Part shown: positions 1-64,000 of the stretch, piece by piece | Layout: every line of letters starts with the position of its first letter | How positions within the stretch are numbered: position 1 is the first letter of the stretch | Origin: Limosilactobacillus oris DSM 4864 | Lineage (GTDB): Bacteria > Bacillota > Bacilli > Lactobacillales > Lactobacillaceae | DNA length: 64,000 bases | Assembly: GCF_001434465.1 (NCBI RefSeq) | Contig: NZ_AZGE01000003.1 | Span: 1-64,000, forward strand | Direction: 5' to 3' | Made by a program: the position numbers and the translations under genes | Notes under the pieces: model-generated | Seen by the model: the letters and a program-made list of their open reading frames with translations, nothing else | Told to the model about the DNA's origin: nothing | Database searches by the model: none

Positions 1-28
1 TCCCTGCGAGGATAGGACGTTGCCACGC
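1..28 (+). rRNA. rrf: 5S rRNA, 3' end only
   Basis: The first bases match the conserved 3' end of bacterial 5S rRNA (GTAGGACGTTGCCACGC-like segment). The rest of the gene, and presumably the 16S and 23S genes, lie upstream of the window. The tRNA array follows directly, as is usual after rRNA operons in lactobacilli. The exact 3' end is uncertain by a base or two. Confidence 0.8.
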
Positions 29-74
29 GATTGACGGACTTTGGCACCTGGCTTTGTGCCGGGGTTCGGATACT

Positions 75-166
75 GGAGAGTTGTCCGAGTTGGCCGAAGG
101 AGCAGCATTGGAAATGCTGTATACGGGTTAAAGCCTGTATCAAGGGTTCGAATCCCTTACTCTCCG
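75..166 (+). tRNA. tRNA-Ser (anticodon GGA)
   Basis: This is a class II tRNA with a long variable arm. The acceptor strands GGAGAGT and ACTCTCC pair, and the anticodon loop TTGGAAA reads GGA. The discriminator is G. The CCA end is not encoded. Confidence 0.95.
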
Positions 167-170
167 TTAT

Positions 171-242
171 GACCCGTTAGTCAAGTGGTTAAGACACCAG
201 CCTTTCACGCTGGTATCGTGGGTTCAAATCCCGCACGGGTCA
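171..242 (+). tRNA. tRNA-Glu (anticodon TTC)
   Basis: The acceptor stem GACCCGT/ACGGGTC is complete. The anticodon loop CTTTCAC gives TTC. The gene sits four bases after tRNA-Ser in one array. Confidence 0.95.
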
Positions 243-247
243 CTTTT

Positions 248-320
248 GGAGGATTAGCTCAGTTGGGAGAGCGTCTGCCTTACAAGCAGAGGGTCACAGG
301 TTCGAGCCCTGTATCCTCCA
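248..320 (+). tRNA. tRNA-Val (anticodon TAC)
   Basis: The acceptor GGAGGAT pairs with ATCCTCC and the loop CTTACAA gives TAC. This tRNA matches the GTA specifier proposed for the valS T-box at 39707-39709. Confidence 0.95.
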
Positions 321-353
321 TCAACAACTTAATAGTTGTTACCCATACACGAT

Positions 354-426
354 GGCTCGGTAGCTCAGTTGGTAGAGCAACGGATTGAAGCTCCGTGTGT
401 CGGCGGTTCGATTCCGTCCCGCGCCA
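354..426 (+). tRNA. tRNA-Phe (anticodon GAA)
   Basis: The anticodon loop TTGAAGC gives GAA, and the D and T arms are normal. The acceptor 5' strand GGCTCGG faces CCGCGCC, which leaves a T:C mismatch at position 4:69. A fully paired version would read CCGAGCC. Base 37 is G. The gene otherwise looks intact. Confidence 0.93.
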
Positions 427-431
427 TTTAT

Positions 432-514
432 GGAGGAGTAGCGAAGTCTGGCTAAACGCGACGGTCTGTAAAACCGTTCCTTCGGGTTCGGCGGTTCGAA
501 TCCACCCTCCTCCA
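432..514 (+). tRNA. tRNA-Tyr (anticodon GTA)
   Basis: This is a class II tRNA with a long variable arm, acceptor GGAGGAG/CTCCTCC and anticodon loop CTGTAAA. Confidence 0.95.
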
Positions 515-519
515 TTTAT

Positions 520-590
520 AGGGATATAGTTAAACGGTATAACTACGGTCTCCAAAACCGTCATTGTGGGTTCGATTCCTACTATCCCTG
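520..590 (+). tRNA. tRNA-Trp (anticodon CCA)
   Basis: The acceptor AGGGATA pairs with TATCCCT. The anticodon loop CTCCAAA gives CCA and the discriminator is G. Confidence 0.95.
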
Positions 591-606
591 CTTAACTGAA
601 TATTTT

Positions 607-682
607 GGCGGTATTGGTGAAGTTTGGTTAACACACCGGTTTGTGGGTCCGGCACGCGTGGGTTCAAATCCCACATACCGCC
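607..682 (+). tRNA. tRNA-His (anticodon GTG)
   Basis: The acceptor has eight pairs because the G-1 base at 607 pairs with C73 at 682, the hallmark of tRNA-His. The anticodon loop TTGTGGG gives GTG. Base pair 31:39 is a T:T mismatch. Confidence 0.93.
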
Positions 683-687
683 CTTAT

Positions 688-718
688 GATTGAACATGAG
701 GGTCTTTCCTGTTCAATC
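688..718 (+). other. Hairpin between tRNA-His and tRNA-Cys
   Basis: A perfect 9-bp inverted repeat (GATTGAACA ... TGTTCAATC) with a 13-nt loop fills most of the spacer. It is followed only by TTAACTATTT, so it is more likely a processing signal or weak attenuator than a strong terminator. Confidence 0.4.
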
Positions 719-728
719 TTAACTATTT

Positions 729-799
<71 letters not shown>

Positions 800-813
800 T
801 TTAGTTAGCTAAT

Positions 814-898
814 GCCTCTGTGGCGGAATTGGCAGACGCGCTGGACTCAAAATCCAGTTCCCGTTGAGGGAGTGTGGGTTCGACCCCCACCGGAGGCA
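814..898 (+). tRNA. tRNA-Leu (anticodon CAA)
   Basis: This is a class II tRNA with a long variable arm. Acceptor GCCTCTG pairs with CGGAGGC, including one G:T pair. The anticodon loop CTCAAAA gives CAA. It is the last gene of the array. Confidence 0.95.
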
Positions 899-925
899 TT
901 TTACAGATACTATTCAGCTAATATT

Positions 926-972
926 AAACAGGCTTGAATTGCTGGCTTAGCAGCGTTCAAGCCTGTTTTATT
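926..972 (+). terminator. Terminator of the rRNA-tRNA array
   Basis: A perfect 13-bp stem (AAACAGGCTTGAA with TTCAAGCCTGTTT) is followed by a T-rich run, directly after tRNA-Leu. Confidence 0.9.
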
Positions 973-1079
973 TTAAATTTTATTTCCGCTTGTACATCAG
1001 TTAAAATAAGGGCGTCCATTTTCCTAAAATCAAATAAATTTTATAGGGATGACCCTCCAGGATTATAAACTTGTTCCTA

Positions 1080-1236
1080 ACAGAATGATTCTTGGGAATG
1101 TCAGTGAGGGGGCAACCCGGGTGCTTCAGCAGGCTAAGACAACGGCAGCAGTGAATGCTGGTTGAACCGCCAGTTAGATGCTGCGTTAAGACATTCTATT
1201 AAGAAGCTGGGAAGGTTTCCCGGCCTCTTTAGTCTT
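1080..1236 (+). ncRNA. Candidate structured RNA, unknown family
   Basis: The closing helix is GAATGTC (1096-1102) with GACATTC (1190-1196). Inside lie the hairpin TGCT-TC-AGCA (1122-1131) and an arm GCAGCA/TGCTGC (1145-1150 with 1179-1184) topped by CTGG/CCAG. An intrinsic-terminator hairpin (GCTGGGAA/TTCCCGGC) and TCTTTAGTCTTTT follow at 1201-1236. No upstream promoter is clear; TATAAA at 1064-1069 is a possible -10. It does not match tmRNA, SRP RNA or RNase P RNA core motifs. 6S RNA cannot be ruled out by eye. Confidence 0.4.
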
Positions 1237-1260
1237 TTAAAAGCGGTAGTTCTTAATTAA

Positions 1261-1350
1261 AGTTAGCGCTTCGTATCATCAGACGTGGGACCCTACGAAT
1301 AATAGCCGTGCAGCTAGTCCCACCTGCCGAGGAAGCTCTTTCTCGCTTTT
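1261..1350 (+). other. Second hairpin-rich segment
   Basis: GTGGGAC (1285-1291) pairs with GTCCCAC (1317-1323). This stem is extended by CAG/CTG and an outer GCTTC/GAAGC, giving an interrupted stem-loop of about 75 nt followed by a pyrimidine-rich stretch. It may be part of a small RNA or a leader; no coding frame explains it. Confidence 0.3.
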
Positions 1351-1442
1351 CCTATGATTGAAGAATGATGGTTCCTTCATGTGTGGGCAAATTAAAATCA
1401 AATATATCTAACGATAAAGCAAACTGAAATTTAAGAGGCAGG

Positions 1443-1496
1443 AAAAAAGAGCAACTATTGGGCTAGTGAGCGTGTCAGAGGGAATTGCTCTTTTTA
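1443..1496 (+). terminator. Hairpin with T-run upstream of nrdD
   Basis: AAAAGAGCAA pairs with TTGCTCTTTT across an unusually long loop of about 33 nt, followed by TTATCG. It looks like a terminator for whatever is transcribed from the interval upstream. Confidence 0.5.
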
Positions 1497-1550
1497 TCGT
1501 GTAATCTAGTTAATCGGTTTAACCAGGGAAGGGAGTAATCTAAATCTCAA

Positions 1551-1566
1551 CCACAACATATAGTGG
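1551..1566. promoter_or_regulatory. Candidate NrdR box upstream of nrdD
   Basis: The 16-mer CCACAACATATAGTGG resembles the NrdR consensus ACACWATATATWGTGT and has inverted ends (CCAC/GTGG). NrdR boxes normally come in pairs about 31 bp apart. A weaker second candidate lies at 1587-1602. The position 80-90 bp before the nrdD start fits repression of ribonucleotide reductase genes. Confidence 0.5.
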
Positions 1567-1643
1567 TAAAAATGTCAATCCTTTCTACCAATTGTATTTG
1601 TGCTAGTATATAAACTGTTAACTTTTGAAGGGAGACGGCATTA

Positions 1644-3881
1644 ATGAAGGTCCAAATAATTGATAAAAAAAATTTAAATAACCTGGCAGATGTGAAGGTT
1701 ATTAAGCGTGATGGGACCCCCAGCTCCTTTTACGCCTACAAGATCGATCTAGTCTTAGACGCCCTGGATGCCGACGAGCAAACGCGGCACAGCGTCGATT
1801 TGGCCATTTTCAATGCCTTAATGGGGAACCATGAGGTACAGACGAGTACGATTGCTGATTTATTCGTCGCTGGGCTCAAGGCAGCTGGTCATGATGACCT
1901 GGCTAAGCAATACCGCGACTACCGGCAAGCGGATGAACGGGCTTTTGCCGAGGCGACTAACCCCCAGCACAAGCTAGAACAGCTTTTTGGGCGCAAGGAC
2001 ACGGTGGTTCACGAAAACGCCAACAAGGATAGTCGGGTTTTCAACACCCAGCGGGATCTCGAGGCCGGGGTTGTCAGTCGGGCCCTCGGTTTGCGGATGC
2101 TTCCTGAGGTGGTTGCCAAGGCCCACCTCCGTGGTGATATTCACTGGCACGATCTGGACTATTCGCCAGTGACGCCGGAAACGAACTGCTGCCTAATCGA
2201 TTTCGACGAGATGTTCAAGCACGGCTTTAAGATCGGAAATGCTTGGGTTTCCTCGCCCCGCTCTATTCAGACTGCGACGGCCCAGATGTCCCAGATCATC
2301 GCTAACGTTGCCTCCCTCCAATACGGGGGCTGTTCGGCCAACCGGATTGACCAGCTCTTGGAACCGTACGCGAAGATTAACTACGAAAAGCACATGGCGG
2401 ATGCAAAGAAGTGGATTACTCCTGACAAGCGGGAGGAGTTTGCCCGTGAAAAGACCAAGAAGGATATCTACGACGCCATGCAGGCGTTGGAATACGAGAT
2501 TAACACCCTCTACTCCAGTCAGGGTCAGACCCCATTTACGACTATTAATTTTGGCCTGGGGACATCGTGGATCTCGCGGGAAATCCAAAAGGCTATTTTG
2601 CAAATTCGGATCAAGGGACTGGGGAAAGAACACCGGACGGCAATCTTCCCGAAGTTGATCTTTACTATTAAGCGAGGACTTAATTTGAACCCCGGCGACC
2701 CGAACTATGACATTAAGCAGCTGGCTCTAGAATGTTCGACCAAGCGGATGTACCCCGACCTCTTAATGTACGACAAAATCAAGGAAATAACCGGGAGCTT
2801 CAAGACGCCAATGGGCTGCCGGTCCTTCTTGCAGGGCTGGACGGACCCCGAGACGGGCAAAGAAGTTAACTCTGGCCGTATGAACCTTGGAGTGGTCACT
2901 GTCAACCTACCACGGATCGCCCTGGAAGCCCACGGTGACAAGCGGCTCTTCTGGGAAATCTTCCAGGAAAAGATGGGCATCTGCAAGCAGGCCCTCGACT
3001 ACCGGATTAAGCGGACCAAGGAAGCTAAACCCGAGAACGCCCCGTTACTGTACATGTACGGGGCCTTCGGCAAGCGGCTCAAGAAGACCGATAGTGTGGA
3101 TGAGGTCTTCAAGAACAGCCGGGCCACCGTTTCGCTTGGCTACATTGGCCTTTACGAAGTCTGCACGACCTTCTACGGCCCAAACTGGGAGCACAATCAG
3201 GAGGCCCATGATTTTGCGGTTTCAATTACCAAAACGATGCACGACCTCTGTGCCAAGTGGGAGGACGAAGAGGGCTACCATTTTAGCCTCTACTCTACGC
3301 CGGCGGAATCGCTGACGGATACCTTCTGCCAGGATGACCTGAAGAAGTTTGGCCGGGTTGCTAACGTTACCGACAAGGAATACTACACCAACAGTTTCCA
3401 CTACGACGTCCGAAAGCACCCGACCCCGTTTGAAAAGCTGGAATTTGAGGAAGATTTCCCTTACCAGGCCGCTGGTGGCTTTATCCACTACTGTGAGTAC
3501 CCAAACCTGCGGCAAAACCCGAAGGCCCTGGAAGCCGTTTGGGACTGGGCCTATGACCACGTGGGCTACCTAGGGACCAACACATCAATTGACCAGTGCT
3601 TCAAGTGCGGCTTTAAGGGTGAATTCAAGGCAACTGCCCGGGGCTTCAAGTGCCCCCAGTGTGGCAACTCCGACCCGGCAACCTGTGACGTGGTCAAGCG
3701 GACCTGTGGCTACTTGGGGAACCCCCAGGCGCGGCCAATGGTTCACGGCCGGCATGAAGAAATCATTCACCGGGAGAAACACATGAGCCCGTCGATGATC
3801 AAGCACGCGGCGGCCTTTGAAGCGGCCCGGCAGTGTGACTCACGGGAAGGTTACGCTACCGTTAAGGGTCAGCAGATTTAA
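1644..3881 (+). CDS. nrdD: Anaerobic (class III) ribonucleoside-triphosphate reductase
   Basis: This enzyme makes deoxyribonucleotides from ribonucleoside triphosphates without oxygen, using a glycyl radical. The 745-aa protein begins with an ATP-cone (VIKRDGTPSSF near residue 19). The core follows, and a C-terminal zinc site has two Cys pairs (CFKCG and CPQCG, about 653-676). The radical loop RTCGYLG lies at 686-692, with Gly689 as the expected radical position. The tail beyond the loop is about 56 residues. The start has a good ribosome site (GGGAG) 9-10 bases upstream. The activase gene nrdG follows after 14 bp, so the two form one operon. A candidate NrdR box precedes it. Confidence 0.97.
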   Translation: MKVQIIDKKNLNNLADVKVIKRDGTPSSFYAYKIDLVLDALDADEQTRHSVDLAIFNALMGNHEVQTSTIADLFVAGLKAAGHDDLAKQYRDYRQADERAFAEATNPQHKLEQLFGRKDTVVHENANKDSRVFNTQRDLEAGVVSRALGLRMLPEVVAKAHLRGDIHWHDLDYSPVTPETNCCLIDFDEMFKHGFKIGNAWVSSPRSIQTATAQMSQIIANVASLQYGGCSANRIDQLLEPYAKINYEKHMADAKKWITPDKREEFAREKTKKDIYDAMQALEYEINTLYSSQGQTPFTTINFGLGTSWISREIQKAILQIRIKGLGKEHRTAIFPKLIFTIKRGLNLNPGDPNYDIKQLALECSTKRMYPDLLMYDKIKEITGSFKTPMGCRSFLQGWTDPETGKEVNSGRMNLGVVTVNLPRIALEAHGDKRLFWEIFQEKMGICKQALDYRIKRTKEAKPENAPLLYMYGAFGKRLKKTDSVDEVFKNSRATVSLGYIGLYEVCTTFYGPNWEHNQEAHDFAVSITKTMHDLCAKWEDEEGYHFSLYSTPAESLTDTFCQDDLKKFGRVANVTDKEYYTNSFHYDVRKHPTPFEKLEFEEDFPYQAAGGFIHYCEYPNLRQNPKALEAVWDWAYDHVGYLGTNTSIDQCFKCGFKGEFKATARGFKCPQCGNSDPATCDVVKRTCGYLGNPQARPMVHGRHEEIIHREKHMSPSMIKHAAAFEAARQCDSREGYATVKGQQI

Positions 3882-3895
3882 CGGGAGGGGATTAA

Positions 3896-4483
3896 ATGGT
3901 AGAACATCAGCGCCAACGCTTACCGAAGAATCCTCAACCGCAGGAGTGGCTTGCTGCGGACCACTCTCTCCAGTACGTGGCCGATTACAAGCCCTTTAAC
4001 TTTGTTGACGGCGAGGGGGTCCGCTGCAGTGTCTACGTCAGCGGCTGCCTCTTTAACTGCCCAGGCTGCTACAATAAGGCCGCTCAAAACTTTCACTATG
4101 GCCAACCCTATACCCAGGAGCTGGAAGACCAGATTATGGAAGACCTTTCGCAAAGCTACGTTCAGGGCTTGACCCTGCTGGGCGGCGAACCCTTTCTTAA
4201 CACCCAGGTCTGCCTGAAACTGGTTCATCGCTTACGGAAGGAGTTTGGTCACACTAAGGATATCTGGTCCTGGTCGGGGTATACTTGGGAAGAATTGCAA
4301 AAGGAGTCGGCTGACAAGCTGGAACTCTTGCATAACATTGACATCCTCGTTGATGGTCGTTTCATGCTGGCTCAAAAAGATTTAACCCTCCAGTTCCGTG
4401 GGAGTGCCAACCAACGGATTATCGACGTTCCGAAGTCACTGGACCAGGGACAGGTAGTCATCTGGGACAAGCTAGTTCACTAG
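3896..4483 (+). CDS. nrdG: Anaerobic ribonucleotide reductase activating protein
   Basis: This radical-SAM activase uses a [4Fe-4S] cluster and S-adenosylmethionine to place the glycyl radical on NrdD. The 195-aa protein carries the cluster motif CX3CX2C at Cys51, Cys55 and Cys58 (SGCLFNCPGC). A TLLGGEP segment, typical of the SAM-binding glycine motif, follows. The N-terminus is about 25 residues longer than compact NrdG proteins. The chosen ATG has GGGAGGGG upstream. The stop lies 11 bp from the next gene, so nrdD, nrdG and the SufB/D-like gene are probably co-transcribed. Confidence 0.95.
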   Translation: MVEHQRQRLPKNPQPQEWLAADHSLQYVADYKPFNFVDGEGVRCSVYVSGCLFNCPGCYNKAAQNFHYGQPYTQELEDQIMEDLSQSYVQGLTLLGGEPFLNTQVCLKLVHRLRKEFGHTKDIWSWSGYTWEELQKESADKLELLHNIDILVDGRFMLAQKDLTLQFRGSANQRIIDVPKSLDQGQVVIWDKLVH

Positions 4484-4494
4484 GGGGGTATGCG

Positions 4495-5406
4495 ATGACA
4501 GTTAAAAAACAGGCTGGAAAAGCAGAACCGGACTGGCTGCAAAAGAAGCGCCAGCTAGCGACCCTCTTACAAAGCCATTTTCCCGTGCTCCCGGGGCAAG
4601 AACAGTGGCTCCCCTGGCAACCAACTAGCTGTACTGGGCAGGAGAATGAGGGCTGGCTGCGTCATGCCGGAACTTACACTGCGCTTCCCCTGGAAGAGGC
4701 AGTGTGGGACTACTCCGAACTCCTGCAGGAGAACTTAATGGAGAAGGCCCTCCGCTGGCAGGACAACCAGTTGTTTGCGGGCCACCTTGCCAACATTGAC
4801 GGTGGTCAGTTCATTTACGTGCCCGATGATTGCCAGTTAACGGTGCCGCTTGAGTTCACGGGGCGGGGGTGCTTGGCTAACCCCCATAATGTGATTATCG
4901 TGGGGGCCCGGAGTCAGGTGACAATCGCCGAACGGCTGATGGTGAAGAGCGCCCAGGGCTTATTCGCCGGGACTGAAATTTTGCTGGGTGCTGGGGCCCG
5001 GGTGGAATACCGGCAGGCAAATGACTTGCGGGCGCCGGTAGTTTACACGGCGGTTCACGCCTACCAAGCCCACGGGGCTATGCTAGACCTGCACCTGGTG
5101 GTTGCTAACCAGGGAGCGGTCACGGTTAGTGCCAGCAACTTTCTCGATGGGGCTGGCAGCGAGTGGACGACGACCGCCTTGCTGGATCCTGGGGATACCG
5201 GTCAGCTCCGCTTTATTCCGGTTGCAGATGGTTTTGGTCAAGGCAGTCATGCCGACTTGACTACCTATATCAACGACCAGGGCCAGGGGCAGGTTAAGCT
5301 CACCCCATTTAAGACCGGCTCAGGAGAACCGCTTCCTTTGAAGAGTATGGTTATTAGAAAATCGGGAGCGGCCAAGTGGCCCCTAAGTCTTACTGGGGTG
5401 CAGTAA
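4495..5406 (+). CDS. Stand-alone SufB/SufD-like protein
   Basis: The 303-aa protein resembles the beta-helical core of SufB/SufD, the scaffold components of the SUF iron-sulfur cluster system. The match rests on features such as NPHNVIIVGARSQVTIAE, a glycine-rich helix region and the C-terminal PLKSMVIRKSG. It is shorter than typical SufD (about 420 aa). No sufC, sufS or sufU is nearby. It follows nrdG by 11 bp with its own GGGGGG ribosome site and is followed by a strong terminator, so it is the last gene of the nrdDG operon. A role in the iron-sulfur cluster of NrdG is an inference from position only. Confidence 0.7.
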   Translation: MTVKKQAGKAEPDWLQKKRQLATLLQSHFPVLPGQEQWLPWQPTSCTGQENEGWLRHAGTYTALPLEEAVWDYSELLQENLMEKALRWQDNQLFAGHLANIDGGQFIYVPDDCQLTVPLEFTGRGCLANPHNVIIVGARSQVTIAERLMVKSAQGLFAGTEILLGAGARVEYRQANDLRAPVVYTAVHAYQAHGAMLDLHLVVANQGAVTVSASNFLDGAGSEWTTTALLDPGDTGQLRFIPVADGFGQGSHADLTTYINDQGQGQVKLTPFKTGSGEPLPLKSMVIRKSGAAKWPLSLTGVQ

Positions 5407-5445
5407 TCGTTACGACAGTATTACAAAAAGTGTTTAAGACAGTTT

Positions 5446-5492
5446 AAAAGTGATCAAAATCAGCTTGGCAAGCCGGTTTTGACCACTTTTTT
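5446..5492 (+). terminator. Terminator of the nrdDG operon
   Basis: AAAAGTGATCAAAA pairs with TTTTGACCACTTTT (one mismatch), and the T-run is included in the 3' arm. Confidence 0.9.
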
Positions 5493-5548
5493 TCGTGTGT
5501 TTGTTACAAACTTCCATCCTGGTTGGGGGATGAATTAAGACCGAATTG

Positions 5549-5635
5549 ATGCGCTTATTCCGCATTATCATCACTTTTTTAATGGCCTATGTTACGGATT
5601 ATTACCAGCGGCTAGAAATTGAAAATTGGGGGTAA
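5549..5635 (+). CDS. Possible 28-residue membrane peptide
   Basis: An ATG-to-TAA frame of 28 codons has a hydrophobic N-terminal half (MRLFRIIITFLMAY) and a polar tail rich in Tyr, Glu and Asn. The only GA-rich stretch (GGGGGATGA) is about 15-20 bases upstream, further than ideal. It may be chance. Confidence 0.2.
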   Translation: MRLFRIIITFLMAYVTDYYQRLEIENWG

Positions 5636-5744
5636 TTGTGGTGTAACCTCGAGGCGTTATAGTATTAACTGTTGATTGATATCAATCGTTTCTCAAGAAA
5701 AGATCGCAAAATCAAAAATATGAAAAGGATGGGATTTTATCTCT

Positions 5745-6407
5745 ATGAAGTTATCTAAACACATCGCAAAAATTACCGCTGCTGTTGCTGGTGCCGTTGC
5801 TTTAGGAACCATTGCTACCGCGACGACTGCAAATGCAGATTCAATTTACACGGTGCAAAGTGGCGATACTTTATCAGGAATTTCCTACAAATTCGGTCAC
5901 GATTTGAACTTTGTTGACACGCTGGCTTCTTCCAACAACATTGCTAACAAGAACCTGATTTACGTCGGTCAAAAGTTGGTAATCAAGGATAATGGTGAAG
6001 TTGCACCAGCAACGCAGGAAGAAGTCGCAACCCTGCCAAGTTCAAACGGAACTAACCAGGCTGCTAGCCAGACACAGGCGGCCGCTCAACAACAAACTGC
6101 TGGTCAAGCCCAACAGGCTACGGCTACTGCAACGACCCAAGCTGCGAATGCCGCTACTTCTAACTACACCTCTAGTGTAGCTGGTAGTGACGCCGCTGCT
6201 AAGGCCTGGATCGCTGCTCGTGAATCCGGTGGCAACTACGGCGCAACCAATGGTCAATACATTGGTAAGTACCAATTATCTGCTTCTTACCTGAACGGTG
6301 ACTACTCAGCCGCTAACCAGGAACGGGTTGCCGACCAGTATGTTGCGAGTCGTTACGGCTCTTGGACTGCTGCCCAGGCATTCTGGCAATCACACGGCTG
6401 GTACTAA
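5745..6407 (+). CDS. Secreted LysM protein with Apf-like C-terminal domain
   Basis: The 220-aa protein has a signal peptide (about 1-32, ending TANADS). One LysM peptidoglycan-binding domain spans about 35-80 ([17 protein letters not shown]). A Gln/Ala/Thr-rich linker covers about 85-165. The C-terminal domain (about 173-220, [20 protein letters not shown]) is of the kind found in aggregation-promoting factors and transglycosylase-like wall proteins of lactobacilli. It probably sits on the cell surface bound to peptidoglycan. A terminator follows at 6434-6464. Whether the C-terminal domain is catalytic here is not known. Confidence 0.88.
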
Positions 6408-6433
6408 AATTAATCAACCTAAATATTAATTGC

Positions 6434-6464
6434 AAGGGGATGGCGTATGCCGTCCCTTTTTTGT
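6434..6464 (+). terminator. Terminator after the LysM protein gene
   Basis: The hairpin AAGGG-GATGGC-GTAT-GCCGTCCCTT is followed by TTTTTTG. Confidence 0.8.
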
Positions 6465-6474
6465 TTAAAAAGAG

Positions 6475-6503
6475 TTGACCCGCTTAAAGGTTTGTTATAT
6501 GAT
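6475..6503 (+). promoter_or_regulatory. Promoter of the metQ-msrA operon
   Basis: TTGACC and TATGAT are separated by 17 bp, immediately upstream of the T-box leader. Confidence 0.8.
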
Positions 6504-6511
6504 AATGACAA

Positions 6512-6803
6512 TCAAATTATAAAACGCTGAGAAAAGATGAGTAACTATTTAAGAAACTGGTCCAGAGAGCGGGGAAAGGTGTGAGCCCGTCCGGTTGAGG
6601 ATAGTGAAGATGGTCTTGGAGCGGTTCACGGTGGTGAGTCAGGTGGCAAGCAACCGTGCGGGGTGACCTCGATATCAGGTCTGAGTATGTTAGTACTCAA
6701 TGAGGAGTGGGCTGTGAGGTCCAGTTAAATCCGGGTGGTAACACGTTAGAACAGCGACGTCCCGAAGAGCAGAGTTGAACTGCTTTTCGGGACGTTTTTT
6801 ATA
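6512..6803 (+). promoter_or_regulatory. T-box leader, proposed methionine-responsive
   Basis: Stem I carries the AG-bulge/distal loop signature (CCAGAGAGCGGGGAAAGGTG). The specifier side reads GTGAAG-ATG-GTC, with ATG at 6610-6612. The conserved T-box GGGTGGTAACACG is at 6733-6745. The competing terminator stem (757-772 with 780-795) is followed by TTTTTT. If the codon is read directly after GAA it would be GAT (Asp). However, the bulge TGGT fits an A73 tRNA such as Met, whereas Asp has G73, and the downstream genes concern methionine. Confidence 0.9.
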
Positions 6804-6820
6804 TTAAGGAGGAAGTGCAA

Positions 6821-7681
6821 ATGCAGAGAAAAAAACGGCGGCAGCGCCGCAATTGGATTATTGGAATTATTGTTGTCCTGTTAGTGCTGGGCGGACTTGG
6901 CCGCCTCGTTTATCAGCGCCACCAGCGGGCAGCTACCAAGACGGTTCGGCTGGGGTTAGTTGGCACCGATTCCGAACCGGTTTGGGACAACGTCCGGGCC
7001 CGGCTGAAAAAGGAGCACATCGAGATTAAATACGTGACCTTCAACGATTACGTCCAACCAGACGTGGCATTGAAGGAAGGCAAGATTGATCTGCACTCCT
7101 GCCTGACCCGCTATTACTTTGATTCTTATAATAAAAGCCAGCACGCCCATTTGACCAGTATCGGCAATACGGTGATTTCGCCTCTGGGAATTTACTCGAA
7201 AAAGTACTCGGGCTTAAAGGATCTGCCAGATGGCGCAACAATTGCAATCCCAAATGAACCGACGACCCTGGGGCGGGGGCTGAACCTCCTGCAGTCGGCG
7301 GGGCTGATCAAGGTCAATGGCAACAGCGGAATCAAGCCGTCGCTCAGTGACATCACGGCCAACCCGAAAAAGCTGAAGTTCAAGGAGGTCGATCCCGCGG
7401 AAACGGCCCGGGCACTGACTTCTGTGGATGCGTCAATCATCAACAGCAACTACGCGGTGGCGGCAAACCTGCAACCAAAGAAGGATGCCCTCTACCTGGA
7501 ACCGGTCAACAAGCAGGCCCGGCCGTACGTCAACATTATTGCAGTTCAGGCCAAGGATAAGGACAACCCGACCTATAAGAAAATTGTTGATGCTTACCAG
7601 ACTGAGGCCACTAAGCAGGTTATCCAAAAGACTTACAAGGGCAGTCAGGTAGCGGCATGGCCGATCTTTGGCCGGAACTAA
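6821..7681 (+). CDS. MetQ/NlpA-family substrate-binding protein, membrane-anchored
   Basis: This is a probable methionine-binding component of an ABC uptake system. The 286-aa protein resembles the NlpA/MetQ family (VRLGLVGTDSEPVWD, the KEGKIDLHS segment, GATIAIPNEPTTLGRGL). The N-terminus is very basic (MQRKKRRQRRN) and followed by one membrane helix (about 12-30). No lipobox cysteine is visible, unlike typical MetQ lipoproteins, so anchoring is probably by the helix. The start was chosen for GGAGG 9 bp upstream. No metN or metI/P gene is next to it; the downstream partner is msrA. The Met T-box leader supports methionine as ligand. Confidence 0.8.
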   Translation: MQRKKRRQRRNWIIGIIVVLLVLGGLGRLVYQRHQRAATKTVRLGLVGTDSEPVWDNVRARLKKEHIEIKYVTFNDYVQPDVALKEGKIDLHSCLTRYYFDSYNKSQHAHLTSIGNTVISPLGIYSKKYSGLKDLPDGATIAIPNEPTTLGRGLNLLQSAGLIKVNGNSGIKPSLSDITANPKKLKFKEVDPAETARALTSVDASIINSNYAVAANLQPKKDALYLEPVNKQARPYVNIIAVQAKDKDNPTYKKIVDAYQTEATKQVIQKTYKGSQVAAWPIFGRN

Positions 7682-7702
7682 GCTATGAAGGAGGAAGCGA
7701 AA

Positions 7703-8227
7703 ATGAGTGTAGACACAGCAATCTTTGCGGGTGGGTGCTTCTGGTGCATGGTTCAACCCTTTGATACCTACCCGGGAATCGAGAAGGTCGAGTCCGGTTA
7801 TACCGGCGGTCACGTGCCCAATCCGACCTACGAGCAGGTCAAGTCGGGGGCAACTGGGCATACGGAGGCGGTGCGTATTACCTTTGATCCGGCAGTCGTT
7901 TCTTACGCGGACCTGGTCGAAATCTACTGGCAGCAAACAGACCCGACGGACGCCATGGGACAGTTTCAGGACCGTGGTGATAACTACCGGCCGGTAATCT
8001 TTGTTAAGGATCAGGACCAGCGCCGGATTGCAGAGGCTTCCAAGAAACGGTTGGCGGCGAGTGGCCGGTTTGCAGACCCAATCGTCACCCGGATTGAGCC
8101 GGCCCAGCCCTTTTACCTGGCAGAAGACTACCACCAGCAGTTTTATAAGAAGAATCCAGAGCGGTTTGCGGCCGAGGAAGGGGCTGGCCGGGACCAGTTC
8201 CGGCAGGAGCATTGGAATAAAAAGTGA
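7703..8227 (+). CDS. msrA: Peptide-methionine (S)-S-oxide reductase
   Basis: MsrA repairs oxidised methionine in proteins and free methionine sulfoxide. The 174-aa protein has the catalytic GGCFWC motif (nucleophile Cys12), the YTGG segment and the conserved [12 protein letters not shown] stretch. The start ATG at 7703 is preceded by AAGGAGG; an earlier in-frame ATG has no comparable site. It lies 21 bp after the metQ-like gene and shares its T-box leader, linking methionine uptake and repair. Confidence 0.95.
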
Positions 8228-8317
8228 TACGCAACAAGGCCTCCAATTCTGGTAAAACCGAACTGGAGACCTTGCTTACATTGTCTTTGCAATTGTTAAG
8301 TTAGCGAAAGAATGAGG

Positions 8318-8361
8318 AAAAAGGCCCAAAATTGGCTGATAAGCTGATTTTGGACCTTTTT
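8318..8361. terminator. Bidirectional terminator between msrA and the PEPCK-like gene
   Basis: AAAAAGGCCCAAAAT pairs with ATTTTGGACCTTTTT (one mismatch), giving T-runs on both strands between convergent genes. A second long stem (8236-8276) just after msrA has no T-run. Confidence 0.85.
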
Positions 8362-8389
8362 GACGCGAAGTTATATTATTAGCTATCAA

Positions 8390-10084
8390 TTAGTTGTTCA
8401 TCAAGACGTCGAGCAGCTCCCGTGCAGATTCATGGAGGGCTTCTTTGGACTTGTCGTTCCCCAGGTGGGTGTAAACTTCACCGACGTAAACGTCGTTGTT
8501 GAAAAGTTTATTGAAGATCTTGTCGATAATCGGCTTCGTCTTTTCTTCTTCTTGAACCGGGCCAAATGGATTAGCAAAGAAGGTGGTGCTCATGCCGACC
8601 TCGTCAGTCGTCCCCAAGGCCTTCCGCTTACCGGCAACGAAGACTTTCTTGGCTTCGTCTTCGTTGTCAAAGCGGTGGATACCAACCTTGTCATCGTAGT
8701 TGTTAGCGTAAACCCACATGTCGATTGGGTGGTGCTTGATGATGTTTTCATAAGCATCGGCGGGGATGATGACCCGGGCGTTGGAAAGTTCAGGATTGAG
8801 GTAAACCCCGCGGTCCATGTTGTTAAAGGCGACCGCGCTGGACAGGTCATCGAGCCGGACAAAGGCCCCGGTTTCTGTTCCCTGGGCGTAAACCTTGCCG
8901 TCTTCACCGATTGCAAAGCTGCCCATGTCATCAAAAATGGTTTCCATGTCAACAATCTTGTCGTCAGCAATTTCCTGCATGGCTTCGATTGATTCGGACT
9001 TGCCGGCGCCGGAATCGCCAAAGAAGACCACGTTCTTTTCCTTGCCGTTAGTGAAGCGGACCCGGAGCATGGAACCATGGATTGGCAACCGGCCACTGTA
9101 AATCTGGTGCAGGTTGTGCAGGGTCAGGCACATCTTCTTCATGTAGCCGAAGTAGGTGGTCTTGTCCGTGTATGGCACTTCGCCGACCCAGATGTCGTTA
9201 GCTGTGTCGTGGTAGTAGTGGGAGACCATTCCTTCGGTTTCTTTCAGGCCGAAGAGGAGGATTAGGTCGGGCTTTTGGCCCTGTACTTCATCGGGGCGGG
9301 CCAGCTGGAAGAGGTTGGAAAGGGCAATTCCGTTGACCAGGTAGTCTACGTTGAAGTAGATATAGGCCAGGCTTTCACCGATCTTGGCCGGGTAGCAGTA
9401 CCACTGTCCCTTTTGCCCATGGAACCGTTTGATAGGATTTTCATCGACCGCGGAGAAGACACCCTCCCGCTTATTACTCTTGGTGTGCATCATCATTGGC
9501 GGCCGGAGCATGACGGTGTCGATGAAGTCAATGTCACGGAGCTGGTCGTAGTCTTCAGGAATTGGCCAGTCGTGAGTTTGAACGAGCATTGATGCGTTAG
9601 AACCAGCGTTGACCTGCCGGTAAGTCTGGTTAGGGTAGCCCTGGAGCTTTTCTTCAATGACCCGGTAGGCTTCCCGAACCAGGTCATTGAGGTGGCTATC
9701 AATCATCTTAAATTCGTTCCCGGCGATCTTGCTGTTGTTGTAGTTGATGACTGTTACCCGTAATAGTGACCGGTAGAAGGAATACAATTCTTCAACACTG
9801 GCCAGAATATCTTTCGGGTCATACTTATCAAAGGCGCTATCATCATCGATCAGGATTTTTTTGAGGACACTTACATACTGGGTTGGGGTGGCGTTATCAA
9901 AGGCGTCATCATCATACTCGGGGTTCTTGGAATCAAGGTAGAGCTTAATGATTTCCAACAATTCGTCACTGTTAACCAGTGAATAGGTATCCTTATAGTA
10001 TGCTTGACTTAGGTTTAACAACGCGACCCCTGCATCGGTGTTGACGTAAAGCGATGGGGTTTGAACTTTTTCTTGCTTAGCCAT
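8390..10084 (-). CDS. PEP carboxykinase-like P-loop protein of unknown function
   Basis: This 564-aa cytosolic protein is of a type often named phosphoenolpyruvate carboxykinase in lactobacilli. The N-terminal 330 residues are helical and match nothing I recognise. The C-terminal part has a Walker A site GDSGAGKSES (356-365), closer to HPr kinase (GxSGxGKSE) than to the PEPCK GLSGTGKTTL form. A DDMGSF segment follows. PEPCK-like folds with a GAFVRLDDL element come next. Whether it carboxylates, decarboxylates or phosphorylates a protein cannot be said. AAAGGATTGAG precedes the ATG. The gene is monocistronic, with a TATAAT-type -10 on the minus strand near 10118-10123. Confidence 0.75.
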   Translation of the reverse strand: MAKQEKVQTPSLYVNTDAGVALLNLSQAYYKDTYSLVNSDELLEIIKLYLDSKNPEYDDDAFDNATPTQYVSVLKKILIDDDSAFDKYDPKDILASVEELYSFYRSLLRVTVINYNNSKIAGNEFKMIDSHLNDLVREAYRVIEEKLQGYPNQTYRQVNAGSNASMLVQTHDWPIPEDYDQLRDIDFIDTVMLRPPMMMHTKSNKREGVFSAVDENPIKRFHGQKGQWYCYPAKIGESLAYIYFNVDYLVNGIALSNLFQLARPDEVQGQKPDLILLFGLKETEGMVSHYYHDTANDIWVGEVPYTDKTTYFGYMKKMCLTLHNLHQIYSGRLPIHGSMLRVRFTNGKEKNVVFFGDSGAGKSESIEAMQEIADDKIVDMETIFDDMGSFAIGEDGKVYAQGTETGAFVRLDDLSSAVAFNNMDRGVYLNPELSNARVIIPADAYENIIKHHPIDMWVYANNYDDKVGIHRFDNEDEAKKVFVAGKRKALGTTDEVGMSTTFFANPFGPVQEEEKTKPIIDKIFNKLFNNDVYVGEVYTHLGNDKSKEALHESARELLDVLMNN

Positions 10085-10210
10085 TTATCTCAATCCTTTC
10101 TTATAGCCTTGCTCCTATTATAAGCTACTTTTAATCGATTGGTGAGAAAAATCTAATATTTATCCCGTTGTGGTAAAATAGGTAGTAATAAATTGTGTAA
10201 GGGGTTTCAG

Positions 10211-10720
10211 ATGATGAAGATAAATTGTAAGCAAACACTATCAGTTTCGATTCACCGGGTCTTCAATGCCGACTTGAATGAACACGGCACGGTGTTCGGC
10301 GGGCGGATCTTAGAGTTGGTAGACGGGGAAGCATCGGTGGCGGCGATGCGGGTTACCCGGGCAACGGTGGTTACTGCGGCAATGGACCATGTTCAGTTCT
10401 TAAAACCCTTCCGCCTGCAGGATTCAATGTGCATGGAGGCGTACGTCACCGGGATCGGGCACCGTTCCTTAGAGGTGTTTGTTAAAGTGATCGGTGAACA
10501 CCTCCGGACTGGGGAGCGCTTTTTAGGCTTTACCTGTTTTATGACCTATGTGATTCAGGATCCGGCAGAACAGGTGAAGTACGACGAAGTGCTCCCGGAA
10601 AATAACGAGCAGCGGGCACTGGTCGCCGGTTACGAACGGCGTCGCGAACAGCGGGCAGCCAACCGAGGCCACCAGCAGGAAGCGTTAGCAGCCATTACGA
10701 TCGATAAACCTTGGGAATAG
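10211..10720 (+). CDS. Acyl-CoA thioesterase, hotdog fold
   Basis: The 169-aa protein matches the YciA/BACH-type acyl-CoA hydrolases. It contains NEHGTVFGGRILELVDGEA, in which the Asn/His/Gly turn and the Asp are typical active-site features, and the MDHVQFLKPF strand. It would release free fatty acid from acyl-CoA. The ATG at 10211 was chosen because AAGGGG lies 6 bp upstream; an in-frame TTG 18 bp earlier lacks a site. A perfect 14-bp terminator follows. Confidence 0.85.
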   Translation: MMKINCKQTLSVSIHRVFNADLNEHGTVFGGRILELVDGEASVAAMRVTRATVVTAAMDHVQFLKPFRLQDSMCMEAYVTGIGHRSLEVFVKVIGEHLRTGERFLGFTCFMTYVIQDPAEQVKYDEVLPENNEQRALVAGYERRREQRAANRGHQQEALAAITIDKPWE

Positions 10721-10721
10721 C

Positions 10722-10768
10722 AAAACCGGCTGACCATCTCCAATTAGGAGGCGGTCAGCCGGTTTTAT
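10722..10768. terminator. Bidirectional terminator
   Basis: A perfect 14-bp stem (AAAACCGGCTGACC with GGTCAGCCGGTTTT) lies between convergent genes. Confidence 0.9.
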
Positions 10769-10882
10769 CAGGTGGAAGACTGCTTGTTACGTGGTCCTGC
10801 AGTTAAATTACGTGGGCTGTGTAGAATCACCGTTTGTGGTACAGGTGGCATTAGAGTTCCGCGCTGGCTTTTGAGAACCGAC

Positions 10883-11446
10883 CTAGTTTTCCTGGACGAC
10901 GACTTTCGTGCCGGTAGGGACATTCATCATCCATTTAGAGTCAGGGACGGAGAGCCGGACACAGCCGTGCGAAGCGGTTTGCTTGCCTAACTTGGCCGCC
11001 TCCGACTTGATGTAGTGACCGTCCTTATCGGTTGGAACACTGTGAAAGAGGTAGGCCCCGTTATCATGCCAGGAGACATAGTTGTTAGCGCCACACTTGA
11101 CCGCGGCATTGTAGAAGCTCGCACCCCGGTCGTCTTGAATGGCAAAGGTTCCGGTCGGCGTAGCACTGACGTGTTTGCCATGCTTGCTTTCATACTTGCC
11201 GGCGCTGGCGTACATAGTGTAGACACACCGGTGACCATCCATGATGTAGACCCGGTTTTTAGCAATGCTGACCTTGACCCAGGGATCCTTCAGTTTGTTA
11301 ATATCTGGGTAGGGGATAGTCTCGGAAGACTTGAGATAGTTGATTGGCGTCCGCATATGGGAAGCGGCACTAGCAGTTCCGGGGAGTGCCAGCAAGAAGA
11401 GCGCGGCGACCTCAGTGATTAGCAGCAGGATTTTTTTAATTGTCAT
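10883..11446 (-). CDS. Secreted L,D-transpeptidase (YkuD domain)
   Basis: The 187-aa protein has a signal peptide of about 27 residues ending TASA-A. The YkuD domain has the catalytic SHGCVRLS (His160, Cys162) and the substrate-loop segment ATPTGTFAI. Such enzymes form 3-3 peptidoglycan cross-links or attach proteins to the wall. It lacks any extra binding domain. It is transcribed alone, convergent with the thioesterase gene. A second YkuD protein lies at 27260-28651. Confidence 0.9.
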   Translation of the reverse strand: MTIKKILLLITEVAALFLLALPGTASAASHMRTPINYLKSSETIPYPDINKLKDPWVKVSIAKNRVYIMDGHRCVYTMYASAGKYESKHGKHVSATPTGTFAIQDDRGASFYNAAVKCGANNYVSWHDNGAYLFHSVPTDKDGHYIKSEAAKLGKQTASHGCVRLSVPDSKWMMNVPTGTKVVVQEN

Positions 11447-11638
11447 TCTGAGTTACCCCTTGTGGTTTAAAATAATCAAACCCATTTTAGCATAGTCACT
11501 CCTGAAATAAAGATGTATTTTTTATCATATGTTATAAATTAGTTTCGGCTAAGACAAAATGAGGGGCGCCGGTTTAAAATGGGTGCGGCCAGGTGGGCGT
11601 AGCGTTCTAACAATTGGCCAATAAAAGTCAAACGAATT

Positions 11639-11665
11639 TTAGCAGATTAACGATTAGACTGCTAA
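11639..11665. promoter_or_regulatory. CIRCE-like operator upstream of hsp20
   Basis: TTAGCAGAT - 9 nt - GACTGCTAA has exactly the 9-9-9 geometry of the HrcA operator (TTAGCACTC-N9-GAGTGCTAA). The outer six bases of each arm are conserved and the inner ones degenerate. It lies just upstream of the -35, not downstream as is most common. Confidence 0.6.
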
Positions 11666-11672
11666 AAAGCAC

Positions 11673-11700
11673 TTGCAACCGCCGGCTAATGGACTATGAT
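11673..11700 (+). promoter_or_regulatory. hsp20 promoter
   Basis: TTGCAA and TATGAT are separated by 16 bp, about 40 bp before the start codon. Confidence 0.75.
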
Positions 11701-11738
11701 AGGGGCGTAATCAAGGTATGAGAAAGGATGATTCAATT

Positions 11739-12170
11739 ATGGCTAACGAAATTCAACGTCGTAACAACCTTTTTGACAATTTGATGAATATGCGTGACTG
11801 GATGAATGATGACTTCTTCTCGGACTTGACGCCCGCCGCTGATCATATGAAGACGGACGTGGCGGAAGACGACCACGGCTACACCGTTAAAATTGATATG
11901 CCAGGCTTTGATAAGAAAGACATCCATATCAACTACGCTAATAATATTTTAGCCGTTACCGGCCACCGGGATAGTTTTGCTGATGAAAGTGACCAGAAGG
12001 GCAACGTCTTACACACGGAACGGCGGTATGGTCAGATGAGTCGGCAGTACCGATTGCCTGATGTTGACCGCAGCGCTGTGAAAGCCGGTTACGAGAACGG
12101 GGTTTTGACATTGGAACTGCCTAAGCTTCAGGCGAGTGACGAGAATGATACCCGGATCGACATTGATTAG
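11739..12170 (+). CDS. Small heat-shock protein (Hsp20/alpha-crystallin family)
   Basis: This ATP-independent chaperone holds unfolded proteins under stress. The 143-aa protein has the alpha-crystallin domain at about 35-130. It includes DDHGYTVKIDMPGF, the YANNILAVTGHR strand and the closing GVLTLELPK (the conserved GxLxxxxPK motif). The start at 11739 has AAAGGATG upstream. It is monocistronic, with its own promoter and a CIRCE-like operator. Confidence 0.95.
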   Translation: MANEIQRRNNLFDNLMNMRDWMNDDFFSDLTPAADHMKTDVAEDDHGYTVKIDMPGFDKKDIHINYANNILAVTGHRDSFADESDQKGNVLHTERRYGQMSRQYRLPDVDRSAVKAGYENGVLTLELPKLQASDENDTRIDID

Positions 12171-12231
12171 TCAGTAAGAGCTACGGATGCGTTTCACCGT
12201 TATTGCGGAGTTTAATTTAGTAAAGAAAATT

Positions 12232-12272
12232 TAAGGCCCCAGATTCGGTTTTGCCGAACCCGGGGCCTTAGT
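12232..12272. terminator. Terminator between hsp20 and the HdeD-like gene
   Basis: TAAGGCCCC pairs with GGGGCCTTA, and the stem extends inward (GGTT/AACC). The A-rich side before it gives a T-rich tail on the minus strand, so it serves the convergent minus-strand gene at least. Confidence 0.75.
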
Positions 12273-12299
12273 GTTGTTGAGAACTGTTCTAATTGCCAG

Positions 12300-12824
12300 T
12301 TAGAATGCTTGAATAATGTGCATAATTCCGAAGACCATCAGCATGACGGAAACTAGCCAAACAATGGTGATTGTCGAGAGAATTGGACTGAAGAGGAGAA
12401 TGATCCCCAGAATCAGACTGATAATGCCCAGGATTACTAACCAGGTAGCGTAACCGCGGTGGAATTCCTTAAAGAACTTGGCCCCGCGAATCATTGCCAG
12501 TGAGTCAATGATGAACCAAATGGCAAAGAGGATTGCCAGGTACAAGACACCGAAGTTTGGCCAGACCAGGACGATAATTCCTAAAATAATATCTAAAATA
12601 GCAATAAAGATAATCCAGCCGGTGCTTTCGTCCAGGGCGTTATTGATAAAGTTCCGGAACCATAATTCGTAGATTCCCCGAAGGATAAAGGCGATCCCTG
12701 CTAGAATTGCCAAAAAGTGCATCGTCTTATCGGGATGGGCAAACGAGGCAATCCCGGCGATAACGAATAAGATTCCGAGGACCAGACTAAACCAGTCAAA
12801 GCCCTTCTTGTGTTCAGTAAACAT
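12300..12824 (-). CDS. HdeD-like (DUF308) membrane protein
   Basis: The 174-aa, very hydrophobic protein has about six membrane helices in three similar pairs, with short polar links (YELWFRN, RGAKFFKEFHR). This is typical of the HdeD/DUF308 family linked to acid resistance in enterobacteria. The role in lactobacilli is unknown. It is alone on the minus strand and preceded by GAAAGGAAG. Confidence 0.8.
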   Translation of the reverse strand: MFTEHKKGFDWFSLVLGILFVIAGIASFAHPDKTMHFLAILAGIAFILRGIYELWFRNFINNALDESTGWIIFIAILDIILGIIVLVWPNFGVLYLAILFAIWFIIDSLAMIRGAKFFKEFHRGYATWLVILGIISLILGIILLFSPILSTITIVWLVSVMLMVFGIMHIIQAF

Positions 12825-12856
12825 AATTGACTTCCTTTCTTAGCGTAATCGTTATA

Positions 12857-12885
12857 ATCATAAACTAAATAATATTTTAAAACAA
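12857..12885 (-). promoter_or_regulatory. Promoter of the HdeD-like gene
   Basis: Read on the minus strand, TTGTTT and TATGAT are 17 bp apart. The segment TAATCGTTATAAT just downstream (12846-12858) is shared with the nnrD/pepV intergenic region and partly resembles a PerR/Fur-type box. Confidence 0.6.
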
Positions 12886-12900
12886 ATATCTTACAAATAA

Positions 12901-13028
12901 AAAATGGCAGGAGGACAGAACTAGCTCGGCTAGTTCGCTGTCCCACCCCGTCACCGCGCAGCCAGCTACTGCGCTGAGGCATTTTATCTTTAAAACAGTA
13001 AAGAGACTGAGTTAATTCCCAGCCTCCG
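12901..13028. repeat. Dispersed intergenic repeat, copy 1
   Basis: The left part is a hairpin with core GAACTAG...CTAGTT inside GACAG...CTGTC (914-942). The right part (12960-13026) is nearly identical over about 67 bp to 14981-15048. Its end forms a stem that on the minus strand reads as a terminator (GAGGCTGGG ... CAGTCTC then TTTACTGTTTT). Confidence 0.8.
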
Positions 13029-13033
13029 ATTCA

Positions 13034-13216
13034 CTATTCGTCATGCTGTCCCAGGTGTTCCCGGATGCCGTGGGGGAAATCCTTGTCAATTTCCTTTAGC
13101 AGGGGCACCAGGTAGTTGACATAGCGATGATATGCCTCGAGGGGCTCTAAGTCCTTCGCATTGGCTTGCACGAGGGCCACCGCGATGTCGTGCGCACGTT
13201 GTTCATTTGAAATCAT
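13034..13216 (-). CDS. Small conserved-looking cytosolic protein, unknown function
   Basis: The 60-aa acidic/helical protein begins MISNEQRAHDIAVALVQ. It has no signal peptide or membrane helix. A good ribosome site (GAGGTGAG) and codon use like the neighbours support a real gene. It is alone on the minus strand and probably terminated by the repeat that follows it. No function can be assigned. Confidence 0.7.
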   Translation of the reverse strand: MISNEQRAHDIAVALVQANAKDLEPLEAYHRYVNYLVPLLKEIDKDFPHGIREHLGQHDE

Positions 13217-13301
13217 TTTCTCTCACCTCGTCCCTAAGTTTACCAGACTTTCGCCGCTTGCGGCGGATTTGTTTACTCAAGGTGCATGGAGATGAGCCGA
13301 G

Positions 13302-13330
13302 TTGTACTGGAGCGGTGATTGGGTATACAA
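13302..13330 (+). promoter_or_regulatory. Promoter of the amino-acid permease gene
   Basis: TTGTAC and TATACA (within TATACAAT) are 16 bp apart, about 77 bp before the start. Confidence 0.6.
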
Positions 13331-13406
13331 TGAAGGCTCACAATTTACGGATCAAAAATTAGGGCGCGGTAAGCTCTAAATACGAACCATAGGAGAGTTA
13401 GCAAAT

Positions 13407-14765
13407 ATGAATAAGCAACAGCGGATGAAGAGGAGTCTCAAGAGTCGGCACATTCAGTTGATGGCACTGGGCGGAACAATTGGGACCGGACTGTTCCTGG
13501 GATCTGGAAGGGCTATTCGGATGGCGGGCCCAGCCATCCTGTTAGCCTACCTGATTACGGGGATTGTCTGCTTTGGCATTATGCGGGCCCTAGGGGAGCT
13601 ATTGATGGCAAACCTCAAATACCGTTCCTTTATGGAAGCAATTCGGGACTACCTGGGCAACCGGATCAGTTTTATTACTGGTTGGGCCTACTGGGCGTGC
13701 TGGCTGGCGCTGGCAATGGCTGAAATCACGGCAATCGGGCTTTACATTCAGATCTGGCTGCCCAATCTTCCCCAATGGGTTCCCGGGTTGATTACGCTCC
13801 TGATTTTTCTCTGCCTCAACCTGATTACCGTTAATATATTTGGTGAAATTGAGTTCTGGTTTGCCTTGATTAAGATTATCGCTATCCTGGTCTTGATTGC
13901 TGTGGGGATTTTTATGATGGTCATTCAGTTCCGCTCCCGGGGAGGCTACGTGGCGTCGCCGGGAAACCTGGTCGCCTATAACGGCTTCTTTGCGACCGGG
14001 TGGAAGGGGTTCGTAATGTCCTTTCAGATGGTTGTCTTCGCCTTTGTCGGGATTGAAATGGTGGGGGTCACAGCGGCAGAGGCGGAAAAGCCGCGCCAGG
14101 TAATTCCAAAGGCCATCAACGGTATTCCCATCCGGATCCTGCTCTTTTATATCGGTGCGTTGGCGGTAATTATGTGTATTTACCCTTGGAACCGGCTGTC
14201 GCCAACTAACAGCCCCTTTGTCCTGGTCTTTCGTGATGCGGGTTTACGTGGGGCAGCGAGCGTGGTTAACTTTGTGGTGATTACCGCGGCAGCATCTGCT
14301 TGCAACAGTTCCATTTACACCACCGGCCGGATGCTGGCGGAGCTGACGTCCAACGCTCACCGGCCGGCAATTCGGAGCCTTTCCCGCCTCTCAAAGCACC
14401 GGGTGCCGGCCCGGGCCGTGGCCTTTTCCACGGCGGTCATTGCCCTAGCAGCGGTGCTTAACTTAACGATGCCAGGGGAGGTCTTCACCCTGGTTTCCAG
14501 TATTGCAACGACCAGCTTTCTTTTTATCTGGGCAGCGATTATTGGTGCCCACCTGCGCTTTATCAAGCTGCACCCGACCGACCGGCAGTTCAAGATGCCG
14601 GGGGCCCCGTTTACGGACTGGCTGGTCCTGATATTTCTCGCCTTTGTGATGGTTGTGCTGTGTTTTGAAAAGCAGACACTGATTGCGCTGCTCTTTACCC
14701 TGGCCTGGTTTGCCGTCTTGGGGGTAGCCTCGCTAAGTCAGCCGGCCCGGACAAAAATTAAATAA
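13407..14765 (+). CDS. Amino-acid permease, APC/AAT family
   Basis: The 452-aa protein has 12 predicted membrane helices. The first carries the family signature GGTIGTGLFLGSG (22-34), where the amino-acid carboxylate is bound, and the AAEAEKPRQVIPKAI loop follows helix 6. It is a proton-coupled importer by family. The substrate is not evident; AnsP, CycA and aromatic permeases are all of this type. GGAGAG lies upstream of the ATG. It stands alone and ends at a terminator. Confidence 0.9.
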   Translation: MNKQQRMKRSLKSRHIQLMALGGTIGTGLFLGSGRAIRMAGPAILLAYLITGIVCFGIMRALGELLMANLKYRSFMEAIRDYLGNRISFITGWAYWACWLALAMAEITAIGLYIQIWLPNLPQWVPGLITLLIFLCLNLITVNIFGEIEFWFALIKIIAILVLIAVGIFMMVIQFRSRGGYVASPGNLVAYNGFFATGWKGFVMSFQMVVFAFVGIEMVGVTAAEAEKPRQVIPKAINGIPIRILLFYIGALAVIMCIYPWNRLSPTNSPFVLVFRDAGLRGAASVVNFVVITAAASACNSSIYTTGRMLAELTSNAHRPAIRSLSRLSKHRVPARAVAFSTAVIALAAVLNLTMPGEVFTLVSSIATTSFLFIWAAIIGAHLRFIKLHPTDRQFKMPGAPFTDWLVLIFLAFVMVVLCFEKQTLIALLFTLAWFAVLGVASLSQPARTKIK

Positions 14766-14772
14766 ACTGATC

Positions 14773-14816
14773 AATCAGCGGCGGGATGTGGCCCGACCGC
14801 TGATTTCAGTTTAAAA
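14773..14816 (+). terminator. Terminator after the permease gene
   Basis: AATCAGCGG pairs with CCGCTGATT, followed by TCAGTTT. Confidence 0.8.
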
Positions 14817-14827
14817 ATAAAAAGGAG

Positions 14828-15050
14828 TGAGCGTGAGAGTGAGGACAAACGCCCCCAATCGGCTAGCTGGTTGGGGGCGTTTGTCTTTCGACGCGCAGCT
14901 AGCCTCTGAGAACCTCCGTCGACGCACAGCAAGCCTATTTGGGGGTGGTCAAATGCTAATTGATCAGCGTTTGAACTGCCAGCCAGCTACTACGCTGAGG
15001 CATTACTATCTTTAAAACAGTAAAGAGACTGAGTTAATTCCCAGCCTCTG
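14828..15050. repeat. Dispersed intergenic repeat, copy 2, with long perfect hairpin
   Basis: GACAAACGCCCCCAA (14843-14857) pairs perfectly with TTGGGGGCGTTTGTC over 15 bp. The right part, 14981-15048, matches copy 1 nearly base for base and forms the terminator of the minus-strand PerR-like gene. Confidence 0.8.
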
Positions 15051-15053
15051 TTC

Positions 15054-15515
15054 CTATAAGGTCTGATTTAAATGAAGCTTGCGCTGGCAGTCGGGGCATA
15101 AGCCGTGAATTTCAATGTTACTTCCAGTCACGAGATAATGCGTTTTTTCCCGGGTCATCGTGGAAAGCTCTTTGGTGATTTCAGAAAAATGTTCATCGAA
15201 AACGTCCGTAATCTTGCCACAGTTATCGCAGACAACGTGGTAGTGGGGGCGGCCAAAGTAGTCGTAATGGGTACTGCCGTCACCATTTTTTAATTCAATG
15301 GCCAAATTGTAGTCGACGAAGAGTTTAATCGTGTTGTAGACCGTCGCCATGCTGATATTGTCGACCTGATCTTTTAAGTCCGCATAGATCATTTCCACAC
15401 TGGGGTGGGTATGGTGGCTGATGAGGTATTCCAAAATTGTTTTCCGCTGGGGGGTGAGGCGAACCTTGTGCTTCCGCAGCATTTCCAGTGCCCGGTCCAA
15501 TTCAGCTTCTGCCAT
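15054..15515 (-). CDS. perR: Fur-family regulator, PerR-like
   Basis: This metal-dependent repressor most resembles the peroxide regulator PerR. The 153-aa protein has a winged-helix domain (RLTPQRKTILEYL, ATVYNTIKLF) and a metal site with the HTHPSVEMIY and HYDYFGRPHYHVVC segments. The structural zinc Cys pairs are CDNC and CPDC. Fur or Zur activity cannot be excluded. ATG at 15515 was chosen because AAGGAG lies 8 bp upstream; an in-frame TTG six bases earlier is too close. It is divergent from the MFS exporter gene. Confidence 0.85.
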   Translation of the reverse strand: MAEAELDRALEMLRKHKVRLTPQRKTILEYLISHHTHPSVEMIYADLKDQVDNISMATVYNTIKLFVDYNLAIELKNGDGSTHYDYFGRPHYHVVCDNCGKITDVFDEHFSEITKELSTMTREKTHYLVTGSNIEIHGLCPDCQRKLHLNQTL

Positions 15516-15643
15516 GAGCAATTCTCCTTTCTTAATTTAAAATAGTTTTAATCTATCAATATTATACCATTTACAAGGAGAGATTCAAAATATATAATTG
15601 ATAACTGGCAAATAATAATAGTTCTAAAAAGGGAGCGAGTTAG

Positions 15644-17080
15644 ATGGAAAAGAGCATTGACCAACATGGCCGGCCTTACAGTCGGTTTTGGTTTATCTTT
15701 ACCTTGTTAGTGGGAACTTTTACGATGTCAATTAGTCAGTCATCACTGTCGACAGCGTACCCGACGCTAATGAGGGCGTTTGGCATTTCAGCTGATACTG
15801 TCCAGTGGCTGACGACTGGCTTCATGCTGGTGATGTGTGTCAGCATGCCGATCAGTCCCTGGATGCTGAATAACTTAAACTTTAAGACGATGTTTGTCGT
15901 TGCCCTGGGACTGTTTGATATCGGCTCGTTGATGATTGTCCTGACCCCGGCAAGTTGGGGGAGCAACGGTTTTTGGTTTATGATGGTTGGTCGGGCGCTG
16001 GAAGCCTTCGCGGTGGGTGTCCTCTTTCCATCATACCAGTCGGTGCTCTTGGAAATTACGCCCAAGGATAACCGGGGGACAACCATGGGAATCGCTGGTC
16101 TGGTGATGGGATCAGCCCTTGCCTGCGGACCGATTGTCTCGGGAATTATCCTGAAATTCTTTGACTGGAAGAGCCTCTTTGCCTTCTTTATGATTGTCAT
16201 TACCTTAATTATGGTGATGGCGGGAACTGGTCTAATTAGGGACGTCATGCCCCGGCACGAAACGGTTCTGGACTGGCTGTCCGTTATCTTATCGGTTGGC
16301 CTGATTGGGATCATGTACGTGGTCAATTTGGCGGCCAAAAAGGACGTCAACTGGCTTCTTAATGGTCTTATCCTGGTTGTCAGCGTGGCGGCAATCATTT
16401 GGTTCTGCTACCGGCAATTGCACTTGGCGGAACCGTTGCTGGAACTGCGGGTCTTAAAGACCTTCAATTACGATCTAGCGGTGTTGCTGACATCGATCTC
16501 CTACATTGCCTTGATTGTTACGACCATTATTTTCCCCCTCTATTACCAGGGAGTATTGCACGTCAGCCCCTTTGTTTCCGGGATGGCGTTGGTTCCGGGA
16601 GCGGTCTTTCTGAGTATCCTCAACCCATTGTCAGGTAAATTAGCTGATAAGATCGGCTTTAAGCCGACGATGCTGGTGGGGATGGTCATGATTATCTGCG
16701 GCTGGCTGGTTGGCTTAACCATGCTGAGTCGGTTGAGTCTCGTGGCAATGATCCTGTGCGCGATGATCATTGAAGGGGGAAACGCCTTTGTAATGATGCC
16801 GGCGGTCACCCTGGGAGCCAATTCCCTGCCCGACAAGCTGGTTCCTCACGGGACGGCCGTGATTACCACGGTTCGTCAGGTTCTGGGATCAGCTGGGGTT
16901 GCCGTAGCGACAATTGTTCTGACCGTGGCGAGCGAACACGCCCTGAGTGCTGGTAGCAAGCCATTAGCAGCGAACCTTCATGGCTACCACCTGGTTTTTA
17001 TCATGATGGTGGTAATTGAACTGGTGGGCCTGGTTTTGGCAGTAATGCTGAAGAACACTAAAAAGCAAGGTGCAAAGTAA
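15644..17080 (+). CDS. MFS exporter, DHA2 (EmrB/QacA) type
   Basis: The 478-aa protein has about 14 membrane helices. It has the DHA2 signatures SLSTAYPTLMRAFG in helix 1, the WLTTGFMLVM region and GRALEAFAVGVLFPSY in helix 4-5. It probably exports drugs or toxic organics in exchange for protons. The ligand is unknown. AGGGAGCG precedes the ATG. It is divergent from the PerR-like gene (129 bp between starts), which might regulate it. A repeat-type terminator follows. Confidence 0.88.
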   Translation: MEKSIDQHGRPYSRFWFIFTLLVGTFTMSISQSSLSTAYPTLMRAFGISADTVQWLTTGFMLVMCVSMPISPWMLNNLNFKTMFVVALGLFDIGSLMIVLTPASWGSNGFWFMMVGRALEAFAVGVLFPSYQSVLLEITPKDNRGTTMGIAGLVMGSALACGPIVSGIILKFFDWKSLFAFFMIVITLIMVMAGTGLIRDVMPRHETVLDWLSVILSVGLIGIMYVVNLAAKKDVNWLLNGLILVVSVAAIIWFCYRQLHLAEPLLELRVLKTFNYDLAVLLTSISYIALIVTTIIFPLYYQGVLHVSPFVSGMALVPGAVFLSILNPLSGKLADKIGFKPTMLVGMVMIICGWLVGLTMLSRLSLVAMILCAMIIEGGNAFVMMPAVTLGANSLPDKLVPHGTAVITTVRQVLGSAGVAVATIVLTVASEHALSAGSKPLAANLHGYHLVFIMMVVIELVGLVLAVMLKNTKKQGAK

Positions 17081-17099
17081 GGTTAGCCCCGTATTTAAA

Positions 17100-17228
17100 C
17101 TATGAGGGAGTCGTGAGCGGGCAGAACCAGCTTGTCTGGTTCGCAGTTCCTGCTGGCGCGTAGCTAGCCAACCACCGTATTAAATTAGCAAAGAGGCTGG
17201 GAGAATTTCCCGGCCTCCTGACTTTTAT
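17100..17228. repeat. Dispersed intergenic repeat, copy 3, ending in a terminator
   Basis: The left hairpin has GCAGAACCAG/CTGGTTCGC arms (121-143). The right stem GAGGCTGGGA/TTCCCGGCCTC (193-217), followed by CTGACTTTTATT, looks like an intrinsic terminator. Confidence 0.75.
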
Positions 17229-17248
17229 TATTTTTAGGAGGACAGAAT

Positions 17249-17785
17249 ATGGCTATTATCCGTCCCGACTGGGCAAATAGTTCGGTTGCCATGCAGGATT
17301 ATTACGATCATTACTGGGGCTTTCCGGTTCATGATGACCGCTTTCTCTTTGAAATGCTGAGCCTAGAAGCATTTCAAGCCGGTCTGAGCTGGACGACAAT
17401 TTGGCAGCGTCGCGCTGCATTTGAGCGGGCGTTCCACGATTTTCAAATTGCGGTCGTTGCTGAATTTGACGACCGGGACCGCGCCAGGTTGCTGGATGAT
17501 TCAGGGATTATCCGCAACCGGCGTAAAATCGAAGCCACGATAAATAACGCCCGGATGATTCAGAAACTTGCTGCAGCTGGGCAGAGTTTTGACGACTATG
17601 TTTGGCAGTTCGTCGATTACCAGCCACAGCGCCTCATTTTAAAGTCAGGTGAACCGTTGCCGGCCCAAACAAGTTTGTCACGGCAGATGGCCCGCCAGAT
17701 GAAAAAAGATGGTTTGGCCTTTGTGGGGCCAACGACCGTGTACTCGTTTATGACGGCGGTCGGGCTGGTGAATGCCCGTCTTTAA
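17249..17785 (+). CDS. DNA-3-methyladenine glycosylase I-like protein lacking the zinc site
   Basis: The 178-aa protein aligns with Tag, which removes 3-methyladenine from DNA. It keeps LEAFQAGLSW with the catalytic Glu, and GIIRNRRKI and YSFMTAVGLVN. The canonical 'zinc snap' (Cys near residue 4, His in YHD-EWG, His and Cys in the C-terminal CFRY region) is entirely missing. The start reads RPDW, the second motif YYDHYWG, and the protein ends 3 residues after GLVN. It may be a zinc-free Tag variant or a changed function. AGGAGG precedes the ATG. Confidence 0.85.
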   Translation: MAIIRPDWANSSVAMQDYYDHYWGFPVHDDRFLFEMLSLEAFQAGLSWTTIWQRRAAFERAFHDFQIAVVAEFDDRDRARLLDDSGIIRNRRKIEATINNARMIQKLAAAGQSFDDYVWQFVDYQPQRLILKSGEPLPAQTSLSRQMARQMKKDGLAFVGPTTVYSFMTAVGLVNARL

Positions 17786-17796
17786 TAGATTCCTAA

Positions 17797-17826
17797 TTGA
17801 TTATTAATGTTACTTTGTGATAGTAT
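17797..17826 (+). promoter_or_regulatory. metK promoter
   Basis: TTGATT and TAGTAT are 18 bp apart, just before the SMK-box leader. Confidence 0.6.
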
Positions 17827-17842
17827 TATCCTCGTTATGAAG

Positions 17843-17943
17843 CAAATTCCCGATAGGATTCACTTAATTGTGAAGATGCCTTGTAACCGCAACTACAAAA
17901 CTACTGTTAGAGTTTCGACTAGAATATGGGGGAATTAATAAAG
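17843..17943 (+). promoter_or_regulatory. SMK box (SAM-III riboswitch)
   Basis: The leader contains the SMK signature ATTCCCGATAGGAT and the downstream GATGCCTTGTAACCGC segment. AATTCCC (17845-17851) is complementary to the Shine-Dalgarno stretch GGGGGAATT (17928-17936). SAM binding would therefore hide the ribosome site and shut off translation. SMK boxes are known upstream of metK in Lactobacillales. Confidence 0.92.
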
Positions 17944-19131
17944 ATGACAGAAAAACACCTCTTCACATCAGAATCAGTTTCTGAAGGACACCCGGATAAA
18001 ATTGCTGACCAAATCAGTGACGCCATTTTAGACGCCCTGCTAAAAGAAGATCCAGACGCGCGGGCTGCGGTGGAAACCTCAGTGACGACCGGCCTGGTCT
18101 TGGTATTTGGCGAAGTCTCAACCAAGGGCTACGTTAATATCCAAAAGGTCGTTCGGGACACCATCCGCAAGATTGGCTATACCGATGGCAAGTATGGCTT
18201 TGATGCTGATAACTGTGCAGTAATCACCGCCTTGGATGAGCAATCACCAGATATTGCTCAGGGGGTTGATGACTCACTGGAAACGCGGACTGGTGATAGT
18301 GATCCGCTCGACAAGATTGGTGCTGGTGACCAGGGGCTGATGTTTGGCTACGCAACCGATGAAACGCCGGAATACATGCCGCTGACCTTAATGCTCAGCC
18401 ACAAGCTGATGCAACGGATTGCCAAGCTCCGGAAGGAAGGGGCAATCTCTTACCTGCGGCCGGATGCGAAGGCCGAAGTGACAGTTGAATATGATGACGA
18501 AGGGAAGCCGCTCCGGGTAGACACCGTGGTACTGAGTACCCAGCATGATCCTGAAGCGACGCTGGAACAAATTCGGCAAGACGTTAAGGAGCAAGTGATC
18601 AAGGCAGTGATTCCTGCTGAACTGCTTGATGATCAAACCAAGTACTTTATCAACCCGACCGGCCGCTTTGTAATCGGTGGTCCGCAGGGGGATGCCGGTT
18701 TGACCGGGCGGAAGGTCATCGTTGATACTTACGGTGGGGCCGCTCACCACGGTGGTGGAGCCTTCTCCGGCAAGGACGCGACGAAGGTGGACCGTTCTGC
18801 TAGTTACGCGGCCCGGTACATTGCCAAGAATTTGGTTGCCGCTGGTTACGCTAAGAAGCTGGAAATCCAAGTCGCCTACGCAATTGGGGTGGCCGAACCA
18901 GTCTCGATTTCGATTGACACCTTTGGCACTGGTACCAAGAGTGAAGCGGAATTAATTGCCGCGGTTCGGAAAGTCTTTGATCTGCGTCCAGCCGGAATTA
19001 TTGAAATGCTGGACCTGAAGCGGCCAATCTACAAGCAGACTGCTGCGTACGGCCACTTCGGTCGGACCGACGTTGATCTGCCATGGGAACACCTGGATAA
19101 AGTTGACGAATTGAAACAAATCTTGGGTTAA
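17944..19131 (+). CDS. metK: S-adenosylmethionine synthetase
   Basis: It makes SAM from methionine and ATP. The 395-aa protein begins [19 protein letters not shown], the standard N-terminus. It has the [12 protein letters not shown] motif and the glycine-rich [15 protein letters not shown] loop. The ATG at 17944 is preferred over an in-frame ATG at 17926. The latter lies in the SMK-box Shine-Dalgarno and would add six residues foreign to the family. It is regulated at translation by the SAM-III switch. Confidence 0.97.
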
Positions 19132-19144
19132 TTTCGTTTCCTGC

Positions 19145-19173
19145 TTGCAAATTACGGGTGAGAAAGTTAGAAT
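19145..19173 (+). promoter_or_regulatory. leuS promoter
   Basis: TTGCAA and TAGAAT are 17 bp apart, upstream of the T-box. Confidence 0.75.
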
Positions 19174-19179
19174 ACAATT

Positions 19180-19425
19180 AATATTTTGATCGTAGGGGAA
19201 ATAGTAGCTGGATGAACTATCGACAGAGACCCGCTGGTGCTGTGAAGCGGGGATGGTTATCCGGTGAACTCATCCTAATAGATTGCCGCTGAACAGGAGT
19301 AGGTGGTGACGTCTAACCGCGTTAAGGCTTAGAGTGCTATGGGAATCCATAGAAAAACGGGTGGTACCGCGGATTAGATTTCGTCTCGGAGGAGCTTAGA
19401 CTCCTGCGGGACTTTTTTATTACGA
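19180..19425 (+). promoter_or_regulatory. T-box leader, leucine-responsive
   Basis: The specifier side reads GGTGAA-CTC-ATCC, with CTC (Leu) at 19269-19271. The conserved T-box CGGGTGGTACCGCGG is at 19358-19372. The terminator stem GTCTCGGAGGAG/CTCCTGCGGGAC is followed by TTTTTT. The bulge TGGT fits the A73 of tRNA-Leu. Confidence 0.93.
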
Positions 19426-19451
19426 TCATGAAAAAGAAAGGGAGACAGACT

Positions 19452-21872
19452 ATGGCTTACGATCACACAACGATTGAAAATAAGTGGCAGAAGTTTTGGA
19501 AGAAAAACCAAACCTTTAAGGCAGACATTAATAAGGACCAGAAGAAGTTTTACGCCCTCGACATGTTCCCGTACCCATCTGGGCAGGGACTGCACGTCGG
19601 ACACCCTGAAGGTTACACCGCAACCGATGTAATGTCGCGGATGAAGCGGATGCAGGGCTTTAACGTACTGCACCCGATGGGCTGGGATGCCTTTGGTTTG
19701 CCGGCGGAACAGTACGCCCTCAAAACCGGCCACAACCCAAAGAGCTTTACTAACAAGAATATCGACCACTTCCGCGACCAAATTCAGTCACTCGGTTTTT
19801 CCTATGACTGGGACCGGGAAATCAACACTACCGACCCGGAATACTACAAGTGGACCCAGTGGATTTTTGAACAGCTCTACAAGAAGGGGCTGGCCTACGA
19901 AAGTGAAATTATGGTCAACTGGGCGCCTGATTTCATGGGCGGAACCGTGGTTGCCAACGAAGAAGTTGAAGATGGCAAGACCAAGCGGGGCGGCTACCCG
20001 GTTTACCGGAAGCCGATGAAGCAGTGGGTCCTAAAGATTACTGCCTACGCTGACCGCCTGATCAAGGACCTGGACCTAGTAGACTGGCCAGAAAGCGTTA
20101 AGGAAATGCAGCGGAACTGGATTGGGCGCTCTGAGGGGGCTTCCGTCTTCTTTCCCGTTGCCGGTGACGAAGAGACGAAGATTGAAGTCTTTACTACCCG
20201 GGCGGACACCCTGTTTGGGGCTTCCTACGTTGTCCTGGCACCGGAACAGGAGTTAGTTGACCAGCTGACCACTCCGGAACACAAGGAAGAGGTTGCTCAG
20301 TATAAGGAAGAGGCTTCCCGGCGCTCGGACCTGGAACGGACCGACTTGAATAAGGAAAAGACCGGGGTATTTACCGGTTCCTACGTTATCAACCCGGTGA
20401 ACGGCGAAAAGCTGCCAATCTGGATCAGTGACTATGTTCTGGCTTCTTACGGGACTGGGTGTGTGATGGCGGTTCCTTCTGGCGACCAGCGGGACTATGA
20501 CTTTGCCAAGAAATTTGACCTGCCAATCAAGCCGATCATCGAAGGGGCTGACCTTTCCGAAGGGGCTTTTGACGGTGACGGCAAGCATATCAACTCTGGC
20601 TTCTTGGATGGCCTGAATATTAAGGATGCCAAGGCGAAGATGATTGACTGGCTGGAAGAACACGATGCCGGTCACAAGCAGGTCAACTACCGGCTGCGAG
20701 ACTGGATCTTCAGTCGGCAACGCTACTGGGGTGAACCAATTCCGGTTATTCACTGGGATGACGGCACGACTTCCCTGGTTCCAGAAGACGAACTGCCGCT
20801 GAAGCTGCCGGATACCGACAACATTGAACCATCCGGGACTGGTGAAAGTCCACTGGCAAACGTCAAGGACTGGGTCAACGTTTATGATGAAAACGGCCGT
20901 CACGGTCTGCGTGAAACCAACACGATGCCGCAATGGGCGGGCTCTTCTTGGTACTGGCTGCGGTACACGGATCCTCACAACAGCAAGGAATTTGCCTCTA
21001 AGGAAGCGCTGGACTACTGGTCACCGGTTGACCTGTACGTTGGTGGTGCCGAACACGCCGTCCTCCACCTGCTTTACGCCCGCTTCTGGCACAAGGTTCT
21101 TTACGACCTGGGCTTAGTACCAACCAAGGAACCGTTCATGAAGCTGGTCAACCAGGGGATGATCCTGGGTTCCAACCATGAAAAGATGTCGAAGTCCAAG
21201 GGGAACGTGGTCAACCCGGATGACATCGTTGACAAGTACGGTGCCGACACGCTCCGTCTCTACGAAATGTTCATGGGGCCACTGACCGAATCCGTGCCGT
21301 GGGATGAAGAAGGCCTGCACGGTTCCTACAAGTGGATTCAGCGGGTTTGGCGCCTGTTGATGGATGATAATAACCACCTCCGGGACCGGGTTTCCAACTT
21401 TAACGATGGCAAGCTGACCAAGGTTTACAACCAGACTGTCAAGAAAGTAACGGAAGACTTTGAACGGATGCACTTCAACACCGCGATTTCCCAACTGATG
21501 GTCTTCGTCAACGAGGCCTACAAGGCTGATGACTTACCGGCGGAGTACATGCAGGGCTTCATTAAGATGATTTCACCAGTTATGCCGCACGTGGCAGAAG
21601 AACTGTGGAGCCAATTCGGCATTAGCGACACGATTGCCTACCAGCCATGGCCAAAGTATGATCCAGCGGCTCTGGTAGAAAATGAGGTCGAGATGATCCT
21701 CCAAGTTAACGGCAAGGTCCGGGCGAAGGTCAAGATGGCTAAGGATACGCCGAAGGAAGAGGCCGAAAAGCAGGCACTAGCAAACGAGCACGTGCAGAAA
21801 TTTACGGCTGGCAAGGACATCAAGAAGGTCATCGTTGTGCCAAATAAGATTGTTAACATCGTTGCAAAGTAA
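19452..21872 (+). CDS. leuS: Leucyl-tRNA synthetase
   Basis: This class I synthetase charges tRNA-Leu. The 806-aa protein has the HIGH-type motif HVGH (in [17 protein letters not shown]), the CP1 editing domain with the [12 protein letters not shown] threonine-rich region, and the KMSKS loop ([10 protein letters not shown]). Length and motifs are normal. The ATG at 19452 has AGGGAGA upstream. An ATG eight codons earlier would add a lysine-rich tail not found in LeuS. Expression is set by the T-box leader. Confidence 0.97.
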
Positions 21873-21931
21873 ATGAATTAAAAGGTTCCGTGGTTTTCCC
21901 GGGCCTTTTTCTTTAGAAAGGAACGTTGAGT

Positions 21932-22195
21932 ATGGAAATCGTAACGTACCCGGCCATCTTTACCCCGCGGGATGGGCAAATCCTGGTTGACTTTCCCGAC
22001 CTTCCGGAGGCTTTTACACAGGGGAAGACGATGGAGGAGGCGCTGGAGTTCGCCAAACTCGGCCTGGCAATCACCATTAACGATAAGCTGGGGCATTTCG
22101 AAGCAGCTCCGGTAGCCAGCCCGCTGGCGGAAGTGGCTGCTGCACACCCGGAAGCGACCGTTCGGGAAGTACGGGTCGACCTCGACCAGTATTAG
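21932..22195 (+). CDS. Solitary HicB-like protein
   Basis: The 87-aa protein matches the partial RNase-H-fold of HicB antitoxins (PAIFTPRDGQILVDFPDLPEAFTQG, then a TMEEALEFAKLGLA helix). No hicA toxin gene is found next to it on either strand, and there is no separate DNA-binding domain. It may be a stand-alone HicB-type protein, as is common in Firmicutes. AAAGGAA precedes the ATG at 21932. It lies 59 bp after leuS and could be partly co-transcribed with it. Confidence 0.75.
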   Translation: MEIVTYPAIFTPRDGQILVDFPDLPEAFTQGKTMEEALEFAKLGLAITINDKLGHFEAAPVASPLAEVAAAHPEATVREVRVDLDQY

Positions 22196-22301
22196 CATTA
22201 AGGAAAGCTAAAAAAGCGGAAAAGAAATTGCGCCGCGGTCTGATTCACGCTAAAATAATTAAGATTGTTTATTTTTGAAGAAGGCAGGAAATTTATGAAT
22301 C

Positions 22302-23951
22302 ATGAATGAAGAACATACTAACGGGTCGCCGCTTGCGGCTGCCAATAAGGATGCCCGGGAGAAGATGCTGAGTGGTTCCGCCTGGATGACGGTCGGTAGT
22401 ATTACCTCGCGGATTCTTGGTGCAATTTACGTTATCCCCTGGGTAACCTGGTTTGATGCGTATAGTAACGAGGCCAACGCCCTCTATGCACAGGGATACA
22501 ACATTTATAACATTTTCTTGACGATTGCCACGGCAGGGTTGCCGTCAGCGATTTCTAAGATGGTCGCCCATTACAATGGCCTTAATGAATACGGCGTCAG
22601 TCGCCGGCTGTACTATTCCAGCATGTACGTTGCCCTGGCGATGGGAATTGTCTGCGCAATCGTCATGATGGCCTGGGCACCGGGACTGTCAAATAACGAC
22701 CCGAATGTCGTACCGGTAATTCGTTCTTTGGCATGGGCAGTCCTGATTATCCCAGCTCTGGCAATGAGTCGGGGCTTCCTGCAAGGATACAACTGGATGG
22801 CGCCATCGGGAATTTCCCAGTTTGTTGAGCAGGTCTTCCGGGTGGTTTACATGCTGGGGGCAACCTACCTGATTATGAAGATCCAAAAGGGAAGCTGGGT
22901 CGGTGCGGTTACCCAATCTACTTTTGCGGCCTTCATCGGGGCCCTAGGTGCTGGGGCGGTCCTCGCCTGGTTTTGGATGCGTCACCGGCGGGAAATGAAC
23001 GAACTGGTTAACCGGGGAAAGCCAAACCGGTCGGTATCAACGCTTAGCCTGATCGGTAAGATGGTTTACCAGTCGATTCCATTTATCGTGATTGAATCCG
23101 GGGTGGCCATCTTTATGCTGATTGACCAGTATACTTTCCCTTGGATTCTGTTCCGGGTCGGTGACTTTACCCGCTACCAAGAAACCGTGCTTTACGCGCT
23201 CTTTGCCTTTAACGCCAACAAGCTCTACACGATTATTATTTCACTAGCGAGTGCGATGGCAGCTACAGTGATTCCGCTGTTAGCAACGGCCCGGGCCCAA
23301 AATGACCAGTTAGGGATGCGGAAGCAAATTGAAAATGTCCTGCAACTGTTCTACTTTATTATGATTCCTTCTTCACTCGGCCTGGCTGCGGTGGCCCAGC
23401 AGATGTATACGGTCTTTTACCGCTATGACCACGCCGGAATCGTTATCCTTGAGTTTGCGGCCTTTGTGGCAATTCCTATGGGTCTGTATACCGTCGCCGC
23501 AGCGATGATGCAGGGAATTTCAGAAAACCGGCGGATGATGAAGTACCTCGGAATTGGGATTATCATCAAACTGCTGTTACAGTACCCATGTATTTTCCTC
23601 CTGCAGGGAATGGGTCCCCTGCTCTCGACCTGCCTGTCAATGTTTGTAATTGACTACCTGATTCTTCATTCTTTTAACATGGAATTTGGCCTGCATTTTA
23701 ACCAGATGGCAAGGTCAACGAACCAAATTCTCTGCTTTTCTTTGATTATGTATGCCGTTACTAAGACGGTAATGGTCGTTCTCGGTCACTTTATCAGTCC
23801 GTACGGCCGGTTTACGGCATTCTTTGCCCTCGTGCTCGGGGTTATCATTGGTGCCAGCATCTTCATTTACCTAGCATTGAAGTACCGTCTGGCGGACCGA
23901 ATCATTGGTTCCCGGTCAGCCGCACTTCGGCAGAAGCTGCGAATTAGCTAA
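22302..23951 (+). CDS. Polysaccharide/lipid II flippase, YtgP/MurJ-like
   Basis: The 549-aa protein has about 14 membrane helices and belongs to the MOP superfamily (polysaccharide transporter type). In streptococci YtgP, of this type, flips lipid II for peptidoglycan synthesis; that role is likely but not proven here. Signs are the N-terminal SGSAWMTVGSITSRILGAIYVIPW, AGLPSAISKMVAHYN and the SRGFLQGYNWMAPSGISQFVEQ segment. The start at 22302 is 12 bp from the AGGCAGGA site. A closer ATG at 22295 opens only a four-codon frame (MNHE, stop), which overlaps this start. Confidence 0.85.
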   Translation: MNEEHTNGSPLAAANKDAREKMLSGSAWMTVGSITSRILGAIYVIPWVTWFDAYSNEANALYAQGYNIYNIFLTIATAGLPSAISKMVAHYNGLNEYGVSRRLYYSSMYVALAMGIVCAIVMMAWAPGLSNNDPNVVPVIRSLAWAVLIIPALAMSRGFLQGYNWMAPSGISQFVEQVFRVVYMLGATYLIMKIQKGSWVGAVTQSTFAAFIGALGAGAVLAWFWMRHRREMNELVNRGKPNRSVSTLSLIGKMVYQSIPFIVIESGVAIFMLIDQYTFPWILFRVGDFTRYQETVLYALFAFNANKLYTIIISLASAMAATVIPLLATARAQNDQLGMRKQIENVLQLFYFIMIPSSLGLAAVAQQMYTVFYRYDHAGIVILEFAAFVAIPMGLYTVAAAMMQGISENRRMMKYLGIGIIIKLLLQYPCIFLLQGMGPLLSTCLSMFVIDYLILHSFNMEFGLHFNQMARSTNQILCFSLIMYAVTKTVMVVLGHFISPYGRFTAFFALVLGVIIGASIFIYLALKYRLADRIIGSRSAALRQKLRIS

Positions 23952-23956
23952 TTGAA

Positions 23957-24003
23957 TATGGAAAAGGGGCTGGGAGAAAACGTTGCTTTTCTCACCAGCC
24001 TCT
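23957..24003 (+). terminator. Terminator after the flippase gene (repeat-type hairpin)
   Basis: The stem GGGGCTGGGAGAAAA pairs with TTTTCTCACCAGCCTC, followed by TTGCTAGTTCTT. It belongs to the recurrent GGCTGGG hairpin group of this window. Confidence 0.7.
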
Positions 24004-24036
24004 TGCTAGTTCTTAACTATTATAAAGATAACGTGC

Positions 24037-24139
24037 GAAATAACCACAGGGCTAGTGTCTAACTACGAACGCTAGCCGGCCCGTGCCGTGCCAACTATCG
24101 TTCTAGGTTAGCCATACGCCCTGTCGAGAAGGTTATTTC
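24037..24139. repeat. Long imperfect palindrome
   Basis: About 100 nt fold on themselves. GAAATAACC pairs with GGTTATTTC, CAGGGC with GCCCTG, CTAAC with GTTAG, and GAACG with CGTTC. There is no coding frame. It could be a structured RNA or the remnant of a small mobile element. Confidence 0.6.
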
Positions 24140-24190
24140 CCACTCACTTACTTTTACCAGGCAACGGCCTGTCTTTATCTTTTGAACTGG

Positions 24191-24214
24191 AATTAATTTC
24201 CCGGGAAATTAATT
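24191..24214. repeat. Perfect 24-bp palindrome at the nnrD 3' end
   Basis: AATTAATTTCCC followed by GGGAAATTAATT is self-complementary and overlaps the nnrD stop codon. No T-run follows on the minus strand, so terminator function is uncertain. Confidence 0.7.
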
Positions 24215-25069
24215 TAAAAAGCCAATTTGGTGTTCGGTTGGTACCTGTTCCATCTTCTTCATGAAACTTGGAAGGGCACGGCTGATTTGGTGGGGCAAGA
24301 CAATGTACTGACTTTCCGCAATCTTATCGGCGATGGCACTGTGGGCATAAACAGCGGCAAGGACTGCCTTTTGCGGCTGGCTGCTAAATTCAGCGGTAAA
24401 GCCACCCACCATGCCGGCCAGGGTGTCGCCCATGCCGCCGACGGCCTGGGCGGGAGAGCCAATGGTGAGCTGGTAGACCTGGCTAGCGGTATAAATTTCC
24501 GTGTGGTGCTTTTTGAGAACCACCGTGGCGTTAAGCTGGTCCCGGACGGCCTGATTCCTTGCTTCCGTTTGCTCACCAATTTTGATTCCGGAGAGGCGTT
24601 GCCATTCCATCTCGTGCGGGGTGTAAATGACGTTAGCGGCCGGTGCAGTTAGCTTTTCGCGAGCCATCAGCGTAATGGCTGAGCCGTCAATTACCAGGTT
24701 TTGTTCGGGTCGAACATGGGCAAAGACGTTTTTTAGAATGTGCAGGCTTTGGTCGTCGTCTCCCAGACCGGGGCCCACAACAACGGTGGTTGCGGCACTC
24801 AACAAGTCCGCTAACTGCTGGTCGGCGGTGAAGTCGGCAAACATTGCCTCTGGCAGCTGGGCGTGGAGGGCACCAGAATTGCTGGTGGCAGTTGCGGTCG
24901 TCACTAAACCAGCACCGGCGCAGACAGCGGCAGTAGAAGCCATGATAATAGCACCGCCAAAGTTACGGTTGCCCCCAACGAGGGTCACCTTGCCATAGCT
25001 TCCTTTAAAACTATTGGCTGGACGCGGCCGAATAACATCGTGCAGGATTTGCTCAGTTAATTTTTCCAT
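24209..25069 (-). CDS. nnrD: ADP-dependent NAD(P)H-hydrate dehydratase
   Basis: It repairs damaged NADH/NADPH hydrates. The 286-aa ribokinase-fold protein has GSYGKVTLVGGNRNFGGA at the N-terminus, the VVVGPGLG motif and the catalytic loop GGMGDTLAGMVGG, where Asp is the base. The epimerase domain (NnrE) is absent, as in YxkO-type proteins. AAAGGAG precedes the ATG. It is divergent from pepV. Confidence 0.92.
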   Translation of the reverse strand: MEKLTEQILHDVIRPRPANSFKGSYGKVTLVGGNRNFGGAIIMASTAAVCAGAGLVTTATATSNSGALHAQLPEAMFADFTADQQLADLLSAATTVVVGPGLGDDDQSLHILKNVFAHVRPEQNLVIDGSAITLMAREKLTAPAANVIYTPHEMEWQRLSGIKIGEQTEARNQAVRDQLNATVVLKKHHTEIYTASQVYQLTIGSPAQAVGGMGDTLAGMVGGFTAEFSSQPQKAVLAAVYAHSAIADKIAESQYIVLPHQISRALPSFMKKMEQVPTEHQIGFLN

Positions 25070-25091
25070 TTTAAAACTCCTTTAGATTTTG

Positions 25092-25119
25092 TAATCGTTA
25101 TAATAATGGTATCATTATT
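25092..25119. promoter_or_regulatory. nnrD/pepV intergenic operator candidate
   Basis: The inverted repeat AATAATG-GTAT-CATTATT (25102-25119) overlaps TATAAT (25099-25104). The string TTATAATAATGGTA partly matches the PerR/Fur-type consensus TTATAATNATTATAA. TAATCGTTATAAT is shared with the HdeD-like gene promoter region. Confidence 0.35.
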
Positions 25120-25149
25120 TTAGTTGAATGATTAGATGGAGGGACTAAA

Positions 25150-26550
25150 ATGACAGAATGGTTAAAAGCGGCCCAGAGCCAAGAAAAAGATTACTTGAAC
25201 GACCTGGTGGCCTTAATGAAGATTCCCAGCGTTCGAGATGACGCGGCCGCAACTGATGAATACCCATTGGGGCCACGACCAGCCCAAGCACTAAAGGCCT
25301 TCTTGGAGATGGCGGACCAGGACGGTTTCAAGACCAAGAATATTGATAACCTGGTTGGCTACGCTGAGTGTGGGGAAGGGGACGAAACCCTGGCAATCCT
25401 GGCACACTTGGATGTGATGCCAGCGGGCAAGGGTTGGGATACCGATCCATTCGACCCAGTGATCAAGGATGGCAACCTCTATGGTCGGGGTGCTTCTGAT
25501 GACAAGGGGCCCGGAATGGCTGCTTACTATGCTCTCAAGTATTTAAAAGATCAGGGAGTCAAGTTCAATAAGCGGGTTCGCTTTATCGTGGGGACGGACG
25601 AAGAAAGCAACTGGACGGGGATGCACCGCTACTTTGAAGTGGAACCGGCACCGACCCTCGGCTTTTCGCCAGATGCCGAATTTCCGGTAATCAATAGTGA
25701 AAAGGGGCAAGTATCATTGCTGCTGAACGTGCCAGCGACTAATGAAGGCCCTAACCAGCTCAAGCACTTTGAGTCGGGCCTGCGGTTCAACATGGTGCCC
25801 CGGGAAGCCGTAGCGCTAGTAACTGTTAATAATCTCCAAAAGTTGGAGGACGATTTTGCCCGCTTTATCGCGGAGAACCCAATCACTGGTGAGGCAGAAG
25901 AAACGGAAGACGGCTTAAAGCTGACCGTTATTGGCAAGGCGGCCCATGGGATGGAACCCGAAAAGGGGATTAACGCGGGAACCTACCTGGCCAACTTTTT
26001 GGACCAGTATGACTTTGCTGGCGGTGCGGGCAGCTTTATTCACTTCCTCGGCCACTACCTCCACCTCGATACCCGGATGGATAAGTTTGATGGTTCCTTT
26101 AAGGATCCGGTGATGGGCGAGCTGACTATGAATGCCGGAATTCTTAACTTTACCACTGAAGATGGTGGTGACATTAACATGAACTTCCGCTTTCCAAAGG
26201 GAATCACGCCTGACCAATTAGAAGCGACCGTAAAGAAAGTTGCCGACCCATTGGGAATTAGCGTGAAATAAGGGCCGGCCCAGGAACCGCACTATGTTGA
26301 CCCCACTGACCCGATCGTTAAAACGTTGATGACGGCCTACATTGACCAAACCGGGGATCAGACGGCTAAGCCCGAGGTTGTCGGTGGCGGCACCTATGGC
26401 CGGTTGATGAAACGGGGAGTTGCCTTTGGGGCGCTGATGCCGAACACGCCGAATACGATGCACCAGGCCAATGAGTTCCAGCCGGTAGCCGACCTGATTA
26501 AATCAATGGCCATTTACATGGAAGCAATTAATGACCTCGTTACTGATTAA
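25150..26550 (+). pseudogene. pepV: Dipeptidase PepV, interrupted by an in-frame stop
   Basis: PepV is a zinc dipeptidase (M20 family) that splits dipeptides. Codons 1-373 give the N-terminal part, with the LAHLDVMPAG metal-site region and GTDEESNW. Codon 374 (26269-26271) is TAA. Reading straight on in the same frame gives the normal C-terminus (PHYVDPTDP, VGGGTYGRLMKRGVAFGA, TMHQANEF) to a TAA at 26548-26550. The 467-codon length is that of intact PepV. The upstream product lacks the C-terminal His ligand and should be inactive. No frameshift or other decay is seen, so the change is recent or a sequencing error. Confidence 0.9.
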
Positions 26551-26603
26551 TACTCTGAACTTATGCTAAAATAGGGTTAAATTAACTGTGGAGGCGGTTT
26601 CTG

Positions 26604-27101
26604 ATGAGTTATCAAAAAATTTTGGTGGGTATTGATGGTTCCAAGCAGTCCGACATGGCCTTTGCAAAGGCTCTTGAGGTGGCTAAGCAAAATGATGCCA
26701 AACTCTATTTGCTGAGTGTGATCAATGGTGAACGGATTCCTTCTGGTGGTCCGAACGGCTATGGCTTTGTTGACCGAAGCATCTACAAGCCAGCAATTGA
26801 AACGATGAAGCAAAAGTTGGCAGAGTACGAAAAAAAGGCCCAAGCAGCAGGTATTACGGACGTGGTGACAGAGGTTGAAGTAGGCAATGCCAAGCTGGAG
26901 TTGGCTGAAAACTACCCCAAGCAAAATGGAATCGACCTCATCCTGATTGGTGCGACCGGGTTAAATGTGGTTGGACGGTTGATTGTGGGTTCGACCGCTG
27001 CGTACACGATTCGGGAAGCGCCGTGTGATGTTACGGTTGTGAAGACGGATCTTGATAATCATAAAATTGACGTCAAAAAGAACAGTTATCCAGAAATTTA
27101 A
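26604..27101 (+). CDS. Universal stress protein, UspA family
   Basis: This small ATP-binding protein is linked to stress survival. The 165-aa sequence has the N-terminal KILVGIDGSKQSD and the ATP-loop GATGLNVVGRLIVGSTA (the G-2x-G-9x-GS/T pattern). The insert after strand 2 (GERIPSGGPNGYGF) is typical of Lactobacillus Usp proteins. An extended -10 (TGCTAAAAT, 26564-26572) and GGAGGCGG precede the ATG. A strong terminator follows. Confidence 0.93.
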   Translation: MSYQKILVGIDGSKQSDMAFAKALEVAKQNDAKLYLLSVINGERIPSGGPNGYGFVDRSIYKPAIETMKQKLAEYEKKAQAAGITDVVTEVEVGNAKLELAENYPKQNGIDLILIGATGLNVVGRLIVGSTAAYTIREAPCDVTVVKTDLDNHKIDVKKNSYPEI

Positions 27102-27106
27102 TTAGT

Positions 27107-27158
27107 GAACTTTGCCGGCTCCGGAGCATGATTTGGGGTTGGCAAAGTTCTTTTTTAA
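27107..27158 (+). terminator. Terminator after usp
   Basis: GAACTTTGCC pairs with GGCAAAGTTC, then TTTTTT. Confidence 0.92.
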
Positions 27159-27259
27159 ATCTGCTTCGTTAACGGTATCATTATCTTAAAATGCTGGTAT
27201 AATGCAAATGTTAACTTTATTTAGGTAAAGCGGAAATTTTGTATCTAGGGAGTTAGAAA

Positions 27260-28651
27260 ATGCAGTTGAAGTTAAGAAACTATATTATTGCTGTTATTGC
27301 GATCCTAGTGGTTTTACTGGGAGTAATGAGTTGGCATCAGCATAACCACTTTAACCGGAACACGACTGTCAATGGGGTGGCAGTCGGCGGAATGACGGTT
27401 GACCAGGCCTACCATAAGGTCAAGGAGAGTAGCCGTGCTAACCAGGTTTATATCAATGGACGGTTAGTCTACGAGGGGAAGGCAAGTGCATCAGGAATTA
27501 GCAGTGCGGATAAAAGCAAGTTTGTTGCCGCGCAAAAGAAGCAACGGACCTTTTTCCCGTCTGGCAAAAAGCAAAACGTTAATGTGATGCCGAGCCAGTT
27601 AGATGATGAACAGACGGCTCTGATGCGGCGGGCAGTCTACGCTGAAACCCAGAAGATGAACCAGGGCCGCCGGGCACCTGTTGACGCATACGCGGAACTG
27701 AAAAATGGTAAGGTTTCAACGGTCGCCGCGAAGAAGGGAAACCAGTATGACGTCCAGGACCTTATTAAGCAGTTTAATAGTCAGCGGGCAAACGGGACGA
27801 TTCGGTTAACGACTCACTATACCCAACCGTTGGCGGCTGATAGCAAGACTGTTCAAGCTGAAAAAGCGAAGTTACAAACCCTGAGCAAGCGGAAGGTAAC
27901 TTACACGGTTGAAAAGGAAAACTATAAGTTCACCGCTGCTGATGTGATTACCCGGGCGACTTACCAACACGGCAAGTACAACTTTGATACGAGTGCGGTC
28001 AACGGGCGGATTGCTAAAATCAACGAAAAACAGGCTACGCTTGGCAAGGCGTTTAAGTTTAGGACTCACGCTGGAAAGGAAATTACTACCAGTGACAAGG
28101 GCTCCTATGGTTGGAAAATTAGCGAGCAGCTAGCCGGCCAGTCCCTGGCGCACGCGATGGCAGATAACAAAAAGAATGTTAACGCTAAAAGTGATATTTA
28201 CGGGATTGGCTACAACCGCCGCGGAACCGGCTACGGGGTTACCAGTAACAACGGAATTGGTAATACCTACGTAGAACTTTCACTAGCGGACCAGCATGTT
28301 TGGTTCTACAAGGACGGCAAGTGTGTATTTGATGCCGACGTGGTTACGGGAAGTAATACACCGGGCAACCGGACGCCAAGGGGTGTTTGGTACATTATGT
28401 ACCAGCAATCGCCGGCAACGTTACGGGGCTTAAACGATGATGGTTCGCAATACAGCAGTCCGGTTCAATACTGGTCACCATTTACCGACAGTGGCTGTGG
28501 CTTCTACGATGCTAGCTGGCGGAATAACTGGTCAAAGACCCAATATCTGACAACGACCGGTGGCTCTCATGGTTGTGCTAATATGCACCCAAGCGATGCC
28601 GGGACTGCTTATCACGATATGGAAATCAACGAACCGGTAGTAATTTATTAA
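27260..28651 (+). CDS. Membrane-anchored L,D-transpeptidase with peptidoglycan-binding region
   Basis: The 463-aa protein has an N-terminal membrane helix (about 8-26). A long extracellular region follows, with the TVNGVAVGGMTVDQAY repeat-like start seen in YoaR/VanW-type and PG-binding proteins. The C-terminal YkuD domain has the catalytic GSHGCANMH with Cys439. It would cross-link peptidoglycan outside the cell. The RTPRGVWYIMYQ segment is the usual YkuD core strand. An extended -10 (TGGTATAAT) is at 27195-27203. The gene ends at a repeat-type terminator. Confidence 0.88.
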   Translation: MQLKLRNYIIAVIAILVVLLGVMSWHQHNHFNRNTTVNGVAVGGMTVDQAYHKVKESSRANQVYINGRLVYEGKASASGISSADKSKFVAAQKKQRTFFPSGKKQNVNVMPSQLDDEQTALMRRAVYAETQKMNQGRRAPVDAYAELKNGKVSTVAAKKGNQYDVQDLIKQFNSQRANGTIRLTTHYTQPLAADSKTVQAEKAKLQTLSKRKVTYTVEKENYKFTAADVITRATYQHGKYNFDTSAVNGRIAKINEKQATLGKAFKFRTHAGKEITTSDKGSYGWKISEQLAGQSLAHAMADNKKNVNAKSDIYGIGYNRRGTGYGVTSNNGIGNTYVELSLADQHVWFYKDGKCVFDADVVTGSNTPGNRTPRGVWYIMYQQSPATLRGLNDDGSQYSSPVQYWSPFTDSGCGFYDASWRNNWSKTQYLTTTGGSHGCANMHPSDAGTAYHDMEINEPVVIY

Positions 28652-28656
28652 TAACG

Positions 28657-28712
28657 AAAGAGGCGGGACGACGAACTAGTTAAGCTAGGTCTGTCCCTCC
28701 TCTTTTTATTTT
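28657..28712 (+). terminator. Terminator of the GAACTAG hairpin family
   Basis: AAAGAGGCGGGAC pairs with GTCCCTCCTCTTT, with GAACTAG inside the arm. TTTATTTT follows. Confidence 0.85.
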
Positions 28713-28762
28713 AAAAAATATTTTGGGGCTTCTTACCGTATTTATTATATAGAGGTGAGAAG

Positions 28763-29893
28763 ATGAATAAACAATTATTAACAGTAATTATTGCCGGAAT
28801 GCTGTCCTTTACCAATGGCGCACCGGTATTAGCAGCGGGAATAAACGTTAACTCGGCCTACCAGGATGCTGAATCAGTAATTATCAACCAACAACAGCTT
28901 GATGAGGGGCAAATTCGCCAACGGGGCGAAGAATATACCAGTGCTTTTCTAACGGCCTTCGCGCAGCTAAGCCGGGATTATGAGCAGTCATTCCGGCAAG
29001 GAGTTGCTGACGGCCTCAGGGGGATTATAGACGGGCGGACACGGACTAAAGTTGGTCAGGCTGGCTACCAGCGGGGGTATCAACGCGGACAACAGCTTCG
29101 TCCTCAGCCGGTCCCGGCGTCGCCAAGTTCGCCGTCAGCTGCACCAACGGATAACACAACGCCACCAGCGGACCAACCAGCACAACCAGACCAGTCCCCG
29201 GCCGCAACGGGTCCTGACCAACAAGAATACGAAGTGCAAAGCCCTTCGCCGGATCAGGCTAAGTTTATCTCACGAATTGCCAAGAGTGCCCAGAAGGTGG
29301 GGATGGAATATGATCTTTACCCGTCGGTAATCATCGCCCAGGCCGCTCTGGAGAGCAACTGGGGAAGCAGCGGTTTGGCTCAAAAACCCTACCATAACCT
29401 CTTTGGGGTCAAGGGTTCTTTTAATGGGAAATCAGTTGTTCAGCCAACAACGGAGTATACCCATGACGGAGAGGAAAAAAAGATCAATGACCATTTTCGT
29501 TGGTACGAAAATGACTACCAGTCGTTATGCGATTATGCTGAAACTTTGGCGGACCCGTTATATGCAGGCGTTCATCGGGGCCAAGCTGGTAGTTACCGGG
29601 CAGCAACGCACTCCTTATTAGGCAGGTATGCAACAGACCCGCAGTATGATCGAAAACTAAATAAAATTATTGCTAGCTACCAGTTAACTAAATATGACGA
29701 CCCCGTTCCCACAGGGAAAAACGATCATGATAATCGGGAACTGCCGAAGCAAGAATCCGTGGCAGCGGTACGGGACCCGCAAAGTCACGTTTCACGAAAG
29801 AAAACCCACCATTTAACCTGGCTGTCGATTGTTGGCGGCGCTAGTTCCGCGGGTGCATTAGGATTACTCCGGCGGTTTTTAATTAAATCGTAA
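28763..29893 (+). CDS. Surface glucosaminidase (GH73/FlgJ-type) with C-terminal helix
   Basis: The 376-aa protein is a putative endo-beta-N-acetylglucosaminidase that cuts peptidoglycan. A signal peptide ends near residue 25 (VLAAG). A helical region and a Pro/Ser/Gln-rich linker (about 112-160) follow. The GH73 domain (about 165-310) has IAQAALESNWGSSGLA, with the probable catalytic Glu197, and NLFGVKG. The C-terminus has a basic stretch, one membrane helix (about 352-370) and ends RRFLIKS. No LPxTG motif is seen, so anchoring by this helix is inferred. Confidence 0.88.
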   Translation: MNKQLLTVIIAGMLSFTNGAPVLAAGINVNSAYQDAESVIINQQQLDEGQIRQRGEEYTSAFLTAFAQLSRDYEQSFRQGVADGLRGIIDGRTRTKVGQAGYQRGYQRGQQLRPQPVPASPSSPSAAPTDNTTPPADQPAQPDQSPAATGPDQQEYEVQSPSPDQAKFISRIAKSAQKVGMEYDLYPSVIIAQAALESNWGSSGLAQKPYHNLFGVKGSFNGKSVVQPTTEYTHDGEEKKINDHFRWYENDYQSLCDYAETLADPLYAGVHRGQAGSYRAATHSLLGRYATDPQYDRKLNKIIASYQLTKYDDPVPTGKNDHDNRELPKQESVAAVRDPQSHVSRKKTHHLTWLSIVGGASSAGALGLLRRFLIKS

Positions 29894-29985
29894 AGGTGGG
29901 GTAATTCTCTGCCGCAATTAGGGGATGTTCAGGTGCAATCCCTGATTGGTTAACTGTCGGTACTAACTCCCTGAATGCCAAAATG

Positions 29986-30030
29986 AAAACGACCAACATC
30001 AGCTTTAGCGCTGGGTGGTCGTTTTTCTGG
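29986..30030. terminator. Bidirectional terminator
   Basis: AAAACGACCA pairs with TGGTCGTTTT, then a T on the plus strand. It lies between the convergent GH73 and kinase genes. Confidence 0.85.
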
Positions 30031-30056
30031 CACTCTTTGGCTTTGCCTGTTAACGA

Positions 30057-30689
30057 TTAACGAATGGTCTTTAACCGTTCGTCAATCATTGCTAAAACGG
30101 TCTGAACGTTTTCTGGCTTTTCCAAATCATAAGTTTCCAGGTCAATTTTCATTTTAGGACTAGCATCGTAGTCTTGGTACCATTGCTTGTAGGCACTCCA
30201 CATCTTGTAGTAGTAATCCTTTAGTTCTGGATTGTGGTCAATCTGCTCGTAGTCCCGTCCCCGCTTCTTGATCCGGTAAAGAATGGTTTCAAAGTCAGTT
30301 TCAGAATAAACCATCAGGTCAGGTGCCTTCTTCGGCAGCTGTTGCAGGTCCTTCATCATATTGTCGAGAAGAGTTAGGTACACTTCCAGCTCAGTGTCGG
30401 AGATGTTTCCCTCAGCGTTATTCTCCCTGGTAAACAGGGCGTCCTCATAGATTGACCGGTCTAAAACGTTATTATCGTCGGCCAAAGCCTGTTTGATCAT
30501 CGAAAACCGCTTATTTAAAAAGTAGATCTGGAGTAAAAAGCCATATTGCTTTTGGTCTTGGTAGTACAGTGGCAACACGGGATTGTCGCCAACTGGTTCA
30601 AAAAAAGCTTTAGTATGGAGGTGTTCAGCAATCTTTCCCGTTAACGTCGTCTTGCCAACACCAATCATTCCTGCTGTAATAATCACCAT
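30057..30689 (-). CDS. Deoxynucleoside kinase (dAK/dGK type)
   Basis: It phosphorylates salvaged deoxynucleosides. The 210-aa protein has the P-loop GMIGVGKTT (7-15), the FFEPVGDNP substrate segment, the DRSIYEDALF motif (conserved DRS) and the lid IKKRGRDYEQ. Lactobacilli depend on such kinases for dNTP salvage. The base specificity cannot be told. It stands alone on the minus strand with an AGAGGGG ribosome site. Confidence 0.92.
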   Translation of the reverse strand: MVIITAGMIGVGKTTLTGKIAEHLHTKAFFEPVGDNPVLPLYYQDQKQYGFLLQIYFLNKRFSMIKQALADDNNVLDRSIYEDALFTRENNAEGNISDTELEVYLTLLDNMMKDLQQLPKKAPDLMVYSETDFETILYRIKKRGRDYEQIDHNPELKDYYYKMWSAYKQWYQDYDASPKMKIDLETYDLEKPENVQTVLAMIDERLKTIR

Positions 30690-30867
30690 AGTGGCCCCTC
30701 TTTAATTTTTTTAGCACAAGAACCATGTTACTACAAAATATGGGGGATTCCTATTAAAAATTCAACTAGATTTAGTGGAAGCCGTTATTGGTCCGCAAAA
30801 AAGTTTGAAAAAAGCCGCTAAAACCGGGAAAATAAAGGGAAAGAACTTTAGAGGAAGTAATGACGAA

Positions 30868-31473
30868 ATGGAGAAAGCAAAGTTGAACGAGCTCCGGGCC
30901 CAGTTGACGATTGCGCGGCAGCAGGGGACGCTAATTGAGGTTCATAACATTCCACATGACGAGTACTTTAACGTGGGCTTTGTCGTGGCCATGGATCCCA
31001 CCTTTTGTCTGATGATTAGTATTGACTGGGATGGAAAAATCAACGGGCTGATTGTAATTCGTATTAGTAGCATTGATAAAATCGAAAGCAACACGGATTA
31101 CTTACTGACGATTTCGGAAAAAACCAAGGTTGCCCACCGTCACGACTATTTTGACCTTTGGCACGTTCAGCAGTTTATTGATGACCATCCGGACTTTAGC
31201 CGGGGCGACCTGTTAAATAATGCCTTGAATGATTCTTATACCCACCGGCTACCCGTGGTGGTCGGTACGAGAAAATATAAGGGCGCTGATGATTTTACCG
31301 GCTTAATCGCTAATCGGGATCGGATCAAGCTTGATTTGCATTACTTTAATGAACGAGATTTATCATCACTATGGTCATACGAGATTTTACTTGCTCAGAT
31401 TGATTACGTCCGGGTTCGGGGGACCCAGGCAGCTACGGGCCAGCAAATAATGCGGGACCTTTTTCAAAATTAA
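30868..31473 (+). CDS. Conserved-looking cytosolic protein of unknown function
   Basis: The 201-aa, acidic protein has no signal peptide or membrane helix. The first 30 residues are charged and helical. A middle region (NVGFVVAMDPTFCLMISIDWDGKINGLIVIRI) looks like a small beta-barrel, in the style of Sm/PRC-like folds, though that is a guess. The ATG at 30868 follows AGAGGAAG by 10 bp. The frame is open 93 bp further upstream to a GTG without a ribosome site. It stands between the kinase gene and rbsR. Confidence 0.7.
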   Translation: MEKAKLNELRAQLTIARQQGTLIEVHNIPHDEYFNVGFVVAMDPTFCLMISIDWDGKINGLIVIRISSIDKIESNTDYLLTISEKTKVAHRHDYFDLWHVQQFIDDHPDFSRGDLLNNALNDSYTHRLPVVVGTRKYKGADDFTGLIANRDRIKLDLHYFNERDLSSLWSYEILLAQIDYVRVRGTQAATGQQIMRDLFQN

Positions 31474-31490
31474 ATTGCAAGATAACCGAA

Positions 31491-31519
31491 ATTAGCTTAC
31501 CATTCATATTAAAGCTAAT
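31491..31519. promoter_or_regulatory. Inverted repeat upstream of rbsR
   Basis: ATTAGCTT and AAGCTAAT are separated by 13 nt, 16 bp before the rbsR start codon. This is a candidate RbsR autoregulatory operator. Confidence 0.35.
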
Positions 31520-31534
31520 GTAAAGAGGAATAAC

Positions 31535-32554
31535 ATGGGGAAAAAAGTAACAATTCGAGATATTGCGCGCCTGGCTGGGGTGTCGGTGACGACCGTTTCT
31601 CAAGTACTGAATGGCAAGGGAAACCGTTTTAGTAAGAGCACGCGGGAAAAGATCTTAAAGCTGCGGGACGAGTACCAATATGTGCCAGACTTCCACGCTC
31701 GCAGTCTGATTATGAGGGAAAACATCAATACGATCGGGGTGCTAGTACCGAACGTCAGCGAACCTTTCTTTGGAACCTTTGTCGAAGGGGTTCAGCAGGT
31801 GGCCCGCCAGGAAAAGCTGATTCCGTTGATTTTCAGTGCTAACCGGGATCCTAAACTCGAAAAGGCCTACCTGGAACAGATGGTGGAACGGTCAATTGAC
31901 GGCCTGATTATCGCAAGTGCCCGGATGACGACCGAAATGATTAATCAGGCTCTGATTAACCGTGAAATCCCCTACATTTTGTTTGACCGGAATTATGATC
32001 AGGTGGGGACGCGGGTGCAAACCGATGATTACCATGGTGGTCAGTTGGCAGCACAGCACCTGGCTGAACTAGGCCACCGTAAGTTTCTCTACCTGGGTGT
32101 TAACCACCTGACCGAAAACTTTAAGCAACGGTTGGCCGGCTTCAAGGATAGTCTGCTGGCTAGTCACCTGTCCTTTAATGAAGACCGGGACGTTTTACAT
32201 ACAGAGCTTAGCCGCCAGGGGGGCTACAAGGCTGCCCAAGCGGTCGCAGAGAGTGGGGCCACAGCGGTCTTTACAGCCAACGATGATATTGCCATGGGGC
32301 TCCTGCGCGGTCTGCGTGAATTGAAGGTGCGGGTGCCGGAGGATATTTCTGTGGTGGGCTATGATGATATTGCCCTGGACGAGTATGTGTATCCCCAGTT
32401 GACAACCATCCACCAACCAATCTTTGACTTAGGAGTTGGCGCGGCGAAAATTTTACTTGACCGAATTGAGAACAAACACCAATCGGAGCAGGTTGAACAT
32501 TTCCCAGTGCGGCTCATCCGTCGGGAGAGCACGGCGCCATATCATATGGTATAG
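31535..32554 (+). CDS. rbsR: LacI-family regulator of ribose use
   Basis: This sugar-responsive repressor is probably for ribose because it sits 31 bp upstream of ribokinase. The 339-aa protein has the LacI helix-turn-helix at the N-terminus (TIRDIARLAGVSVTTVSQVLNGK, about 5-27). A periplasmic-binding-like effector domain follows (TIGVLVPNVSEPFF, AVFTANDDIAMGLLRGL, DISVVGYDDI). Length is normal. The ATG has AGAGGA upstream. Confidence 0.85.
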   Translation: MGKKVTIRDIARLAGVSVTTVSQVLNGKGNRFSKSTREKILKLRDEYQYVPDFHARSLIMRENINTIGVLVPNVSEPFFGTFVEGVQQVARQEKLIPLIFSANRDPKLEKAYLEQMVERSIDGLIIASARMTTEMINQALINREIPYILFDRNYDQVGTRVQTDDYHGGQLAAQHLAELGHRKFLYLGVNHLTENFKQRLAGFKDSLLASHLSFNEDRDVLHTELSRQGGYKAAQAVAESGATAVFTANDDIAMGLLRGLRELKVRVPEDISVVGYDDIALDEYVYPQLTTIHQPIFDLGVGAAKILLDRIENKHQSEQVEHFPVRLIRRESTAPYHMV

Positions 32555-32585
32555 TATTAGTACAGAACACGAGGAGGATTTCAAA

Positions 32586-33503
32586 ATGAATAAAGTGACA
32601 ATTGTCGGTAGTTTAAATGTCGACACGACGCTGCGGATCAAGCGGATGCCCCTGCCTGGTGAAACCTTAGCAGCGGAAGGCAAGAGCAGCGCCGCAGGAG
32701 GCAAGGGGGCTAACCAAGCAGTTTCGGCGGCACGGTCCGGTGCACAAACGGCGTTTATTGGTGAAGTTGGTAAGGACAACAGTGGCCAGATGATGCTGGA
32801 TGAAATGAAGGCCAACGGGATTGACGTTGCCGGAATTCGGGAAAACGACCAGGTTGGTACCGGGACCGCCTCGATTCTCCTGGACGAAAATGGTCAAAAC
32901 AGTATTTTGATCTATGGGGGCGCTAACCAGCAGCTTAGTCCAACCGATGTGGAAGCAGCGAAGGATAAGATTACGGCAGCGGACTTTGTAGTAGCTCAAT
33001 TTGAAACGCCGCAAGCGGCAACTCTTCGGGCTTTCCAATTGGCAAAGGCCAATGGTGTTACTACTATTTTGAATCCGGCGCCGGCTCAAAAGATTGATCC
33101 AGAAGTATTGAAACTGACGGATCTGATTATTCCAAATGAAACGGAAAGCGCTGAGTTGACTGGTGTGATCATTACTGATGAAACTTCAATGCTGATTTCG
33201 GCAGCCAAGTTTGCACAAATGGGAGTTCGTAACCTGATCATTACCGTTGGGGCTAAGGGAGCGTTCTACTGCACTCAGGATGGTTATAGCTTTATTCCGG
33301 CCTTTAAGGTTAACGCGGTTGATACGACTGCCGCTGGTGATACCTTTATTGGGGCACTGTCGTCACAGCTCAAGCCGGATATGAGTAACATTGAAAAAGC
33401 CTTAGTTTATGCACAACGGGCTAGTTCACTGGCGGTTCAAAAGATGGGAGCATTGCCATCAATTCCGACTAGGGAACAAATCTTGGCGGCAAGCCAAAAC
33501 TAA
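32586..33503 (+). CDS. rbsK: Ribokinase
   Basis: It phosphorylates ribose to ribose-5-phosphate, the entry to the phosphoketolase pathway. The 305-aa PfkB-family protein has VGSLNVDT, the GGKGANQAVSAAR signature and the catalytic-loop motif DTTAAGDTFIGAL. The ATG at 32586 has GAGGAGG upstream. The frame is open further 5' but runs through the end of rbsR. No rbsD or ribose transporter gene follows, so uptake must be encoded elsewhere. Confidence 0.95.
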   Translation: MNKVTIVGSLNVDTTLRIKRMPLPGETLAAEGKSSAAGGKGANQAVSAARSGAQTAFIGEVGKDNSGQMMLDEMKANGIDVAGIRENDQVGTGTASILLDENGQNSILIYGGANQQLSPTDVEAAKDKITAADFVVAQFETPQAATLRAFQLAKANGVTTILNPAPAQKIDPEVLKLTDLIIPNETESAELTGVIITDETSMLISAAKFAQMGVRNLIITVGAKGAFYCTQDGYSFIPAFKVNAVDTTAAGDTFIGALSSQLKPDMSNIEKALVYAQRASSLAVQKMGALPSIPTREQILAASQN

Positions 33504-33571
33504 ATCAGCAATGGGGGGGATGCGGCAGTTTCTGTCACGTCTCCTTAGTTTTAAAGTGAGGTTAATGATTA

Positions 33572-33808
33572 ATGAAAGCAGAGTACCTGGTTAAGGTAAT
33601 TTTACCGCCATTTATTATTTTTGCGGTTTTAGTAGCCCTGACGATCGCCAAAGTCATTTCTGGCTGGCTGATGTATGGATTATGGATTATTGGCTTTGTG
33701 GTTGCTAATATCATTGTTACCAAAATTACCGCTAAGTGGAGTTATCAGCGCCGCCGTGAATTACGGATGAAGGAAGAAAAGAAGAATGCGGAAAATAAGG
33801 ATAAGTAA
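33572..33808 (+). CDS. Small two-helix membrane protein, unknown function
   Basis: The 78-aa protein has two hydrophobic helices (about 8-27 and 32-50). A highly charged C-terminus (YQRRRELRMKEEKKNAENKDK) probably faces the cytoplasm. A GTGAGG site precedes the ATG. It overlaps the CPBP protease gene by 23 bp, so the two are probably translationally coupled and may work together. Confidence 0.7.
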   Translation: MKAEYLVKVILPPFIIFAVLVALTIAKVISGWLMYGLWIIGFVVANIIVTKITAKWSYQRRRELRMKEEKKNAENKDK

Positions 33809-34478
33809 ACTTGGCAACGGGTTTTACCGCGTAGGAATCGTTGCGGTGTTTTTCCTGTTGGTTCAGGTGCCGCCAGTGGCAGTAGTAATTGCCAACCGCG
33901 ACCCGACGAATCAAAGGTTAGCAATCAGCTTAGCCGTTGTCTTTGTGGTGATGTTTTTGGTCATCATTGCTGGCGCACGACGAGTGTACCGGCACTATAA
34001 CCAATTGCCAGTGGCTAAGGGGATTAACTGGCGCCTGGTAGTAGGCGGGTATTTTGCTTTGATTGTTGGGATGATGATTTTTGGCTGGTTGAACCAGTGG
34101 CTCTTTCACCAGGCTGGGACGGCCAATAATGAAATCATCCGGCAACTGCTCAACCACAACCTGATTATTACGGTTGTCTTTGTTATATCATCGTTTACCC
34201 TGACGCCGATTGCCGAGGAGCTGATTTTTCGGGGAATCTTAACGAACCTCTTTTTTAATCGGACGGCTCTCTGGTCGAAGATGATCTTGTCTGGGCTGGT
34301 TTTTTCGGCTGCGCATACCAGCACAACGATTATCAGTTTCTTGCTTTACTGTTTTATGGGAATGGTTTTGACGTATGTTTACCGGCAATCTGGCAACTTA
34401 AAAAATAGTATCTTAGTTCACGGAATCAATAACTTAGTTGCGATGCTGATGATGGTAATGTCGTTGGCTGGTAGCTGA
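33786..34478 (+). CDS. CPBP-family intramembrane metalloprotease
   Basis: The 230-aa protein has about six membrane helices and the CPBP/CAAX-like motifs: EELIFRG (EExxxR), an FSAAHTST motif-2 segment, and HGINNL near the C-terminus. In lactic acid bacteria such proteins act in bacteriocin self-immunity, but most are of unknown target. The start overlaps the upstream small membrane protein gene. No bacteriocin gene is evident nearby. A terminator follows at 34545-34590. Confidence 0.85.
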   Translation: MRKIRISKLGNGFYRVGIVAVFFLLVQVPPVAVVIANRDPTNQRLAISLAVVFVVMFLVIIAGARRVYRHYNQLPVAKGINWRLVVGGYFALIVGMMIFGWLNQWLFHQAGTANNEIIRQLLNHNLIITVVFVISSFTLTPIAEELIFRGILTNLFFNRTALWSKMILSGLVFSAAHTSTTIISFLLYCFMGMVLTYVYRQSGNLKNSILVHGINNLVAMLMMVMSLAGS

Positions 34479-34544
34479 TTACTTCAAACTTTACAAAGGT
34501 GTTTATTAGGATGCGGCTCAGTATTATTAGCATTAAATAATTAA

Positions 34545-34590
34545 GAGACTGGAAGAAAAGTTTATTTTCTCCAGTCCTTTTGTATTTTAA
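34545..34590 (+). terminator. Terminator after the CPBP gene
   Basis: GACTGGAAGAAAA pairs with TTTTCTCCAGTC, followed by CTTTTGTATTTT. Confidence 0.85.
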
Positions 34591-34718
34591 AGGTTGCGAG
34601 TGGTTGGTATGGACGAAGGAGAATGTCGAGCGGCTCTAATATAGATATACGGGAGTGGGGGTAGAATGCACTTCAACTGCTGATAATTATATTAGTCGCT
34701 TATCGCTTGGACGGTATT

Positions 34719-34732
34719 TTAAAGCGCTTTCA
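34719..34732. promoter_or_regulatory. cre-like site
   Basis: TTAAAGCGCTTTCA matches the CcpA consensus TGWAANCGNTNWCA at all but the second base. It lies about 260 bp before the sigma-factor start and over the end of the minus-strand frame; relevance is uncertain. Confidence 0.35.
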
Positions 34733-34892
34733 TATTTTTGCGGATTATGGGGCGGACGGAGAGTACACTGGTACGGGGGTTGGCTTTGAAGCGTTCGATT
34801 AGTCGTTTGCCAAAGTTTTGTAGACGATTGTTAATCCGGTTGACCTTTGCTAAATTGTTAACAGACACGTGGATTTTGCGTGAGTTACGCAC
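34719..34892 (-). CDS. Possible small gene or gene remnant, unknown
   Basis: A 57-residue frame opens from a GTG with a balanced, protein-like composition (segments VNNLAKVNRINNRLQNFGKR and KANPRTSVLSVRPIIRKNMK) and ends in TAA. The frame is open for some 15 codons more upstream (ICLPHGL). There is no good ribosome site, so it may be a decayed gene. I do not recognise the family. Confidence 0.3.
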   Translation of the reverse strand: MRNSRKIHVSVNNLAKVNRINNRLQNFGKRLIERFKANPRTSVLSVRPIIRKNMKAL

Positions 34893-34993
34893 CAGACCAT
34901 GGGGAAGGCAAATACCATGGTGGGGGGATCAATAAAATAAAGGAGATCAAAAATCGTGACGAGTCAATAGCTAATATCAGGGAGTTTTTATTA

Positions 34994-35545
34994 ATGCGTT
35001 TGAAACAAGGACCACGGGGACGTGATGGCGGTAATGGGAAACAAGAAGAAATCTTTCAGCGGTACCGCCCGCTAATTATCAGGCTCTGGCGGCGCTACTA
35101 TGTTGCTGGCCTGGAATTTGCCGACTGGGAACAGGAGGCGCGGATGGTGATTGTCCGCGTTTTAGAGGTGTACCAGGGGAGCGAAGATGGTGAGCAGTTT
35201 AGTGGTTTTTTAAAACAGAGTCTGGTTAACCGCATCTTGGATTTATACCGGGCTCGGAAGGCTCACAAGCGGATTCCGGCAGGAGAAATTGGGGCATTGA
35301 CGCCGGAAGCTGAAGAAATGCTGCAAGATCAGCCGTGGCGCCAACCTGAGGAGCTGGTTCATGGCCGGTTCTGTCTGCGGCAATTGATTGCGGCTTGTTC
35401 ACCCTTTGAACGTCAGGTGTTGCTTAGTTTTAATCAGGGATATTCGATAGACGAAGTTGCGGAACGCTTGCAGTGCACGAAGCGTCAGGTACAAAGTGCA
35501 ATGGGGAGGAGCAGGAGGAAAATGATGAAGATTATCCAGTCATAG
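34994..35545 (+). CDS. Sigma-70-family factor, ComX/SigH-like
   Basis: The 183-aa protein resembles the alternative sigma factors named ComX or SigH in lactobacilli, which direct late competence genes in related bacteria. Region 2 is QRYRPLIIRLWRRYYV with EFADWEQEARMVIVRVLEVY. Region 4 is a helix-turn-helix (SIDEVAERLQCTKRQVQSA). The start at 34994 is preceded by CAGGGAG at 9 bp; the frame is open upstream but without a site. No anti-sigma gene is adjacent. Confidence 0.8.
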   Translation: MRLKQGPRGRDGGNGKQEEIFQRYRPLIIRLWRRYYVAGLEFADWEQEARMVIVRVLEVYQGSEDGEQFSGFLKQSLVNRILDLYRARKAHKRIPAGEIGALTPEAEEMLQDQPWRQPEELVHGRFCLRQLIAACSPFERQVLLSFNQGYSIDEVAERLQCTKRQVQSAMGRSRRKMMKIIQS

Positions 35546-35595
35546 CTGGCACTTGTTAATTTGAATACAAAGTTAGCTTATTTTTTACCTCATTG

Positions 35596-35624
35596 TTGTA
35601 ATCGCTTACAAAAGATGGTATATT
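35596..35624 (+). promoter_or_regulatory. Promoter of the candidate small RNA
   Basis: TTGTAA and TATATT are separated by exactly 17 bp. The -35 box is overlapped by a perfect cre site. Confidence 0.7.
35597..35610. promoter_or_regulatory. Perfect cre (CcpA) site over the -35 box
   Basis: TGTAATCGCTTACA fits the consensus TGWAANCGNTNWCA at all positions. Its placement over the -35 and the upstream spacer predicts repression by CcpA when good sugars are present. Confidence 0.7.
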
Positions 35625-35630
35625 AAAGGC

Positions 35631-35922
35631 GTGGAAGGAAAAGTAAATGAGTCCATGATACGTCATGAAGTTCTCCCACCTGATAAAGTGCCGAAGGAAG
35701 TTAAGGAGTAGGCAGAAGCAACGTAAGTGTGACCTGAAATATCGTTTAGCGTTTATCTTTTAACAGTTGTGGTCACCAGGGTGCGCTTGAAGGGCGGTAA
35801 AAAAAGCGACTTTGCGGAAGTTTAGAATCAAAGATAGTTAATTAATCAGTTCCAGTGCAAAGTGGCGAGATTCCTTCCGTATGAGTAAAAGGCTGGGTAG
35901 AAACCCGGCCTTTTACTATTTT
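35631..35922 (+). ncRNA. Candidate CcpA-controlled small RNA, about 290 nt
   Basis: The unit starts about 7 bp after the -10 and ends at a 15-bp terminator stem (35884-35917, AGTAAAAGGCTGGGT with ACCCGGCCTTTTACT). Local helices include CATGA-TACG-TCATG (35654-35667) and GTGACC/GGTCAC (about 35729-35776). No long frame is open. An SD-like GGAAGG precedes a three-codon frame (ATG at 35647), whose TGA overlaps the ATG of an 18-codon frame (35655-35711), so a peptide is possible. The family is not recognised. Confidence 0.55.
35884..35922 (+). terminator. Terminator of the candidate small RNA
   Basis: A perfect 15-bp stem (two G:T pairs) with loop AGAA is followed by ATTTT. Confidence 0.85.
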
Positions 35923-36065
35923 AAATGGCAAGTCACCGGCGGGTGGGACGACTGTTGCGGAAGTGGTACTCGACCGACCTGAAAGCAGCGGCCTCATCCA
36001 GTGGTGGAGGAACGGGGGGGGGGGAGTCATTTTTCAAAAAATAATAAATTAATGCAAAATACTGC

Positions 36066-36093
36066 TTGCAATTTTTCTGGGAATCAGTATAAT
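36066..36093 (+). promoter_or_regulatory. Promoter of tRNA-Leu(CAG)
   Basis: TTGCAA and a consensus TATAAT are 16 bp apart, about 39 bp before the tRNA. Confidence 0.8.
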
Positions 36094-36131
36094 AATTATT
36101 GTTGTCTGATTGATAACAACTAAATAGCGAT

Positions 36132-36215
36132 GCCCCAGTGGCGGAATTGGCAGACGCGCAACGTTCAGGTCGTTGTATGGGTTTCCATGTACAGGTTCGA
36201 ATCCTGTTTGGGGCA
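36132..36215 (+). tRNA. tRNA-Leu (anticodon CAG)
   Basis: This is a class II tRNA. Acceptor GCCCCAG pairs with TTGGGGC, with a G:T pair at position 7. The anticodon stem is CAACG/CGTTG with loop TTCAGGT, giving CAG. The CCA end is not encoded. It is isolated from the main tRNA array and has its own promoter. Confidence 0.94.
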
Positions 36216-36313
36216 TAGGGTTAGCTCGGTAAATGTTGATTTACCGGGCTTTTTCTTTGTCGGTGTTTCTAGGTGTGCATTGCCAGAATCTCAATCGGGG
36301 GAAGGATTGTTCA

Positions 36314-37039
36314 ATGAAAAATAAACTTTATGAATCGAGCATGGCGATTATGGCGCTGATTTCGATTATTTTAATTATTCTTGATTATGGCTCGGTAATT
36401 AACATTGACCGGGGTTACCCAGCCCTATTAAACAACGTTTTGCTGGGAATTTTTACGATTGACTATTTTAGCCGCTTATACCTAGCCAAGGATAAGAAAA
36501 GGTTCTTTAAGGAAAATATTTTTGACCTGCTCTCCATTATTCCGGCTAGTGCCTCCTTCAACCTTTTCCGGGTTGCGCGCTTAGGACGCCTGGTAATGGT
36601 GTTCCGCTTGGTACGACTAGTCGGTCTGACCGGTAAACTGAACCGCCTTCTGAAAATTAACGGCTTGGTTTACATCATCTATACCAGTCTTGCTATTTTG
36701 ATCATTAGTGCCGCCATGTATTCCGTCAGTGAACACGTCAGCTATGGACGGTCGTTATGGTGGGCAATCGCCACCGCGACGACGATTGGTTATGGTGATA
36801 TTTCACCCCATACGGTTTTGGGCAAATTTGCCGCTATCCTGCTAATGATTATTGGAATCGGCTTTGTCGGGGTCCTCACCAGTTCGCTGACGAACTTCTT
36901 TATTCAGGACCATACTAAAGACCGGATGACCACGGTCCTGAACAAGCTGGACCAACTAGAAAAAGCTAACCGAGAACTTCAGGCCGAAGTATGGCGACTG
37001 GTGCAACGGCAGGAACAGCGTGATAATCAAAATGAGTGA
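36314..37039 (+). CDS. Voltage-gated-type potassium channel
   Basis: The 241-aa protein has six membrane helices. An S4-like helix carries regularly spaced arginines (RVARLGRLVMVFRLVRLVG, about 86-104). The pore has the K+ selectivity filter TIGYGD (157-162). A C-terminal coiled coil (about 212-236) probably helps tetramer formation. It would let potassium pass through the membrane, possibly gated by voltage. The start at 36314 has AAGGATTG upstream; the frame is open further 5' into the tRNA trailer. A strong terminator follows. Confidence 0.9.
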   Translation: MKNKLYESSMAIMALISIILIILDYGSVINIDRGYPALLNNVLLGIFTIDYFSRLYLAKDKKRFFKENIFDLLSIIPASASFNLFRVARLGRLVMVFRLVRLVGLTGKLNRLLKINGLVYIIYTSLAILIISAAMYSVSEHVSYGRSLWWAIATATTIGYGDISPHTVLGKFAAILLMIIGIGFVGVLTSSLTNFFIQDHTKDRMTTVLNKLDQLEKANRELQAEVWRLVQRQEQRDNQNE

Positions 37040-37051
37040 CTCGGCTGGCTT

Positions 37052-37087
37052 GGCGGCCGGGATGCTTGCTCCCCGGCCGTTTTTTGT
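37052..37087 (+). terminator. Terminator after the K+ channel gene
   Basis: CGGCCGGG pairs with CCCGGCCG, then TTTTTT. Confidence 0.92.
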
Positions 37088-37185
37088 TATAATATGAAGT
37101 TGCTTTAAGAATGGGTCGAACCAACCCTACCGGTGGTCAAACCGGTTGCTGACCGTCAGATGAAATTATCAGAGGAGCAAATGCA

Positions 37186-38334
37186 ATGATCTATTTTGAT
37201 AATAGCGCGACGACAAAAATATCTCCTGAAGTTTTGACAACCTATGATACGGTTAGCCAAAAAATTTGGGGGAACCCCAGCAGTCTGCATAACTTTGGTG
37301 AAGAGGCCTGGAACTTGTTGGAACAGGCTCGGCAGCAGATTGCTAAGTTAATGGGCGTAAAACCGAGTGAAATTATATTCACAAGTGGTGGCTCCGAGGG
37401 GGACAACTGGGTAATCAAGGGGACCGCCCTCGCTAAGCACCGCTTTGGCAAACACATCATTACCACTTCGGTGGAGCACGCGGCGGTACGCAATGCAATG
37501 GCTCAGTTAGAAGAGTTGGGCTTTGAAGTTACGTACCTGCCAGTTGACAAGGAAGGGCGGATCAACCCGGCAGATGTCAAGGCCGCCCTCCGTCCCGATA
37601 CCATCTTGGTCTCCATCATGGCTGTTAATAATGAAATTGGCACTATTCAGCCAATTAAAGAGGTCGGCGAAATTCTCAAGGATTACCCGAACATCCACTA
37701 CATGGTTGACGCGGTTCAAGCGATTGGCAAGGGCTTAGATGACCTTGTCTTTAGTGACCGGGTCGATTTTGCAACTTTCTCTGGGCATAAATTTCACGCT
37801 CCCCGGGGAACGGGCTTTGTCTATGCCAAGAGCGGTCGGAAACTTTCGCCGCTGATTGACGGCGGCGGTCAGGAACGGACGATGCGGAGCGGAACGGAAA
37901 ACACCCCTGGTGACGTCGCAATGGCCCGGGCCATCCGCTTAGTGAAGGAAAACGAAGCCGCAACCGTTAAAAACGAGCAGGCGATCAAGGAGCGGATTTA
38001 CGACCACCTCAAGCAGTTCGACCATGTCCGCATCTTCTCTGGCCGCAATGCTGGTTTTGCACCCCACGTGCTTTGCTTTGCAATTGTTGGTGTCCGTGGA
38101 GAAACGATTGTCCACGCTTTTGAGGAACAGGGGATTTACATTTCTACCACCAGTGCTTGTTCTTCAAAGAAACACGCCGAAGCCGGGACGTTAGCTGCGA
38201 TGAAAGTACCGGAAAATGAAGCTACCAGTGCGGTCCGGATTAGTCTTGGTGACCAGAACACCCTGGCAGATGCCGATGAGTTCAACCAAGTTTTGGATCA
38301 GCTTTACGCTGGTTTCCAAAAAATTATTGACTAA
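37186..38334 (+). CDS. iscS: Cysteine desulfurase (IscS/NifS-like)
   Basis: This PLP enzyme takes sulfur from cysteine. Here it most likely feeds ThiI for 4-thiouridine in tRNA, since thiI follows after 19 bp. The 382-aa protein has TSVEHAAV (His98), the PLP-lysine motif SGHKFHAPRG (Lys202) and the active Cys325 in STTSACSSKK. AGAGGAG precedes the ATG. The upstream leader has an ACCGGT...ACCGGT hairpin (about 37128-37147) of unknown role. Confidence 0.93.
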   Translation: MIYFDNSATTKISPEVLTTYDTVSQKIWGNPSSLHNFGEEAWNLLEQARQQIAKLMGVKPSEIIFTSGGSEGDNWVIKGTALAKHRFGKHIITTSVEHAAVRNAMAQLEELGFEVTYLPVDKEGRINPADVKAALRPDTILVSIMAVNNEIGTIQPIKEVGEILKDYPNIHYMVDAVQAIGKGLDDLVFSDRVDFATFSGHKFHAPRGTGFVYAKSGRKLSPLIDGGGQERTMRSGTENTPGDVAMARAIRLVKENEAATVKNEQAIKERIYDHLKQFDHVRIFSGRNAGFAPHVLCFAIVGVRGETIVHAFEEQGIYISTTSACSSKKHAEAGTLAAMKVPENEATSAVRISLGDQNTLADADEFNQVLDQLYAGFQKIID

Positions 38335-38353
38335 CAACTAAGGAGGTAAACAC

Positions 38354-39574
38354 TTGCAGTACACTGAAATTATGGTGCGCTACGGTGAGCTTTCCACCAA
38401 GGGGCACAATAAAAAGTCATTTATTGACCGCTTGGGAAGCAACGTTCGCCATGCCCTACACCGCTTTGAGCAAGTAAAGGTGCACGCCCAGCAAGATCGG
38501 CTCCACGTCCAATTAAATGGTGCTGACTACGACGAAGTGATGAAGCACCTGAAGGACGTCTTCGGGATTCAAAACTTTTCACCGTCGATTAAGGTTGAAA
38601 AGAGTTTTGAAGCCGTTGCGGCCGCTGCTGAAGCGATGGTAAAGGAACAGGTTACTAAGCCCGTGACTTTTAAGATTGAGACCAAGCGCGCGGACCACCA
38701 CTTCCCAATCGACACCTTTGAGATGAATAACCGCCTGGGCGGGGACCTGTTAGAGAAGTTTCCAGACAAGCTAAAGGTCGATGTTCACCATCCCGACCTG
38801 ACGATCCGGGTTGAAATTCGCTTAAACGGGATTTTCCTCTCCAGCGAGACCATCAAGGGTGCTGGTGGGCTCCCGGTTGGAACCGCCGGCAAGGGAATGA
38901 TGATGCTTTCCGGGGGAATTGACTCGCCAGTGGCCGCCTACTTAGGAATGAAGCGGGGTGTTTCGATGGAAATGGTTCACTTCTTTAGCCCGCCGTACAC
39001 TAGCCCCCAGGCGCTTGCCAAGGCGAAGCAGCTGACGGAAAAGCTGGCTAAGTACTCCGGTAGTATCAAGTTTATTCAGGTGCCGTTTACCGAAATCCAG
39101 GAAGCGGTGAAGGAAAAAGTTCCAGAAGGTTACTTGATGACCGTCCAACGGCGAATGATGCTCCGTTTGGCAACGGCAATTATGGAAAAACGCCACGGCC
39201 TGGCAATCTTTAATGGTGAGTCACTGGGCCAGGTGGCTTCCCAGACGATGGAGAGTATGATGGCAATTGAGGACGTGACGAACTATCCCGTTTTACGGCC
39301 GGTCCTGTCCTTTGATAAGACGGAAATTATCAAGATTGCCGAAAATATCGATACCTATGACTTATCAATCCTGCCGTACGAAGACTGTTGTACGGTCTTT
39401 ACGCCGCCGTCGCCGAAGACTAAACCAAGCGTGAAAAAGGCCCGCTTGTACGAACAGCACCTTGATGTTGAAGGCTTGATTCAGCGGTCCCTAGATGGCA
39501 TTAAGATTACCGAAATCCATCCTGGGGAAGACTTCCTGAACCAAAACGAGGATGTCTTTGCGGAACTTCTGTAA
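38354..39574 (+). CDS. thiI: tRNA 4-thiouridine synthase ThiI
   Basis: It adds sulfur to U8 of tRNA and may supply sulfur for thiamine. The 406-aa protein has an N-terminal ferredoxin-like/THUMP part (about 1-165) and the PP-loop [14 protein letters not shown]. There is no C-terminal rhodanese domain, as usual in Gram-positives. The start is TTG, supported by AGGAGGT 9 bp upstream. It forms an operon with the cysteine desulfurase gene. Confidence 0.95.
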
Positions 39575-39583
39575 AATTCCTGC

Positions 39584-39612
39584 TTGACGTCGCTAAGTTA
39601 TTTAGCTATGAT
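39584..39612 (+). promoter_or_regulatory. valS promoter
   Basis: TTGACG and TATGAT are 17 bp apart, 10 bp after the thiI stop. Confidence 0.8.
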
Positions 39613-39617
39613 ACAAG

Positions 39618-39855
39618 CATAATAAGCAATGACCGAAAGAGTAGTGAGTCGTGTAGTGCCTAGCGAGGGCCAGTTGGTGAAAGGGCCTGGCTGCTGACTG
39701 ACGAATGTAGCTCGGGAGCTGATTGGCTGAACCTTTATTAGGCTGATCCGGTTCATCACCGTTACCAAATGAATGAGGGGAGTCATGACTTGACTCAATT
39801 TAGGTGGTAACGCGAGCAATCGTCCTATCAGAAATGATGGGGCGATTTTTTTATT
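39618..39855 (+). promoter_or_regulatory. T-box leader, valine-responsive
   Basis: Stem I has AGTA on the 5' side and GACGAAT-GTA-GCTC on the 3' side, so the specifier is GTA (39707-39709), matching tRNA-Val(TAC). The T-box TTAGGTGGTAACGCG is at 39800-39814. The terminator (about 39818-39855) ends in TTTTTTT. The bulge TGGT fits A73 of tRNA-Val. Confidence 0.92.
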
Positions 39856-39910
39856 AGTCGTGCTTACGAAGATGATGGAGTAAACAAAATGTGAAAGGAG
39901 CGATTATACG

Positions 39911-42562
39911 ATGACAAAAGAGATGTCAACTAAGTATGATCCGTCAGCAGTTGAAACTGGCCGCTACCAATGGTGGATTGACCAGGGTCTGTTCAAACCC
40001 AGCGGTGACAAGAAGGCCCACCCGTATTCTATCGTGATCCCGCCGCCGAACGTTACCGGGAAACTTCACTTGGGCCACGCCTGGGATACGACCCTGCAAG
40101 ATATTATTATCCGGCAAAAGCGGATGCAGGGTTATGACGTTCTGTGGATTCCGGGAATGGACCACGCCGGGATTGCCACCCAGGCAAAGGTAGAAGCCCG
40201 GTTGCGCAAGCAGGGGATTTCCCGTTACGACCTGGGCCGGGAAAAGTTCGTTCAACAGGTCTGGGACTGGAAGGACGAGTACGCCGACATTATCCACCAG
40301 CAATGGGCCAAGATGGGAATTTCTGTTGATTACGACCGGGAACGCTTTACCCTGGATGAGGGGCTGAACAAGGCCGTGCGGAAGGTTTTCGTTGACCTTT
40401 ACAAGAAGGGCTTAATTTACCGGGGAACTTATATTATCAACTGGGATCCGCAAGCGCGGACGGCCCTGTCGGACATTGAAGTTGTCCACAAGGATGATCA
40501 GGGTGCCTTCTACCACGTTAAATACCCGTTTACCGACGGCACGACCTTTAACGGCAAGGACTACATCGAAATTGCGACGACCCGTCCGGAAACGATGTTC
40601 GGTGACGAAGCGGTCGCTGTCCACCCTGATGACGAACGCTACAAGGAACTGGTCGGCAAGAAGGTCAAAGTACCGCTGGTTGATCGGGAAATCGAAATCA
40701 TTGCCGACGAATACGTTACCCCAGACTTCGGAACGGGGATGGTTAAGATTACCCCAGCCCACGACCCGAACGACTTCAAAGTTGGTAAGCGTCACAACTT
40801 GCCAGAGCTGAACACGATGAATGAAGACGCCACGATGAACGAAAATGCCGGCAAGTACGAAGGCATGGACCGGTTTGAAGCCCGGAAGGCAATCGTCAAG
40901 GACCTGGAAGATCAAGGCTACATGCTCAAAGTAGTGCCAATTACCCACTCTGTTGGTCACTCCGAACGGACCGGGGTCCAAGTCGAAGCGCGCCTGTCGA
41001 CCCAGTGGTTTGTTAAGATGAAGCCGCTGGCTGAAATGGCACTCAAGAACCAGCAGACGGACGACCGGGTAAACTTTATCCCTGAACGGTTCGAGCACAC
41101 CTTTACCCAGTGGATGGAAAATATTCATGACTGGGTAATCTCCCGGCAGCTCTGGTGGGGCCACCGGATTCCGGCTTGGTACAACAAGCAGACCGGGGAA
41201 GTTTACGTCGGGATGGAAGCACCAAAGGATGCCGAGAACTGGGAGCAGGATAATGACGTCCTCGATACCTGGTTCTCCAGTGCCCTCTGGCCGTTCTCAA
41301 CGATGGGCTGGCCGGATACTGATTCCGCAGACTTCAAGCGCTACTTCCCAACCAACACCCTGGTTACTGGTTACGACATCATCTTCTTCTGGGTTTCCCG
41401 GATGATTTTCCAGTCACTCGAATTTACTGGCAAGGCACCGTTTAAGAACGTCCTCCTGCACGGTTTGATTCGGGATGAACAGGGCCGGAAGATGAGTAAG
41501 TCCCTCGGAAACGGGATTGACCCAATGGACGTCATCAAGAAGTACGGGGTGGACGCATTGCGCTGGTTCCTGATTACCGGCTCCACCCCAGGTCAGGATA
41601 TTCGATTCTCCTACACCAAGATGGACGCTGCCTGGAACTTCATCAACAAGATTTGGAATGCCAGCCGGTACGTAATCATGAACCTTGGTGAGATGCCAGC
41701 CCCAGTTCTGCCGGCCAAGGAAAAGTGGGACTTAGCCGACCGGTGGATTCTGAGCCGGCTGAACGCTACGATTGAACAGGTTACCGAAATGTCAGAGAAG
41801 TTTGAATTCGGTGAAGTGGGACGGGCCCTCTACAACTTCATTTGGAACGACTTCTGTGACTGGTACATCGAAATGACCAAGGAGAAGCTGAATAACGGGA
41901 CCGCAGAAGAAAATGCCGACACTAAGAACATTCTTGGCTACGTCTTAGATCAAACCCTGAAGCTCCTTCACCCGATCATGCCGTTCGTAACGGAAAAACT
42001 TTGGCAGTCAATGCCGCACGATGGCAAGTCAATCATGGTCGCAGCCTACCCAACGGTTAATGCCGATCTGAATGATCCGGCTGCAACTGAGCAGATGGAT
42101 AGCCTGATTGAGATGATCAAGGCGGTCCGGAACATCCGGAACGAAGCTAACGCACCGATGTCAAAGCCGGTAGACATCCTGGTTAAGACTAAGGACGCCC
42201 ACCTGGCCGAGATGCTCAATGCGAACCGCGATTACATTGACCGCTTCTGTCACCCGGCAGAATTAAAGATCGGGGCCGACGTGGAAGCACCAAAGCTGGC
42301 GATGTCCAGTATCCTGGCAGGGGCTGAAGTCTTTATCCCAATGGCCGAACTGGTCGACCTGGATGAAGAACGAACCAAGATGGAGAAAGAAATTGCCAAG
42401 CTGGAAAAGGAAGTTGAACGTTCCAACAAGAAGCTCGGCAACAAGAAGTTTGTTGAAAATGCTCCTGAAAAGGTCGTTGAAGCCGAAAAGCAAAAGGCCG
42501 TTGAGTGGCAGCAAAAACTGGCGGCCGCACAAGATCGCTTGGCCTCATTGCAAGATGCTTAA
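39911..42562 (+). CDS. valS: Valyl-tRNA synthetase
   Basis: This class I synthetase charges tRNA-Val. The 883-aa protein has the HIGH-type HLGHAW, the editing region ([12 protein letters not shown]), KMSKSLGN and a C-terminal coiled coil ([19 protein letters not shown]) that binds tRNA. All are normal for the family. AAAGGAG precedes the ATG by 11 bp. The T-box leader upstream controls it. Confidence 0.97.
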
Positions 42563-42578
42563 CATTAATTGATGTCCC

Positions 42579-42628
42579 CAACAAGGCGGTTAACCGGTCA
42601 ATCGTGACTCGTTGACCGCCTTGTTTTG
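42579..42628 (+). terminator. Terminator after valS
   Basis: AACAAGGCGGT pairs with ACCGCCTTGTT, then TTG. Confidence 0.88.
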
Positions 42629-42645
42629 AATAAAGGAGGATTAAG

Positions 42646-43962
42646 ATGATTTCAACGTATGAAGAGGCGTTGGCTTTTATCCATGGCCGGACGAAATTCA
42701 AGAAAATTCCGACGCTCAAGCGGATGCGGCGCTTTTTAAAAGAACTCGGCGACCCGCAGGAGGGCTTAAAGTACATCCACGTCACCGGAACCAATGGGAA
42801 GGGGTCGGTCGTGGCGATGATGCGGTCAATGCTGCTGGAAAGCGGCTTGACGGTTGGCAGCTTTACTTCGCCCTTTATTACCCGCTTTAACGAACGAATC
42901 GAACTTAATGGCGAACAAATCAGCGACGCGGACCTGGTGCGGCTGACGAACCAGGTCGCCGGGGTAGTGGCTAAACTTGACCAGGCCTTACCCGAGGGGG
43001 GACCGACGGAGTTCGAAATTGATACGGCCATTATGTTTTTGTACATGGCGGAAAAACAGCCGGACGTGGTACTGCTGGAAGTTGGCATCGGGGGCCTCTA
43101 TGATTCGACAAACGTGATCGTTCCCGAAGTCAGCGTGATTACGACGGTCGGCTGGGACCATATGAAGTACTTGGGGAATACTCTGGCGGCAATTGCCACG
43201 CAAAAGGCGGGCATTATTAAGGCGGGCCGTCCAGTAGTAGTCGGTCAATTGCCAGCAAGTGCCGCAACCGTGATTAAGCAAACGGCAGTGGCAAAGGACG
43301 CCCGCTTGTACACGCTGGATCGTGACTTTACGGTTAAAAAGTCCGCCAACCACCGTTTTTTCGCTCAGATTACTTATTCTGGGTTGGAACTGCACCAGCT
43401 TCGGGGACAGTTAGGCCTAGGCGGTGACTATCAGGTGGAAAACGCCGCGGTGGCTCTGACGGCGGTCCAATTATTTCTCACGAGTAACCATTACCCCCTG
43501 GACCGGCACGCCTTGCTGACCGGCTTGGCAGAGACGCGGTGGCCGGGACGATTGGAACCCGTTAACGCGGAACCGTTGGTGTTGTTGGATGGGGCGCATA
43601 ACCTTCCTGGAATCCAGGCACTAGTTAAGACGATTCGTGATGATTTCGCCGACCGGGACGTTTACCTGTTGGTGGCCATTTTGGCCGACAAGCAGTACGA
43701 GCTGATGCTTGGTGAGCTGGCGAGCCTTGGGAATGTCCATATCACCGTTACCCACTTTGCGGGACCGGGGCCTAAGCGACCAAGTGCTGACTTGGCCGCG
43801 GCTGCCCAGCAGATCAAGGCCCGCTACCCAATTCAAGTTGCCGAACAATGGCAATTGGCTTTTCAGCAGGTAGCTCAGGAACTAAGCAGCGACGACGTTA
43901 TGATTGTCACCGGCTCACTTTATTTTATTTCAGAAGTTCGCCACCTATTTGATGCAAATTAG
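42646..43962 (+). CDS. folC: Folylpolyglutamate synthase / dihydrofolate synthase
   Basis: It adds glutamates to folates, keeping them in the cell. The 438-aa Mur-ligase-family protein has the P-loop VTGTNGKGSV (about 46-55), TSPFITRFNERI and the domain-linker DGAHNLPG. AAAGGAGG precedes the ATG. The order valS-folC is conserved in Firmicutes, and radC follows after 48 bp. Confidence 0.95.
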   Translation: MISTYEEALAFIHGRTKFKKIPTLKRMRRFLKELGDPQEGLKYIHVTGTNGKGSVVAMMRSMLLESGLTVGSFTSPFITRFNERIELNGEQISDADLVRLTNQVAGVVAKLDQALPEGGPTEFEIDTAIMFLYMAEKQPDVVLLEVGIGGLYDSTNVIVPEVSVITTVGWDHMKYLGNTLAAIATQKAGIIKAGRPVVVGQLPASAATVIKQTAVAKDARLYTLDRDFTVKKSANHRFFAQITYSGLELHQLRGQLGLGGDYQVENAAVALTAVQLFLTSNHYPLDRHALLTGLAETRWPGRLEPVNAEPLVLLDGAHNLPGIQALVKTIRDDFADRDVYLLVAILADKQYELMLGELASLGNVHITVTHFAGPGPKRPSADLAAAAQQIKARYPIQVAEQWQLAFQQVAQELSSDDVMIVTGSLYFISEVRHLFDAN

Positions 43963-44010
43963 GAAAGCAGTCGTATTTATTATTTAGAGCCGAAAAGGAG
44001 AATGATAAGT

Positions 44011-44628
44011 ATGACTAACTCAGTTGAAGATCAGTACGTCAATTTACTAGCCCGGAGCATTCCCGCGGCGACAATCAAGCGTAATGAAGAACTTTTTTTG
44101 AAGTTTTTAGACTGGTTTCCCAACCCGCTCGCGGTTAAACAGATGTCACGTGCCCAGCGATCCCAGGTCCTGGAGTGGGGCCCGGAAATGCGGGCCTTGA
44201 TTGCGGGAATTGAGCTTGGAAAACTGGTAGGGAAGAGTCACCCGGAAATTTGCGGACACGCATACTCCAGCGTGACGCTAGGCCAGCAGATGATCGACTA
44301 CTTTGCGGGTGATGAGCAGGAAAGTGTTGTGATTGCCTGTACTGATGTTCATAATGACGTTATCGACTACAAGACGGTCTTCAAGGGTGGGCAGAGTGAG
44401 TGCCTTTTGTATCCTGACCAAATCTTTGCCTATGCACTGCGGCAATCCGCGACCGGAATTGTGATGGTCCATAATCATCCTTCTGGGGACGTCAAGCCCT
44501 CTGAACAGGACCTGCGGTTTGCCAAACGACTGGAGCGGGGCAGTCGAATTCTCGGCCTTCAGATGCTGGACTTCCTGATTGTCGGTCAAGAGCAGTACTT
44601 TAGCTGGCGGGAAAGTCAGTTAAAGTAA
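44011..44628 (+). CDS. radC: RadC-family JAB/MPN metalloprotease-like protein
   Basis: The 205-aa protein of the UPF0758/RadC family has the JAB zinc motif HNHPSGDVKPSEQD (His154, His156, Asp167). The old link to DNA repair is not well supported and the function is unknown. The ATG at 44011 fits AAGGAG at 10 bp; an ATG nine bases earlier is too near the site. It precedes mreB, a common arrangement. Confidence 0.9.
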   Translation: MTNSVEDQYVNLLARSIPAATIKRNEELFLKFLDWFPNPLAVKQMSRAQRSQVLEWGPEMRALIAGIELGKLVGKSHPEICGHAYSSVTLGQQMIDYFAGDEQESVVIACTDVHNDVIDYKTVFKGGQSECLLYPDQIFAYALRQSATGIVMVHNHPSGDVKPSEQDLRFAKRLERGSRILGLQMLDFLIVGQEQYFSWRESQLK

Positions 44629-44785
44629 TAAAAGGTAAAGAAAGATTTAATTTCCCTAGTGAGGTTTTACCCGGAACGGCTAATAATGTATATTTATGTT
44701 CGTATGTGACCCGTGGCTATGGTATAATATCCACGGTATTGAATTCAAAAGATTATCAGTCTTAAAAACGAAGGGAAGAAACAGA

Positions 44786-45787
44786 GTGCTAGGAATCGGA
44801 ACCAAAAATTTGGGAATCGATCTGGGAACTGCGAATACGATTGTCTACCTTGAGGGCAAGGGAATCGTACTCCGGGAGCCATCAGTTGTTGCGCGGAATG
44901 CTAAGTCCAACGAAGTTATTTCCGTTGGGAGCGACGCCCGTGACATGATTGGCCGGACCCCAGAAAGTATTGTTGCAATTCGGCCGATGAAGGACGGTGT
45001 GATTGCTGATTACGATACCACCGTTGCCATGATGAAGTACTACATCAACAAGGCCCTCGGTAATGGGAATGGCAAGCCATACGTGATGGTTTGTGTCCCA
45101 AGCGGCATTACGGAAGTAGAAAAGCGGGCCGTAATCGACGCTACGCGGGTTGCTGGTGCGCGTGATGCGTACGTCATCGAGGAACCATTCGCGGCCGCAA
45201 TCGGTGCCGGTCTTCCAGTAATGGACCCGACCGGGAGCATGGTGGTTGATATTGGTGGTGGGACGACTGACGTTGCTACCATCTCACTGGGGGGAATCGT
45301 TTCTAGCCGGTCAATTCGGATGGCTGGTGACAAGATGAACGATGCCATTGCCCAGTATGTCCGGCAAAACATGAACCTCCTGATTGGTGAACGGACTGCC
45401 GAAAAGCTGAAGTGGGATGTTGGTTCTGCTTCCGTCGAAGCTGCCAAGGAAATGGGAACGACCGAAGTCCGCGGCCGGGATTTGGTAACCGGTTTGCCAA
45501 AGACGATGGAAGTATCCGCTGTGGACGTTTCAACTGCTCTTCAGGACGTTGTCGAAGACATTATTAATGCTATTAAGGGCACGCTTGAGGAAACTTCACC
45601 AGAAATTGCCGCGGACGTCATTGACCACGGAATTGTTCTGACTGGTGGGGGAGCCTTGCTGAAGCACCTGCCAGATGTTATCGCGGATGCTACTAAGGTG
45701 CCAGTGTTTATCGCTAATGACCCGCTGGACTGTGTAGCCATCGGTACTGGTGAATCACTAAAGAGCATTGACGTAATGAAGAAGTAA
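44786..45787 (+). CDS. mreB: Rod-shape-determining protein MreB
   Basis: This actin-like filament protein guides side-wall synthesis. The 333-aa protein begins [18 protein letters not shown], from a GTG start with AAGGGA 10 bp upstream. It shows the actin-fold ATP motifs [19 protein letters not shown] and [22 protein letters not shown] lies at 44723-44728. It is followed by a terminator-like repeat hairpin, then mreC and mreD. Confidence 0.97.
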
Positions 45788-45858
45788 GCAAAGAGAAATG
45801 ATTTTGAGATAGCTGTCAATTGACAGTCAAAGATATATCATTAGATTTGGCTAGTGAT

Positions 45859-45908
45859 AGGCGGGGCTGGTCGCAAAACGATTTGTTTTGTCTAGCCCCC
45901 TTTTATTA
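45859..45908 (+). terminator. Hairpin/terminator between mreB and mreC
   Basis: GGGGCTGGTCGCAAAAC pairs with GTTTTGTCTAGCCCC, followed by CCTTTTATT. It would reduce transcription from mreB into mreCD. Confidence 0.75.
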
Positions 45909-45932
45909 TCTTGCCCACAATGGAGGATTAGC

Positions 45933-46790
45933 ATGCAAAAATTCTTTTCCAATCGTCGGTTGGTGATCATTGTGGTAATTCTGGTTGTTTGTTTTGGCCT
46001 TATGGCAGGATCAGTTACCCTCCGCAACCGGCGAAATACACCGCCATTGATTCAGCAGTTTGGCAACGATATCGTTGGCTTTGCTGATAGTGCGGTTGCG
46101 CTACCGGTTAACTGGCTGCAAACCAGCTTCAGCTCGGTTAACGATTTGATGAATACCTATTCGGAGAACCGTGAATTAAAGCAGCAAGTGACGGAATTGG
46201 CACAGACGAAGGTTCGGGACCAAACGCTTGCTCATGAGAACCAGCAATTGAAGCAGGAACTCAAGCTGGGAAAGTCGATGACTGATTATGATACTGTGAC
46301 GGCGGCTGTGTTAACACGGACCCCGTCGTCATGGCAGCAGCAGCTGGTCATTAACAAGGGCCAGTCCAGCGGAATCAAAAAGAATATGCCAGTGATGAGT
46401 GATGGTGGCCTGGTTGGCCGGATCGTGGAAGTCAACAAGACAAATAGTAAGGTTGAGCTGCTCAGTGACACTAATGAAGCTTCAAGTCGCTTTGCGATTT
46501 CTATTGGCGGGAGCAACTACCAACTCGTCAACGGGATTATCACTGGTTATAATGCCGACCGGAATGAATTAGTAATGGGTCAGGTCAGCTCCAAGGCGAA
46601 AATCAAGAAGGGGACCAAGGTCGTTACCAGTGGTATGGGTGGCGTTACTCCGAAGGGCCTCTATGTCGGCAAAGTTGCTCGGATCGGCAAGGATGATTAC
46701 GGCCTTGCCCAGAAGGTGTATATTACGCCGGCTAGCAACTTTAATGACATCAATATTGTTACCGTTGCGGAAAGTACTGCTCGGGAGTGA
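45933..46790 (+). CDS. mreC: Rod-shape-determining protein MreC
   Basis: This bitopic membrane protein links MreB to the wall-synthesis enzymes outside. The 285-aa protein has one N-terminal membrane helix (about 8-28), a coiled coil (about 65-112) and the beta-domain with VINKGQSSGIKKNMPVM and GGLVGRIVEV. TGGAGGA precedes the ATG. Confidence 0.95.
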   Translation: MQKFFSNRRLVIIVVILVVCFGLMAGSVTLRNRRNTPPLIQQFGNDIVGFADSAVALPVNWLQTSFSSVNDLMNTYSENRELKQQVTELAQTKVRDQTLAHENQQLKQELKLGKSMTDYDTVTAAVLTRTPSSWQQQLVINKGQSSGIKKNMPVMSDGGLVGRIVEVNKTNSKVELLSDTNEASSRFAISIGGSNYQLVNGIITGYNADRNELVMGQVSSKAKIKKGTKVVTSGMGGVTPKGLYVGKVARIGKDDYGLAQKVYITPASNFNDINIVTVAESTARE

Positions 46791-46795
46791 TTGCC

Positions 46796-47332
46796 ATGTA
46801 CCGATTATCACGATTAAAGTATGTTTTCCCGCTTGGCCTGTTCGTCTGCCTTTTTCTTGATGGTTCATTAAGTCATGTTTGGGCACCGCTGTTTTTCCGC
46901 TACCCGTATTCGATGGCGAGTGAGCTGGTTATTCTGTGGCTGGTCTTATCCTACTTCTTTGAAGATGGGATTGAGATCCCGCTGATTCCGTTTGCAATCG
47001 CGGCGGGGGTGGTTGCCGATGTTTATATATCAGGAATCCTGGGCTTATACATGGTCCTTTTTCCCTGCATCGTTGCGCTCACCAGGATGCTCGCCCATTA
47101 TTTTACCCCGTCTTTTTTGACGAACATCATGATTTTCTTTGTTGGTCTCGTGGTGTTTGCGACGGTCAACTACTGGGCCTACTCCCTGATTGGGGTTACC
47201 AGTGTCGGCTTTGGTGACTACCTAGCATTCTCACTTGCACCGACCCTAGCGTTAAACCTTGTTTACTTTGTTGTCCTTTACTGGCCAATCCGGTCACTAT
47301 ATTCGTGGGCAACGACAGAAAAAACTATGTAA
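46796..47332 (+). CDS. mreD: Rod-shape-determining protein MreD
   Basis: The 178-aa membrane protein has five or six helices and partners with MreC. The DGSLSH...WAPLFFRYPY start is typical of lactobacillar MreD. The ATG at 46796 has GGGAG 8 bp upstream, overlapping the end of mreC. In many lactobacilli minC and minD follow mreD; here the next element is a T-box leader. Confidence 0.9.
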   Translation: MYRLSRLKYVFPLGLFVCLFLDGSLSHVWAPLFFRYPYSMASELVILWLVLSYFFEDGIEIPLIPFAIAAGVVADVYISGILGLYMVLFPCIVALTRMLAHYFTPSFLTNIMIFFVGLVVFATVNYWAYSLIGVTSVGFGDYLAFSLAPTLALNLVYFVVLYWPIRSLYSWATTEKTM

Positions 47333-47338
47333 ATTGGC

Positions 47339-47367
47339 TTGACATTAAAATATAATGAGTGTAGTAT
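47339..47367 (+). promoter_or_regulatory. Promoter of the T-box/ABC operon
   Basis: A consensus TTGACA and TAGTAT are 17 bp apart, starting 6 bp after the mreD stop. Confidence 0.8.
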
Positions 47368-47379
47368 CATTTACAATCA

Positions 47380-47775
47380 ATAAAGCAAATGACAATGAAC
47401 AGACTAGTAAAGTGCTTCTAGCAGCTAAGAGAGTCCAGGCTGGTGGGAATGGACCTGTTAAAGTACTTGAATCACATCTGTGAGTTGACCTTCTGAAGCC
47501 TAGTAGGTTGGTCCGGGGTCGCCCGTTACAGCACGGAGTTTATCATAATGAACTCGCTAAGGCCAGTTACCGTGAGGGACTGGCAAGATGAGGTGGAACC
47601 GCGGAAACGCCCTCGGAGCCAAATTGGCTCGGGGGTGTTTTTGTTTTCCAGCGAGGTGGGCGCAGACATGATGAACTTACCGAGGCGGGTGCTGTGAAGC
47701 GGCCGCAAACTGAGGTGGTACCACGATTGATTCGTCCTCTAGGATCCGGTTGGATTCTAGGGGACTTTTTGTTTA
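47380..47775 (+). promoter_or_regulatory. T-box leader with two antiterminator/terminator modules, proposed His-responsive
   Basis: Stem I has AGTA opposite TTGAAT-CAC-ATC; by analogy with the valS leader the specifier is CAC (His, 47473-47475). TCA (Ser) is the alternative register. Module 1 has GAGGTGGAACCGCGG (47589-47603) and a terminator (stem 607-639, then TTTTTGTTTT). Module 2 has GAGGTGGTACCACG (47712-47725) and a terminator (734-765, then TTTTTGTTT). Only one Stem I is seen. The bulges read TGGA and TGGT, and neither pairs with C73 of tRNA-His at 682. Confidence 0.85.
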
Positions 47776-47811
47776 GGGCCATTTGCTGAACACGAGAAGG
47801 AGGATAATTAT

Positions 47812-48453
47812 ATGTCTTATATTTCATCAATTTTACCGTCATTATTCCAGGGGGCGTCGCTGACCCTGCAAATCTTCTTCTGGACACTGATTGGCTCTTT
47901 GCCGCTAGGAATCCTTGTTAGTCTGGGCTTGATTTCTAAGATTCGCCCCCTCAAGTGGATCCTGGAAATTTATGTATGGTTAATGCGGGGGACGCCGCTC
48001 TTGCTGCAATTGATTTTTGTCTTCTATGGCCTGCCAATCATTGGAATTGTCTTCCAACGTTATGACGCCGCTCTGGTAGCCTTCATCCTAAACTACGCTG
48101 CCTACTTCGCCGAAATCTTTCGGGGTGGGTTCCAGGCAATTGATGAAGGTCAATTTGAGGCGGCCCGGGTATTGCGGTTAAGCTACTGGCAAACCCTGCG
48201 CAAGATTGTGATTCCCCAAGTGGTCAAGATCGTCATCCCGTCCATTGGTAATGAAGTAATCAACTTGGTGAAGGATTCATCACTGGTTTACGTAATTGGC
48301 CTGGGCGACCTGTTACGGGCCGGGAACGTCGCCACTTCACGGGATGTCACCCTGCTGCCGTTACTGCTGGTCGGCTTGATCTACCTGATTTTAGTTGGGA
48401 TCTGCACGTTGATTTTGCGGAAGGTTGAACAACGCTACGCATACTTTAAGTAG
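47812..48453 (+). CDS. Amino-acid ABC transporter permease
   Basis: The 213-aa membrane subunit of a polar-amino-acid importer has five helices and the EAA loop EAARVLRLSYWQTLRKIVIPQ (the contact to the ATPase). The N-terminus GASLTLQIFFWTLIGSLPLG is typical of the HisQ/M and GlnP group. AAGGAGG precedes the ATG. It is the first gene of a three-gene operon under the tandem T-box; histidine is the proposed substrate. Confidence 0.92.
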   Translation: MSYISSILPSLFQGASLTLQIFFWTLIGSLPLGILVSLGLISKIRPLKWILEIYVWLMRGTPLLLQLIFVFYGLPIIGIVFQRYDAALVAFILNYAAYFAEIFRGGFQAIDEGQFEAARVLRLSYWQTLRKIVIPQVVKIVIPSIGNEVINLVKDSSLVYVIGLGDLLRAGNVATSRDVTLLPLLLVGLIYLILVGICTLILRKVEQRYAYFK

Positions 48454-48464
48454 GAGGAATTGCA

Positions 48465-49139
48465 ATGTTAGAAGTTAAAAATTTAACGAAGAGTTTTGGC
48501 AACCGGGTCATCTTGGACAACGTTAACTTGACGGTAAAAGATGGCGAAATTTTAAGCATTGTCGGTCCTTCTGGAGCCGGGAAGACGACCCTGCTTCGTT
48601 GCATCACTGGTTTGGAAACGGCGGACAGCGGGCAGTTTTTGGTCGACGGCCAGCCCTTTGATCCTCAGGGGAGCAAGGACACGGACCGGGTGATTGGGGT
48701 AGTCTTTCAGGACTACAACCTCTTTCCTAACTTATCCGTTATGGAGAATATTACCCTTGCCCCGACGATGGTTCTGAAGAAGGATACAGCGGTGGCAGTC
48801 AAGGACGCTAAGGTTCTCTTAGAAGAATTGGGATTGAGTACGAAGGGTGACCTCTACCCCTACCAGCTATCTGGCGGACAGAAGCAGCGGGTCGCCATTG
48901 CCCGGGCACTGGCAATGAAACCGAAAATTCTCTGCTACGATGAACCAACCTCAGCGTTGGATCCCAACCTGCGGCAAGAAGTAGCTAAAATCATCTTGGG
49001 GCTGAAGAAAGACGGGATGACCCAACTGGTAGTTACCCACGATTTTGACTTTGCTGATACGATTGCGGACGATATTTTGAAGGTGCAGGCCCTTGATAAG
49101 GCCGTAAACCAGGTAGAAGATCTGGGTAAGGACGCTTAA
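48465..49139 (+). CDS. Amino-acid ABC transporter ATP-binding protein
   Basis: The 224-aa ATPase has Walker A GPSGAGKTT, the Q-loop, the signature LSGGQKQR, Walker B ILCYDEPTSALDP and the H-loop VVTHD. It is of the GlnQ/HisP type. It lies 11 bp after the permease gene, with AGGAGG. The C-terminus ends without an extra regulatory domain. Confidence 0.95.
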   Translation: MLEVKNLTKSFGNRVILDNVNLTVKDGEILSIVGPSGAGKTTLLRCITGLETADSGQFLVDGQPFDPQGSKDTDRVIGVVFQDYNLFPNLSVMENITLAPTMVLKKDTAVAVKDAKVLLEELGLSTKGDLYPYQLSGGQKQRVAIARALAMKPKILCYDEPTSALDPNLRQEVAKIILGLKKDGMTQLVVTHDFDFADTIADDILKVQALDKAVNQVEDLGKDA

Positions 49140-49159
49140 AAGAAAAGAGGAAGAGGCAT

Positions 49160-50008
49160 ATGAAAAAGGTTAAGGCAATCTGGCTGCTGCTGATCCTGCT
49201 GATCCCCACTTTCTTGCTGGGGGGCTGCGAGAGTGTTACGACCCGGGCCAATACGCAGGATACCTGGTCGCGGATTGAGCGCCGTAAAAAAGTGGTGATT
49301 GGCCTAGATGATAGCTTTGTGCCGATGGGTTTTCGCGAAAAGAACGGTAAGCTGGTTGGCTATGATGTGGACCTTGCAAAGGCAGTCTTTAAGCAGTATG
49401 GGATTAAGGTTGATTTTCAGACCATTGACTGGTCAATGAAAGAGACCGAGTTGAAGAACGGGACGATTGACCTGCTGTGGAATGGTTATTCCATGAATCC
49501 GAGCCGGGAAAAGAAAGTCGCCTTTAGCCGGCCATACCTAGATAACCGGCAGGTCCTGGTAACGAAAAAGAGCAGTCACATTGACGGCTTGAGTGGGATG
49601 GCTGGTAAGTCGCTGGGGGTCCAAAATGGGTCTACTGGGGCGGCTGTTCTGGATGCTAAGCCTAAGCTGTTAAAGGATAAAATTAAAAATAAGTCGGCGG
49701 TCCTCTATGATACCTTCCCGGACGCCTTTATTGACCTCAATGCCAACCGGATTCAGGGCATCCTAATGGATCAGGTGTATGCCGACTATTACGTTGACCA
49801 CCAGAAGGACAAGAATGCTTATCAGGTTTACGAGAGCAAGCAGCTGCCGGCAGAATACTTTGGTGTTGGGATGCGGAAAGGTGACAAGACCCTCCGTAAG
49901 AAGATCAACCAGGGCTTAGGCCGCCTGCAAAAGGATGGTCAGCTCCGACAGATTAATGAAAAGTGGTTTGGCAAGGACAGTAACTTCCTGGGCCCAGATA
50001 GTGAATAG
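49160..50008 (+). CDS. Amino-acid ABC transporter substrate-binding lipoprotein
   Basis: The 282-aa lipoprotein has lipobox LLGGC (Cys23). The binding domain follows (VVIGLDDSFVPMGFREKNGKLVGYDVDLAKAV and the FSRPYLDNRQVLVT hinge). It belongs to the bacterial extracellular solute-binding family 3 for polar amino acids. The ligand is not visible from sequence; the T-box specifier suggests histidine. AGAGGAAGAGG precedes the ATG. A strong terminator follows. Confidence 0.93.
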   Translation: MKKVKAIWLLLILLIPTFLLGGCESVTTRANTQDTWSRIERRKKVVIGLDDSFVPMGFREKNGKLVGYDVDLAKAVFKQYGIKVDFQTIDWSMKETELKNGTIDLLWNGYSMNPSREKKVAFSRPYLDNRQVLVTKKSSHIDGLSGMAGKSLGVQNGSTGAAVLDAKPKLLKDKIKNKSAVLYDTFPDAFIDLNANRIQGILMDQVYADYYVDHQKDKNAYQVYESKQLPAEYFGVGMRKGDKTLRKKINQGLGRLQKDGQLRQINEKWFGKDSNFLGPDSE

Positions 50009-50032
50009 GAATAGGCCTATCAATTCGAAAAA

Positions 50033-50076
50033 ACGACCTCCAGAGTTTGGCAACTGCTGACTCTGGGGGTCGCTTT
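50033..50076 (+). terminator. Terminator of the ABC operon
   Basis: CGACCTCCAGAGT pairs with ACTCTGGGGGTCG, then CTTTAT. Confidence 0.8.
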
Positions 50077-50170
50077 ATGCTCATCGCGGTGGCAGTTTGA
50101 ATTTGCCTAGCAGATAACGTATCATTAACCCGTATGGAATGGAGTATTTTGGATAGGAAGGATGATATTC

Positions 50171-51424
50171 ATGCGGTATCAATTAACTGATGGGGTCAAT
50201 TTAGAAGTAATCCCCACGAACAAATTCAATATGAACCAGATCCTAATTAACTTTGCTACGCCGCAAACGGCAGACAATGCAACGGCGCGGAACCTGTTAG
50301 CCAACTTACTCGAGACAAGTACGAACAAGTACCCGACGCAGACTGAACTGGCCGACCAGCTAGCAAAGATGTACGGGGCATACGTCAACATGGGGGTTAG
50401 CCGGGTCGGCCGGCTGCACTGTGTTCGCCTGAAGGCCAGCTTTGTCAATAATGAGCTGGCTAATGAGGACCTGTTCCAACAACTGCTAGCTTTGATCCAG
50501 GAAATGCTGTTTAACCCGCTGGTCAGCGATAACCAATTTGATGAGGCAACGTTTGCGCGGCAGGCAGTTAACTTGCAGAGCACCATCAAGGGCTACTATG
50601 ACGACAAACAGTTTTGGGCGGCCCGCCGCCTGCTGGACCTTTACTACCGTGATGACTCGGTAATGAAGATTCCGAGTTTTGGCCGGGCCCAGGCGGTCAA
50701 TCAACTGACACCCGCCAGCGTTTACCAGACCTACCAGCGGATGCTGACTAACGACCGGGTCGATATCTTCTTCCTGGGGAATATTGATGAAGAACAGGTG
50801 AAGCAGGCGTTTGCCCAGCTGCCGTTTACGCCCCGGCCGAATGCCGATGCGCAGCCGGAAATTCTGTACCACCAGCCGCTCTACCGGCAGGTTCAACGGC
50901 AGGTGGAATACCAACCGGTCAGCCAGGCAAAACTCAACATTGGTTACCAGTTGCCACTGTATAGCGGTACGGAGCTATATTACGCCGGGATCGTCTTTAA
51001 CGACCTCTTTGGGGGCAGCCCCTTTTCCAAACTTTACGTTAATATCCGTGAACAGGCAGGATTGGCTTATTACGCAGCTAGCCGGTTAATGCCGTTTAAT
51101 GGGCTCCTGAGTGTCCAGTCAGGGATTGATTCCAAGCGGGCAGTCCAGGTCGAGGGGTTGATTGACAGCCAGTTAGCAGATCTGCAGGCGGGCCGCTTTA
51201 GTACGGAACGGTTTACGGAGGTGCAGAATGGGCTAGCTAACCAGTACCTGTCGAGTAATGACCTCGCTGGAAACATTCTCGGCCGGCGACTGACTAACCA
51301 GCTCTTAGGCTTGCCTAACCAGGACGAGGCGGCCGCAATTCATGCGGTTACCCGTGAGCAAGTGGTGGCGGTTGCCAAAATGATGAAAAAGCAAGCGGTA
51401 TACTTATTAAGTGGTGAGAATTAA
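50171..51424 (+). CDS. ymfF: M16-family peptidase-like protein, inactive subunit (YmfF-like)
   Basis: The 417-aa protein has the M16 (insulinase/processing peptidase) fold. The zinc motif HxxEH is missing; the matching stretch reads NLLETSTNKYPT. In M16 pairs one subunit is often catalytically dead and shapes the substrate chamber. The downstream gene, starting 6 bp after this stop, carries the active motif. The ATG at 50171 has AAGGAT upstream. The pair is conserved upstream of rodZ-like and pgsA genes in Firmicutes. Confidence 0.88.
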   Translation: MRYQLTDGVNLEVIPTNKFNMNQILINFATPQTADNATARNLLANLLETSTNKYPTQTELADQLAKMYGAYVNMGVSRVGRLHCVRLKASFVNNELANEDLFQQLLALIQEMLFNPLVSDNQFDEATFARQAVNLQSTIKGYYDDKQFWAARRLLDLYYRDDSVMKIPSFGRAQAVNQLTPASVYQTYQRMLTNDRVDIFFLGNIDEEQVKQAFAQLPFTPRPNADAQPEILYHQPLYRQVQRQVEYQPVSQAKLNIGYQLPLYSGTELYYAGIVFNDLFGGSPFSKLYVNIREQAGLAYYAASRLMPFNGLLSVQSGIDSKRAVQVEGLIDSQLADLQAGRFSTERFTEVQNGLANQYLSSNDLAGNILGRRLTNQLLGLPNQDEAAAIHAVTREQVVAVAKMMKKQAVYLLSGEN

Positions 51425-51429
51425 ACTAA

Positions 51430-52728
51430 ATGGAGAATTATCTTTATCGTGAATTTAACCGGTCTGTCTACCGGGAAACACTGGCAAATGGTTTGCGGGT
51501 AGAGTTGATGCCGATGGCGGGATTTAACAAAACCTATGCGATTATGACCACCGATTTTGGCTCGGTTGATAACCATTTTATCCCCTACCAGGGGGACGAA
51601 GCGGTCCGGGTGCCTGACGGAACGGCCCATTTTTTAGAACATAAGCTCTTTGAAAAGCAGGACCACGACGCTTTCGACCTCTTCGGCGAACTGGGGGCAG
51701 ACGCGAACGCCTTTACCAGTTTTACCCAGACCAGCTATCTCTTTTCGACGACGAGCCGCCTGCACGAGAACCTCGACGTCCTCCTCGATTTTGTGCAGGA
51801 GCCTTACTTTACGGAGCAGATGGTGGCAAAGGAACAGGGAATTATCGGGCAGGAAATTCAAATGTACAATGATGACCCGGGCTGGCGGCTTTACTTGGGG
51901 ATGCTCGGCAACCTGTACCCGCATGACCCGATGCGGATTGATATTGCCGGAACCGTCGAGTCGATTCGGCAGATTACGCCGTTGACGTTAATGGAATGCT
52001 ACCGGACTTTTTACCAGCCAGGTAATATGACCCTGCTGCTGGTGGGGAAGCTAGAACCGGCCCAAACCATGACGTGGATTAAAGCCAACCAGCAGCGCCG
52101 GTTATTTGCCGCCCAGGAGGCCCCGCAGCGTCTGTTTGAACTGACCGATCCTACTGGTCACGACGTAATTCCGTTCCGTTCTTTGACAATGAACGTTTCC
52201 CGCCCGAAAATCATGGTGGGAGTGCGGGGTACGAAGACCTTTGCTAACGGTCGCGACCGCTTGAAGTATAAGCTGGCGGTGGACCTGTTATTGGATATGC
52301 TGCTTGATGACACTTCGGCCAACTACCTGCGCCTCTATGATAAGGGGATCATTGATGATTCTTTCGGCTATAGCTATGATATGCAGCGGGGCTTTGACTT
52401 TGCGACGATCAGCACGAATACCGAGCAGCTGGAAGAGTTTGCGGATGAAGTGATGGTGATTTTAGAAAATGCCGACCAGGAGCTGGAACAGGCAGCCGAC
52501 CGGTTTGCTGGAGTAAAGCGGGCTGAAGTGGGCCGCTTGATTAGCCTGCTTGATTCTCCCGAGGCGGTAGGGAATCGCTATGCTGGCCGCCTCTATGATG
52601 ATGCTAACCTGATGGATGAAATTCGTCTCTTGCAGGAGCTGGAGCTGGCTGACCTGCACCAAGCAGCAACCGACTTCATTATGCCCCAGGCGATGTCAGT
52701 CTACCAAATCGTTCCCCAGCACCAGTAA
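51430..52728 (+). CDS. ymfH: M16-family zinc peptidase, active subunit (YmfH-like)
   Basis: The 432-aa protein has the inverted zinc motif HFLEH (in GTAHFLEHKLFEK), where Glu is catalytic. The downstream glutamate region (AKEQGIIGQEIQMYND) supplies the third ligand. The substrate is unknown. No clear ribosome site stands before the ATG (ATTAAACTAA), so it is probably coupled to translation of ymfF, 6 bp upstream. Confidence 0.9.
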   Translation: MENYLYREFNRSVYRETLANGLRVELMPMAGFNKTYAIMTTDFGSVDNHFIPYQGDEAVRVPDGTAHFLEHKLFEKQDHDAFDLFGELGADANAFTSFTQTSYLFSTTSRLHENLDVLLDFVQEPYFTEQMVAKEQGIIGQEIQMYNDDPGWRLYLGMLGNLYPHDPMRIDIAGTVESIRQITPLTLMECYRTFYQPGNMTLLLVGKLEPAQTMTWIKANQQRRLFAAQEAPQRLFELTDPTGHDVIPFRSLTMNVSRPKIMVGVRGTKTFANGRDRLKYKLAVDLLLDMLLDDTSANYLRLYDKGIIDDSFGYSYDMQRGFDFATISTNTEQLEEFADEVMVILENADQELEQAADRFAGVKRAEVGRLISLLDSPEAVGNRYAGRLYDDANLMDEIRLLQELELADLHQAATDFIMPQAMSVYQIVPQHQ

Positions 52729-52814
52729 ATAAATATTTTCTTAACTTTCACCTGGCAGGCGGCATGATATAATTATCCAGTGAGTAAAACTAAGAGATTA
52801 ATGGAGATAAGATA

Positions 52815-53906
52815 ATGAGTGAAAACGACAGCGAACAACAAATTCAAATTGGTAAAAAGCTGCGGGAGGCCCGGCAAGCGAAAGGCTACACATTAGACGA
52901 CCTTCAACAAATCACGAAGATTCAGAAGCGGTACTTGATTGCAATTGAGGATGAAAAATTCGATGAATTGCCAGGTGATTTTTATGTCCGTGCCTTTATC
53001 AAGCAGTACGCCAATACGGTTGGCTTAGATGGTAAAGAACTGCTGCGGGAGTACGATGATGACCTGCCTGAAGCAAAGACGGCGGAATACTCTGACCATA
53101 TTTCCCAAGCAGTGGAAACACGGGCTAGCCAGCGTAAGACCGTCAGCAATAGTGTTTCCAAAGCGCGCCAATATTTGCCAACGGTTATCATTGCCTGTGT
53201 AATCGTGGTTGTTTTGGCGGCAATCTGGATTACCGCGATTGCACGGAGCCATCGTGATTCTTCGACGCGGATTGACAATAGTTCCGTATCCGTTTCTGGT
53301 GAAAGCCGGAAAAAGGCATCGTCTGCTAAGAAGACCTCGACTAAAACCAGCACGGCAAAGCTGAAACTGACGGAGCAAAGTCGGACCGCAACTGCCGTTA
53401 CCTATACCGCTGGCAAGCTAAATAAGGCTGTTAACCTGGATGTGCAGACAAGCGGCAGTTCGACGGTTCGGGCCGTGGCAAATAACACTGACACCCTCTT
53501 GAGCCGGACTTTGACCGCTAACGGGAAGAGCAGTGTCAAGGTTGCCAAGGGAACGACTTCCCTGGTGATCACCGTTACTAATCCGGCGGTTACGACCATT
53601 AAAATTGGTGGGCGGACCATTAACTTTACCAATAGCGGAAAGGCCCAAACGACGCGGACGATTACCATCAACTTTGGTAGCCAGACCGCCAGCTCTTCAA
53701 GCACTAATAATACGACCGTGAATAATGGTCAACGGACCACCACTAACAATACGACGACTGCGGTCAACCGGTCGGCAACAACCAACTCCACCACGACGGG
53801 AACGTCAAATGCCACGACTGCTAACCGTCAGCAGACGACTACGACCCCGACGACTGGTAATCAGGGAACTACTACTACCGGTGGCCAGCAAACCACCACA
53901 CGTTAA
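52815..53906 (+). CDS. RodZ-like membrane protein with N-terminal helix-turn-helix
   Basis: The 363-aa protein probably links cell-shape machinery to the membrane, as RodZ does. It has a Xre-type helix-turn-helix (about 12-70, KLREARQAKGYTLDDLQQIT). One membrane helix (about 120-143) follows, then an outer DUF4115-like beta domain (about 190-290) and a Thr/Asn/Gln-rich tail of some 70 residues. The tail is low-complexity and probably spans the wall. GGAGATAAG precedes the ATG. pgsA follows 18 bp on. Confidence 0.85.
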   Translation: MSENDSEQQIQIGKKLREARQAKGYTLDDLQQITKIQKRYLIAIEDEKFDELPGDFYVRAFIKQYANTVGLDGKELLREYDDDLPEAKTAEYSDHISQAVETRASQRKTVSNSVSKARQYLPTVIIACVIVVVLAAIWITAIARSHRDSSTRIDNSSVSVSGESRKKASSAKKTSTKTSTAKLKLTEQSRTATAVTYTAGKLNKAVNLDVQTSGSSTVRAVANNTDTLLSRTLTANGKSSVKVAKGTTSLVITVTNPAVTTIKIGGRTINFTNSGKAQTTRTITINFGSQTASSSSTNNTTVNNGQRTTTNNTTTAVNRSATTNSTTTGTSNATTANRQQTTTTPTTGNQGTTTTGGQQTTTR

Positions 53907-53924
53907 TCCAGGGAGGACGAGCTT

Positions 53925-54509
53925 TTGAATTTACCTAACAAACTAACCGTTGTACGATTAATAATTGTTCCCTTCTTCCTGATTTTAATGGTGGTGCCCT
54001 TTGCCTGGGGTAGCGTGACCTTTTGGGGAGCGACGATTCCCGTGGCCCAGCTGATTGCCGCAATCCTGTTCATTGCGGCGACCATTACTGACAACTTAGA
54101 TGGGCGGATCGCCCGGAAACATCACCTGGTGACGAACTTCGGTAAATTTACCGATCCCCTAGCAGATAAGCTGCTCGTAATGACTGCCTTTATCGTTTTG
54201 ACTGGCAGTCAGGTAGTGCCTGCCTGGGTCACCACGATCATCATTTGGCGGGAACTTTCAGTAACCGGTCTGCGGTTGCTGTTGGTAGAACAGGATGGTA
54301 CGGTTTTAGCTGCAAAGATGCCTGGAAAAATTAAGACGACGACGCAGTTTATCGCAATTATCTTCTTGCTGCTAAACAACGTTATTTTTGCCATCTGGAA
54401 TATTCCGTTTGGTCAAATTATGTTGTACATCTGTCTGTTCTTCACCATTTACTCTGGAGTTGACTACTTCATCCAGGGCCGGGGTGTGTTCTCGGACGGC
54501 TTTAAGTAA
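53925..54509 (+). CDS. pgsA: CDP-diacylglycerol-glycerol-3-phosphate phosphatidyltransferase
   Basis: It makes phosphatidylglycerophosphate, precursor of phosphatidylglycerol. The 194-aa membrane protein has the CDP-alcohol motif DGRIARKHHLVTNFGKFTDP with the following LADK (DGx2ARx8Gx3Dx3D). The start is TTG, supported by AGGGAGGA 7-8 bp upstream and the family N-terminus NLPNKLTVVRL. A repeat-type terminator follows. Confidence 0.96.
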   Translation: MNLPNKLTVVRLIIVPFFLILMVVPFAWGSVTFWGATIPVAQLIAAILFIAATITDNLDGRIARKHHLVTNFGKFTDPLADKLLVMTAFIVLTGSQVVPAWVTTIIIWRELSVTGLRLLLVEQDGTVLAAKMPGKIKTTTQFIAIIFLLLNNVIFAIWNIPFGQIMLYICLFFTIYSGVDYFIQGRGVFSDGFK

Positions 54510-54561
54510 ACAAGGATAACGCAACGGCGTGCCATTGCTGCTCAGGCAGGGGATGCCGATG

Positions 54562-54612
54562 GGAGCGGGGACCGAACTAGGAAGGGCTAGTTCCGCCCCA
54601 CTCCTTTTTTGC
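54562..54612 (+). terminator. Terminator of the GAACTAG hairpin family
   Basis: GGAGCGGGG and GAACTAG pair with CTAGTTC and CCCCACTCC, followed by TTTTTTG. Confidence 0.88.
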
Positions 54613-54678
54613 CTTTTTTAACAGTTTTCGTGCATTTACGGGTAAAGGCCGTGTTTAAATAATTAGGAGGATACTGAC

Positions 54679-55926
54679 ATGGATGCAGAAATTATTTCGG
54701 TAGGAACTGAATTAGTGTTGGGCCAGGTGACGAATACTAATGTTCCGTTATTAGCCCGGACGCTTTCAACGCTGGACATTAAATCCCCCCACCAGGTAAC
54801 GGTGATGGACGACCAGGAGCAAATCGTTACTGCGATTGACAATGCCCGTCAGCGGGCGTCGCTGATCTTTGTCTGTGGTGGGCTTGGACCGACAACCGAT
54901 GACGTTACGCTAAAGAGTACTGCTGCCGCTTTAGGGACGGGGCTAAAGACGGATGAACAGCACTGGGAGTGGATCAAGGGAACGTTTAAGGCGCGCCGGA
55001 TTGAGATGCTCCCGGAGAATATTCAACAGGCTCGTTACCTTGCCGGTGGGACACCGCTCGCCAATCCGGTGGGGCTGGCATTGGGCAGCTGGTACGAGCA
55101 GGACGGCCTGGTGGTAGTCGTGCTTCCGGGGCCCCCAGCAGAGTTCCGGGCAATGCTGGAAGAAAGTGTTCAACCGCGTCTGGTGGAAAAGTATGGTACC
55201 GGGCGGCGGATTGCAAGTCGAACCTTGAATTTTTTGGGACGGCCCGAGTCGCAGTTAATGGATGAGATTGAGGCTGCAACTGAGCAGTTTCAGGATATGA
55301 CGGTTACCTCCTACGTTCAGCCTAGCCAAATCCAGGTACGGATTAACGTCTATGACCTGCCGACAGCTCAGGCTAATGACCTGCTAGACCAGGTCACGGC
55401 AGCCATTTTGGCGGTCGAACGGCCATACTTCTTTGGGGTTGGCGACAAGTGTACGCTGGTAGCGGAGGTGGTTGAGCAGCTGCATGCGCGGCGGCAAACC
55501 ATCACTGGGGCTGAGAGCCTCACCGGCGGCCTTTTTCAGAGTACGATTTGTTCGGTCCCTGGTGCCTCCAACGTCTTTAACGGTGGTTTTGTGACCTATG
55601 CGGCGGGTGCGAAGGAAAAATTACTGGGGATTGAACCGGAAGTAATTGCAGAACACGGGGTTGTGAGTTCCCAGACCGCGGCCCAGATGGCAGAAAAGAG
55701 CCGTGAACTCCTGGATGCTGACTTTGCGCTCTCCTTTACCGGAGTTGCGGGCCCTGATGACTTGGAGGGGCACCCGGCGGGAACCGTTTGGCTGGGACTT
55801 GCTCACCGCGGCCAGCCGACGAAAACTAAGGAGCTCCATTTAGCTGCCTACCTGGGGCGGCAGGCGGTTCGTAACCTGAGTGTCCAGTACGGCCTACAAA
55901 TGGTTTTCCAGGCACTACAAGGCTAA
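54679..55926 (+). CDS. cinA: CinA, competence/damage-inducible protein
   Basis: The 415-aa protein has an N-terminal molybdopterin-binding-like (COG1058) domain with ISVGTELVLGQ and FVCGGLGPTTDD. The C-terminal domain is NMN-deamidase type (ITGAESLTGGLFQSTICSVPGAS, SFTGVAGPD). It is thought to recycle pyridine nucleotides. It often sits before recA, as here. AGGAGGA precedes the ATG. Confidence 0.95.
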   Translation: MDAEIISVGTELVLGQVTNTNVPLLARTLSTLDIKSPHQVTVMDDQEQIVTAIDNARQRASLIFVCGGLGPTTDDVTLKSTAAALGTGLKTDEQHWEWIKGTFKARRIEMLPENIQQARYLAGGTPLANPVGLALGSWYEQDGLVVVVLPGPPAEFRAMLEESVQPRLVEKYGTGRRIASRTLNFLGRPESQLMDEIEAATEQFQDMTVTSYVQPSQIQVRINVYDLPTAQANDLLDQVTAAILAVERPYFFGVGDKCTLVAEVVEQLHARRQTITGAESLTGGLFQSTICSVPGASNVFNGGFVTYAAGAKEKLLGIEPEVIAEHGVVSSQTAAQMAEKSRELLDADFALSFTGVAGPDDLEGHPAGTVWLGLAHRGQPTKTKELHLAAYLGRQAVRNLSVQYGLQMVFQALQG

Positions 55927-56016
55927 GCGAACCGCTGTTCGCATTTTTCTTGTGTTTTCTGATGAAAACTGGTATCGTTAATTGGCAGAGATGAGTCCGA
56001 TAAAGGAGGAAGTAAT

Positions 56017-57093
56017 TTGGCAGACCAGCGTAAAGCAGCTTTAGATAAAGCACTTCAAAAGATTGAAAAGAACTTTGGTAAGGGTTCGATCATGCGCATG
56101 GGGGATGCTGCCGACATGAAGATTGCGACGGTTTCCAGCGGTTCGCTGGCAATCGACAAGGCACTTGGTGTTGGCGGTTATCCACGGGGCCGGATAGTAG
56201 AAATCTACGGTCCTGAAAGTTCGGGGAAGACGACTGTCGCCCTCCATGCCGTGGCAGAAGTTCAACGGCAAGGGGGCACGGTAGCGTACATCGATGCCGA
56301 AAACGCCTTAGACCCGCAGTATGCGGAAGCCCTTGGGGTTGATGTCGACAACCTGCTCTTATCCCAGCCAGACACCGGTGAAGAGGGACTGGCGATTGCA
56401 GATGCCTTAATTGCCACCAGTGCAATTGACCTGGTCGTGATTGATTCCGTAGCCGCCCTGGTTCCCCAAGCCGAAATTGATGGTGACATGGGTGACCACC
56501 ACGTCGGTTTGCAGGCGCGGCTGATGTCCCAAGCCTTGCGGAAACTTTCTGGTGAAATCAACAAGACGAAGACAATTGCGATTTTCATCAATCAGATCCG
56601 TGAAAAGGTCGGGGTTATGTTTGGAAATCCCGAAACGACTACTGGGGGCCGGGCCCTTAAATTTTACTCCACCATCCGGATGGAAATCCGCCGGGCGGAA
56701 CAGATTAAGAACGGAACCGACGTCATCGGTAATAAGGCGAAGGTCAAAATCGTTAAGAATAAGGTAGCACCTCCGTTCAAGCGGTGTGAAGTTGATATCA
56801 TGTACGGTGAAGGAATCTCGAAGACTGGTGAACTGTTGGATATGGCGGTAGACCAGGACCTGGTGAAGAAGAGCGGTGCATGGTACTCATACGGCAACGA
56901 ACGAATTGGTCAAGGCCGGGAAAACGCCAAACAGTGGCTTGCTGATCACCCAGACAGCATGATGGAACTGATGAATAAGGTTCGGGTTGCTAATGGCATG
57001 AAGCCGCTGGAAGAGAGCAAGAAGGCCGCCGATGATGGTGACACTCCGGCTGCCGGTCAGCAGGAAACTATCGAAGAGGCCAGCAAGAACTAA
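56017..57093 (+). CDS. recA: Recombinase RecA
   Basis: RecA carries out strand exchange and SOS coprotease functions. The 358-aa protein has Walker [10 protein letters not shown] and the [10 protein letters not shown] and [12 protein letters not shown] motifs. The DNA-binding loop L2 region ([15 protein letters not shown]) is present. The start is TTG with AAGGAGGA upstream. I see no obvious LexA box (CGAACATATGTTCG type) in the 90 bp before it; that stretch contains GCGAACCGCTGTTCGC (55927-55942), a possible DinR/LexA-like or hairpin sequence. Confidence 0.97.
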
Positions 57094-57105
57094 CTAATAC
57101 TGTTA

Positions 57106-57143
57106 ACTAAGGGAGCACAAATGTTTGTGACTCCCTTTTTTGC
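57106..57143 (+). terminator. Terminator after recA
   Basis: AAGGGAGCACAAA pairs with TTTGTGACTCCCTT, then TTTTG. Confidence 0.9.
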
Positions 57144-57282
57144 TGGGGAGGCGACAAAATAATAATAGTTGACACCTTCCTTGACCAAGATTAAAATTTA
57201 ATTTGTGTGATGCTTTTTAAGCGTGACACGGTGAAAATTATTAACCAACCAACAACAAAATAGTTGAAGCGGGGGTGAAATT

Positions 57283-58836
57283 GTGCAGTTATTTATTTTC
57301 GCCGCGCTTGCTATGGTTGTCGGTCTTGTTATTGGCTATGCTATTCGTAAAGCAACTTACGAAAAACAGTTAGCAGCGGCGCAGCAGACCGCTGCGGGAA
57401 TTATTGCGACCGCTAAGAGTGAAGCGGAAACGGCGAAAAAAGAAGCGATTCTGGAGGCTAAGGAAGAAAGTCACCGCTACCGTGAAAACGTTGAAGATGA
57501 GCTAAAACAACGCCGGAGTGAGGTTCAGCGGCAGGAGGATCGTCTCTTGCAGCGTGAAACCAGCCTTGACCACAAGGATTCCGCATTAGAACGACGTGAA
57601 TCAGCGGTCGGCAAGCGTGAACACAAACTGGATCAGGAAACTGAGAAACTTCACCAAAAGCAGCAGGCAGCAACCGCATTAGTTGACCAGCGTCAGGCCG
57701 AATTGGAAAAGGTCGCGCAGATGTCACACGAGGATGCCAAGAGCCTGCTTCTGGCAGAAATGAAGGAGCAGCTCAAGACAGAGCGGGAAGTAATGATCCG
57801 TGACAGTGAGCAGGAAGCCGAAGTGACCGCGGATCGTAATGCAAAGAAATTGATCGTGGAAGCAATCCAGCGGAGTGCCGCCGATGTAGTTTCCGAAACG
57901 ACGGTCTCAGTTGTTAACCTGCCGAATGATGATATGAAGGGCCGGATTATCGGGCGCGAAGGTCGGAATATTCGGACCTTGGAAACCCTGACCGGGATTG
58001 ACCTGATTATTGATGATACGCCGGAAGCGGTCGTCTTGAGCGGCTTTGATCCCGTACGGCGGGAGATTGCTAAGATCGCCTTGGAGAAGCTAATTCAGGA
58101 TGGCCGGATTCACCCGGCCCGGATTGAAGAGGCAGTCGACAAGGCCCGCAAGGAAATGGACAGTCAGCTCCGGGAGACCGGTGAACAGGCACTCTTTGAC
58201 CTTGGTATCCATTCAATGCACCCCGACCTGATTAAGACGGTCGGCCGGATGAAGTACCGGACCAGTTACGGACAAAACGTCCTTAACCACTCGATCGAGG
58301 TGGCTAAGCTAGCCGGTATTATGGCGGGTGAATTAGGTGAAGACGTGGCCCTGGCTAAACGGGCCGGACTCCTTCACGATATCGGAAAGGCAGTTGACCA
58401 TGAGGTCGATGGTTCCCACGTTGAATTAGGAGTTGAATTGACGCGGAAGTATAAGGAAAATAAGGTTGTGATTAACACAATCGCTTCTCATCACGGTGAT
58501 GTACCGGCAACGTCGGTCATTGCCGTCCTGGTACAGGCAGCGGATGCCATTTCTGGTGCCCGCCCCGGTGCCCGGAGTGAGTCCTTAGAGCAATACATTC
58601 AGCGGCTAAAGAAACTAGAAGGTATAGCTAATAATTACGATGGTGTCGACCATAGTTTTGCCATTCAGGCTGGTCGTGAATTACGAGTAATTGTCAAGCC
58701 AAAGAAGATTTCCGACATGGAAGCAACGACTTTGGCTCATGATATTAAACAACAAATTGAGAAACAGTTAGAATATCCAGGCCACATTAAGGTAACGGTT
58801 ATTCGTGAAGTACGGGCGGTTGACTATGCAAAATAG
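57283..58836 (+). CDS. rny: Ribonuclease Y
   Basis: This membrane-bound endoribonuclease starts mRNA decay. The 517-aa protein has an N-terminal membrane helix (about 2-20) and a long coiled coil (about 25-190). A KH domain follows ([15 protein letters not shown]), then an HD domain ([17 protein letters not shown]). The start is GTG with GGGGGTG upstream. The order recA-rny-mutS is common in Lactobacillales. Confidence 0.96.
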
Positions 58837-58860
58837 TTAGCCAATCAGCCAGCGTTATCA

Positions 58861-59000
58861 AGCAAGAGGTTGGGACTCAGCTCAACCTCTTTGCTATTTT
58901 AAAGTTAATAGTGCAATCCGCAGGAGGCTGGCTGCACATCAACGGAGGTGGGATTACGAACTAGGCCAATAGTTTCTATCCTCCTCTCTTGTTTTTTAAA
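58861..59000. repeat. Two intergenic hairpins after rny
   Basis: The first (58861-58897) is a terminator, AGCAAGAGGTTG with CAACCTCTTTGCT then ATTTT. The second (58944-59000) belongs to the GAACTAG family: GGAGGTGGGAT ... GAACTAG ... ATCCTCCTC, then TCTTGTTTTTT. This is a double stop before mutS. Confidence 0.75.
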
Positions 59001-59087
59001 TCCCCGGTGCCCTGCTTGCACTGACGAGACACAAAAAATATAATTGTCATATGTAAATTACGCAGAGTTTTTAATGAGGTGAACTTT

Positions 59088-61739
59088 TTGGCAAAGAAAC
59101 AAACACCAATGATGGAACAGTATCAGAAGGTCAAGGACCAGTATCCAGATGCTTTCCTGTTTTATCGCCTTGGTGACTTTTATGAACTTTTTAACGAAGA
59201 TGCGGTGAAGGGGGCTCAGCTGCTAGAGCTGACTCTGACGACCCGGAATCACAGTGCCAAAAATCCAATTCCAATGTGTGGGGTTCCCCACCGGGCCGTT
59301 GAAAGCTATGTTGACGTGTTGATTGACAAGGGCTACAAGGTGGCAATCTGTGAACAGATGGAGGATCCAAAGAAGGCTAAGGGAATGGTCAAACGGGCCG
59401 TAACCCGGTTGATTACTCCAGGAACCCAGATGGACCTCAATGGCGATCAAGCGCGGCAGAACAACTATTTGGCGGCAATTAGCCAGGCGGATAATCAGTT
59501 TAACCTGGCGTACACCGACTTGTCGACGGGGGAACTGAAAACGACCAGCTTAGGCAGCGTCGAGGGGGTCATTAACGAACTGATCAACCTCCAAAGCAAG
59601 GAAGTCGTCGGGGAGGGGGACCTGCCCGCCCGCCTCAAAGCTGCCTTGGACAGCCGGCACATCCTGCTTTCCCAGCAGACGGAAATTCTCAAGCGGTCGG
59701 AGATCAGCTACCTGACCCAGGACCTGACAGCCGCAGGTCAGCGGCACGTGGTAGGCCTCCTGGTTTCCTACCTGCTGACGACGCAAAAACGTTCTCTTGC
59801 CCATATGCAGCGGGCGATTGCTTACCAACCTAGTTCGTTTATGAAGATTGATCATTATTCCAAGACGAACCTCGAACTGATGACCAACCTCCGTAGCGGG
59901 AAGCGTCAGGGAACCCTATCCTGGCTGTTAGACGAGACCAAAACGGCGATGGGCAGCCGGCTTTTAAAACGCTGGCTGGACAGGCCGCTGATTGATCCGG
60001 CGGCAATTAAGGAGCGCCAGGATAAAGTGGCCGAGCTGCTTGACCACTACTTCGAACGGAGCAACCTTCAGGAAGAATTGATTAAGGTCTATGACCTGGA
60101 ACGTCTAGCTGGCCGGGTCGCGTACGGGAGTGTCAATGGCCGGGACCTGATTCAGCTAAAGACGTCTTTGGAGCAGGTCCCCAAGATTAAGTACGTCCTC
60201 GAAACCCTGGACTCCCCCGTTTTTACAGACCTTACTAGCCGCTTAGACCCCTTGACGGATATTGCCGACCTGATTGACCGGGCCATCGTGGAAGAGCCGC
60301 CGATTGCGGTCACGGATGGTGGGGTAATTAAGGATGGTTACAATGACCAGTTAGACCAGTACCGGGATGCCATGAACAACGGCAAGCAGTGGATCGCTGA
60401 CCTTCAAGAGCAGGAGCGGCAGGTCACTGGTATCAATAACTTGAAGATTGGTTATAACCATGTTTTTGGCTATTTTATCGAAGTTACCAAGGTCAACCTG
60501 GATAAGATCCCACGGGACCGGTACGAACGAAAGCAAACCTTGGTCAACGCGGAGCGCTTTTCTACGCCGGAGCTAAAGGAAAAGGAAGCCCTAATCCTCG
60601 GCGCCCAGGAGAAGTCAGTGGCCCTTGAATACGACCTCTTCGTGAAGATTCGTGAGCAGGTCAAGGAACAGATCCAGCGGCTGCAAAAATTGGCCCAGGC
60701 CCTGTCCGAACTGGATGTTTTGCAGAGCTTTGCCGTGGTCAGTGAAGACTACCACTTCGTACGGCCGATAATGAATAGTGGTCACCAGTTACAGATTAAA
60801 GACGGGCGCCACCCAGTGGTAGAAAAGTTTATGGGCCACCAGGAATACGTTCCAAACGACGTCCAGATGGGGGACGACACGGATATCCTGCTGATTACGG
60901 GACCTAATATGTCCGGGAAGAGTACCTATATGCGGCAGTTAGCACTGACGGCGGTAATGGCCCAGATGGGGTGCTTTGTTCCGGCAAGCCGGGCTGAGCT
61001 GCCGATTTTTGACCAAATCTTTACCCGGATTGGGGCGGCGGACGACCTGATTTCCGGCGAAAGTACGTTTATGGTGGAGATGATGGAGGCTAACAATGCC
61101 CTGAGTCACGCCACGGACCGGAGCCTGATCCTCTTTGATGAGATTGGCCGTGGGACCGCTACTTACGATGGGATGGCCCTGGCCCAGGCAATAATTGAGT
61201 ATGTCCACCAGCACGTTCGCGCCAAGACCCTTTTCTCCACCCACTACCATGAACTAACCAGCCTGGAAGAGACTCTTCCCCGCTTAAAGAATGTTCACGT
61301 GGGGGCAACGGAGAAGAACGGTGAGCTGGTCTTCCTCCACAAGGTCAGTGCGGGGCCAGCAGATAAGTCGTACGGGATCCACGTTGCCAAGCTGGCTGGC
61401 ATGCCCGCGCCACTTCTGAAGCGTGCCGACCAGATCCTGCAGAAATTGGAGAATAAGGAAGCCGAGCTGGCTAAGAAAGGGGCAGCCCCGACCAACCAAC
61501 CGACTCCGCAACAGCCTGCGGCCCAGCCAAACGACCGGGTCCAGGAAGCACCCGCAGCGGCAGCTCCGCTAGTTGAACAGAACGGCCAAATGGAATTGTT
61601 TAACCCCCAGCCGGCCGCCAAGAAGCTGGATAAAAAAGAGGAACGGGTGCTTAACCAGCTGAAGGAGCTTAACCTGATGGGGATGACGCCGATGGAGGTA
61701 ATGAACCAGCTGTATGACTGGCAGCAAAAACTAAAGTGA
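59088..61739 (+). CDS. mutS: DNA mismatch repair protein MutS
   Basis: It binds mismatches and starts repair. The 883-aa protein has the mismatch-reading motif [11 protein letters not shown] near residue 26-36. The core follows, then the ATPase [27 protein letters not shown] and STHYHELT. A Pro/Gln/Ala-rich linker (about 800-845) precedes a C-terminal MELFNP...[11 protein letters not shown] segment, which contacts partners. The TTG start at 59088 ([12 protein letters not shown]) was preferred to a GTG three codons earlier that lies inside the GAGGTG site. mutL follows after 13 bp. Confidence 0.96.
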
Positions 61740-61752
61740 GGTGTGAAGGCGA

Positions 61753-63780
61753 ATGGGGCAGATTCATGAATTGAATGATATTTTAGCTGATCAAATCGCT
61801 GCCGGGGAAGTAATTGAACGGCCAGCCTCAATTGTGAAGGAACTGGTGGAAAATTCCCTGGACGCTCAGAGCAAACGGGTTGACATCATCGTGGAAAATG
61901 CGGGCCTTGATAGCATTAGGGTGATTGATGACGGTCAGGGAATCGCTGCTGATGACGTGGAATTAGCTTTTAAGCGCCATGCCACGAGTAAGATCAATAG
62001 CCGCCAAGACCTTTTTCGGGTCCAGACGATGGGCTTTCGCGGGGAGGCGCTGCCCAGCATTGCTTCGGTTGCAGACGTCGAACTAACGACGGCCATTGCG
62101 GACGCAACCGCTGGCCGAACTGTCCATCTCCGGGGTGGCAAACTGGTTGCCAACCAACCAGCACCGGCCCGGCGGGGAACTGACGTCCGGGTGACGGAAC
62201 TCTTCTTCAACACGCCAGCCCGCTTGAAGTACCTCAAATCTCCCCAGACGGAACTGGCTCGAATTACTGATATTATCAACCGGCTGGCCCTCGCTAACCC
62301 CCAGGTGGCCTTTAGCTTTACCCATAACGGGAAGGAAATCTTTCGGTCGGCGGGGAACGATAACCTCCAGCAGGTAATCGCAACGATTTACGGAATTCAA
62401 GCGGGGCGGAAGATGCTGGCTGTCCAGGGGACCGATAATGATTTTCGGGTAACCGGCTTTGTTTCCCTGCCGGAGTTAACCCGGGCGTCCCGCCAGTACA
62501 TTACGATAATGATTAACCACCGCTACGTCCGTAATTATGCCCTGACTAAGGCGATTATCCAGGGCTACGAGTCAAAGCTGATGGTGGGGCGCTACCCGGT
62601 GGCCGTCATTAACATTGACTTGGATCCGGTCCTGGTGGATGTCAATGTCCACCCGGCAAAACGGGAGGTCCGTCTGAGCAAGGAGGACCAGCTAGCTAAG
62701 CTGATTGCGCAAACCATTCGCCAGCGGATTGCCCAGGAAAACCTAATTCCTGACGTGGACGCGGACCGGTTTACCCCCCAGCCAGATCCGGACCTAGTTG
62801 ACGACCTTAACCGGCGCCTGAACGAGGCGGCGGCTTCCTACGGGGTTGACCAAGCTGACACGGCAGGAGCGTCCAGCGCAGCCGCGGGAGTGACACCGCC
62901 TCAGCCAATGAGCACGGCAAAGGCCGGGGCGGATACGGTCGACAGCCAAATCCCGGCCCCGGTGATTATCCACCAGAGCAGTGAACTAAATTCTGCCCGG
63001 ATGAAGGAGTTTGATGCTCGTTACCAAGACGAAAGCCTGCCGGCACTGTTTAATGATTCGGGAAGGCCAGCCGCTGACAGTCAGCCAACCGCGCCAGTCC
63101 AGACGGAAAACCTCGAACTGGACGTTCATGACAAGAGCGACCAGGAGACGGGACGCTTTCCAGACCTGCAATATATCGGCCAGCTCCAGGGGACCTTTTT
63201 ATTAGCCCAAGCTAGTGATGGCTTATATATCGTAGACCAGCATGCCGCCCAGGAGCGGATCAACTATGAGCGCTACCGGCAGGAAATTGGTCAGGTCAGT
63301 GCTGACCAGCAGACGTTCCTGGTTCCGCTAGTGTTGAACTATTCGACGGTTGATGCCTTGGCCATCAGCAACCATGCTGACGTCTTAGCAAGTGTTGGCC
63401 TGCACCTAGAACACTTTGGGCAAAACAGTTTCTTGCTACGGTCACACCCGACCTGGTTTAAAGAGGGGCAAGAAGAGGATACCGTCCGGGAAATGATTGA
63501 TTGGATCATTAAGGACGGCAAGCTGACTGTCCAGCAATTTCGGATGAAGACGGCCATCATGATGAGCTGCAAACGTGCGATTAAGGCTAACCACCACCTG
63601 GACGATCGGGAAGCCCGGGCACTCTTGCACCGGCTTCCCCAGTGTGAGAATCCGTTTAACTGCCCCCACGGTCGTCCCGTAACGGTTCATTTTAACGACC
63701 GCGACCTCGAAAAGATGTTTAAACGGATCCAGGAAGCCCATGTTCCGTATGCTGACGATTTCGACGACCATGATTTTTAG
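61753..63780 (+). CDS. mutL: DNA mismatch repair protein MutL
   Basis: It links MutS to strand cutting. The 675-aa protein has the GHKL ATPase motifs [26 protein letters not shown] and GFRGEAL. A variable linker (about 335-465) follows. The C-terminal endonuclease motif [12 protein letters not shown] is present, so the protein should nick DNA itself, as in MutH-less bacteria. The GTGAGGTG site precedes the ATG. Confidence 0.96.
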
Positions 63781-63800
63781 TGATAAAGGAGTTTTCTGAC

Positions 63801-64000
63801 GTGTATGAATATTTAACGGGAACCATTAGCATTGTTGCCCCCCAGTACATCGTGGTAGATGTTCAGGGAGTTGGTTACAAATTATTGGTGGCCAACCCTT
63901 ACCGCTTTCATGAGGATTCAGCCAAGGCCGTCCGGGTGTTTGTCTACCAGGCTGTCCGAGACGATGACATTTCCCTGTTTGGCTTTAGTGACCAGGCGGA
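63801..64000 (+). CDS. ruvA: Holliday junction helicase subunit RuvA (5' part)
   Basis: The first 66 codons are in the window and the gene continues beyond. It has the RuvA OB-fold start [20 protein letters not shown] with QGVGYKL following. The start is GTG with AAAGGAG upstream, 20 bp after mutL. RuvA holds Holliday junctions for RuvB-driven branch migration. Confidence 0.93.

Follow-up and report, generated by a model that had tools for sequence, protein, structure and literature searches.

We asked what kind of gene occupies positions 35596-35922 of the window, the whole 64-kb stretch of DNA that was analysed. The original prediction had placed there a free-standing small-RNA unit with a promoter covered by a perfect cre site, local helices and a 15-bp terminator, lying between a sigma-factor gene and a tRNA gene and perhaps also encoding a small peptide. 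Sequence and comparison together identify the stretch as a free-standing RNA gene, in which an extended -10 promoter and a cre are followed by an RNA of about 250 nt plus terminator (~290 bases, Table 1). The flanking genes are as claimed (sigma-like gene, 34994-35545; tRNA-Leu gene, 36131-36216), the TTGTAA-17-TATATT promoter is present at 35596-35624 with a TG ahead of the -10, and the terminator was located with its 15-bp stem at 35884-35917. The promoter match alone is unremarkable, with 5 such sites in 3 kb against 4.3 expected by shuffling. The cre is more distinctive: it is the sole zero-mismatch TGWAANCGNTWWCA site in the 64 kb, and its left half falls inside the -35 box. When up to one mismatch was allowed, the same pattern gave 7 matches on both strands of the 64 kb (2.27 expected; 3 of 100 shuffles reached 7). 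A second, near-cre palindrome with one mismatch per strand (34719-34732) lies upstream of the sigma-like gene, within the region that parts a CAAX-protease gene from the RNA in the window species.

Table 1. Features of the RNA gene, in positions of the window
Feature	Position	Strand	Basis or remark
-35 box, TTGTAA	35596..35601	+	promoter scan; TTG[TAC]AA in most homologues
cre TGTAATCGCTTACA, overlapping the -35 box	35597..35610	+	same position in 43/43 segmented copies
Extended -10, TGG TATATT	35616..35624	+	promoter scan; homologues
Structured RNA, proposed 5' end to 3' strand of P1	35631..35878	+	ends inferred, not mapped
P1 closing helix, 5' strand GGAAGGAA	35633..35640	+	ends located by motif; constancy partly by construction
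P2 hairpin, varies between species	35649..35675	+	minimum-energy fold; outer three pairs outside centroid
P3, 5' strand	35680..35688	+	9/9 pairs changed on both sides
P5 hairpin TGCC..GGCA, GAA (35693-35695) opposite AGTA (35707-35710)	35689..35714	+	43-copy comparison
j1 joining strand, near-invariant, GAAGCAACGTAAGT	35715..35728	+	alignments
P4, 5' strand GTGACC	35729..35734	+	4/6 pairs changed on both sides
P4, 3' strand GGTCAC	35771..35776	+	covariation count, A2
j2 joining strand, near-invariant, CAGGGTGCG	35777..35785	+	alignments
P3, 3' strand	35786..35794	+	covariation count, A2
P6, 5' strand CTTTGC	35810..35815	+	2/6 pairs changed on both sides
P6, 3' strand GCAAAG	35857..35862	+	covariation count, A2
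P1 closing helix, 3' strand TTCCTTCC	35871..35878	+	ends located by motif; constancy partly by construction
Intrinsic terminator, 15-bp stem and T-rich tail	35884..35922	+	terminator found in window

How widely is this RNA distributed? Searched at the DNA level, 30 of 56 genomes contained matches, and the strong ones were all in Limosilactobacillus; four weak ones (L026, L028, L029 and L030) are not homologues and do not match covariance model R2. A first covariance model (R1), built from an alignment (A1) of 24 of the DNA-search matches, recognised 26 of 396 genomes of the family, namely 19 of the 22 listed Limosilactobacillus and 7 Paucilactobacillus, i.e. two of 40 genera. With model R2 the RNA was detected in 40 of 50 Limosilactobacillus genomes and in all seven Paucilactobacillus genomes; these genera include common probiotic species. 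A pattern scan of one genome for each of 84,980 species returned 38 stretches, which by title belong to Limosilactobacillus or Paucilactobacillus or carry no label beyond Lactobacillus or Lactobacillaceae. Outside the two genera, none of the genomes sampled (396 from the family, 295 from the order and 299 from the class) gave a convincing match. Eight weak model matches elsewhere (E 0.0015-0.1 per genome, about chance level for hundreds of genomes) lack the full conserved core, and several resemble coding DNA by eye. No copies were found in phage, plasmid and viral-contig collections. With a distribution limited to two genera, the RNA is unlikely to have a housekeeping role.

The RNA is also missing within Limosilactobacillus: in the ten genomes of the genus that lack it, laxer filters gave chance-level scores only (E 0.9 or worse). 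In one further genome, G027, the copy (L019 1368-1572) is decayed, with a degenerate promoter and cre and part of helix P4 lost, and is still recognised by R2. As 10 of 50 genomes lack the RNA and G027 has a decayed copy, the gene is, on genomic grounds, dispensable, and it is evidently being lost in some lineages. Against Rfam 15 no family scored over threshold, and a permissive threshold added sub-threshold, chance-level matches only, such as RsaH in L025 (E 4) and ncr1015 at the 3' end and terminator of L016 (E 0.13). No published description of the RNA was found, which is weak evidence of absence as most subscription journals lie outside the literature searched.

For the comparison of individual copies we used 43 distinct sequences chosen among those fetched, 36 from Limosilactobacillus and 7 from Paucilactobacillus. 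The set excludes the non-homologues L026 and L028-L030, L009/L087, which is cut by a contig end, the decayed G027 copy, which has lost its promoter (L019/L058), the G099 copy, whose -10 failed the filter and whose cre has one mismatch (L047/L038), and L095, which is cut upstream and whose RNA is identical to that of L007. A terminator lies within 150 nt of the RNA in 38 of the 43 copies under a strict rule. In the L. vaginalis group (L011, L012, L014, L081 and L099) there is seemingly an extra hairpin between RNA and terminator, and the terminator starts 59-63 nt downstream of the RNA.

The genes around the RNA vary by species. In Limosilactobacillus it mostly lies behind a CAAX-protease gene (by Pfam on the window copy and L074 only, by inspection for the rest). 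The sigma-factor neighbour named in the original prediction is real and sits in the window between the CAAX-protease gene and the RNA, but it is a local feature, as the nearest upstream frame at other Limosilactobacillus loci with upstream sequence is, by inspection, mostly the protease. A LacI-type regulator directly precedes the protease gene in the coleohominis group (L074; others by inspection), and in the window a PfkB-family kinase stands between these two genes. In Paucilactobacillus, the RNA follows the acetolactate decarboxylase (budA) gene in P. vaccinostercus, P. suebicus, P. wasatchensis and G096, and probably also in P. kaifaensis. It follows a PLD-family gene in P. oligofermentans, and in P. 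nenjiangensis (L066 2234-7999) it comes directly after a ribose operon in which Pfam recognises RbsD, ribose-5-phosphate isomerase, transporter and sugar-binding genes; taken with the LacI-type regulator near some Limosilactobacillus copies and the PfkB-family kinase of the window, this link to ribose may be more than chance. Downstream, 19 of the 45 loci read, with some species represented twice, have a YbjQ-like gene in the same orientation (Pfam on the L. reuteri copy), whereas the mucosae and coleohominis groups and Paucilactobacillus have other genes on either strand and the window has the tRNA gene. As the neighbours differ while promoter, RNA and terminator stay joined, the RNA is a unit of its own.

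Next, we asked whether the cre belongs to this unit. It is located at -34 or -35 from the proposed 5' end in all 43 copies, 16 times with no mismatch, 24 times with one and three times with two, and it persists in Paucilactobacillus despite the different gene location; it is not universal once the decayed G027 copy is counted. Most of the 43 copies have TTGNAA together with an extended TATATT -10. The claim of a free-standing RNA unit with conserved helices is thus borne out: 40 of the 50 genomes of the genus carry a homologue, and the position of the cre is constant in 43 of 43 copies. Where a promoter includes its own cre, repression by CcpA is the expected outcome. Because the cre is conserved over the -35 box and CcpA is known to behave in this way, the RNA is in all likelihood repressed by CcpA, which would occlude the promoter, and there are good grounds to infer, as the natural reading of the promoter sequence, that the RNA is synthesised once preferred sugars become scarce. 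Comparable cases are described in two reports: a cre over the -35 box of 6S RNA in about a third of species of lactic acid bacteria (PMC8414754), and the S. aureus small RNA RsaI, which CcpA represses at high glucose and which is released from repression by glucose starvation (PMC9266662), as is predicted here.

We then asked whether the RNA has a conserved fold. In the 43 copies the elements follow each other in the order P1, P2, P3, P5, j1, P4, j2, P3 return, P6 and P1 return, and compensatory changes across these copies keep P1, the three-way junction P3/P4/P5 and the 3' hairpin P6. For P2, no consensus spanning both genera was found. Covariation was counted for P3, P4 and P6, without P1 and P5, in a plain MAFFT alignment (A2) of 32 of the 43 copies, a count independent of hand placement and motif location. 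In A2, 92.5% of cells were paired, and 15 of 21 pairs had double changes. There were 106 double-change cells as compared to 35.7 in shuffles, and 0 of 500 shuffles were as high, although relatedness alone can beat such shuffles. When the partner was slid by 1-3 columns, pairing fell to 33-49%. On a tree of the 43 copies we counted 54 compensatory double events versus 1-15 with slid partners, and 61 pair-breaking changes versus 130-166; 41 of these 61 were in P3, chiefly at its outer end. The local helices of the original prediction are therefore kept in related genomes. Folding energy was less informative: a single-sequence fold of 35631-35922, which includes P1 and the terminator, gave z = -2.7, while the junction core of the window alone was not more stable than shuffles (z = +1.4). 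As the folding energy of the window core is not notable, the case for structure rests on covariation.

Sequence conservation is highest in the joining strands and not in the hairpin loops. In almost all of the 43 copies j1 reads (A)GAAGCARCRTAAGN and j2 reads CRGNGTGCR. In P5, GAA is present in 41 of 43 copies and the opposing AGTA in 43 of 43, the latter partly by construction. Ends and core were found by motif search, which helped the constancy of the outer P1 pairs, AGTAG, j1 and partly GAA; in A1, whose sequences were collected independently of the core motif, 24 of 24 share AGTAG and most of j1 without change. Hand placement was used for the linker columns of 17 copies, for several P5 positions and for the P6 arms in L066 and L091. 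We take the GAA/AGTA of P5 to resemble a loop E or sarcin-ricin module, which serves elsewhere as a docking site for proteins or RNA. The lysine riboswitch and the T-box are structured RNAs that hold this AGUA/GAA motif. Their likeness to P5 is that of a recurrent 3D module only, and neither family has an Rfam match at the locus.

What could such an RNA do? We find it rather probable that it is a stand-alone, CcpA-occluded RNA that acts in trans through its folded core and adjusts low-sugar metabolism. When preferred sugars run short, the RNA would be made. The comparative evidence shows that it folds into a closed multi-branch structure, in which the three-way junction with GAA opposite AGUA and the two joining strands is the part under strongest selection. 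The core would then act in trans, with the docking of a protein or other cellular partner as the most likely mode, and this action would adjust metabolism in low sugar. Docking is the weakest step, a candidate role suggested on weaker grounds by the location of conservation: the sequence is fixed at the junction, while that of the hairpin loops and of the C-rich stretch on the 5' side drifts or is lost. Conservation focused on a junction rather than on a seed is unusual for a catabolite-controlled small RNA and points to a protein or ligand partner. The RNA family is well defined and new to the group of L. reuteri, L. mucosae, L. vaginalis, L. pontis and their relatives, for which the literature searches found no described trans-acting RNA of such kind. 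Its promoter switch and its fold are fixed, some species have the RNA and others lack it, and the gene is dispensable on genomic grounds, so that the RNA can readily be put to experimental test.

The chief alternative to action through the core is base pairing, which we regard as possible but doubtful. The RNA would then be a trans-acting antisense small RNA of the RsaI/RoxS type, whose fold presents a seed, e.g. the C-rich stretch after P2, for pairing with the Shine-Dalgarno regions of sugar-regulated mRNAs. RoxS of B. subtilis and RsaE, small RNAs of central metabolism in Firmicutes, act by a seed; neither has an Rfam match here, nor did the RNA match any Rfam small-RNA family of Firmicutes in sequence or structure over threshold. 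The regulation would fit, as the CcpA-repressed RsaI pairs with Shine-Dalgarno sequences (PMC9266662), and a cre at the promoter is found here in all 43 segmented copies and is lost in the decayed G027 copy. A conserved C-rich seed, however, is not found: 24 of 43 copies have UCCC, CCCC or CUCC in the P2 region, and the 19 without it are those of the mucosae, coleohominis and secaliphilus groups, L015, L067 and all seven Paucilactobacillus. The RNA thus differs from RsaI: a C-rich seed is not common to all copies, the conserved junction is large, and Rfam gives no match to RsaI. Sites complementary to the joining strand j1 numbered 57 in 10 genomes, of which 10 are the RNA gene itself, as compared to 35 in a reversed control; without the RNA gene the surplus is modest (47 versus 35), and part of it is one site common to several genomes. 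The seven j1 loci read yielded no target, and none of them is at a translation start: three are antisense to an apparent ribosomal protein S18, two are antisense to a YajC-like gene and two are inside long coding frames.

The core might alternatively bind a ligand. It is improbable, although conceivable, that the near-invariant three-way junction is an aptamer-like core which binds a small metabolite of the sugar-starved state and is active in trans. The ribose and acetolactate neighbours would make a pentose or pyruvate intermediate the candidate metabolite, and one RNA would then join CcpA-controlled synthesis to metabolite-controlled activity.

Could the structured RNA instead act in cis, as a riboswitch or attenuator in the leader of the downstream gene? 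The YbjQ-like gene found on the same strand in 19 of 45 loci would suit such a leader, but the downstream genes differ between groups, as described above, so that a YbjQ leader is rejected as a general role. In addition, the terminator stems differ in sequence by eye and share no alternative pairing with P1, and the terminator stretch of several copies bears a TATAAT of its own. We therefore consider a cis-acting leader quite unlikely.

The RNA is even less likely to be a small mRNA. The claim that the unit contains no long reading frame holds, the longest forward frame wholly inside it having 32 codons (35665-35763), and homologues likewise contain no full-length coding frame. The predicted peptide fared differently. 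The frame from ATG 35647, which overlaps the ATG at 35655, and the 18-codon frame are both present as predicted, yet neither this nor any other reading frame is kept throughout the family: among the 43 copies the 18-codon MIRH... frame is limited to the window (L001), its near relative L035, L004 and L077, in which it is similar and of the same length. L078 has a longer frame with a similar end, and the frames of other copies are unrelated. Five of the 43 copies, including L. reuteri (L082), have no forward frame of at least 12 codons. The likeness of the peptide frames can be attributed to a shared start in the P2 hairpin and a shared end in the conserved P5 loop, and the base changes follow base pairing. 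A conserved peptide gene is thus rejected, and a message for an 18-residue peptide from ATG 35655 is very improbable.

Finally, a diverged 6S RNA (RF00013) is the least probable of these readings. In its favour, the Rfam 6S model finds no 6S in the window's genome (E<=0.001), and PMC8414754 describes 6S of lactic acid bacteria as a small RNA tied to carbon supply, with the overlap of cre and -35 box mentioned above. That report also places the 6S gene between rarA and uspA and describes the RNA as a rod with a central bulge, whereas the window RNA has a multi-branch fold, with a CAAX protease gene, a sigma gene and tRNA-Leu as neighbours, and gives no match to RF00013 at the gathering cut-off. 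Co-occurrence of both genes in the same genomes refutes the identity: G004, G006, G007, G021 and G029 hold a canonical 6S over the Rfam cut-off on another contig in addition to the Limosilactobacillus RNA, and G027 holds one beside its decayed copy. The Rfam model detected 6S in only 10 of 47 Limosilactobacillus genomes, and in the others 6S is probably too diverged for this model in the search used. The RNA is not RNase P RNA either, as that of the genome is at G000:C1:20631-21004.

Elsewhere in the window, a run of eleven G (36014-36024) lies between the RNA and the tRNA gene and is a possible slippage or assembly spot, and Rfam matches comprise a SAM-III (SMK) riboswitch (17835-17943) and three T-box leaders (19180-19391, 39620-39830 and 47386-47742).
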